From positions 9,313-45,697 of the forward strand of contig ONEC01000033.1 in assembly GCA_900316715.1 (NCBI GenBank): DNA of 36,385 bases. The letters run 5' to 3'. Of the stretch, positions 1-36,385 are shown one piece after another. Position 1 is the first letter of the stretch. Each line of letters starts with the position of its first letter. The notes under the pieces are model-generated. The model was not told where the DNA came from and searched no databases. It worked only from the letters and a program-made list of their open reading frames with translations. This DNA comes from an uncultured Eubacteriales bacterium (GTDB lineage: Bacteria > Bacillota > Clostridia > Lachnospirales > Lachnospiraceae). A program made the translations under genes and the position numbers.

Positions 1-84
1 GTAGATAATTTCCCACTTGGTTTTGGCAAGGCCGCTGCCGGACAGATAAAGAACAAGTATCTTCCGGGATGGAGAATCTGTTAA
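1..84 (+). CDS. C-terminal end of an RsmF/NOL1-family rRNA cytosine methyltransferase (partial)
   Basis: The window opens inside a gene read in frame 1; 27 codons remain before the TAA at 82-84. The visible residues include PLGFGK, then LKNKY-like IKNKYLPGWR at the end. This pattern, a glycine-rich turn followed by KNKY.PGWR, resembles the C-terminal PUA-like RNA-binding domain of Firmicutes RsmF/NOL1/NOP2/Sun methyltransferases, which make 5-methylcytosine in 16S rRNA. The adjacent pseudouridine synthase fits an rRNA-modification cluster. The catalytic domain lies outside the window, so the call rests on a short tail only. A TruB- or other PUA-domain protein is the main alternative. Confidence 0.55.
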   Translation, partial: VDNFPLGFGKAAAGQIKNKYLPGWRIC

Positions 85-94
85 GAGGCTTACA

Positions 95-676
95 ATGAAT
101 AATAAAAAGAACTTACATAAAGGCCATTACGGTCACTTAAAAAGATACAAGAATATAAGACTGCTTATATTATTTGCTTGCTTCGCATTTATCCTGGCAG
201 ATGTCCTTCTGAGTCTTATAATGTTTCAGACCAGAAGAACTCTCTTTATAATAATTGCGACCATAATGTCTATACCATTTGCGAAGAACTTTGCAAATTA
301 TCTGCTTTGTTTTAAATGTAATCCATTAAAGCAGGATGAGTATGAGCGGGCGGAAGAGATAGCTAAGAAACATGACATTAATCTTTTATATGATATTTCG
401 ATAACGGATGACGGTATTCTTTTCTTTCCGACAGTGGCTATAGTAAACAACAATATAATCGCCTATCATCCTGAATCTAAGGATAATGCACGTCAGAAGG
501 AAGCTGTTAAATATCTGGAAAACGTTAACAGCGAGCTTAAAGACAAAGCCCGTATATGTGTTGTAGATTCTTTTGAAAGGCTTGATAAAGAGCTTGGAAG
601 GATATGCCCTGAGAAAGAGGATAGTCTGGATAGAGATAAGGACTTAAGAATAAGACTTTTGAGGCTGGGATTATAG
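95..676 (+). CDS. Small membrane protein of unknown function, two N-terminal TM helices
   Basis: I do not recognise a characterised family. The 193-residue product has a basic N-terminus (Lys/His/Arg-rich residues 1-22), two hydrophobic segments at about 23-43 and 49-68, then a soluble, charged C-terminal part of about 120 residues with a mixed alpha/beta look and a highly charged end. It begins 10 nt after the preceding stop, with a weak AAGAGG ribosome site, and its stop TAG directly abuts the ATG of the next gene. It is therefore probably co-transcribed with the flanking rRNA-modification genes. No cysteine or metal-binding motif stands out. The reading frame is supported by tight packing and plausible codon use, not by homology. 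Confidence 0.75.
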   Translation: MNNKKNLHKGHYGHLKRYKNIRLLILFACFAFILADVLLSLIMFQTRRTLFIIIATIMSIPFAKNFANYLLCFKCNPLKQDEYERAEEIAKKHDINLLYDISITDDGILFFPTVAIVNNNIIAYHPESKDNARQKEAVKYLENVNSELKDKARICVVDSFERLDKELGRICPEKEDSLDRDKDLRIRLLRLGL

Positions 677-1678
677 ATGAGAGAGATAATCATATCTAAA
701 TCAGAAGACGGAGAAAAGCTGAAGAAGCTCTGTTTTAAGTATTTTGACAAAGCTCCACAGTCCTTTACTTATAAAATGCTGCGCAAGAAGAATATTACTC
801 TTAACGGCAGGAAGGCTGATGCAGATGCCGTTCTGCACACCGGTGACTCAGTAAAGCTATTTCTGTCAGATGAGACGATTGAGCTCTTTCATACAGAAAG
901 ATCTGCAAAGAAAACATCTGATATAAATACGTCAAATAACTCTAAGAGATTTCAGTTAAATAACGATAATATAGTCTATGAATGTGATGATTATATTATC
1001 ATCAATAAGCCTGCCGGAGTTTTATCCCAGAAATCATCCAACGATGACTATTCTGTAAATGAGGCAGTTATAGATTATATGCTTTCAAAAGGTGAAATCA
1101 CAGAAGAATCTCTTAATGTTTTCCGTCCGTCTGTATGCAACAGACTTGACCGAAATACCAGTGGAATTATCACTGCAGGTAAAACTCTTAAAGGACTCAG
1201 GTATCTCAGTGACTCACTTGGAGCAAAGAGTGATTCCGGGGCAGATAAAAAATATCTTACCATTGTCCATGGTGAATATAAAAAAAATGGCATTATAGAG
1301 CTTTATTATAAGAAAGATGAGGCTTTAAATAAGGCTGTTGTATCAGATACGAATATGACAGATGCCGTAAAGATTAAAACCGGCTTTAGATGTATCTCTT
1401 ATAATATATCGAAAGATTTATCTCTTGTTGAATGTACCCTTTACACCGGTAAATCTCACCAGATAAGAGTAACTCTTGAATACTTAGGTTTTCCTGTAGT
1501 AGGAGACATCAAGTATGGAAACCGCTTGCAGGACCGCAGACTCAGTCCACGTCCTAAGAGACAGATGCTTCATGCATATAAGCTGCGATTAAGTGATACA
1601 GAACAGTTCACAGCCTATGTTCCGGAGGATATGTATGGCTACATGGAATTCAAGGGGACTCAGGGGCTCAACCTTTGA
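677..1678 (+). CDS. RluA-family 23S rRNA pseudouridine synthase
   Basis: The 333-residue protein converts specific uridines in RNA, probably 23S rRNA, to pseudouridine. Residues 1-70 look like an S4 RNA-binding domain. The catalytic domain follows from about residue 97 (VYECDDYIIINKPAGVLSQ). The active-site motif is CNRLDRNTSG with catalytic Asp158; Asn replaces the His of the usual HRLDR, a variant I associate with clostridial RluA members. The C-terminal motif GKSHQIRVTLEYLGFPVVGD is typical of the family. The ATG abuts the previous stop. Its 3' end overlaps recU by 44 nt. The exact target uridine cannot be told; RluC/RluD-type sites are likeliest. Confidence 0.93.
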   Translation: MREIIISKSEDGEKLKKLCFKYFDKAPQSFTYKMLRKKNITLNGRKADADAVLHTGDSVKLFLSDETIELFHTERSAKKTSDINTSNNSKRFQLNNDNIVYECDDYIIINKPAGVLSQKSSNDDYSVNEAVIDYMLSKGEITEESLNVFRPSVCNRLDRNTSGIITAGKTLKGLRYLSDSLGAKSDSGADKKYLTIVHGEYKKNGIIELYYKKDEALNKAVVSDTNMTDAVKIKTGFRCISYNISKDLSLVECTLYTGKSHQIRVTLEYLGFPVVGDIKYGNRLQDRRLSPRPKRQMLHAYKLRLSDTEQFTAYVPEDMYGYMEFKGTQGLNL

Positions 1679-2171
1679 GGACCTTATAAATACGACAAAT
1701 GAGCATTACAGGAATAAGAATCTTGCTCTTGTTCAGAAGATTCCCACACCTATAACGCCACTTAAGTTTAATTCCGAGAAAAAGCTTATCACAGAAGCTT
1801 ACTTCGAAAAGGATTCAACTGTAGATTATATAGGCGTTGTACAGGGGGTTCCTGTCTGCTTTGATGCAAAGGAATGTAAGACAGATACGTTCCCTCTTCA
1901 GAACATTCACGAACATCAGTTCAGGTTTATGACTGATTTTGAAGCGCAGGGTGGCGTTGCATTTCTCCTGATACATTTTACCATGAGAAATGATATCTAT
2001 TACATGCCTTATAAAGAACTTAAATGCTATATTGACCGCGTAGCAGACGGTCATGCAAAAAACTTTAAATACGTGGAACTTGAAGATGAGTACTTTCTGA
2101 AACCAAATGGCGGTGCACTTGTAAATTACCTCGTTGGACTTCAGAGAGACCTTGAATCACGTGACGAATAA
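1635..2171 (+). CDS. recU: Holliday junction resolvase RecU
   Basis: RecU cleaves Holliday junctions in recombinational repair and chromosome segregation of Firmicutes. The protein carries the family blocks FEDLINTTNEHY, KIPTPITP, EAYFEKDSTVDY, FDAKE and FPLQNIHEHQ. Probable metal and catalytic residues are Asp64 (STVDY), Asp77 and Lys79 (FDAKE); Bacillus RecU has Glu where Asp77 stands. I chose the ATG at 1635 because GGAGG lies at 1624-1628, six bases upstream; an in-frame GTG at 1593 lies deeper in the previous gene and has no such site. This gives 178 residues, a normal length without the long N-terminal tail of the Bacillus protein. The start overlaps the pseudouridine synthase by 44 nt. 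In many Firmicutes recU is paired with a PBP1 gene, but not here. Confidence 0.93.
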   Translation: MATWNSRGLRGSTFEDLINTTNEHYRNKNLALVQKIPTPITPLKFNSEKKLITEAYFEKDSTVDYIGVVQGVPVCFDAKECKTDTFPLQNIHEHQFRFMTDFEAQGGVAFLLIHFTMRNDIYYMPYKELKCYIDRVADGHAKNFKYVELEDEYFLKPNGGALVNYLVGLQRDLESRDE

Positions 2172-2189
2172 CAGGGGAGGATTACTATT

Positions 2190-4142
2190 ATGTATGATTT
2201 TTACAGAGCTGCTGCTTGTGTTCCTGAAATTTCAGTAGGGGATGTTGAGTATAACAAAGAGCAGATTATTGATAAGATCAAAGAAGCTCGTGAGTATTCA
2301 TGCGGTATAATCGCATTTCCGGAGCTTGCTGTAACTGGTTATACCTGTCAGGATCTGTTCTTCCAGAAGACACTTCTTGATGCTTCTGATAAGGCTATGG
2401 CCGATATTGTCAAGGAGACTGAAGGTTATGAGCAGGTTGTTATAGTCGGAGCACCTCTTGTTATAAATAACCGTCTCTATAATGGTGCCTATGTTATCGT
2501 AAATGGTGCTGTTATAGGTATTACAGTTAAGTCTATGCTTCCAAACTATAATGAATTCTATGAGAAGAGATGGTTCACATCTGCTTCTGATCTTGATACG
2601 GATTATGCTTATATTCCTGTTATCGGTGATTACAGCATTCCTGTTGGAAGCTCAATCATATATGAGCTGGGCGGCATAAAGCTCGGTGTTGAAATCTGTG
2701 AGGATGCCTGGGGACCGGTTACTCCAAGTTCATGGATGGCCCTTTCAGGTGCAGAAGTAATAGTAAATATTTCTGCAAGCAATGAAGTTATCGGTAAGAG
2801 AGAATATCGCCGTGACCTTATCAAACATCTCAGTGCTGCTAATATCTGTGATTATATCTATGTTTCTGCAGGATGTGATGAGTCTACTCAGGACGTTATC
2901 TTCTCCGGTCAGAGTATTATTGCTGAATATGGTTCAATTCTTAATGAGAACAAGGACTTTATCGCAGGAGATTATCTGCTTCTTGCTGATATGGATCTGG
3001 GTCGAATCAGAGCAGACCGTATAAAGAATACAACCTTTGCTGATGTAAGACGTCTTTATGACAATCAGCTTAAGGATAATATAATCGTAACTCTCAGTGA
3101 TATATCTATCCCTGAGTCAGATGGAAAGTATATCAGTGCCAGAAAGCATCCATTCATTCCATCTAATAAGACAAAACGTGTTAAGAGATGTAATGACATC
3201 TTTGATATGCAGGTTGGCGGTCTTGCAAAGCGTCTCAGACTTACAGGTTCCAGACCTGTTGTGGGTGTTTCAGGCGGTATGGATTCAACCCTTGCACTTC
3301 TTGTATGTGCCAGAGCCCTTCGCCTTCTCGGAAGACCGGCTGAGGATCTGATAGCTATTACAATGCCCGCCTTTGGAACATCAGACAGAACCTATAATAA
3401 TTCCCTTGAACTGATAAGAAGTCTTGGAACAGAACCTGTGATAATCGATATCAAGGATGCATGTCTCCAGCATTTCAAGGATATCGGTCAGGATGCTGAT
3501 GTTAAGGATGTAACTTACGAGAATACCCAGGCTCGTGAAAGAACTCAGGTTCTTATGGATTATGCAAATGCACATAGCGGACTTGTAGTCGGTACAGGCG
3601 ATCTGTCTGAGCTTGCTCTTGGCTGGTGTACATATAATGGTGATCATATGTCTATGTATGGAGTAAATGGAAGTATTCCTAAGACTCTTGTAAGATGGAT
3701 GATCGATTCTGTTGCTGAGAACAATATCTTCCCTGGAAGCGAGGCAGTTCTGAGAGATATTCTCGATACTCCGATCAGTCCTGAACTTCTTCCTCCGGAT
3801 GAGAAGGGTCAGATTACTCAGAAAACAGAGGACAAGGTGGGTCCTTATGAGCTTCACGATTTCTTCCTGTACTATGCAGTAAGATTCGGATTCTCACCAT
3901 CTAAGATATTCTTCCTTGCAAAGAAAGCTTTTGCTGAGGATTATACTGCTGAAGAGATTCTTAAGTGGATGAAGATGTTCTATAAGAGATTCTTCTCACA
4001 GCAGTTCAAGAGAAGCTGTATGCCGGATGGCGTAAAGGTCGGAACAGTATCTCTGTCACCAAGAGGTGACTGGAGAATGCCTTCTGATGCAGCTGCATAT
4101 ATATGGATGAAGGAATTGGAAAATATAAATGAGTCAGAATGA
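2190..4142 (+). CDS. nadE: Glutamine-dependent NAD+ synthase
   Basis: This 650-residue two-domain enzyme makes NAD+ from deamido-NAD+, ATP and glutamine. The N-terminal nitrilase-fold amidase (about 1-290) shows the Glu-Lys-Cys triad as Glu45 in FPELAVTG, Lys114 before SMLPNY, and Cys170 in EICEDAWGP. The C-terminal synthetase has the ATP pyrophosphatase loop SGGMDS at 361-366, plus ELALGWCTYNGDH and a long C-terminal DRR-less tail rich in KKAF/KRFF helices. Length and layout match the actinobacterial/clostridial glutaminase-fused type, so ammonia is probably channelled between sites. A GGGGAGG ribosome site lies at 2174-2180. The last 14 nt overlap miaB. Confidence 0.96.
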   Translation: MYDFYRAAACVPEISVGDVEYNKEQIIDKIKEAREYSCGIIAFPELAVTGYTCQDLFFQKTLLDASDKAMADIVKETEGYEQVVIVGAPLVINNRLYNGAYVIVNGAVIGITVKSMLPNYNEFYEKRWFTSASDLDTDYAYIPVIGDYSIPVGSSIIYELGGIKLGVEICEDAWGPVTPSSWMALSGAEVIVNISASNEVIGKREYRRDLIKHLSAANICDYIYVSAGCDESTQDVIFSGQSIIAEYGSILNENKDFIAGDYLLLADMDLGRIRADRIKNTTFADVRRLYDNQLKDNIIVTLSDISIPESDGKYISARKHPFIPSNKTKRVKRCNDIFDMQVGGLAKRLRLTGSRPVVGVSGGMDSTLALLVCARALRLLGRPAEDLIAITMPAFGTSDRTYNNSLELIRSLGTEPVIIDIKDACLQHFKDIGQDADVKDVTYENTQARERTQVLMDYANAHSGLVVGTGDLSELALGWCTYNGDHMSMYGVNGSIPKTLVRWMIDSVAENNIFPGSEAVLRDILDTPISPELLPPDEKGQITQKTEDKVGPYELHDFFLYYAVRFGFSPSKIFFLAKKAFAEDYTAEEILKWMKMFYKRFFSQQFKRSCMPDGVKVGTVSLSPRGDWRMPSDAAAYIWMKELENINESE

Positions 4143-5613
4143 TATTAAGATCAGAAACATAAATACAGATTTTGAGAGTGTACTGGATGGCCTTACAGAG
4201 GCTGAGCGTCAGGACTACTTCATGGAACAGCTTAAAGTTATCATAGCTGAAAAGTCTGAGGCTCTTGGCCGTCCTTATACATTCTTTGTGCAGACCTTCG
4301 GCTGTCAGATGAACGCAAGTGATTCTGAAAAGCTTATAGGTATACTTGAAAAGGTAGGAATGAAGGAAGCTGCTGATGAGTCAGCTGATCTCGTTATCTT
4401 TAATACATGTACAGTAAGAGAAAATGCAAATACACGTCTTTACGGACACCTGGGTTCTCTTAAGAAGCGTAAAGAATCCGGCGAGATAGACTGTATTGCA
4501 ATCTGCGGATGCATGATGCAGCAGGAAGATATAGTAGAGCATTTGCGTAAGAGCTATAGATTCATAGATCTTATGTTCGGTACTTTCAACTTCCATAAAC
4601 TTGCTGAGCTATTATACAGAAGATATACAGGAGAAGAGAAGCAGATAGTAGAGATCCTCGCAGCTCCTGAGAAAACCGTTGAACGTCTTCCTAAGAAAAG
4701 AAAGTATAACTTTAAGGCCGGCGTAAATATCATGTACGGATGTAATAACTTCTGTACTTACTGTATAGTACCTTACGTAAGAGGACGTGAGCGAAGCCGT
4801 ACACCGGAAGAGATTCTTGATGAGATAGAAGACCTTACCAAAGACGGCGTAATAGAAGTTATGCTTCTTGGCCAGAATGTTAACTCATTTGGAGTAAACT
4901 TCATGGGTGAGAGCGAGATTATCAGAAACAATCCAGATTACGGATTCCCTGAGCTTCTCGAAGATGTCTGCAAGATTGATGGTATTAAGCGTGTCCGCTT
5001 TATGACCAGCCATCCTAAGGATCTTTCAGACAGACTTATTGAAGTTATGCGTGATAATCCTAAGATCTGTCACCAGCTTCATCTGCCTGTTCAGGCCGGT
5101 TCCTCAGATCTTCTTAAGAAGATGAACCGTCATTATACTAAGGAACATTATCTAGGCCTTGTAGATAAGATTAAGGCCGCCATTCCTGATATATCCCTTT
5201 CTACTGATATTATGATCGGTTTCCCTGGAGAAACAGAAGAGGATATCCAGGATACGATGGATGTTATAAGATACTCTGAATATGATCAGGTATTTACCTT
5301 TATATATTCCAGAAGAACCGGTACTCCGGCTGCTTCCTGGGAACAGCTTCCGGAAGATGTTGTAAATGAAAGATTTCAGCGTGTTCTTGACCTGGTACAT
5401 GAAGTAACAGCTAAGAGCTCAGCCAGATTTCTTGGTCAGGAAGTGGAAGTTCTTGTAGAAGAACTTAACGACCATCAGGAAGGACTTGTTACCGGTCGTA
5501 TGGGTAACAACATTCTGGTGCATTTCCCTGGAGATGCATCTCTTATCGGAACTATTCAGAAAGTTAAACTTATTGAGGCTAAAGGATTTTACTACATAGG
5601 TGAGTTGATATGA
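4129..5613 (+). CDS. miaB: tRNA-2-methylthio-N6-isopentenyladenosine37 synthase MiaB
   Basis: MiaB is a radical-SAM methylthiotransferase that adds the 2-methylthio group to i6A37 of tRNAs reading UNN codons. The 494-residue protein has an N-terminal extension of about 45 residues. The UPF0004 domain starts at FVQTFGCQMNASDSEK (Cys59), with further cysteines in FNTCTVRENA and CGCMMQ. The radical-SAM cluster cysteines are Cys205, Cys209 and Cys212 in CNNFCTYCIVPYVRGRERSR. A TRAM domain ends the protein. It overlaps nadE by 14 nt, and mutS by the ATGA tetranucleotide. Its substrate-making partner miaA lies downstream in the same run, so both steps of ms2i6A37 are encoded together. Confidence 0.96.
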   Translation: MSQNDIKIRNINTDFESVLDGLTEAERQDYFMEQLKVIIAEKSEALGRPYTFFVQTFGCQMNASDSEKLIGILEKVGMKEAADESADLVIFNTCTVRENANTRLYGHLGSLKKRKESGEIDCIAICGCMMQQEDIVEHLRKSYRFIDLMFGTFNFHKLAELLYRRYTGEEKQIVEILAAPEKTVERLPKKRKYNFKAGVNIMYGCNNFCTYCIVPYVRGRERSRTPEEILDEIEDLTKDGVIEVMLLGQNVNSFGVNFMGESEIIRNNPDYGFPELLEDVCKIDGIKRVRFMTSHPKDLSDRLIEVMRDNPKICHQLHLPVQAGSSDLLKKMNRHYTKEHYLGLVDKIKAAIPDISLSTDIMIGFPGETEEDIQDTMDVIRYSEYDQVFTFIYSRRTGTPAASWEQLPEDVVNERFQRVLDLVHEVTAKSSARFLGQEVEVLVEELNDHQEGLVTGRMGNNILVHFPGDASLIGTIQKVKLIEAKGFYYIGELI

Positions 5614-8246
5614 TTGACAGAAGTAAGCTGTCACCGATGATGCAGCATTATTTAAAGATGAAAGATGAATACGAAGGATGTATTCTTTTCTACAGACTCG
5701 GTGATTTCTATGAAATGTTTTTTGATGATGCAGAGCTTGTATCTAGAGAACTAGAGCTTACTCTTACAGGTAAGGACTGTGGTCTTGAGGAGAGAGCTCC
5801 TATGTGCGGTATCCCGTATCATGCCGCAGATACTTATATAAGCCGTCTTATCAAGCTTGGACACAGAGTTGCTATATGCGAGCAGGTACAGGATCCGAAG
5901 GAAGCTAAAGGTCTTGTAGAGCGTAAGGTTATAAGGATCGTAACTCCGGGTACAAGTATGACCGGTGATACCTTAAGTGATGAAAAGAATAACTATATTA
6001 TGTCCGTATACGGTGCTGACAATTCTTTCGGAATCGCTGTTGCGGATATTTCTACGGGAAGCTTCCTTACTACAGAGGTCAAGGAAGAGTCAAAGATAAT
6101 AGATGAGATTATAAGATTTGAGCCAAGTGAGATCATCATAAAGCTTATGGATAAGCCTTCTCACAGATTCACTGATGCACTTACCGATCTTAAAAACCGT
6201 CAGGGTATTACAGAAAGCCCTGCCGTAGATTCGTATTATCACAGTGATACATGTGCAGAGAAGATTCTTAAGCAGATGAAGGTTTCACATCTGGAAGGTC
6301 TTGGTCTTAAGGATTATCCTGCTGCTGTTATGGCTTCAGGAGCACTTCTTCAGTATCTTCTTGATACACAGATGGACCTTCTGGATCAGATAAATCATAT
6401 AGAGCTGTATTTCATCAGCGAATATATGATTATCGATTCGTCAACCAAGCGTAATCTTGAACTTACAGAGACTATGCGTGATAAGGCGAAACGTGGTTCT
6501 CTTATCTGGGTTCTGGATAAGACTAAGACTGCCATGGGTGCCAGACTTCTTAAATCTTACATGGATATGCCGCTTCTGAATAAGGCAGAGATTGAAAAGC
6601 GCTATGACGCCATAGATTCTTTAAATGTAAATGTAATCTGCCGCGATGAAATGCGTGAATATCTGAATTCCATATATGATCTGGAGAGATTAATGTCCCG
6701 TATAGCTATGAAGACAGCTAATCCCCGTGATCTTATAAGCTTCAGAAATTCACTTTATTATCTTCCATATATTAAGAATATTCTCAGCGAGCTTTCAGGA
6801 GATATCTTTAAGGATATGCGTGAATCCTTTGATGCTCTTGAAGATATCTATGACCTGCTTCTCCGTGCCATTGACGATGATGCACCTCTCACAGTTAAAG
6901 AAGGTGGAATATTCAAGGCCGGATACAGCAAGGAACTGGACGACTTCAAGGAAGAAAAACAGAATTCCAAGTCCCGTCTTGCTGAGATAGAAGAGAAGGA
7001 ACGCACCGCTACAGGTATTAAGAACCTCAAGATCAAGTATAACCGTGTATTCGGTTACTTCTTTGATGTTACTAATTCCTTTAAGTCCATGGTTCCTGAC
7101 TATTTTATAAGAAAGCAGACTCTTACCAATTCAGAAAGATTTACAACTGACGAACTGGCAAGACTGTCAGATATTATAATGGGTGCCGAGGACAAGCTCT
7201 TCAGTATGGAATATGAAGAGTTCTGCAAACTGAGAGAGTATCTTGCTGAGCAGACTGTACGAGTACAGAAGACTGCAAGGGCTGTAGCAGAAGCAGACGT
7301 TCTCTGTTCTCTTTCTTATGTTGCCATGAGGAATAACTACGTTCGTCCTCATATCAACGATACAGGCGTTATAAATATCCATGGTGGCCGTCACCCTGTT
7401 GTTGAACAGATGACAGGAGACGATTCATTTATACCGAACGATACTTTCCTGGACAGCCAGGCTAACCGTATTATGATCATAACCGGTCCTAATATGGCAG
7501 GTAAGTCTACATACATGAGACAGACAGCACTTATATGCCTTATGGCTCAGCTTGGAAGTTTTGTTCCTGCCGATGAGGCAGACATTTCCCTGAGTGACAG
7601 GATATTTACCCGAGTAGGTGCAAGTGATGACCTTGCCCAGGGACAGTCCACATTCATGGTTGAAATGAGTGAAGTTGCCAATATTCTTCGAAATGCAACT
7701 CCTGATTCTCTTATCATCATGGATGAGATAGGCCGTGGTACATCAACCTTTGATGGACTTTCTATTGCCTGGTCAGTAGTTGAATATATTGCCGATAAAG
7801 ACCGTATCGGCGCAAAGACTCTTTTTGCGACTCATTATCACGAGCTTACAGAACTTGAAGGAAAGCTTTCAAGTGTTAACAACTATTGCATAGCTATCCG
7901 TCAGGAAGGCGAAAAACTCGTATTCCTTCGTAAGATTATCAGAGGTGGAGCTGACAGGTCTTACGGTATTGAGGTTGCAAAGCTTGCCGGAATTCCAAGC
8001 GCTGTTATTGACAGAGCCAGAGAAATATCTGATTATCTGGCTGACGAGGATATAACCGGTAAGGCTAAGTCCATAGATGTAAGTGCTTCTAAGAAAGCAC
8101 CTGCTCCGGCTGATGAACAGCTGAGTCTCTTTGCTTCACCGATTGATATATCAGTAACAGCAGAGCTTAAGGCTCTTGACCTCAATAATATGACTCCTGT
8201 TAAGGCTATGCTTTATCTTCAGGAGCTTAAGGACAGACTCTCATAA
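5610..8246 (+). CDS. mutS: DNA mismatch repair protein MutS
   Basis: MutS recognises mismatches and small loops and recruits MutL. The 878-residue product has the mismatch-wedge motif DFYEMF with Phe33 and Glu35. The ATPase has Walker A GPNMAGKS at 626-633, Walker B with Asp705-Glu706 in IIMDEIGRGTSTFDG, and ATHYHEL. Near the C-terminus, QLSLF at 837-841 matches the consensus beta-clamp-binding pentapeptide. It starts with an ATGA overlap on miaB and ends 10 nt before mutL. All key residues are present, so mismatch repair should be active, and this matters when judging the repeat changes elsewhere in the window: MutS does not correct loops as large as 29 or 53 nt. Confidence 0.98.
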   Translation: MIDRSKLSPMMQHYLKMKDEYEGCILFYRLGDFYEMFFDDAELVSRELELTLTGKDCGLEERAPMCGIPYHAADTYISRLIKLGHRVAICEQVQDPKEAKGLVERKVIRIVTPGTSMTGDTLSDEKNNYIMSVYGADNSFGIAVADISTGSFLTTEVKEESKIIDEIIRFEPSEIIIKLMDKPSHRFTDALTDLKNRQGITESPAVDSYYHSDTCAEKILKQMKVSHLEGLGLKDYPAAVMASGALLQYLLDTQMDLLDQINHIELYFISEYMIIDSSTKRNLELTETMRDKAKRGSLIWVLDKTKTAMGARLLKSYMDMPLLNKAEIEKRYDAIDSLNVNVICRDEMREYLNSIYDLERLMSRIAMKTANPRDLISFRNSLYYLPYIKNILSELSGDIFKDMRESFDALEDIYDLLLRAIDDDAPLTVKEGGIFKAGYSKELDDFKEEKQNSKSRLAEIEEKERTATGIKNLKIKYNRVFGYFFDVTNSFKSMVPDYFIRKQTLTNSERFTTDELARLSDIIMGAEDKLFSMEYEEFCKLREYLAEQTVRVQKTARAVAEADVLCSLSYVAMRNNYVRPHINDTGVINIHGGRHPVVEQMTGDDSFIPNDTFLDSQANRIMIITGPNMAGKSTYMRQTALICLMAQLGSFVPADEADISLSDRIFTRVGASDDLAQGQSTFMVEMSEVANILRNATPDSLIIMDEIGRGTSTFDGLSIAWSVVEYIADKDRIGAKTLFATHYHELTELEGKLSSVNNYCIAIRQEGEKLVFLRKIIRGGADRSYGIEVAKLAGIPSAVIDRAREISDYLADEDITGKAKSIDVSASKKAPAPADEQLSLFASPIDISVTAELKALDLNNMTPVKAMLYLQELKDRLS

Positions 8247-8256
8247 AGGACTTGTT

Positions 8257-10344
8257 ATGATAAGACAACTTGATCAGAAAACTATAGATAAGATTGCAGC
8301 AGGAGAGGTTATTGAAAGACCTCTTTCTGTTGTTAAGGAACTTGTAGAGAATTCCGTAGATGCCGGTTCCACAAGAATCACTGTTGAGATCCGTGACGGC
8401 GGTATAGATACTATTAGAGTTACGGATAATGGATGTGGTATTGATAAGGATGAAGTAAGAACTGCTTATCTTTCCCATGCCACAAGTAAGCTTCAAACCG
8501 CTGAGGATCTGGTAGGAATCGGAACTCTTGGCTTCAGAGGTGAAGCTCTTTCGACTATCGCAGCAGTAACCCGTACAGAAATGGTTACCAAGACTCATGA
8601 CAGTATGGTAGGCGTTAAATACGTTATTAACGGTGGCGTAGAAGAAGAACTTACAGAAGTCGGTGCACCGGATGGTACGACCATCATTTCCAAGAATATT
8701 TTCTATAATACACCTGCTCGTCTTAAGTTCTTAAAGACTCCGATGACAGAAGGTTCCTATATTTCTGACCTTATAAATCATATGGCTCTTGCCAACCCGG
8801 AGATTGCATTTAAACTTATATCCAACGGCAAGACCCTTATATCTACTTCCGGTGACGGACGTCTCAAAGAGACAATCTATGCTCTTTATGGAAGTGATAT
8901 TACCAAATCCATACTTCCGGTGGACTATACCTGCGGAAATATACATATAACCGGTTATATCGGTAAGCCTTTCTTATCTAAAGGCAACAGAAGCTTTGAA
9001 AATTACTTCGTTAATAAGAGATATATAAAGAGTTCTGTTATTAACACCGCTATAGAAGAGGCCTATAAGACCTATGTTATGCAGCATAGATTCCCGTTCA
9101 CGGTTCTTTTCCTTGAGCTTGATCCGGAAAGCTGCGATGTTAACATTCATCCGGCAAAACGTGAATTCAGATACTCAAATGAGAAGGAGCTTTTCCATTC
9201 TGTATTCCATGCAGTTCATGATACACTGCAGGAGAAGCATGAACTGATTCCTGATGCAGAAGCAGACTATAAGCAGCGTGAGAAGATTTACACGCCTCTT
9301 AAGTCTGAACCTGTGGCCCCTAAGGCTTCAACCGCAGATGCAGATGTTACAACCATGCTTGATGCGATACTTCCTAAGGATTATCGCGAAAAGCTGATGA
9401 GTAAGGCAGAAGAATCAGCAGAGAATGCTTCTCAGAGCTCAGAAACGACCGAATCAGCCACAACAGGTACGGTTTCAGCCAACGCTGTTGAAGAGACAGC
9501 CGTCACAAGTACAGCAAAGGACGCTCTTTCCAACGGAAGTTACTCAATCTTTAACAGTATTCTTCCAAAGGAGTATAAAGCTCAGAATGCGTCCCGCGAG
9601 GAATTTGTCAAGGAAGAGAGCTCATTCAGTACCCAGAGGTCATCCGAGACTGTTCAGGCGGGAGCAGTAGAGACTGTTCCGACAGACGCAAGAGAGAGTG
9701 TTCAGCAGGGCACACAGCAGGAGCTCCAGCTAGGTACAGCCCAATACCTTTCTAAAGAAGCGCTTTCAAAGCATATTATAATTGGCCAGGTATTTAAGAC
9801 CTACTGGCTCACAGAATATAACAATGAACTTTACATCATGGATCAGCATGCAGCTCATGAGAAGGTGAACTACGAGACATATCTTGCCGAGTTCAAAGAA
9901 CGCCGCATAGAGTCTCAGCAGCTGTTCCCTCCAATGATGATTACTTTATCCGCAGCTGAGAAGGCTGCCGTGATGGATAATATAGATTATTTCACGAAGT
10001 CAGGTTTTGAACTTGAAGACTTTGGTGGAAATGAAGTAAAGATAACTTCAATACCTATCAACCTTATCGGACTTGGTGCAAGAGATATTTTCCTGGAGTT
10101 TGCCGAATATCTTTCAAATGGTATAACAGGCCTTACAGAAGATATCTTTGTAAGAAAACTTGCAACCATGGGCTGTAAAGCAGCCATAAAGGGAAATCAG
10201 GAGATATCAAGAAGTGAAGCTGAAACTCTTATAGAGAAGCTTCTGACCCTTGATAATCCATATACCTGCCCGCATGGACGTCCGACTATTATCAGAATAT
10301 CTAAGGAGGAGCTTGAGAAGAAGTTCAAGCGAATTGTTGAATGA
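8257..10344 (+). CDS. mutL: DNA mismatch repair endonuclease MutL
   Basis: MutL couples mismatch recognition to strand incision. The N-terminal GHKL ATPase (about 1-330) shows ELVENSVDAG, DNGCGI and GFRGEALSTIAAV. A poorly conserved Ser/Thr/Glu/Gln-rich linker spans roughly residues 340-500. The C-terminal endonuclease domain carries DQHAAHEKVNYE from Asp529, the DQHA-x2-E-x4-E metal-binding motif of MutL proteins from organisms without MutH, with GCKAAIKGNQ and CPHGRP after it. The enzyme should therefore nick DNA itself. The gene starts 10 nt after mutS and overlaps miaA by ATGA. The 695-residue length is ordinary for Clostridia. Confidence 0.97.
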   Translation: MIRQLDQKTIDKIAAGEVIERPLSVVKELVENSVDAGSTRITVEIRDGGIDTIRVTDNGCGIDKDEVRTAYLSHATSKLQTAEDLVGIGTLGFRGEALSTIAAVTRTEMVTKTHDSMVGVKYVINGGVEEELTEVGAPDGTTIISKNIFYNTPARLKFLKTPMTEGSYISDLINHMALANPEIAFKLISNGKTLISTSGDGRLKETIYALYGSDITKSILPVDYTCGNIHITGYIGKPFLSKGNRSFENYFVNKRYIKSSVINTAIEEAYKTYVMQHRFPFTVLFLELDPESCDVNIHPAKREFRYSNEKELFHSVFHAVHDTLQEKHELIPDAEADYKQREKIYTPLKSEPVAPKASTADADVTTMLDAILPKDYREKLMSKAEESAENASQSSETTESATTGTVSANAVEETAVTSTAKDALSNGSYSIFNSILPKEYKAQNASREEFVKEESSFSTQRSSETVQAGAVETVPTDARESVQQGTQQELQLGTAQYLSKEALSKHIIIGQVFKTYWLTEYNNELYIMDQHAAHEKVNYETYLAEFKERRIESQQLFPPMMITLSAAEKAAVMDNIDYFTKSGFELEDFGGNEVKITSIPINLIGLGARDIFLEFAEYLSNGITGLTEDIFVRKLATMGCKAAIKGNQEISRSEAETLIEKLLTLDNPYTCPHGRPTIIRISKEELEKKFKRIVE

Positions 10345-11288
10345 GTAATCGTCCTCTTATTATACTTACCGGTCCTACAGCTGCCGGTAAAACGGACATT
10401 TCAATAAGACTTGCAGAAAAACTTGGCGGAGAGATAATCTCCGCCGATTCTATGCAGGTGTATCGAAGAATGGATATAGGTACTGCCAAGATCCGTAAAG
10501 AAGAGATGAATGGTATCCCTCATCATCTTATTGATGTTCTTGAACCTACAGAACCTTTCAATGTTTCTGTATTTAAAGAACTTGCATTACGGGCCACAGA
10601 TGATATATACTCCCGTGGGAAGATTCCTATCATGGTTGGCGGAACCGGCTTCTATATTCAGGCACTTCTATATGATATCGATTTCTCCGAAGAGCATTCC
10701 GATGGATATAGAGAGTCCATGGAACTGATTGCAGCAGAGCCTGGAGGCCCTGATAAACTCTTTGAGGAACTCCGCTCAGTTGATCCGGCATCCTGTGAGA
10801 TCATTCATAAGAACAATGTTAAAAAGGTCATAAGAGCTCTTGAGTTCTATCATTATAACGGAACCCCAATATCTGAACATAACTCTGTTCAGCGGGAGAA
10901 GTCTTCGGCTTATGACTCAATGTACCTCGTTCTTACCATGGATAGAGAGAAGCTATACAACCGTATAGAGAAGAGAGTAGATATCATGATGGAAAACGGG
11001 CTTGTTGAAGAAGTCCGTGGACTTATTGAAGAAGGTCTTGATGATACCTATATATCCATGCAGGGTATTGGATATAAAGAAGTTTATGAGTATCTTAAAG
11101 GTAAATGTACTCTTGAAGATGCAATATATAACATAAAGCAGAATACACGTCACTTTGCAAAACGCCAGCTCACCTGGTTCAGACGTGAAAAAGAAGTCAT
11201 ATGGATAGATAAAGATACCTTCTCATCTGATGAGGAGATAGCTGACCATATAGTAGATTTATGGAGGAATAAACATGCAGGAGAGTAA
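10341..11288 (+). CDS. miaA: tRNA dimethylallyltransferase MiaA
   Basis: MiaA transfers a dimethylallyl group from DMAPP to N6 of adenosine-37 in UNN-decoding tRNAs. The 315-residue product has the P-loop GPTAAGKT at 11-18, then ISADSMQVYRRMDIGTAK (the DSxQ substrate motif) and HHLIDVLEPTEPFNVSVF. Near the end are GIGYKEVYEYL and NTRHFAKRQLTWFRR, both typical. It overlaps mutL by ATGA and the next gene by 14 nt. MiaB, upstream in the same run, acts on its product. Confidence 0.96.
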   Translation: MSNRPLIILTGPTAAGKTDISIRLAEKLGGEIISADSMQVYRRMDIGTAKIRKEEMNGIPHHLIDVLEPTEPFNVSVFKELALRATDDIYSRGKIPIMVGGTGFYIQALLYDIDFSEEHSDGYRESMELIAAEPGGPDKLFEELRSVDPASCEIIHKNNVKKVIRALEFYHYNGTPISEHNSVQREKSSAYDSMYLVLTMDREKLYNRIEKRVDIMMENGLVEEVRGLIEEGLDDTYISMQGIGYKEVYEYLKGKCTLEDAIYNIKQNTRHFAKRQLTWFRREKEVIWIDKDTFSSDEEIADHIVDLWRNKHAGE

Positions 11289-12570
11289 CAAACTGCTTAA
11301 AGATTTTTATATTGAATCAGGAATTGATCCGGAGGTTTTTGATCTTTGTCAGAATATAGAAGAAAAACTTGCCGATCAGTTTGATGAGATAGACCGTATT
11401 GCTGAATATAACCAGCTTAAGGTTCTTCGTGCAATGCAGAAAAACAGATTTGCTGAAGAACATCTCTATGGTACTACAGGTTACGGATATAACGATCTCG
11501 GAAGAGACACCCTTGAGAAGATATATGCCGATGTATTCCACACGGAAGATGCCCTTGTAAGGCCTCAGATTACCTGTGGAACTCATGCACTTTATCTTGC
11601 ATTATCAGGAAATCTCAGACCGGGAGATGAAATGCTCTCCATAGCAGGTAAGGTATATGATACTCTTCAGGGAGTTATCGGTGTCAGAGAAACCCCGGGT
11701 TCCCTTGCTGAGTTTGGAATCACATATAGTCAGGTTGAACTTCTGCCTGATGGCGGCTGGGATTTCCCGGCAATCAAGGAAGCTCTTAAGAATGAGAAAA
11801 TCCGTCTTGTTGAGATTCAGCGTTCAAAGGGATATGATACAAGACCATCCCTTTCAGTTGAAGCCATCGGTGAAGCCATAAGCTTTGTTAAGAAGGAACG
11901 TCCTGACATAATAATCATGGTAGATAACTGCTACGGTGAATTTGTAGAAACTATAGAGCCATCCGATGTAGGCGCTGATATGATCGTAGGTTCTCTTATC
12001 AAGAATCCTGGCGGCGGTCTTGCTCCGATCGGAGGATATATCTGTGGAACATCAGAATGTATATCAAGATGTGCTGCAAGGCTTACAACTCCCGGACTTG
12101 AGAAGGAAGTTGGTGCATCCCTCGGTGTAACAAGAGAGTTCTCCCAGGGACTTTTCCTCTCACCTGTTGTAACTGCTGCAGCCCTTAAGGGTGCTGTACT
12201 TGCCGCTAACATATTTGAACATCTTGGTTTCGAAGCCATTCCTTCTTCAAAAGAGAAGAGAGTGGATATTATAGAATCTGTAATACTTAAGAAGCCTGAG
12301 CTTCTCTGTGCCTTCTGTGAAGGTATTCAGGAAGCCGCTCCTGTCGACAGCTATGTTAAGCCTGTTCCATGGGCTATGCCTGGATATGACAGCGATGTCA
12401 TTATGGCTGCCGGTGCATTTGTATCAGGAGCTTCCATCGAGCTTTCAGCAGATGGTCCTCTTAAGGAGCCTTATGCCGTATATTTCCAGGGCGGACTCAC
12501 ATATCCTCATGCTAAGGCAGGTATCATGAGAGCTGCTGATAAGGTTATCAAAGCTATGAAAGCAGAGTAA
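11275..12570 (+). CDS. PLP-dependent lyase-like protein of the 'methionine gamma-lyase family / aluminium resistance' type (YnbB-like)
   Basis: The 431-residue protein belongs to the fold-type I PLP enzymes annotated as methionine gamma-lyase family or aluminium resistance protein (Bacillus YnbB). Visible blocks are YGYNDLGRDTLEKIYADVF, ITCGTHALYLAL, VDNCYGEFVE and GSLIKNPGGGLAPIGGYI, where Lys243 is the probable PLP Schiff-base lysine. True catalytic activity of this family is not well established, so the substrate should not be assumed. The gene begins 14 nt inside miaA, repeating a conserved Firmicutes neighbourhood. No hairpin terminator is visible after its stop; a new promoter appears before radC. 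Confidence 0.88.
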   Translation: MQESNKLLKDFYIESGIDPEVFDLCQNIEEKLADQFDEIDRIAEYNQLKVLRAMQKNRFAEEHLYGTTGYGYNDLGRDTLEKIYADVFHTEDALVRPQITCGTHALYLALSGNLRPGDEMLSIAGKVYDTLQGVIGVRETPGSLAEFGITYSQVELLPDGGWDFPAIKEALKNEKIRLVEIQRSKGYDTRPSLSVEAIGEAISFVKKERPDIIIMVDNCYGEFVETIEPSDVGADMIVGSLIKNPGGGLAPIGGYICGTSECISRCAARLTTPGLEKEVGASLGVTREFSQGLFLSPVVTAAALKGAVLAANIFEHLGFEAIPSSKEKRVDIIESVILKKPELLCAFCEGIQEAAPVDSYVKPVPWAMPGYDSDVIMAAGAFVSGASIELSADGPLKEPYAVYFQGGLTYPHAKAGIMRAADKVIKAMKAE

Positions 12571-12598
12571 ACCTTAATAAAATCTAAAAACACGTAAT

Positions 12599-12670
12599 TT
12601 GACAATTGTGATATAATATATACCCGTTGTAATCAGCATAGCTTATTACAATCCACTTTATGATCACAAT
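12599..12670 (+). promoter_or_regulatory. Promoter region with nested inverted repeats before radC
   Basis: A perfect TATAAT at 12612-12617 preceded by TG-A forms an extended -10 (TGATATAAT, 12609-12617). A TTGACA at 12599-12604 is only 7 nt upstream of it, so it cannot be its -35. Two nested perfect inverted repeats lie here: ATTGTGAT at 12605-12612 with ATCACAAT at 12663-12670, and inside it TTGTAAT at 12627-12633 with ATTACAA at 12645-12651. The outer left arm touches the -10 and the outer right arm ends immediately before the radC ATG. It could be a two-site operator or an RNA structure in the leader. The assignment of a promoter is an inference. Confidence 0.5.
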
Positions 12671-13363
12671 ATGAATAGTTTAAGAATTAAGGATATGGCT
12701 GAAAGTGAGAAGCCCGTTGAGAAGCTTCTTACCTATGGCGCAGAAGTTATGTCTGATGCAGAGCTTCTGGCCATCATACTCAGGACAGGCACCAAAGAAC
12801 ATAGTGCTATAGAACTGGCCCAGCTTATCCTTAACAGTAACCCTGTATATAAGGGACTTCCGGGTCTATGCTATACCAATCCGACTGAACTTATGAAGAT
12901 CAGCGGTGTCGGCCGGACCAAAGCGAGTCAGATACTTGCTCTGACAGAGCTTTCCAAGCGGCTTTCCTCTGAAAGCTTTAAGAATACGGTCCAGCTGAAC
13001 AGTTCAGAATCTGTTGCTTCTTATTTTATGGAGAAGACCAGATATCTGACCAGAGAAAGAGTATATGCACTCTTTATGTCTGCATCCAATGCGGTCATTA
13101 AGGAGATGCTGATATCTTCCGGCAGCATAGACAGATCCATAATATCAGTCAGGGATCTTTTTTCGGAGGCACTCAGATGCGATGCCGTATCTATGATAAT
13201 CCTCCATAATCATCCGTCAGGAAGCCCCGAGCCCAGTCTCGCAGATATTAATATATCGAAGAATATCAAGGAAGCAGGAGAGGTATTAGGTATCCGTCTC
13301 CTTGACCATATAATAACCGGAGACAGGGTTTATGTCAGTTTAAAGGAGCGCGAACTGCTTTGA
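12671..13363 (+). CDS. radC: RadC-family JAMM/MPN-domain protein
   Basis: The 230-residue protein has the RadC layout. A helix-hairpin-helix region (ISGVGRTKASQILALTEL) comes first, then a JAMM metalloprotease-like domain with HNHPSGSPEPSLAD, giving zinc ligands His179, His181 and Asp192. Despite the name, a DNA-repair role is doubtful from published work on the family, and the true function is unknown. The ATG follows an inverted-repeat arm and lacks an obvious Shine-Dalgarno sequence, which may mean weak or structured initiation. The N-terminal IKDMAESEKPVEKLL aligns with the usual RadC start, supporting this ATG. It lies next to mreC, as in many Firmicutes. Confidence 0.94.
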   Translation: MNSLRIKDMAESEKPVEKLLTYGAEVMSDAELLAIILRTGTKEHSAIELAQLILNSNPVYKGLPGLCYTNPTELMKISGVGRTKASQILALTELSKRLSSESFKNTVQLNSSESVASYFMEKTRYLTRERVYALFMSASNAVIKEMLISSGSIDRSIISVRDLFSEALRCDAVSMIILHNHPSGSPEPSLADINISKNIKEAGEVLGIRLLDHIITGDRVYVSLKERELL

Positions 13364-13458
13364 AGTTCAATTGGAATAAGGATATCAGTCCTAAATATTT
13401 ATATCTGGCACTATCAGTTATCTGCATAGATATCTGGCACTATCAGTTATCTGCATAG
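13360..13458 (+). pseudogene. mreC: Severed 5' end of mreC (32 codons then premature stop)
   Basis: A TTG at 13360 overlaps the radC stop as TTGA, with AGGAG at 13344-13348. It opens a frame reading LKFNWNKDISPKYLYLALSV, the expected cytoplasmic tail and first half of the MreC membrane helix. The frame ends at TAG 13456-13458 because the second copy of a 29-bp tandem duplication shifts it. Deleting one copy joins codon 23 directly to the GTG at 13458 and gives a 283-residue MreC with a continuous hydrophobic helix at about 13-31. The TAG overlaps that GTG as TAGTG, so reinitiation is conceivable. An assembly error is the alternative explanation. Confidence 0.8.
13401..13458 (+). repeat. Exact tandem duplication, 2 x 29 bp, inside mreC
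   Basis: Bases 13401-13429 and 13430-13458 are identical over 29 bp and directly adjacent; the unit begins ATATCTGGCAC and ends TGCATAG. Because 29 is not a multiple of three, the duplication shifts the mreC frame. The unit itself contains TATCTG twice (13402 and 13420 in copy 1), which could favour slippage. Flanking bases differ on each side, so the duplication is exactly two units. Confidence 0.98.
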
Positions 13459-14240
13459 TGCTTATTGTTGTGTCTGCCTTTAGTCCGGACAGCCTTCGTC
13501 CTATTAAAACTCTGACAGGAAAACTCATTGTTCCTCTTCAGAAGGGCGTAAATAATATCGGAGAATACATAGATGATAAACTTCAGGTATTCGGTGATAT
13601 AAGAGAGCTTAAGAAGGAGAACGAAGAGCTTAAGCAGCAGATCAGTGAATATCAGAAGGAGCTTAATCAGAACCAGGCAGAGCTTACTGAGCTTACAGAA
13701 CTCAGACGTCTCTATGATCTGGATGCTCTCTATCCTGATTATAATAAGACCGCAGCCAGAGTTTTCTCTGTTTCTGGCTCAAAATGGTTTAATGAGTTCT
13801 ATATAGATAAGGGTCTCAATGATAACGTATATGAGAACTGTAACGTGCTCTGTGATAACGGACTCCTTGGAATAGTTACAGAGTCCTATGCTGACTATGC
13901 AAAGGTCAGAGCTATCATTGATGATCATTCCTATATCACTGGAGAGATCGGTGTTAACGGAACTATCTGTACCGTAGAAGGCAGCCTGTCCACTATGGAA
14001 AACGGCTACATCCTTGGTGTGGATATTGATAAGAATGCCAATATTTCTCAAGGCGACAGAGTCATAACCTCAAACGTTTCCGACAGATACTTATACGGAA
14101 TCACCATAGGTTATGTTATTGATATTACTAATGATTCGAATAACCTTACGAAAACTGCCAAGATAGCACCATCCGTTGACTTCTCTGAGGTTAAGGATGT
14201 GTTCGTAATTTTAGACCGTAAGCAGGAAATATCGCACTAA
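13458..14240 (+). CDS. mreC: Rod-shape-determining protein MreC (main body, N-terminal anchor out of frame)
   Basis: MreC links the MreB cytoskeleton to the PBP2-RodA peptidoglycan synthase from outside the membrane. The body shows the conserved stretch from TGKLIVPLQKGVNNIGEYIDDK, a coiled coil at about residues 46-90 (LKKENEELKQQISEYQKEL), and the beta-domain with ARVFSVSGSKWFNEFYIDKG and DDHSYITGEIG. The open frame begins at GTG 13458 and gives 260 residues starting MLIVVSAF, with only half a membrane helix. The missing part lies upstream in another frame because of a 29-bp tandem duplication. It overlaps mreD by one base (TAATG). If translated from the GTG, it would probably lack a membrane anchor. 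Confidence 0.9.
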   Translation: MLIVVSAFSPDSLRPIKTLTGKLIVPLQKGVNNIGEYIDDKLQVFGDIRELKKENEELKQQISEYQKELNQNQAELTELTELRRLYDLDALYPDYNKTAARVFSVSGSKWFNEFYIDKGLNDNVYENCNVLCDNGLLGIVTESYADYAKVRAIIDDHSYITGEIGVNGTICTVEGSLSTMENGYILGVDIDKNANISQGDRVITSNVSDRYLYGITIGYVIDITNDSNNLTKTAKIAPSVDFSEVKDVFVILDRKQEISH

Positions 14241-14746
14241 TGAGACGAGTTATTACTATATTCATTTTAATAATCATATCGTTTCTGTTTCAGACAACGA
14301 TTCTTTCCTTCCATGATGCAGCAGGCTTTTCCCCAAATCTCCTGATGATCATAACCATGTCATTCGGCGTTATGAGAGGTAGACGAGAGGGAATGCTCAC
14401 CGGTCTTGTATCGGGCTTTTTTATGGATGTCTTTTTTAATACCCTGTTAGGCCCATATATGCTGCTTTATATGACTATCGGATACATCAATGGCTTTTTC
14501 CACAAGAGTTTTATTCTGGAAAATGCACTTCTTCCTGTACTCATCATGTTTGCAGATGAGATTACATTTAACACTGTTGTATTCATAGCCACATATCTTG
14601 TGAGAAACAGGACAGATTATCTGTATTTCTTCGTGCATGTCATCATGCCTGAGACAGTAGCTACGATAATCTTTACAGTTATAATCTATAGAATTTACGT
14701 TAAGGTCAATAAATCTCTTAAAAAGAGGGTTAGTGAGAAAAGATGA
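14240..14746 (+). CDS. mreD: Rod-shape-determining membrane protein MreD
   Basis: The 168-residue protein is almost wholly hydrophobic, with about five predicted membrane helices and short basic loops. It matches MreD, the integral-membrane partner of MreC and PBP2-RodA. The stretch FSPNLLMIITMSFGVMRGR followed by MLTGLVSGFFMDVFF is typical of the family. Its start overlaps the mreC stop as TAATG and its stop overlaps the PBP2 start as ATGA, so its translation depends on the upstream mreC frame. The basic tail KSLKKRVSEKR should be cytoplasmic. Confidence 0.9.
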   Translation: MRRVITIFILIIISFLFQTTILSFHDAAGFSPNLLMIITMSFGVMRGRREGMLTGLVSGFFMDVFFNTLLGPYMLLYMTIGYINGFFHKSFILENALLPVLIMFADEITFNTVVFIATYLVRNRTDYLYFFVHVIMPETVATIIFTVIIYRIYVKVNKSLKKRVSEKR

Positions 14747-17595
14747 AACTATTTAAGGATTTCCTTATAGCAGTTAAGGAAATTACATTAGAATATATAA
14801 AGAGCAGGATATTTCCGATCACGCTTCTTATCATCATTCTCTTTATTACATTGGTGAACAGGCTTTTCACTCTGCAGATAAAGCAGGGTAATCAGTATAC
14901 AGAGACTATCGATGTACGTTCGGAGAAGACACTTCAGGTCAGCTCCATTAGAGGAAATATATACGACGTGAACGGTAAGCTTCTCGCTTATAATGAGATG
15001 GCTTATACCCTTACTTACGGAAATGACAGTTCCATATCTGAAACAGCTAAACAGATGTGTATATCTGACAACGAGCTGAAAAACCGTATTATCAAGAATA
15101 CACTGGATATTCTTCATAAGAACGGTGATGATATAGACCTGTCCTTCAATCTTAAGTACAGTAACGGAAAGTATTCCTACAGAGTTAAGGATAGTCAGCT
15201 GAAGCTCTTTCTGAAGGATGTTTATTCAGTTAACTCCGTGGATGAGCTGACAGAAGAGCAGATTAATTCCACACCGGATGAGACCGCGCAATATCTCTAT
15301 AAACTGTTTGGCATCAGCTCGGAATATCCGCCTGAAGAGGCTTATCAGATTCTCAACTGCAGATATAATCTCTGGATGAACCGTTTTAAACAGTACGTTC
15401 CTGTTGAGATAGCTCATAACATATCTGAGAGCAGCCGTGCTTCCATAGTCGAAGCCAAGGATATGCTGCTTGGTATGGATATCGTCGTTACATCTATCAG
15501 AAAGTATAACGATGCAGAGTATTTTGCCCATATCATCGGATACATCGGCAAGGCTTCACAGGAAGACATTGACAGATTAAATGAAATGGATACCGGTAAT
15601 ACCTACGACAGTGAAGATTATGTAGGAAAGTCCGGTGTTGAAAAGATATATGAAGCTCAGCTTCACGGTACAGACGGAACCCAGACTCTCTATGTAGATA
15701 ATCTCGGAAAGGTTCTTGAGGTAAAGGATTCCACTCCGGCTCTTGCCGGCAATGACGTATATCTGTCAATTGACGCTGATCTCCAGATGTACTGCTATGA
15801 CATGCTGGAGCAGGAGATATCCAATATTCTCATAAGTCACCTGGTGGATGTGGCATACGCTCCGGACTACAATTCCAATCATGATATTCCGATAACTGAC
15901 GTATACGCTGCATTTTTCAATAATAATCAGCTGTCGCTTGATCATATGTCCGGTCCTGATGCTTCAGAACTGGAAAGCTCGATATATCAAAGCTTCCTGG
16001 TTCATCAGGATGAAGCTCTGGTCCGTATGGAAGAGCTTCTGGGCGAGAATAACGCACCTCTTATAGATCTTTCACCTGAGTATAAGGACTACTGTGAGTA
16101 TGTATGTGAAATGCTCAGCGAAGATAAGATCTACGACTATGGTAAGCTGGATCTCCATGCACAGCAGTTTGTGGACTATACAAATGAAGCGTCCAGTCTT
16201 CAGGACTTTCTTAAATACTGTATCAGCGTTGAAGCGATAGACATCCGCTCCATAGAAGAGGCCGGAACTTATCATGACAATGATGATATATACCAGATCC
16301 TGAAGGAATATATAATAGAACATCTTAAGGATAATTCAAATTTTAACAACCGTATCCTTACAAATATGATACGTCAGGGTGTTATCTCCGGATATGATGT
16401 TATAGACCTTATCTATGACCAGAGAATCCTTAACAGAGAAGGAGATATAGATTATGCCACACTTAAGAATGGTGGTATGAACAGCTATAACTTCTTCATT
16501 ACTAAGCTTCGAAACAGCGAGATTACCCCTGGTATGCTTAATCTTGAGCCTTGCTCCGGAAGTATCGTTGTTACTGACGTTACCACAGGAGAGGTAAGAG
16601 CTCTTGTAAGCTACCCAAGCTATGATAATAACCATCTTACAAACCGTGTAGATTCTGATTATTATGCATCTCTGCTCAGCAATAATTCGAGTCCGCTCCT
16701 GAACCGAAGCTGTCAGATGCTTTCCGCACCGGGTTCAACATTTAAGATTGTTACAACCGTTGCCGGTGTTAACGAAGGTGTTCTCGGACTTGATGAGTTC
16801 ATAGCCGATCAGGGTGTATTTGAGAAGGCCTATACAAAGCCTCAGTGCTGGATTCACAGAGATTACAACACCAACCATGGTGTTATCAGTATTCCTACAG
16901 CCATTGATGTATCCTGTAACTATTTCTTCTACGAAGTAGGCTGGAGACTGGCTATGGGAAGTGGAAGATATAACGATAATTCAGGTCTTGTAAGACTTAA
17001 TAAATATGCAAGTCAGTTCGGTCTTGGCGATAAGTCAGGCCTTGAGCTGGATGAAGCCGCTCCACATCTGTCAGATATGGACTCGGTTACATCAGCGATC
17101 GGACAGGGTACCAACCAGTATGCTCCTGTTCAGATGGCAAAATATGTTACCGGTATAGCTAACAACGGAACGGTATATGATCTTTCTATCCTGAGCCGTA
17201 TTACGGACTATAACGGAAATATTATACAGGAAGCTCCACATACCATTTATTCTCAGGTAGATGGTTCTGCTGAAATGTGGGATAAGATACGTACAGGTAT
17301 GCGTCTCGTTGTAACGGACGACCTTTCAGAAGATAAGATGCTCAATGGAGTAGGAGTAGCCATTGCCGGAAAGACCGGTACGGCCCAGGTAGGAGAGAAT
17401 CATCCTGCCAACGCACTCTTTATAAGCTATGCTCCATATGAGAATCCTGAGGTTTCGGTTACGGTTATAATCCCTAACGGTTATACATCCCGAAATGCAG
17501 GTCAGCTTGCAGGTTTCGTATATGCATACCTCTATGATAAAGAATCTCTTGTAAATGCAAAGTTTGAGACAAACAAGAGTTCATCCGGAGATTAA
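14743..17595 (+). CDS. mrdA: Class B penicillin-binding protein 2 (elongasome transpeptidase)
   Basis: PBP2 cross-links peptidoglycan during cell elongation, working with RodA. The 950-residue product has one N-terminal membrane helix (about 23-43). The dimerisation/pedestal domain begins at RGNIYDVNGKLLAYNEM and includes HIIGYIGKASQEDI and YVGKSGVEKIYE. The transpeptidase domain starts near CSGSIVVTDVTTGEVRAL. Active-site motifs are STFK with Ser665 and Lys668, SCN with Ser724, and KTG with Lys877. A predicted helical insertion of roughly 250 residues (about 352-607) sits between pedestal and catalytic domain, making this protein much longer than E. coli PBP2. It is placed after mreD (ATGA overlap) and just before rodA. 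Confidence 0.95.
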   Translation: MKLFKDFLIAVKEITLEYIKSRIFPITLLIIILFITLVNRLFTLQIKQGNQYTETIDVRSEKTLQVSSIRGNIYDVNGKLLAYNEMAYTLTYGNDSSISETAKQMCISDNELKNRIIKNTLDILHKNGDDIDLSFNLKYSNGKYSYRVKDSQLKLFLKDVYSVNSVDELTEEQINSTPDETAQYLYKLFGISSEYPPEEAYQILNCRYNLWMNRFKQYVPVEIAHNISESSRASIVEAKDMLLGMDIVVTSIRKYNDAEYFAHIIGYIGKASQEDIDRLNEMDTGNTYDSEDYVGKSGVEKIYEAQLHGTDGTQTLYVDNLGKVLEVKDSTPALAGNDVYLSIDADLQMYCYDMLEQEISNILISHLVDVAYAPDYNSNHDIPITDVYAAFFNNNQLSLDHMSGPDASELESSIYQSFLVHQDEALVRMEELLGENNAPLIDLSPEYKDYCEYVCEMLSEDKIYDYGKLDLHAQQFVDYTNEASSLQDFLKYCISVEAIDIRSIEEAGTYHDNDDIYQILKEYIIEHLKDNSNFNNRILTNMIRQGVISGYDVIDLIYDQRILNREGDIDYATLKNGGMNSYNFFITKLRNSEITPGMLNLEPCSGSIVVTDVTTGEVRALVSYPSYDNNHLTNRVDSDYYASLLSNNSSPLLNRSCQMLSAPGSTFKIVTTVAGVNEGVLGLDEFIADQGVFEKAYTKPQCWIHRDYNTNHGVISIPTAIDVSCNYFFYEVGWRLAMGSGRYNDNSGLVRLNKYASQFGLGDKSGLELDEAAPHLSDMDSVTSAIGQGTNQYAPVQMAKYVTGIANNGTVYDLSILSRITDYNGNIIQEAPHTIYSQVDGSAEMWDKIRTGMRLVVTDDLSEDKMLNGVGVAIAGKTGTAQVGENHPANALFISYAPYENPEVSVTVIIPNGYTSRNAGQLAGFVYAYLYDKESLVNAKFETNKSSSGD

Positions 17596-17602
17596 TACAT
17601 TT

Positions 17603-18715
17603 ATGTTTAAGAAAATTAGTTTTAAGAATTACAATTTCATATTACTTATACTGGTTCTCGCATGTATGATCTTTGGTGTTATAGTTATCAAGAGCGTTAA
17701 AGAAGAAAACTATATGAAGCAGGTCATCGGTGTAGGAATAAGCCTTGCCATAATGCTTTTTCTCTCGGTATTTGACTATCATATAATATGCAACTTCTTT
17801 AATGTTATATACATTATAGGACTGGGACTTCTTTTTGCGGTTATCCTTATCGGTAACGATGGTGGTGGTGCGAAAAGATGGGTTGATATCGGTGGTATCA
17901 TATTCCAGCCATCAGAGCTTGAAAAGATCATCATGATCGTATTTGGTGCCCGTCTTCTAAGTAATCTCAAAGAGAACGATGAGATCAATACCTTCCGGGG
18001 CATCATGAGGATCATTATAGCTGTAGCTATCCCTGCAGGACTTATCCTGCTGGAGCCGGATCTTTCAACAACTCTTTGTTTCCTTATGATCATGGCAACA
18101 ATGGTTTATGTTGAAGGTCTGTCTTATAGATTAATCATTACAATTCTTCTTATACTCATACCGATCGGCAGTATCTTTATATGGTATGTTCAGAAGCCGG
18201 ATCAGAAGCTTCTTTCCAATTACCAGAGAAACCGTATCATGTCATTCATTTACCCAAGTGAATACTCAGAAGGAGTTGAGCAGCAGGAGAATTCAGTACT
18301 TGCCATAGGTTCAGGTGAGCTTACGGGTAAAGGTCTTTACCCTGATGAGAAAGTCGCATCTGTTAAGAATTCCAAGCTCGTTGCAGAGCAGTGGACAGAC
18401 TTCATATTTTCTGCCATTGGAGAGGCTTTCGGATTTGTCGGATGCGTAATTATTATTGGAATAATTCTCATTATAGTGTTACAATGTATACGTGTAGCTA
18501 GGCTTGCCAGAGATGACTGTGGCAGGCTTATTGCTATGGGGGTTGGATGTCTGATTGGGTATCAGTCATTCATAAATATTGGGGTAACAACACAGCTGCT
18601 TCCTAATACAGGACTGCCGCTTCCTATGTTCAGTTATGGACTGTCATCACTTCTCAGTATCGCCATAGGAATCGGTCTTGTATTAAATGTGTCGCTGCAG
18701 AGAAGAAGGTATTAA
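17603..18715 (+). CDS. rodA: RodA, SEDS-family peptidoglycan glycosyltransferase
   Basis: The 370-residue polytopic protein belongs to the FtsW/RodA/SpoVE (SEDS) family, which polymerises glycan strands from lipid II. It has about ten hydrophobic segments and the conserved motifs GAKRWVDIGGIIFQPSELEK, LLEPDLSTT, ENSVLAIGSGELTGKG and TDFIFSAIGEAFGFVG. A typical C-terminal block reads GLPLPMFSYGLSSL. I use ATG 17603 (MFKKISFKNYN) since it starts just before the first helix, eight bases after the PBP2 stop; a longer in-frame start at 17555 would lie inside PBP2. Coupling with the preceding PBP2 indicates an elongasome rather than a divisome role. Confidence 0.94.
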   Translation: MFKKISFKNYNFILLILVLACMIFGVIVIKSVKEENYMKQVIGVGISLAIMLFLSVFDYHIICNFFNVIYIIGLGLLFAVILIGNDGGGAKRWVDIGGIIFQPSELEKIIMIVFGARLLSNLKENDEINTFRGIMRIIIAVAIPAGLILLEPDLSTTLCFLMIMATMVYVEGLSYRLIITILLILIPIGSIFIWYVQKPDQKLLSNYQRNRIMSFIYPSEYSEGVEQQENSVLAIGSGELTGKGLYPDEKVASVKNSKLVAEQWTDFIFSAIGEAFGFVGCVIIIGIILIIVLQCIRVARLARDDCGRLIAMGVGCLIGYQSFINIGVTTQLLPNTGLPLPMFSYGLSSLLSIAIGIGLVLNVSLQRRRY

Positions 18716-18734
18716 TTGTTCGGAGGTTTATAAA

Positions 18735-19136
18735 ATGAATGTTGTTTTAATCGCACATGAAGCGAAGAAAAAGCTTATGCAGAACTTCTGTATAGCTTAT
18801 AGGGGAATACTCAGTCATCACGATGTATATGCAACTGAGACTACAGGAAGACTTGTTGAAGAAGCATCCGGAGTTCCTGTACATAAGTTCCTTGCCGGAC
18901 ATCTTGGTGGTGTTCAGCAGATTGCCACACAGATAGAGAGTAACCAGATGGATCTCGTTATATTCCTTAGAGAGCCTATGCTTAACAGCCAGCCTCATAA
19001 CGACGACTTCCATACAATATCAACCCTGTGTGATATTCATAATATTCCAATTGCTTCAAATCTTGCTTCAGCTGAGCTCCTGATCAAATCTCTTGAGAGA
19101 GGTGATCTTAACTGGAGAGAGCTCTATAAGCATTAG
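18735..19136 (+). CDS. Methylglyoxal-synthase-like protein with altered active site
   Basis: The 133-residue product aligns over its whole length with MgsA, which turns dihydroxyacetone phosphate into methylglyoxal. Retained blocks include LIAH, YATETTGRLVEEASG, GHLGGVQQIATQI and IPIASNLASAELLI. Key residues differ from the E. coli enzyme: Asp20 is Glu9; the SGP phosphate-binding Ser is Ala; the catalytic base Asp71 (GGDQQ) is Val60; and Asp91 is Glu80. The HxxD pair PHNDD is kept. CGGAGG at 18721-18726 fixes the ATG at 18735. The gene sits between rodA and a carboxypeptidase. I infer that it is at best weakly active as a synthase and may have another, perhaps ligand-sensing, role. Confidence 0.85.
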   Translation: MNVVLIAHEAKKKLMQNFCIAYRGILSHHDVYATETTGRLVEEASGVPVHKFLAGHLGGVQQIATQIESNQMDLVIFLREPMLNSQPHNDDFHTISTLCDIHNIPIASNLASAELLIKSLERGDLNWRELYKH

Positions 19137-19149
19137 TAAAGGGCGCATC

Positions 19150-20145
19150 ATGGCTAAGAGATTTCTGATATTTCCTGCAGTTATTCTTGCATGCATAATT
19201 ACGATCATTGTGCTCATGGGCAGGAATATATTCTTTGAAAACAGCTTCGAAGGTGAAGTATCCGATATTCCGGACTTCACTTCTTCGATGCCTTTATATG
19301 ACATGAGTGGTGCATGTGACAGATATGCTGTCATTAAGAATGACGCCGCTATGAACACAGAGCAGTTTGATGAAACAACTTTTGCTGCTCTTCTTATTGA
19401 CAATACAGATAATAAACCTATCGTAGCTCACAACGCTTTCCGCCGTATATATCCGGCATCTACCACAAAGCTTATGACAGCCATAGTCGTATGTGATGCT
19501 ATAGAGAGAAATGGATACAGTCTGTCAGATACAGTAACTCTTGATCATAATATAACTCTTTCAGTTGAAGGAGCCGTTGCAAGTAATCTTCATAAAGGTT
19601 GTACCATTACCGTCAGAAATCTTTTATTCGGTCTTATGATAAGATCTTATAATGATTTTGCTGTAATACTCGCAGAGTATATCGGCGGCAACGAAGAGAA
19701 TTTCGTAAGAATGATGAACGATAAAGCTAAGGATATAGGTGCAACAGCTACTCACTTCGTTAATCCTCACGGTCTTCACGATGATGATCACTATACAACC
19801 GCTTATGACATGTATCTTATCATCAATAAGGCTGCTGAGTATGATATCCTGCAGGAGATAGATTCCTATGATTCATTCTCCTATACATATCTTGAATCCG
19901 ATGGTACAGAGAAGCAGGATGACATCTCTCCGACAAATATGTTTCTTGCAGGAAGCTATGAGCTTCCATCTAATATCCATATCAAGGAATGGAAGACCGG
20001 AACCACCAGGCTTGCCGGTAGTGTTCTTACTATGATTACTGAGATTGATGGCAAGGAATATACCATGTTTATTGCAGACAGAGATGGCCCATCAGATCTA
20101 TACGAGAAATTTACACTTATGTTTAATTTGACTAAAGACCAGTGA
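19150..20145 (+). CDS. Penicillin-binding D-alanyl-D-alanine carboxypeptidase (S11 family)
   Basis: This S11 enzyme trims the terminal D-Ala of peptidoglycan stem peptides. The 331-residue protein starts MAKRF and has an N-terminal membrane helix (about 4-24). The catalytic motifs are STTK with Ser104 and Lys107, SYN with Ser166, and KTG with Lys282. Only about 50 residues follow KTG, so the C-terminal PBP5_C beta domain and the amphipathic anchor of classical PBP5 are missing; the uncleaved N-terminal helix probably anchors it. The ATG at 19150 has AAAGGG a few bases upstream. Its position after rodA and the MgsA-like gene suggests peptidoglycan maturation alongside elongation. Confidence 0.93.
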   Translation: MAKRFLIFPAVILACIITIIVLMGRNIFFENSFEGEVSDIPDFTSSMPLYDMSGACDRYAVIKNDAAMNTEQFDETTFAALLIDNTDNKPIVAHNAFRRIYPASTTKLMTAIVVCDAIERNGYSLSDTVTLDHNITLSVEGAVASNLHKGCTITVRNLLFGLMIRSYNDFAVILAEYIGGNEENFVRMMNDKAKDIGATATHFVNPHGLHDDDHYTTAYDMYLIINKAAEYDILQEIDSYDSFSYTYLESDGTEKQDDISPTNMFLAGSYELPSNIHIKEWKTGTTRLAGSVLTMITEIDGKEYTMFIADRDGPSDLYEKFTLMFNLTKDQ

Positions 20146-20155
20146 GGTTCCGTAA

Positions 20156-21556
20156 ATGGCTAACAACAAAAAAGTTGTAAAAATAAATAAGCATATGCGT
20201 ACGGCAAAGGTAAATGCAGCGATCATCATTTTCGCCATTATCTTTGTTTATGTAGCAGCCAGCCTTATCCGTGCCTGGATAAAGGTACCTATAACCACCT
20301 ATAAAGTAAGCTCAAGTAATATCAATAACAATATTTCACTTACTGGTATTGCCATAAGAAATGAAGTTCAGGTTACATCTAGCAAGTCAGGCTACCTTAT
20401 CTATTTCGTAAGAGAAGGAGAGAAGGTCAGAAAGTCATCTCCTGTATGTACTGTAGATGAGACAAAGACCATAATAAATGCACTTGAGAATACAGGAGAA
20501 GAGGGTACAGGCAAGTCTGTTCTGTCATCTTCAGATTATAAGGCTATAAGAAATTCTATTGATACTTATAAGAATTCCTACAGCGATGTTAACTTCTCTG
20601 ATGTATATAACTTTAAGGGCAACATCGAAAGCAAGGTTCTCGAGCTTTCAAACCAGGTTATGAGAGAGGAGATCAACGCCGGCGGTACAGCTCTTAAGTC
20701 AACTCTTGAGAACATAAATGCACCTGAAAGCGGAATAATTGCCTACTATGTGGATGGATATGAGAACTACACTGTAGATACCATTTCACCTGCTGCATTT
20801 AATAAGAATGAATATAAGAAAACCTCACTTAAGACAGGTGATATCTTGGACAGCGGTTCAACTGTCTTTAAGATTGTTTCAGATGAAAACTGGTCAGTAA
20901 TCTGCCAGGTAACCAAGGAGCAGGCTGTAAACATACAGAGCAAGAACTACGTCACCTTCGTACTCAATGGTTCACCTAATGAATTCAGCACCTCTGACTT
21001 TAAAGTAGATGAGCGTGACGGACAGTATTATCTTGTCCTTAACATGAATAAATATATGATCGATTTCATCGATGAAAGATTCCTCTCTGTAGAGATAAAG
21101 ATCGATGAAGTATCAGGACTCAAAATACCTAACTCATCAGTCGTTGAAAAAGAAGTATATAAGGTTGATGAGAGCTATATACAGAAAAATGATGACGGTG
21201 ATTACTTTGTAAAGGTGATTGAAACAGCTGAAGACGGAACACAGGAAACAGTTGAAAAGCCTATTACATATTATCGACATGAAGATACGACTTATTATGT
21301 AAGATCTGATTGTTTCTACGATACAGATATGATCCTTAAGGCAAATGGCGATGATTCCAAGCCTGTGCTTTCACTTGAAAGAGCAACTCTGACAGGTGTA
21401 TATCTTGCCAACGAAGGTGTTGCTGATTTTACTGAGATTGAAATTGTAAAATCCCAGGATGAATTTGCAATCGTAAAAAACAACGGATATCTTAAAGAAT
21501 TCGATAATATAGTTCTTGATGTTACAGACATTGAGGAAAACCAGACATTATATTGA
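20156..21556 (+). CDS. HlyD-like membrane-anchored adaptor protein
   Basis: The 466-residue protein has a basic N-terminus, one membrane helix (about 20-39) and a long extracellular part. Residues 76-100 (TSSKSGYLIYFVREGEKVRKSS) look like the first half of a barrel-sandwich hybrid domain, and GDILDSGSTVFKIVSDENW begins the second half, as in HlyD/periplasmic-adaptor proteins. A short helical segment and beta-rich region lie between and after. No efflux pump gene is nearby; the neighbours are yggS, sepF and divIVA. The role in a Gram-positive envelope is therefore open and may be cell-wall or division related. GAGG lies just upstream of the ATG. Confidence is high for the fold class and low for function. 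Confidence 0.8.
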   Translation: MANNKKVVKINKHMRTAKVNAAIIIFAIIFVYVAASLIRAWIKVPITTYKVSSSNINNNISLTGIAIRNEVQVTSSKSGYLIYFVREGEKVRKSSPVCTVDETKTIINALENTGEEGTGKSVLSSSDYKAIRNSIDTYKNSYSDVNFSDVYNFKGNIESKVLELSNQVMREEINAGGTALKSTLENINAPESGIIAYYVDGYENYTVDTISPAAFNKNEYKKTSLKTGDILDSGSTVFKIVSDENWSVICQVTKEQAVNIQSKNYVTFVLNGSPNEFSTSDFKVDERDGQYYLVLNMNKYMIDFIDERFLSVEIKIDEVSGLKIPNSSVVEKEVYKVDESYIQKNDDGDYFVKVIETAEDGTQETVEKPITYYRHEDTTYYVRSDCFYDTDMILKANGDDSKPVLSLERATLTGVYLANEGVADFTEIEIVKSQDEFAIVKNNGYLKEFDNIVLDVTDIEENQTLY

Positions 21557-21578
21557 TATACACGGAGGCAGAAAACTA

Positions 21579-22274
21579 GTGTTAATCGATAATTACAACA
21601 GAATAAGAAAATCCATTGATGAAACATGTGAGAAATGCGGAAGAGATCCTAAGGAAGTAACTCTTATAGCTGTAAGCAAGACCAAGCCGCTCTCAGATAT
21701 AGAGGAGCTTGCAGCCTGCGGTGTTCTTGAGTTCGGAGAGAATTATCCTCAGGAGCTTGCACAGAAATATAACGAAATTTCAACTCCGGTACATTTTCAT
21801 CAAATTGGACACTTGCAGACTAACAAAATCAAGTATATAATCGATAAGGTAACGCTTATTCACTCTGTAGATTCTTTACATCTGGCTGAAGCAATAGATA
21901 AAGAAGCTGCAAAGAGAGGAATAGTTTCTGACATTTTAATAGAGGTTAATTTTGCGGCAGAAGACAGTAAATTCGGCCTTATGGCGGAGGATACCGAGAA
22001 GCTTGTAAGAGAGATTTCTAGTTTACATAATGTGAGAATTAAGGGTCTTATGACCATAGCTCCATTTGTTGAAAATCCCGAAGAGAATCGACCTGTGTTT
22101 AAGGGCATGAGGGAATTATTACTTGACATAAAATCTAAAAACATAGATAATGTTGATATGTGCCTACTCTCGATGGGAATGACTAACGACTATAAAGTTG
22201 CAGTTGAAGAGGGCGCTACTCACGTACGTGTCGGAACTGCAATTTTCGGAGCCAGAGATTATTCCAATCGATAG
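21579..22274 (+). CDS. yggS: YggS/YlmE/PROSC-family PLP homeostasis protein
   Basis: Members bind pyridoxal phosphate without known catalysis and balance PLP and amino-acid pools. The 231-residue product shows VTLIAVSKTKP with the PLP lysine at Lys34, EFGENYPQEL, FHQIGHLQTNKIK, SVDSLHLAEAI and LSMGMTNDYKVAVEEGATHVRVGTAIFG split over the C-terminal half. I selected GTG 21579, because GGAGG at 21564-21568 is 10 nt upstream and the length matches the family; an upstream in-frame ATG lies inside the adaptor gene. The yggS-sepF-divIVA order is the conserved ylm cluster downstream of division genes in Firmicutes. Confidence 0.94.
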   Translation: MLIDNYNRIRKSIDETCEKCGRDPKEVTLIAVSKTKPLSDIEELAACGVLEFGENYPQELAQKYNEISTPVHFHQIGHLQTNKIKYIIDKVTLIHSVDSLHLAEAIDKEAAKRGIVSDILIEVNFAAEDSKFGLMAEDTEKLVREISSLHNVRIKGLMTIAPFVENPEENRPVFKGMRELLLDIKSKNIDNVDMCLLSMGMTNDYKVAVEEGATHVRVGTAIFGARDYSNR

Positions 22275-22276
22275 GC

Positions 22277-22292
22277 TTATAATGCATTATAA
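22277..22292. promoter_or_regulatory. 16-bp perfect palindrome containing back-to-back -10-like boxes, upstream of sepF
   Basis: TTATAATGCATTATAA is a perfect palindrome, lying 3-18 nt after the yggS stop. It contains TATAAT on the + strand at 22278-22283 and the same box on the - strand at 22286-22291. No good -35 is seen 16-18 nt upstream on the + strand. It may be an internal promoter for sepF-divIVA, an operator, or an AT-rich coincidence. Confidence 0.3.
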
Positions 22293-22315
22293 TTATGAAT
22301 GGGAGAACGGTAGAA

Positions 22316-22975
22316 ATGAGTGGCAAGAGAAAAAGCTTTTTAGACTTTTTTAAGATGGACGATTCAGACGATGAATACGATGACTACGAAGATGATATGT
22401 TTGATGACGACGACGATGACGATGAAGAAGAATCATATACACCTTCATTCAGTTTCCGTAAAGAGAAGAAGTCACGTCCTGCAAAGGAAGAGCCTGTAAA
22501 AGAAGAGAAGACAACTTATACTCCACAGACAACTTCCTATAGACCACCATCATACAATACAAGTCAGGCTGCACCAAGCAGACCTTCATATTCACAGCAG
22601 ACTCAGGCGCCGAAGAGAACACCTGCTCCTTCCAGATCATCTCAGAGCAATCTGGTTTCCTTCGACGGTGGACAGGATAAAAGAAGTAAGTATACACCTT
22701 CCAGCGAGGTTTATGTTATTAAGCCTGTAGAGATTGATGACGCACAGACAGTCGTTGATTTTCTCAAGAAGAACCGCGCTATTGTTATTAACATGGAAGG
22801 TCTTGCACTTGATCCGGCACAGAGAATCATCGACTTCATCGGTGGTGCCTGCTATGGTATTAACGGAGAGCTCAAAGCAATCTCTTCAAATATATTTATA
22901 GCAGTACCAAATAGTATGGAAGTTTCCGGTGATCTTCGTGAGGAGATTCTCACAAGCCCGAATCTTAGTGAATAG
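22316..22975 (+). CDS. sepF: Cell division protein SepF
   Basis: SepF tethers FtsZ to the membrane through an N-terminal amphipathic helix and polymerises through its C-terminal domain. The 220-residue product starts MSGKRKSFLDFFKM, a plausible membrane-binding helix. An exceptionally acidic tract follows (20 of 25 residues 15-39 are Asp or Glu). Next comes a Pro/Ser/Thr/Gln-rich linker (about 45-125), then the SepF core from VYVIKPVEIDDAQTVVDFL through FIGGACYGINGELKAI. I chose ATG 22316 because GGGAG at 22301-22305 precedes it; the in-frame ATG at 22295 has no ribosome site. It sits between yggS and divIVA. The genes ylmG and ylmH, often found here, are absent. Confidence 0.93.
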   Translation: MSGKRKSFLDFFKMDDSDDEYDDYEDDMFDDDDDDDEEESYTPSFSFRKEKKSRPAKEEPVKEEKTTYTPQTTSYRPPSYNTSQAAPSRPSYSQQTQAPKRTPAPSRSSQSNLVSFDGGQDKRSKYTPSSEVYVIKPVEIDDAQTVVDFLKKNRAIVINMEGLALDPAQRIIDFIGGACYGINGELKAISSNIFIAVPNSMEVSGDLREEILTSPNLSE

Positions 22976-22999
22976 CAAGTAACTCTGTGGGGAGAAGAT

Positions 23000-23638
23000 A
23001 TGTTAACACCTGTTGATATTCAACAAAAGAAATTTAAAATCGGTTTAGGTTATGATAAGAACGATGTTCAGCATTTCTTTGAGGAAGTTTCATCCAGTTA
23101 TGTTGAACTTTATAGAGCAAATGCAGATCTTAAGGATCAGCTTATAACTCTTACCGATACAGTACAGCATTATAAGGCTCAGGAAGATAATCTTCAGAAG
23201 TCTCTTATGCTTGCTGAAAAGAACTCCGAAGAATCAAAGTCAGCTGCTGAAAAGACAGCTAGAACAATCGAAATGGAAGCAAGAAGCCGTGCCAATGATA
23301 TCGTAAAGGATGCAAAGGCCGAGTATGAGAAGCTTCAGTCAGATTTTGCTGCACTTCAAAGCAGATATGCTGAATATAAAACCAAATTTGCAGCCCTTCT
23401 TAGAAAGACTATGGAAGAGCTGAAGAAAGATGATTTTGATCCATCTGCAAAGGCAAACAGAATTTCTGAGAATCCGGAGCCTCGTTCATCTATGATGGAT
23501 GATTATGGTTCAGGCGGACTCGGAAGCAGTCAGTCTTTCAGCTCATCAAGAGAGGAGAAGAGAAGCAACTCTTCTAACGTATACGGTAGTACTCTTGGTG
23601 GAGAAGGAATCAATCCTTTCAAAATAAAAGATAGTTAA
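23000..23638 (+). CDS. divIVA: DivIVA-domain cell-pole/septum protein
   Basis: The 212-residue protein begins MLTPVDIQQKKFKIGLGYDK, the DivIVA signature region with the membrane-inserting turn and the first coiled-coil segment. The coiled coil runs to about residue 140, with strong heptad character and many Glu/Lys/Gln. A Ser/Gly/Asn-rich disordered tail follows. DivIVA proteins recognise negatively curved membrane at poles and septa and recruit partners. A GGGGAG ribosome site precedes the ATG. The location after sepF is the usual Firmicutes context. Confidence 0.93.
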   Translation: MLTPVDIQQKKFKIGLGYDKNDVQHFFEEVSSSYVELYRANADLKDQLITLTDTVQHYKAQEDNLQKSLMLAEKNSEESKSAAEKTARTIEMEARSRANDIVKDAKAEYEKLQSDFAALQSRYAEYKTKFAALLRKTMEELKKDDFDPSAKANRISENPEPRSSMMDDYGSGGLGSSQSFSSSREEKRSNSSNVYGSTLGGEGINPFKIKDS

Positions 23639-23655
23639 AAGACCAGGGAGTAATT

Positions 23656-24762
23656 ATGACAGACATTTTACCAATTTTACATCAAGGTCAGCCAATTTAT
23701 AATATTGTTTACAGTAAGGATTTTGAAGGTATTCGAGATTTCATATCTAAATATGATCCGGAACATTCACGTAAAGCGTGTATAGTTTCGGACTCTAAAG
23801 TAGCATCCGTTTATATGGATGCTATTTTAAGTATTGCAAACGAATGCTTCAGCAGTGCTACAAGCTATGTTTTTCCTGAAGGTGAAGCAAGCAAGAATCT
23901 TGATACTGTAAAAGATATCTACGTAAAACTGATCGAAGAAAACTTTAATCGTAAGGATGTACTTATCGCTTTAGGCGGAGGCGTTACAGGTGATATGTGC
24001 GGCTTTACAGCTGCAACCTTTTTAAGAGGTATTGATTTCATCCAGATTCCAACAAGCCTTCTTGCTGATGTTGATTCAAGCATTGGCGGTAAGACCGGTG
24101 TAGATTTTGATGCATATAAAAACATGGTCGGTGCATTTCATATGCCTAAGATCGTGTATATCAATACATCAACGCTTAAGACTCTTGATACACGTCAGTT
24201 ATTCTCAGGACTGGGCGAAGTTATAAAATCAGCTCTTATAAAGGATTCAGAGTTCTTTACATGGCTTACTGAAAACATGCCTAAGATTACAGCTCTTGAT
24301 GAAGAAGCTGTAACTGAAATGATATATAAATGCAATGTCATTAAGAAGAATGTGGTTGATTCCGATCCATATGAGACCATAGGAGAGCGTGCGCTTCTTA
24401 ATTTCGGCCATACTCTGGGACATGCCATAGAGAAATACATGAACTTTGAACTTCTTCATGGAGAGTGTGTTTCCATCGGATGTATTCTTGCGTCATACAT
24501 TTCCATGAAAAAGGGACTTATAAATGACGAAGAGTATACGACGATTTATGATTTCTATAAAAAGCATATGAATGTTCCGGATCTTCCGAAGGATATCGAT
24601 ATAGATAAGATAGTGTCTTACACAAGAAATGATAAGAAAGCCGAGAAGTCCGGTGTTAAGTTCATTCTTCTCAGAAATATCGGAGATGCTTTCATTTCAA
24701 GAGATGTCAGCGAGGAAGATATGGCTGACAGTCTGAAATACTATTTAAATCTAACAAAATAA
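23656..24762 (+). CDS. aroB: 3-dehydroquinate synthase
   Basis: AroB cyclises DAHP to 3-dehydroquinate, the second step of the shikimate pathway, using NAD+ and a divalent metal. The 368-residue protein shows the NAD-binding GGGVTGDMCGFTAATFLRG and then PTSLLADVDSSIGGKTGVD. Metal ligands lie in GLGEVIKSALI (Glu), NFGHTLGHAIE (His) and LLHGECVSIG (His). It lies between divIVA and lspA with short spacers (17 and 16 nt), an insertion into an otherwise division/envelope run. AGGGAG precedes the ATG. No other aromatic-pathway gene is in the window. Confidence 0.96.
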   Translation: MTDILPILHQGQPIYNIVYSKDFEGIRDFISKYDPEHSRKACIVSDSKVASVYMDAILSIANECFSSATSYVFPEGEASKNLDTVKDIYVKLIEENFNRKDVLIALGGGVTGDMCGFTAATFLRGIDFIQIPTSLLADVDSSIGGKTGVDFDAYKNMVGAFHMPKIVYINTSTLKTLDTRQLFSGLGEVIKSALIKDSEFFTWLTENMPKITALDEEAVTEMIYKCNVIKKNVVDSDPYETIGERALLNFGHTLGHAIEKYMNFELLHGECVSIGCILASYISMKKGLINDEEYTTIYDFYKKHMNVPDLPKDIDIDKIVSYTRNDKKAEKSGVKFILLRNIGDAFISRDVSEEDMADSLKYYLNLTK

Positions 24763-24778
24763 CAGGAACTGATTAACA

Positions 24779-25321
24779 ATGAAAGATAAAAAGATTATAT
24801 CAGGCCTTATCATAAGCATTATTTCAATGATTATCGATCAGGCTATAAAGCTGCTTGTAATAAAGAATTTTGAGCTCCATGAAGAAAAGAAGGTACTGGG
24901 TGACATTTTCACACTTTACTATATAAGAAATACAGGTTCCGCCTGGGGAATGCTTTCAGGTCATACCTGGCTTCTTGTAATAATTTCTTTACTGGCAATC
25001 TTTATAATAGGCTATGTATACTGCAATATTCCTAATAAGAAATACACCATTTTAAGAGTATGTCTTGCACTTATTCTTGGTGGAGCTCTTGGAAACCTTA
25101 TTGACAGAATCCGTCTTAATTATGTAGTAGACTATTTATACTTTAAGCTGATCGATTTCCCTGTATTTAATTTTGCAGATATCTGTGTAACTGTTCCGGT
25201 TGCTCTTGTAGTTTTACTCTGCATATTTAAATATAAAGGCGATGATTTCGATGTTATCATGGGCGAAAAGCGTCTGGATGAAAACGGAGAATATATAGAA
25301 AAGAGACGTAAAAATGACTGA
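24779..25321 (+). CDS. lspA: Lipoprotein signal peptidase (SPase II)
   Basis: LspA cleaves the signal peptide of prolipoproteins after diacylglyceryl transfer. The 180-residue protein has four membrane helices and the motifs NTGSAWGML, GGALGNLIDRIRLNYVVDYL and FNFADICVTV; the aspartates of GNLIDR and FNFAD form the aspartyl catalytic pair of the family. A charged C-terminal tail (DENGEYIEKRRK) is cytosolic. It overlaps the rluD-like gene by 8 nt, and this pairing is widely conserved in bacteria. Confidence 0.96.
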   Translation: MKDKKIISGLIISIISMIIDQAIKLLVIKNFELHEEKKVLGDIFTLYYIRNTGSAWGMLSGHTWLLVIISLLAIFIIGYVYCNIPNKKYTILRVCLALILGGALGNLIDRIRLNYVVDYLYFKLIDFPVFNFADICVTVPVALVVLLCIFKYKGDDFDVIMGEKRLDENGEYIEKRRKND

Positions 25322-26270
25322 TGAACGTGATATAAAACTTGTAAGTCTTCATCCCGATGAGGATCTTGTCGGAATGAGAATAGATAAGTATCTGGCTGAT
25401 GAGCTGGATGACTATTCACGTTCTTATCTTGCAAAGCTTATTGACGAAGGCCGTGTAACCGTTATAAGCGTTTCTGCAGCAGGCTCTGAGAAGCCCGTAA
25501 AGGCCTCATATAAGCTTAGAAGCGGTGACTCTGTGCAGTTGGAGATACCTGCACCTGAAGTCCCTGATATCGTCCCAGAGGACCTTCCACTGGACATCCG
25601 TTACGAGGATGACGATATTATCATAATCAACAAGCCACAGGGCATGGTTGTCCATCCGGCTCCTGGTAATTACTCCGGAACTCTGGTAAATGGCATTATG
25701 TATCATTGCCAGGATAACCTGTCCACTATAAATGGCGTTCTGCGTCCCGGTATTGTACATCGTATCGATAAAAATACCAGCGGACTTCTTGTAATATGTA
25801 AGAACGATTCAGCACACAGATTTCTTGCTGATCAGTTCGCAGTTCACAGCATTACCCGAATCTATACTGCAATCTGCTATAATCATTTTTCTGAGGATTC
25901 CCTTACAATAAATAAAGCAATTGCACGTGATAAAAAAGACCGTAAAAAAATGGCCCTGGATCCTTCCGGAAGAAGAGCAGTGACTCATATCTCCGTTAAG
26001 GAAAAACTGCGCGATAATTTTACGCTTATTCAGTGTCGTCTTGAAACCGGTCGTACACATCAGATTCGTGTACATCTTTCCAGCATCAATCATCCGATAC
26101 TTGGTGATGATGTATACGGTCCAAAAAAATGTCCATATAATTTATCCGGACAGCTTCTTCATGCAGGAACCCTTGGTTTCATTCATCCATCAACTAAAGA
26201 ATATATAGAGTTTTCTGCGGATTTACCTGATTATTTTGAAAATATACTTGAAAAGTTAAGAGTAGAGTAA
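25314..26270 (+). CDS. rluD: RluD-like ribosomal large-subunit pseudouridine synthase
   Basis: The 318-residue protein has an N-terminal S4 domain (about 12-85) and an RluA-type catalytic domain. Motifs are IIIINKPQGMVVHPAPGNY, then GIVHRIDKNTSGLLV with catalytic Asp152, and LETGRTHQIRVHLSSI. These match the RluD/YlyB group, which modifies helix 69 or nearby uridines of 23S rRNA. It overlaps lspA by 8 nt, the standard lspA-rluD pairing. It is the second RluA-family member in the window; the first carries NRLDR in place of HRIDK. Substrate specificity is inferred by context. Confidence 0.93.
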   Translation: MTDERDIKLVSLHPDEDLVGMRIDKYLADELDDYSRSYLAKLIDEGRVTVISVSAAGSEKPVKASYKLRSGDSVQLEIPAPEVPDIVPEDLPLDIRYEDDDIIIINKPQGMVVHPAPGNYSGTLVNGIMYHCQDNLSTINGVLRPGIVHRIDKNTSGLLVICKNDSAHRFLADQFAVHSITRIYTAICYNHFSEDSLTINKAIARDKKDRKKMALDPSGRRAVTHISVKEKLRDNFTLIQCRLETGRTHQIRVHLSSINHPILGDDVYGPKKCPYNLSGQLLHAGTLGFIHPSTKEYIEFSADLPDYFENILEKLRVE

Positions 26271-26280
26271 TACAATAAAC

Positions 26281-26312
26281 CTATACATATTTTTGCGTGA
26301 AAGTATAGTTTT
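26281..26312 (+). terminator. Weak hairpin after rluD
   Basis: CTATAC at 26281-26286 can pair with GTATAG at 26303-26308 over a 16-nt loop, followed by TTTT. The stem is short and AT-rich, so termination of the long + strand run here is only a possibility. No better hairpin is visible between rluD and the recombinase. Confidence 0.3.
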
Positions 26313-26380
26313 CCGAAATATTTGCATGTTTTTACATCGAGATAGTGGTTATACGTGAACATGCAATCATTTCGGAAAAC
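26308..26380. repeat. Long imperfect inverted repeat (23-nt arms) upstream of the recombinase
   Basis: The arm 26308-26330 (starting GTTTTCCGAAAT) is the reverse complement of 26358-26380 (ending ATTTCGGAAAAC) at 21 of 23 positions, with a 27-nt spacer. Each outer end carries a GGAAAAC-type box. There is no T-run, so it is not a simple terminator; it looks more like a two-armed protein-binding or recombination site. Confidence 0.8.
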
Positions 26381-26487
26381 CACCGAATCTTTTCGGAAAA
26401 CCAATGGATTTTTGTTTTATGTAAACAAGTATCGTCTTATCTTTGCGGAAAACCAATATAATATCATTCTATTTTTGCAGAAAACCA
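26369..26487 (+). repeat. Four direct GGAAAACCA boxes upstream of the recombinase (a fifth, inverted, lies at 26306-26319)
   Basis: Fourteen-base boxes ATTTCGGAAAACCA (26369-26382), TTTTCGGAAAACCA (26390-26403), TTTGCGGAAAACCA (26442-26455) and TTTGCAGAAAACCA (26474-26487) share a common core. The start-to-start distances are 21, 52 and 32 nt. An inverted partial copy lies at 26306-26319. A perfect TATAAT at 26457-26462 directly follows the third box. Spacings are irregular and units short, which rules out CRISPR. Repeated operator sites or recombinase accessory sites are likely explanations. Confidence 0.85.
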
Positions 26488-26497
26488 AACCGTGCTG

Positions 26498-26526
26498 TTG
26501 ATAACCGTGTTGATTAATTATATTTC
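26498..26526 (+). promoter_or_regulatory. Candidate promoter of the tyrosine recombinase
   Basis: TTGATA at 26498-26503 and TATTTC at 26521-26526 are separated by 17 nt, with the AAGGAG ribosome site at 26543-26548. The -10 is poor. The better TATAAT at 26457-26462 has no recognisable -35, but lies beside a repeat box, so activator-dependent use is possible. Confidence 0.3.
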
Positions 26527-26555
26527 ACTTTGTATTGTTATTAAGGAGAATTCTT

Positions 26556-27605
26556 ATGGCTGAATCTTATGCAAAGTCTTTATCTAAGGATCATACAAGA
26601 AAACTCAGAGGAATCATTTCGGAACTTCCTCCTTTTGTTGCTCAGTTTATGCGTGGTATCGAACAGACTACGCAGCCGCGTACACGTATCGGTTACGCAT
26701 ATGACATCAAATATTTCCTCGAATATTTACAGGAAAATAACTCTTATTTCGGAGGAAAATCTCTGCGTGATATTTCCTGCGCAGATCTCGATAGATTAAC
26801 TGTATTTGATTTTGAGGATTGGCTGGATTATCTGACGCTTTATACGCGTAACGGCCGCGAATATACTAATGATTTAATGTCAAAAAAACGTAAATTATGC
26901 GCTCTCAGGACCTTTTTTACCTATCTATACAAGAATGAAATGCTTAAAGATAACGTAATCCTTAAGGTAAGCATGCCTAAAATACATGAAAAGGCGATCA
27001 TACGTATGGAATCCAACGAAGTTGCGGATTTTCTCGATAATGTCGAGTACGGCACCAAAATGACTGATCGTCAGGCTAAGTTTCACGCAAAAGAAAAGAC
27101 CCGCGATCTTGCGCTTCTTACGCTGATGTTAAGTACCGGGATCCGTGTTTCCGAATGTGTCGGCCTCAGTTTAGGCGATCTTGATCTGGAAAACACTATG
27201 ATACGTGTTACTCGAAAAGGCGGCAAGGAAGACACTGTATATTTTTCCGACGAAGCTGCCGATTATCTTGCCGATTATCTTGAGGAAAGAAAGAAAATCA
27301 TCCCTGCAGAAGGTCATGAAGAAGCACTCTTCCTCTCCGGTCAGAGAAAAAGACTGTCTGTTAGATCTATTGAATATATAGTTAAGAAATATGCTCGCAC
27401 CACTACTCCACTTAAGCATATAACGCCTCACAAGCTCCGTAGCACGTACGGTACGGCTCTGTACCAGGAAACAGGTGACATATACCTTGTAGCCAATGTT
27501 CTCGGTCATAAAGACGTTAATACGACCCGTAAGCACTATGCTGAGATGGATGAAAACGCGAAACGACTTAATCGTAATAAAGTATCACTCAGAAAAGACG
27601 ATTAA
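26556..27605 (+). CDS. XerC/XerD-like tyrosine recombinase
   Basis: The 349-residue protein has an N-terminal SAM-like core-binding domain (about 25-130) and a C-terminal catalytic domain with all active-site residues: Arg197 in TGIRVSE, Lys221 in TRKGGK, His292 and Arg295 in HKLRST, His318 in LGHKD, and Tyr328 in HYAEM. Start ATG 26556 has AAGGAG seven bases upstream. It looks like the chromosomal recombinases common in Clostridia rather than a phage integrase, since no excisionase, repressor or attachment repeats are adjacent. It stands alone, between a repeat-rich upstream region and a strong terminator. Whether it is the dif resolvase cannot be told, and no clear dif site was recognised. 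Confidence 0.92.
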   Translation: MAESYAKSLSKDHTRKLRGIISELPPFVAQFMRGIEQTTQPRTRIGYAYDIKYFLEYLQENNSYFGGKSLRDISCADLDRLTVFDFEDWLDYLTLYTRNGREYTNDLMSKKRKLCALRTFFTYLYKNEMLKDNVILKVSMPKIHEKAIIRMESNEVADFLDNVEYGTKMTDRQAKFHAKEKTRDLALLTLMLSTGIRVSECVGLSLGDLDLENTMIRVTRKGGKEDTVYFSDEAADYLADYLEERKKIIPAEGHEEALFLSGQRKRLSVRSIEYIVKKYARTTTPLKHITPHKLRSTYGTALYQETGDIYLVANVLGHKDVNTTRKHYAEMDENAKRLNRNKVSLRKDD

Positions 27606-27627
27606 AGAAGGCTGTTTACAACAGACA

Positions 27628-27665
27628 AGGCGGAAGAGACTCGAACTTCTCTTCCGCCTATTTTA
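27628..27665 (+). terminator. Strong hairpin terminator after the recombinase
   Basis: AGGCGGAAGAGA at 27628-27639 pairs perfectly with TCTCTTCCGCCT at 27648-27659 over an 8-nt loop, followed by ATTTTATT. It lies 22 nt after the recombinase stop and separates two converging gene sets. The - strand side lacks a good T-run, so termination is chiefly of + strand transcripts. Confidence 0.85.
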
Positions 27666-27689
27666 TTACTCTATAGTCTTATTATAGAA

Positions 27690-29738
27690 TTATTTATTAT
27701 GCTTTATAACCAGATTACGCCTTGGTTCAAGCGTGATACTGCCGTACACATCCGTATTATTTAAAATATCGAAGCCCGAAATATCATGTATTTCAACGGT
27801 ATCTTCCGATGTATTAAGGAAGAATTCGTATGTACTATCCTTGCCGTATCTTACATGGTATTCGATTCCTTCAGGTATAGATGCGCATTTTATACCTGAA
27901 TCTTCAAGGATAGCCTTAAAGAAATCATCCATTCCTGACATATCACATCTGGCCGCCTGATAATAGGCTTTTCCCTTACCGTAATCATTTACCGTAAGAG
28001 CCGGATAATCCTTATAGAAATCCTCGGTATAAGTTCCTATCACTCTCGCATCTTTAAGTCTCAGGATTTCGGCATAATCGTAAACCTCGATTTCCTTACC
28101 GTAACGATCATCGGTTATCCTTATGCCGTTTCTGTCCGACGGATAAAGTGTATCGATTTCCATACTGTTAAGTCCGAATAATTCAGAGAGTCCGTCACCC
28201 GGGAATCCGCCTTCATGACATAAACAGTTTTCATTGACATATCCTGCCGTATAAGTTGCAAGAAGTATGCCGCCGTGCTCCACAAAGTTCTTTAATCTGT
28301 CGGCAAAGCCCGGTTTAAGCATAAACGGCATCGGAGCTATAACAAGTTTATAATCCGAAAGATCATCATCCATGGATATTACATCCGCTTCAACACCGAA
28401 TTTCATGAGTTTTTTATAATACTCGAAGCAGGTCATATCATATTTCTTGGTAGGTCTTCCGAATGCCTGAGCCCCGTCTATGGCCCACCAGTTTTCCCAG
28501 TCGAATATAACCGCAGCTTCATTACGCTTGGTGCTTCCTTCAACCTCTGCAAGCTTTTTAAGCATTTCTCCTGTCGCAGAAACCTCTTTAAATATTCTGT
28601 GCTCATTCGTTCCGATATGATCGATCACAGCACCGTGAAACTGTTCTGCAGCTCCTCTTGACTTTCTAATCTGGAAATACTGCACCGAATCGGAGCCGGA
28701 CGCTATCATCTGAAGAGAAAACTGTTCATGTACAAGCGGTCTCTTCAGCTTATTATATTCCATCCAGTTTACCAGCCCCGGAGCGCTTTCCATCATAAGG
28801 AAAGGCGTATCCTTCTTCATGCTCTTCATAATGGAATTATCAAATGCCGACAGAAGCATCGTATCAGCATAACTCTCATAATCATTATGAAATGCCGGAT
28901 AACTGTCCCAGGATATCATATCAAGCTTCTTGGCCAGAACTCTGTAGTCGATTCCGTAATATCTCTGCATGAAATTCGTTGTGATCGGGATATCCTTATT
29001 CTTTGACGTTTCCTTAATGGCATCTATTTCAGCTGAAATGTAATCCGAATAATTCCAGGTCGTGAAACGTCTCCAGTCAAGATTTAATCCGTTTACGGCT
29101 ATCTGTCCGTTATCATACGGTGGTTCGATCTCATCAAAATCCGCATATCTGGCGCTCCAGAAAGTGGTCCACCATTCATGATTCAGTTCATTAATGTCAT
29201 TGTGATAACGATCTCTGAGGAAATCTCTGAATCGTTCCTTACAGATATCACAGTAACATTCTCCTCCGAATTCGTTGGAAATATGCCATGCTATAAGCCC
29301 CGGATGATCACTGAATCTTTCGGCAAGTTGTCTGTTGATAATACCGATCTTTTCTCTGTATATCGGAGAACTCATACAATGATTATGACGGAGGCCGTGT
29401 CTGTTTCTGTGGCCCATACCGTCAACTCTCATTACCTCCGGATATTTCAGATCCAGCCAGGCAGGACGGGCTCCCGAAGGAGTTGCAAGTATTGTATATA
29501 TTCCGTTGGAATATAACTCATCCATTACATTCTGAAGCCAGTCAAAGTGAAAATCACCTTCTGTCGGCTCATAAGAAGCCCATGAAAACACTCCGATGGT
29601 CGCTTCATTTATACCGGCTTCCTTCATAAGTTCTATATCTTTCTTAAGAACGTCGGGACGATCAAGCCATTGATCGGGATTATAATCTCCGCCGTGTATA
29701 AGTCTGTTCATCGGTTTACCAAAAGCGTACTTAATCAT
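27690..29738 (-). CDS. GH42 beta-galactosidase
   Basis: The 682-residue enzyme hydrolyses terminal beta-D-galactosides. The N-terminal TIM barrel begins IHGGDYNPDQW and includes EATIGVFSWASYEPTEG. The acid/base glutamate is Glu156 (WHISNEFGG) and the nucleophile Glu317 (LMMESAPG). Cys121, Cys161, Cys163 and Cys166 match the zinc-binding cysteine cluster of many GH42 enzymes. Trimerisation and beta-sandwich domains follow after about residue 390. No signal peptide is present, so the enzyme is cytoplasmic and would act on imported oligosaccharides. AGGTGA lies upstream of the start. It is the last gene of a probable - strand operon, 64 nt after the DJ-1 gene; no transporter is adjacent. Confidence 0.95.
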   Translation of the reverse strand: MIKYAFGKPMNRLIHGGDYNPDQWLDRPDVLKKDIELMKEAGINEATIGVFSWASYEPTEGDFHFDWLQNVMDELYSNGIYTILATPSGARPAWLDLKYPEVMRVDGMGHRNRHGLRHNHCMSSPIYREKIGIINRQLAERFSDHPGLIAWHISNEFGGECYCDICKERFRDFLRDRYHNDINELNHEWWTTFWSARYADFDEIEPPYDNGQIAVNGLNLDWRRFTTWNYSDYISAEIDAIKETSKNKDIPITTNFMQRYYGIDYRVLAKKLDMISWDSYPAFHNDYESYADTMLLSAFDNSIMKSMKKDTPFLMMESAPGLVNWMEYNKLKRPLVHEQFSLQMIASGSDSVQYFQIRKSRGAAEQFHGAVIDHIGTNEHRIFKEVSATGEMLKKLAEVEGSTKRNEAAVIFDWENWWAIDGAQAFGRPTKKYDMTCFEYYKKLMKFGVEADVISMDDDLSDYKLVIAPMPFMLKPGFADRLKNFVEHGGILLATYTAGYVNENCLCHEGGFPGDGLSELFGLNSMEIDTLYPSDRNGIRITDDRYGKEIEVYDYAEILRLKDARVIGTYTEDFYKDYPALTVNDYGKGKAYYQAARCDMSGMDDFFKAILEDSGIKCASIPEGIEYHVRYGKDSTYEFFLNTSEDTVEIHDISGFDILNNTDVYGSITLEPRRNLVIKHNK

Positions 29739-29802
29739 ATTTCAATTTCACCTATTACTAAAACAATACTTCAAAAAATATATAAGAAGGATATCCGACC
29801 GA

Positions 29803-30408
29803 TTACAGGCCCAATATCAGTTCCTTATTCCATGTATAAACTATATTATCGGCCACAACCTCAGCTGCCTGAACGGTATCAAGCGTTGCGATTATGGCAA
29901 GTGCAAATTCTATCGCAGTTCCGGCTCCCTTACCGGTAATCGTATGATCATCAACTATTACACTGAGCTTATGATAATCATCTCGAAGTACGGCACCGCC
30001 ATTCGCAAGTTTCTGAATAAGATCATTTGATGGATAACACAGGGCTTTCTTATCCTTAAGAAGTCCGTTTGCTGCAAATACAGTAGGTGCTGCACATATA
30101 GCCGCAATGTACTTATCCGGATTTGTATCATATCTCTTAATAATCTCACAGACTCTGGCTGAAGCTCCAAGATTCTGAGTTCCCTTCATTCCTCCCGGAA
30201 GGATCACTATATCAAATGCGTCCTCATTCATCACTTCATCTATAGTCATATCTGCAGTTACAGATATCTTATGACCACCTGCTACAACCGGATTATCTGT
30301 AATTGATATTGTTGTAACATCATACCCTGCTCTTCTTAAAAGATCCGCAGGAGTAAGTGCTTCTACTTCTTCAAATCCCTCTGCAAGAAAAATTGCTGCT
30401 CTCTTCAT
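29803..30408 (-). CDS. DJ-1/PfpI-family protein (YajL/ThiJ-like)
   Basis: The 201-residue protein has the DJ-1 fold signatures: FLAEGFEEVEALTPADLLRRAG at the start with the conserved glutamate near residue 14, VILPGGMKGTQNL, and the nucleophile elbow IAAICAAPTVFA with Cys105. Members include chaperones and proposed glyoxalase/deglycase enzymes, and the true activity of the family is disputed. AAGGAG precedes the ATG. The gene lies 48 nt after the kinase-like gene and 64 nt before GH42, so it is likely co-transcribed with them. The separate methylglyoxal-synthase homologue in this window lies far away, so a link through methylglyoxal is speculative. Confidence 0.92.
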   Translation of the reverse strand: MKRAAIFLAEGFEEVEALTPADLLRRAGYDVTTISITDNPVVAGGHKISVTADMTIDEVMNEDAFDIVILPGGMKGTQNLGASARVCEIIKRYDTNPDKYIAAICAAPTVFAANGLLKDKKALCYPSNDLIQKLANGGAVLRDDYHKLSVIVDDHTITGKGAGTAIEFALAIIATLDTVQAAEVVADNIVYTWNKELILGL

Positions 30409-30456
30409 AACGTTTATCTCCTTCCCCTCGCGCTAGTTAACATAATATAATTATTG

Positions 30457-31077
30457 TTATCTCAGTTTCTTTGCAACATCTAAAAGCAGCTCCGCTGTTC
30501 CTTCCGGACCAAGTAAAGAGCTGTCGATAAGAAGATCATAGCTCTCATTCTTACCCCATTTATATGATGTATAGTAATTGAAGTAAGATGCTCTCGCCTT
30601 ATCTTCCTTTGCTATCTGATCTCTTGCCTGCTTCTCATTAAGATTGAATCTCTTCATAACAGTATCAATACGCACTTCAAGAGGTGCATATATAAAAGCA
30701 CTGAGAACATTCTCATACTCTCTCAGAACATAGTTGGAACATCTTCCTATGATTACACATGATTCTCTGTCAGCTATAGACTTTATGGTTTCATATGTTG
30801 CCATAAATGCCTTCTGATTAAGATTCATACCATAATTTGAATTATTGTCAAATGACATATAGGAATATGGATCCATAACAACCGAATAAAGAAAACTGCT
30901 TGTAGGCTTCTCATCCATGTTATCAAGGAAATCCTCCCACAGTCCCGACTGTTTTGCAGCTTCCTTTATAAGCTGCTTATCGTAACACTTAACCCCCATA
31001 AGTTCGGCAAGCTTTTCACCGATCAAACGTCCATTGCTGCCGAACTGACGACCGATTGTAATAATAGTATTTGCCAT
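30457..31077 (-). CDS. Cytidylate-kinase-like family protein
   Basis: The 206-residue protein begins MANTIITIGRQFGSNGRLIGEKLAE, the degenerate P-loop start typical of the cytidylate-kinase-like family (PF13189) common in Clostridia. Later blocks are KCYDKQLIKEAAKQSG, CVIIGRCSNYVLREYENVLSAFIYAP and RYSNYY-like KARASYFNYYTSYKWG. The usual GxxGSGK loop is replaced by GRQFGSNGR, so its phosphate acceptor is uncertain. I chose ATG at 31077 rather than a start 12 codons upstream because AAGGGGG lies six bases before it. The gene follows the patatin gene by 47 nt on the same strand. Confidence 0.88.
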   Translation of the reverse strand: MANTIITIGRQFGSNGRLIGEKLAELMGVKCYDKQLIKEAAKQSGLWEDFLDNMDEKPTSSFLYSVVMDPYSYMSFDNNSNYGMNLNQKAFMATYETIKSIADRESCVIIGRCSNYVLREYENVLSAFIYAPLEVRIDTVMKRFNLNEKQARDQIAKEDKARASYFNYYTSYKWGKNESYDLLIDSSLLGPEGTAELLLDVAKKLR

Positions 31078-31124
31078 ATAGAACCCCCTTTCAAAGTAAA
31101 ACCAATGTTGCAATTAACACTAAA

Positions 31125-32561
31125 CTACAATATATCATCTATACCATATTTTGAAGCAATTGATGTAAACTTATCAAGATTACCATTCACACTGCTTTCA
31201 AGCTTATTCTGTATCTCCTGATGTGCATTCTCATTGACGATATTTTTATATTCCATTTCAAGCATAGCTCTTTCGATAGCTATATATGTTTCGTCCTTCT
31301 CAAACTTGGTCTTAACATATATTCTGCCGTCTCTTTCACCAAGTTCCTTCTTGAAACGTTTATCCTTATTCTCAAAGTTAAGTGTTCCCGTAAACAGATC
31401 ACCCAGATCATGACTTGGAACTATACTGATAAATTCAGCATCCGGGAACTTCGTCTTATCAAACTTTGAATCCGGAGTAAGTTCAATTACTATGAATCTT
31501 CTTATTCCCAGATCATAAAGCGGCTTAATAGGAATATTATCGTTTATTCCGCCGTCCAGATATTTATTGCCTCTTATAGGAACCGGACTGTAAATGTACG
31601 GAAGCGCTGTGGATGCAAGAAGATAGTTATTAATATCCTCATCCAGAGCGTTATTCAGAAGGAAATATTCAGCAGTACAGCCATATGTCGGATCAATGCC
31701 GCTGTAATTTGCCGCACATTTTGAAGTACCGACGTATATAATCCTCTTTTCATTCCTTATCTGATTAAAGTCCATGTATTTATCGATCAGATTATTCATC
31801 TCTGTTCTTGAGAAATGCGTGTTACCCGCAGCTATCTGCTTCTCATCAAAGTCAAACAGCGTTCCCATATCGATCTCATCCCAGACTTTCTCCATCTTAT
31901 CGATGCCCATTGCGTATAAAACAGCATTTACGGCACCAATGGAAACACCTGAGATTGCAACAATGTTATCCAGAACACCTGCTTCAGAAAGGACCTTCAG
32001 CATACCAACCTGATATATGCCCTTTCCGCCGCCTCCTGCAAGGACAAGGCCTGTTCCATTCTTATCTATATCAATCTCCGGAATTGCAGGTTCCTGAGGA
32101 TCTAGCATAACAGCTTTCTTTGCATCTTCAAAGAATTGCTGAAGCTCTTCCTCTGCACTTACTTCGCGGAAATCTTCCTCTTTCTTTTCCGGAATAACCT
32201 CCCTGAAGTCATCATCATCTTCTTCGGGAGCTTCAACTTTCTTAATCTCATCCTGAAGTACCGGTTCAGGCTGAACCTCTTCCACCGGCTTATTCTCTGG
32301 TTTTACTTCCTCTACCGGTTCAGGCTTCTTGATTTCCTGGACAGGCTCTGCAACAATAGGAGCTGTCTCTTCCTTTACCTCTTTAAATTCATCTAAATCC
32401 GGGACTTCCACCTTTTCCGGTTCAAAAATCGGCTTGGAAGGCTCATCCTTTTTTTCAGCATTACTTACTGCCTGCTCAATCGCATCATACTTACTCATCA
32501 GATCATTTATCTCTGAATCGTTTCCCATTAATTTATTGAGTGCATCTAAATAACCATCCAT
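31125..32561 (-). CDS. Patatin-like phospholipase with long acidic N-terminal region
   Basis: The 478-residue protein has a patatin domain from about residue 170: oxyanion loop GGGGKG at 176-181, nucleophile Ser207 in GVSIG, and catalytic Asp336 in DGG. It should be a lipid acyl hydrolase. Residues 40-165 form a Pro/Glu/Val/Lys-rich, probably disordered spacer with two DFREV elements (118-122 and 130-134), preceded by a short helical N-terminus. No signal peptide or membrane helix is visible, so it is cytoplasmic or peripheral. GGGGGA precedes the ATG. It is the first gene of a likely four-gene - strand operon. Bacterial patatins can be toxins, but this one lacks secretion signals. Confidence 0.93.
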   Translation of the reverse strand: MDGYLDALNKLMGNDSEINDLMSKYDAIEQAVSNAEKKDEPSKPIFEPEKVEVPDLDEFKEVKEETAPIVAEPVQEIKKPEPVEEVKPENKPVEEVQPEPVLQDEIKKVEAPEEDDDDFREVIPEKKEEDFREVSAEEELQQFFEDAKKAVMLDPQEPAIPEIDIDKNGTGLVLAGGGGKGIYQVGMLKVLSEAGVLDNIVAISGVSIGAVNAVLYAMGIDKMEKVWDEIDMGTLFDFDEKQIAAGNTHFSRTEMNNLIDKYMDFNQIRNEKRIIYVGTSKCAANYSGIDPTYGCTAEYFLLNNALDEDINNYLLASTALPYIYSPVPIRGNKYLDGGINDNIPIKPLYDLGIRRFIVIELTPDSKFDKTKFPDAEFISIVPSHDLGDLFTGTLNFENKDKRFKKELGERDGRIYVKTKFEKDETYIAIERAMLEMEYKNIVNENAHQEIQNKLESSVNGNLDKFTSIASKYGIDDIL

Positions 32562-32608
32562 TCTTATCCCCCATTTATGCGAAAATACAACTACTTAAAC
32601 CTATTGTC

Positions 32609-32617
32609 ATTATATCA
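32609..32617 (-). promoter_or_regulatory. Extended -10 promoter of the patatin-kinase-DJ-1-GH42 run
   Basis: On the - strand TGATATAAT forms an extended -10 about 48 nt before the patatin ATG. It is identical in sequence to the extended -10 before radC. No clear -35 is visible 17-18 nt upstream, which is acceptable for extended -10 promoters. The site lies in the 110-nt gap between the two - strand gene groups. Confidence 0.5.
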
Positions 32618-32671
32618 AATATATATTGATTATTCCATACAGACGCTTGATCCGTGAATAATTAATGCACT

Positions 32672-33322
32672 TTAATTTCCGTGTTTTCCTACTATATTCA
32701 TAAATTGATCATAGAAACAGATCACTCTCATTTTCTTATACCCGTGTCTTGCCAATATATAGTCGGAAAATCCCGCATCAAAATGTCTAAGATGAAATCG
32801 ATACTTCCGGAAATCGCAAAGATCAAGATCGTAAAACAATACCAAAATTTCGGGATCTTTTGTATGTCTTCTTGATTCCTTCAGGATATGACATTTTATC
32901 TTCAGTACGTCTTCTCCGTCACCGATTATCATGAATTTTATTGCCGAAGCAATTATAATAAACACATTGGGAATAACGAAGAATATGACAAGTAATGACA
33001 TATTATCAGTTAAGACATTATAACCTTCTCTGATACATCCATATATATATGCGACCAATAAAATTCCGTTCCAGCCTGTAACTCCGATTAAGAAATCTCT
33101 TACCAGATGTTTTCTGTAAGCAAGGTATTCTCCATAGGTAAATCTTGATACAGCTTCACTTGAAGAAAGCTCTGCCAATATACGCGGATTTGCATTTAAT
33201 ACAAGCGAATTTTCTCTATGTCTTTTAATCAATGCATATATCAGCCATCCCAGCAACGGAAGTACAAAAACAATAGTTACACTTATTACTATCAACAAGA
33301 TGTCAAAATGAGATTTAGCCAT
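32672..33322 (-). CDS. Membrane protein of unknown function, about three TM helices
   Basis: I recognise no family. The 216-residue product has hydrophobic segments at about 8-32, 78-98 and 105-130, then a soluble C-terminal domain of about 85 residues with many Arg/Lys/His and a beta-rich look (ILVLFYDLDLCDFRKYRFHLRHFD). AAGGG lies just upstream of the ATG. It follows the LRR/C1 peptidase gene by 30 nt on the same strand, so they are probably co-transcribed. It could be a partner or membrane accessory of that peptidase, but nothing in its sequence proves this. Confidence 0.78.
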   Translation of the reverse strand: MAKSHFDILLIVISVTIVFVLPLLGWLIYALIKRHRENSLVLNANPRILAELSSSEAVSRFTYGEYLAYRKHLVRDFLIGVTGWNGILLVAYIYGCIREGYNVLTDNMSLLVIFFVIPNVFIIIASAIKFMIIGDGEDVLKIKCHILKESRRHTKDPEILVLFYDLDLCDFRKYRFHLRHFDAGFSDYILARHGYKKMRVICFYDQFMNIVGKHGN

Positions 33323-33352
33323 TTATCAGCCCTTCTGTTTTTTAATATTTCA

Positions 33353-35410
33353 TTATTTTTCGTAAACTGCTGTAATAAAACAGTTATTCGGTTCCTTCTC
33401 AATACCGAGTCGTGATTTAATGTCGGAAGAAGTCACGTCTACCCATTCATTTTCTATCAGAATATATGATTCTCCGGGACTCGATCCTGTTATATATGGA
33501 TCGATTATAGATTCTACACCGGGGCCTTCTACGGCAAGTTCATTATCAACAGTAACAGCCACTGCACATGATGATACGGTCTGTGGCTCGCTTAACTCGA
33601 TAAGATGATATCCCTTGGCATAATAGAACGCTTCTTCCGAATATAAAAGCTCTGAAAAATCGTTGTTATATATTTCGACCTTAACATTTGTCTTTGGTTC
33701 TACGGTTACAAATCCGACCGCATTCAAAGTTCCTTCATGATTGAATACACTCGCACCTGTGGTCGTATCTCCTGTAGACACTGTAAGATTTGAGGAATAA
33801 GCATGTCCCAATACTTCCGCATCCGCTTTTTTTAGGTCAAAACAGCTCACTTCATAAAGCAGTGAGTCATAAGAAATCCAGTAAAATCCACCTTTACTCC
33901 ATTTATCTCCATGACTGTTCTGGGCAAGCCATGCACCGTCATGCTCGGGATTATCATGAAAATTATCCTTACTGTAATTATCGTTCCATCCGACTATTAC
34001 AACCGAATGATCGTCATCAGTATTCGGAAGTGCATATAGAGTCATATAACCTTCCGGTCCGGGATATACTCTATCCGATATTCCGATCTGAACAGCTCCG
34101 TACTTCTGCACGGCTCTCTTAATATCTTCAACTGAAGCACCCTCATACATGTTCATATCTTTAAGAATGTGTCCATCATAACCATAAGCAAAAAGCCTGC
34201 AGAGATCATAGGTACGACCGCCTATCTCAAATTCATCCATATAATCAGGCAGTATTCTTCCTTCAGGCCACCTATCCCGGTCACCGATACAATTTGTAAC
34301 TATATCATCTGATGGATAGAGAAGCCTGTCACCGTAAAGCTTTTGGTTATTTATATCAATAGTCGTACAGCATGCATACGCCCAACAGTCGCCTCGTAAC
34401 TGAGACTTAATCTCTGTCACACATCCGTCTTCAAGAGATGAATATTCTTCCGGCAGATTGCCCTCCGCAATTTCATAATCTATACCGTTTTCCACAGCAT
34501 ATTCATAAGCCGCAGATTGAGCGGAACATATGATCTTTATATTCTCTTTTCCGATTGCATTATCCTCTATGAACTGTACGCTGTCCGGTATAGTTATCAC
34601 TTCCAGAGAATCACAGGAATCAAAGGCCAGAGCCTTAATATTTCTTACACCGTCTTCTATTACCACGGATTTAAGATTGTCGCAATCCCAATATGCAGCA
34701 AACTCAATTGTATTTATATTTCCGCCAATAGTTACATCAGTTATCTTATCATTATCCACAAAGGCCATATCAGCGACCTTGCTTCCCTTATCGATAATGA
34801 CACTTCCTTCTGCTCCTCCTCCGCCTATAACTCTGTCGGATATTACCGCATAGGTTTCTCCGTCTTTCACTTCTTCAAGCCACGGAGTTCCCTCGAAGCT
34901 GCTTCCGTTAAGTTCTGTCATATCCACATTAATGTTTACATTTGCAAGAGATGAACATCCAGAGAAAGAGCCTCTCGTATTCTGCGCATCAGCGGTTCCG
35001 ATCTTTTCAACGCTGTCGGGAATATCAATTTCTGTAAGAGCTTTACAGTCCCTGAAAGAACCGGACCATATCCACTTTATGCCGTCACCTAAAATAACAG
35101 ACTTTAGATTCGGCATTTCGATAAATGAATTATATATAAGTTCAACCGAACCGGGGATTTTCACCGATTCTATTTTTTCCTTTGTGCTTTTATGAGCATA
35201 TTCAAGTGTATTTACCTCAGTAACCGGCTTACCGTTTATTTCGGAGGGAATTACCAGATTCTTAGTTCTTCCGTTATAACCCTGTATTACAATATTTCCC
35301 TCAGTATTTTCAGTATATTTCCATTCATTTACTATATACCCCCTATAAAAAAAGAATCCGGCTACTCCTAGGAATAAAATAGCCAGAAATAATATTATAA
35401 CCTTCTTCAT
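33353..35410 (-). CDS. Leucine-rich-repeat surface protein with papain-like (C1) peptidase domain
   Basis: The 685-residue protein has an N-terminal hydrophobic signal/anchor (about 4-22). A BspA-type leucine-rich-repeat region follows at about 38-300, with units such as LTEIDIPDSVEKIG and LEVITIPDSVQFIE. A C1A cysteine peptidase domain comes next: Gln337, Cys342 (QLRGDCWAYA), His468 (DDHSVVIVGW) and Asn498 (AQNSHG). The C-terminal 150 residues resemble the lectin-like beta domain often fused to such peptidases in Lachnospiraceae. No LPXTG motif is seen, so anchoring is probably by the N-terminal helix. Its start codon and ribosome site are duplicated by a 53-bp tandem repeat. Extracellular protein degradation or adhesion is likely; the substrate is unknown. 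Confidence 0.9.
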   Translation of the reverse strand: MKKVIILFLAILFLGVAGFFFYRGYIVNEWKYTENTEGNIVIQGYNGRTKNLVIPSEINGKPVTEVNTLEYAHKSTKEKIESVKIPGSVELIYNSFIEMPNLKSVILGDGIKWIWSGSFRDCKALTEIDIPDSVEKIGTADAQNTRGSFSGCSSLANVNINVDMTELNGSSFEGTPWLEEVKDGETYAVISDRVIGGGGAEGSVIIDKGSKVADMAFVDNDKITDVTIGGNINTIEFAAYWDCDNLKSVVIEDGVRNIKALAFDSCDSLEVITIPDSVQFIEDNAIGKENIKIICSAQSAAYEYAVENGIDYEIAEGNLPEEYSSLEDGCVTEIKSQLRGDCWAYACCTTIDINNQKLYGDRLLYPSDDIVTNCIGDRDRWPEGRILPDYMDEFEIGGRTYDLCRLFAYGYDGHILKDMNMYEGASVEDIKRAVQKYGAVQIGISDRVYPGPEGYMTLYALPNTDDDHSVVIVGWNDNYSKDNFHDNPEHDGAWLAQNSHGDKWSKGGFYWISYDSLLYEVSCFDLKKADAEVLGHAYSSNLTVSTGDTTTGASVFNHEGTLNAVGFVTVEPKTNVKVEIYNNDFSELLYSEEAFYYAKGYHLIELSEPQTVSSCAVAVTVDNELAVEGPGVESIIDPYITGSSPGESYILIENEWVDVTSSDIKSRLGIEKEPNNCFITAVYEK

Positions 35411-35478
35411 TATGCCTTCCCCCTTAATAAAATAGCCAGAAATAATATTATAACCTTCTTCATTATGCCTTCCCCCTT
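35373..35478 (-). repeat. Exact tandem duplication, 2 x 53 bp, over the start of the LRR/C1 peptidase gene
   Basis: Bases 35373-35425 and 35426-35478 are identical over 53 bp and directly adjacent. Each unit contains, on the - strand, the AAGGGGGAAGG ribosome site, the ATG and the first 12 codons. The unit length is not a multiple of three. The copy nearer the gene is in frame with the full protein; the distal copy starts a short ORF. Confidence 0.98.
35410..35463 (-). CDS. 17-residue leader ORF made by the duplication, overlapping the peptidase start
   Basis: From the distal duplicated start (ATG at 35463-35461) the frame reads MKKVIILFLAILLRGKA and stops at TAA, which overlaps the ATG of the main gene as TAATG. 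It has the same strong ribosome site as the main gene. If translated, it would couple translation of the peptidase to a hydrophobic leader peptide. It is a by-product of duplication, and whether it has any function is unknown. Confidence 0.5.
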   Translation of the reverse strand: MKKVIILFLAILLRGKA

Positions 35479-35497
35479 TGTGCCTTCACTTATCCCA

Positions 35498-35503
35498 TTA
35501 TAT
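35498..35503 (-). promoter_or_regulatory. Candidate -10 of the LRR/C1 peptidase gene
   Basis: On the - strand TATAAT directly follows the T-run of the upstream gene's terminator (TTTTTTTATATAAT). A -35 at the usual distance would lie in the terminator stem (CTGGAG), which is poor. Placement about 35 nt before the distal duplicated ATG is sensible. Confidence 0.35.
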
Positions 35504-35546
35504 AAAAAAATCCTCCGAATCTCCAGTAAATTCAGAGACTCGGAAG
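35504..35546 (-). terminator. Hairpin terminator of the methyltransferase gene
   Basis: On the - strand a stem of about 10 bp is formed by TTCCGAGTCTC (35546-35536) with GAGATTCGGAG (35523-35513), including one G-T pair, and is followed by seven Ts. It lies about 45 nt after the methyltransferase stop. Confidence 0.75.
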
Positions 35547-35590
35547 AAAAAATTAATATACGATATCTATAAGAGATTTCTAATAAATCC

Positions 35591-36376
35591 TTACATTTTT
35601 CCGGCAACGATCATATATCTGTGAATCGTTCCCTCTATAAATCCTTTTTCTGAAATTATATTCTGTAATTTCAGCAGATTTTCAAAACATCTATCTACTG
35701 AGAAATCCGGAAACTCCCATACAATAACACGTGCAAACCATACAAATGCACCGACATCGTAAAATCTGATAGGTCTCCTTACCTCATCCGCCTGCAGAAT
35801 CTCGAATCCAGCTTTTTTAAGCAGCTTGACCTGATTATCCTTATTAAGTCCCGGAAAAGGATCCTCTGCTTCCGGAAGAACCATCTCTACCAGATCTCTG
35901 TCATTTTGGTCTCCTACCTGCTGGGTGATGAATAAACCGTTAGGCTTAAGAACTCTATGGAGCTCCTTAGGATCAAAATCTCCATGTCTGTTGATGCATG
36001 CGTCAAAGGATTCATCCTCAAAAGGAAAGTTTGATGCATCATTGCAAAATCTGAAATCAATTCCGAGCGGGAGCAGTCTTTCCTCACAAAGCTTTACATT
36101 AGGCTCCCAGCCCTCTGTTGCCGCAGTGTTCTTATATGGATGATTCAGTGAAAGAAGAAACTCTCCTCCGCCCGTATCATAGTCCATTATCTTCATATCA
36201 TCAGTCACATACTGATGGATCAATCCTGAATAGTCCCATGGCAGATTTGTATCTTCTTCAAACCGTCCGTCCAGATAGGAAAAATCCCATCCCTTGATAT
36301 GAGCTATCTCTTCCTCATGTTTCCATATTTCTCTTAATTCTTTTTCATTTAATTCTATTTCATTTGTTTTTTTCAT
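35591..36376 (-). CDS. Class I SAM-dependent methyltransferase
   Basis: The 261-residue protein has the Rossmann methyltransferase signatures: motif I IMDYDTGGGEFLLSL at about 63-77, FPFEDESFDACINRH and LHRVLKPNGLFITQQV. The N-terminal block ELREIWKHEEEIAHIKGWDFSYLDGR and the C-terminal EGTIHRYMIVAGKM are typical of a methyltransferase group common in Firmicutes whose substrate is unknown. The ATG at 36376 lies nine bases from the window edge, so the ribosome site is not visible and an earlier start cannot be excluded; the family-like N-terminus supports this ATG. A hairpin terminator follows the gene. Confidence 0.88.
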   Translation of the reverse strand: MKKTNEIELNEKELREIWKHEEEIAHIKGWDFSYLDGRFEEDTNLPWDYSGLIHQYVTDDMKIMDYDTGGGEFLLSLNHPYKNTAATEGWEPNVKLCEERLLPLGIDFRFCNDASNFPFEDESFDACINRHGDFDPKELHRVLKPNGLFITQQVGDQNDRDLVEMVLPEAEDPFPGLNKDNQVKLLKKAGFEILQADEVRRPIRFYDVGAFVWFARVIVWEFPDFSVDRCFENLLKLQNIISEKGFIEGTIHRYMIVAGKM

Positions 36377-36385
36377 TTCTGCATT

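Follow-up and report, generated by a model that had tools for sequence, protein, structure and literature searches.

Assemblies produced by IDBA-UD and CLC have been described in which Ns were inserted despite overlapping flanks and duplicate sequence was left behind, and perfect end overlaps in IDBA-UD assemblies often equal the largest k in length (Chen et al. 2020, PMC7111523). Genuine tandem duplications are known from the pneumococcal capsule genes (Waite et al. 2001, 2003, cited in PMC4022640), where phase variation has been attributed to spontaneous duplication of sequence within an open reading frame, which breaks the frame. As for mreC, Tn-seq and CRISPRi reportedly show this gene to be essential in C. 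difficile, although the same source cautions that non-polar deletions are required (PMC12548448). Reports cited there describe MreC as not needed in S. aureus and as dispensable in pneumococci that lack PBP1a. Defects of mreC in E. coli are bypassed by alterations of PBP2 or RodA (PMC6207328), which provides a possible parallel for how a broken mreC could be tolerated.

Here we consider a stretch of 36,385 nucleotides from a draft genome (further referred to as the window), in which mreC is interrupted by an exact tandem repeat of a 29-bp unit. The extra copy is probably an assembly error of the unmerged-overlap kind. It would share with the error described by Chen et al. 2020 (PMC7111523) an exact repeat shorter than k at a join. 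In contrast to the described cases, where Ns remain between the copies, no Ns separate the copies of the 29-bp repeat or of two further repeats of 53 and 62 bp. The likeness to the capsule genes is limited to the broken reading frame: two states in one population are not seen for mreC, a constrained cell-shape gene.

The mreC locus as assembled

The features of the locus and the other long repeats discussed below are listed in Table 1. Both adjacent 29-bp units of the original prediction were recovered as exact copies. Allowing up to 3 mismatches, we found no other place matching the unit in the whole 2.84-Mb assembly; hence chance is not a credible origin of the pair and was ruled out. The repeat tract is exactly 58 bp long, and neither flanking base extends the match.

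Table 1. Positions of the mreC reading frames, neighboring genes and exact tandem repeats (window coordinates unless another stretch is named).
Feature	Position	Strand	Remarks
radC, intact, directly 5' of mreC	12671..13363	+	PF04002, TIGR00608
mreC upstream frame, tail and first part of helix, 32 residues	13360..13458	+	TTG start; stop TAG 13456-13458
29-bp unit, copy 1	13401..13429	+	exact match to copy 2
29-bp unit, copy 2	13430..13458	+	identical to copy 1; either copy could be the extra one
mreC downstream frame, 260 aa, MreC barrel core	13458..14240	+	GTG start; PF04085
mreD, directly 3' of mreC	14240..14746	+	PF04093, TIGR03426
Second exact tandem duplication, 2 x 53 bp	35373..35478	.	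conflicts with contig C35
Third exact duplication, 2 x 62 bp	L115 11054-11177 (C127)		between likely genes
Exact tandem repeat, 2 x 28 bp	L206 8840-8930 (C133)		1 bp flanking homology

Translation from TTG 13360 indeed halts after 32 codons, and deletion of one unit from the interval 13360–14240 leaves, by arithmetic, the 283-residue MreC proposed earlier. The TTG overlaps the radC stop codon as TTGA, and the motif AAAGGAG is located 5' of it. The tail encoded by the upstream frame is the same in two relatives, L003 and L054 (see below). The stop codon of this frame overlaps the downstream GTG as TAGTG, and the open reading frame beginning at this GTG matches the Pfam MreC model with E = 1.6e-36 and 125.7 bits (cut-off 28). 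The downstream frame is open from position 13395, and in this frame copy 2 is read as YLALSVICIV; thus much of the MreC helix is encoded here too. No start codon (ATG, GTG or TTG) is present in the downstream frame before GTG 13458. In the assembled sequence the frame linking the tail and the membrane helix to the barrel core is broken. No slippery heptamer (X XXY YYZ) for −1 frameshifting was found between 13386 and approximately 13461, and neither the window nor the stretch L115 has an Rfam match at gathering thresholds. The genome was also searched for a second mreC using the Pfam model, protein and DNA searches, and none was found.

Profile matches show that the neighbors mreD, a PBP2 homologue and a RodA homologue are all present. 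mreB is not adjacent to mreC, the best MreB match being located on contig C78. The PBP2 homologue (window 14743–17595) has 950 aa and greatly exceeds the 593-position TIGR03423 model; a long stretch separates its dimerisation match (67–327) from its transpeptidase match (606–921).

mreC in related genomes

We searched 36 genomes of the same genus for MreC. Matches were obtained in 33 genomes, and the 29 loci returned (L003–L031) were all inspected. In each of the 29 loci mreC contains a single copy of the unit and an unbroken frame running through the tail and one helix; the tail is of the MKFNYKKDISPKYL type, with variation. Exact tandem copies with a period of at least 15 bp were absent from these loci. 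The same-genus matches outside the inspected loci (G003, G023, G027 and G030) are open frames of 272–289 aa with no inner stops. The nearest relative found is the metagenome-assembled genome of Lachnospiraceae bacterium UBA2864 (L054), whose MreC is 97% identical; there the 29-bp unit also occurs once and the frame is open. The expectation that MreC of these bacteria begins upstream with a helix thus holds in 29/29 inspected same-genus loci and in UBA2864. A family whose MreC begins at the GTG was ruled out by the upstream start and helix in the 29 loci.

The mreC genes of the window and UBA2864 differ in 127 of 777 bases, yielding differences in only 6 of 259 residues, with dN of 0.012–0.013 and dS from 1.2 (YN00) to 2.0 (NG86). 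Judging by these values, MreC is under strong constraint; hence a real break of mreC would have to be very recent.

Joins and further duplications in the draft assembly

The draft assembly consists of 195 contigs with N runs. The window, which forms the end of contig C140, begins directly after a run of 41 Ns; no partner contig was found at the far end of C140. The stretches of this assembly (G000) that were read contain eight short N runs (10–59 N). One of them, in L089, is flanked on both sides by the same 23 bp, which is an unmerged overlap, whereas no exact overlap was found across the other seven. This N run exhibits the error described by Chen et al. 2020 (PMC7111523) with the Ns still between the copies. 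When the ends of the fetched stretches were compared with the sample, three cases of overlap with other contigs measured 97, 99 and 100 nt, and a fourth measured 24 nt. The 100-nt match to contig C35 is compatible with k = 100, and also with k = 99 and one further base matching by chance.

Contig C35 bears on the second exact duplication in the window, that of 53 bp. It is identical to window 35327–35426 over the shared 100 nt, and beyond them it carries one 53-bp unit together with the upstream flank, a part that is 97% identical to window 35426–35575. In UBA2864 the 53-bp unit is single-copy, and so is the 62-bp unit duplicated on C127. The latter duplication is probably an assembly error of the same kind. 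Each of the 29-, 53- and 62-bp tracts comprises exactly two units and has no flanking homology. The 53- and 62-bp loci were also sought in nine same-genus genomes, where the recovered pieces do not span both units and are thus uninformative about the copy number.

The 53-bp repeat duplicates the ribosome-binding site and start region of the ORF 33353–35410 (minus strand), which has LRR_5, papain-family and lectin-like matches.

No such contig contradicts the two-copy form at mreC. When the whole assembly was searched at the DNA level with window 12900–14000, that place alone matched; mreC occurs in the assembly in the two-copy form and in no other.

Origin of the extra 29-bp copy

An assembly error could have arisen as follows. 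The graph would break, perhaps where strains vary or coverage is thin, and two contigs sharing a shorter exact overlap would then be set end to end with the overlap unmerged and hence written twice. At mreC the overlap would be 29 bp, which would shift the frame; the organism itself would carry a single unit and produce an ordinary MreC from TTG 13360. The contig ends sharing 97–100 nt suggest a k-mer graph assembler with k near 100. Several lines of evidence point to this origin. The extra copy is absent from the close relatives, that is, from all 29 inspected loci and UBA2864, and the same error is seen elsewhere in the assembly, both in the 23-bp overlap at one of the eight N runs and in the 53-bp repeat conflicting with C35. 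From the latter case we infer an error of this kind behind the 29-bp copy. The strong constraint on MreC, the single 62-bp unit in UBA2864 and the lack of flanking homology in all three repeats also count in favor of an assembly error. On the other hand, the tract 13401–13458 is continuous and contains no N run, and the lack of a conflicting contig at mreC likewise favors a real allele; moreover, a real 58-bp tract would be easily resolved at k near 100. C35 may also represent a strain variant, the strain of the window truly having two copies at 35373–35478. Finally, such repeats are rare: with a period of at least 25 bp and flanking homology of at most 1 bp, there are four in approximately 1.39 Mb read, and their excess over the controls described below is not significant. 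The original prediction admitted an artefact and gave it the same odds as biology; the evidence shifts these odds toward an assembly error.

A real two-copy allele in any form, the switch discussed below included, seems unlikely to us. In its simpler and still rather improbable version, mreC was recently broken by a tandem duplication that arose spontaneously in the strain or population sequenced, and loss of MreC function would then be expected. Such a break might be tolerated through weak reinitiation at GTG 13458, through a suppressor in PBP2 or RodA of the kind that bypasses mreC defects in E. coli, or if a minor allele became the consensus. The TAGTG overlap of stop and start could permit coupling, but visual inspection shows nothing resembling a Shine-Dalgarno sequence ahead of the GTG, and the start of its product is weakly hydrophobic, with the best 19-residue mean of 0.9 compared to 2.67 in UBA2864. 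Furthermore, the gene is strongly constrained and unbroken in all relatives inspected, it is reported to be essential in C. difficile, and the edges of the repeat lack microhomology. A different version, suggested by the original prediction, is a reversible slippage switch of cell shape, in which this Lachnospiraceae-related species would gain and lose the 29-bp unit and thereby alternate between rods with one copy and rounded cells with two. An exact tandem repeat in an open frame whose period is not divisible by three could revert by recombination or slippage, and the pneumococcal capsule genes provide a precedent. Nevertheless, we found no positive support for the switch and regard it as highly improbable. 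The assembly contains the two-copy form alone, and the two states were not seen together in any population; the repeat is kept neither in the 29 same-genus loci nor in UBA2864, and its tract of exactly 58 bp has no flanking homology to seed repeated gain. The switch is also weakened by the similar exact duplication in the window that conflicts with another contig of the assembly. Among the matches listed by a literature search for mreC and phase variation, no title or opening of an abstract described an mreC switch based on tandem duplication.

A real allele would provide an unusual example of a reversible cell-elongation defect, and one that is open to testing. If the extra copy is an assembly error, it illustrates that short exact tandem copies in draft genomes can mimic broken essential genes or phase switches. 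The 53-bp repeat and C35 suggest a simple warning test to be applied before reading biology into such alleles, the warning signs being partner contigs, unmerged overlaps across N runs and repeats without flanking homology.

The last of these signs was compared between the source assembly and control stretches of three genomes (G007, G005 and G002; 774,436 bases). Exact repeats with a period of at least 25 bp were counted, and flanking homology of at most 1 bp was taken as none. One row was kept per place, overlapping rows with other periods being dropped; the 53-bp repeat also appears in L035, which covers this place of the window, and it entered the count a single time. Flanking homology was at most 1 bp in four of the nine long repeats of the source assembly (29, 53, 62 and 28 bp) and in none of the five control repeats, an excess that is not significant. 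The repeats of the source assembly other than the 29-, 53- and 62-bp ones extend by 1, 2, 4, 5, 6 and 11 bp, and the control repeats by 4, 9, 9, 23 and 51 bp. In a further 309,380 bases of loci (L003–L031, L054–L079 and 11 others, in part from the same genomes) no exact tandem copy with a period of at least 15 bp was found. Three of the four repeats lacking flanking homology in the source assembly fall outside any likely gene body. The 28-bp repeat on C133 appears by eye to be preceded by a degenerate third copy, and it was dropped as evidence because it looks like an ordinary degenerate array; the ORF upstream of it is presumably ftsH-like. Smaller repeats, with periods of 10–24 bp, are present in the source assembly and the controls alike.
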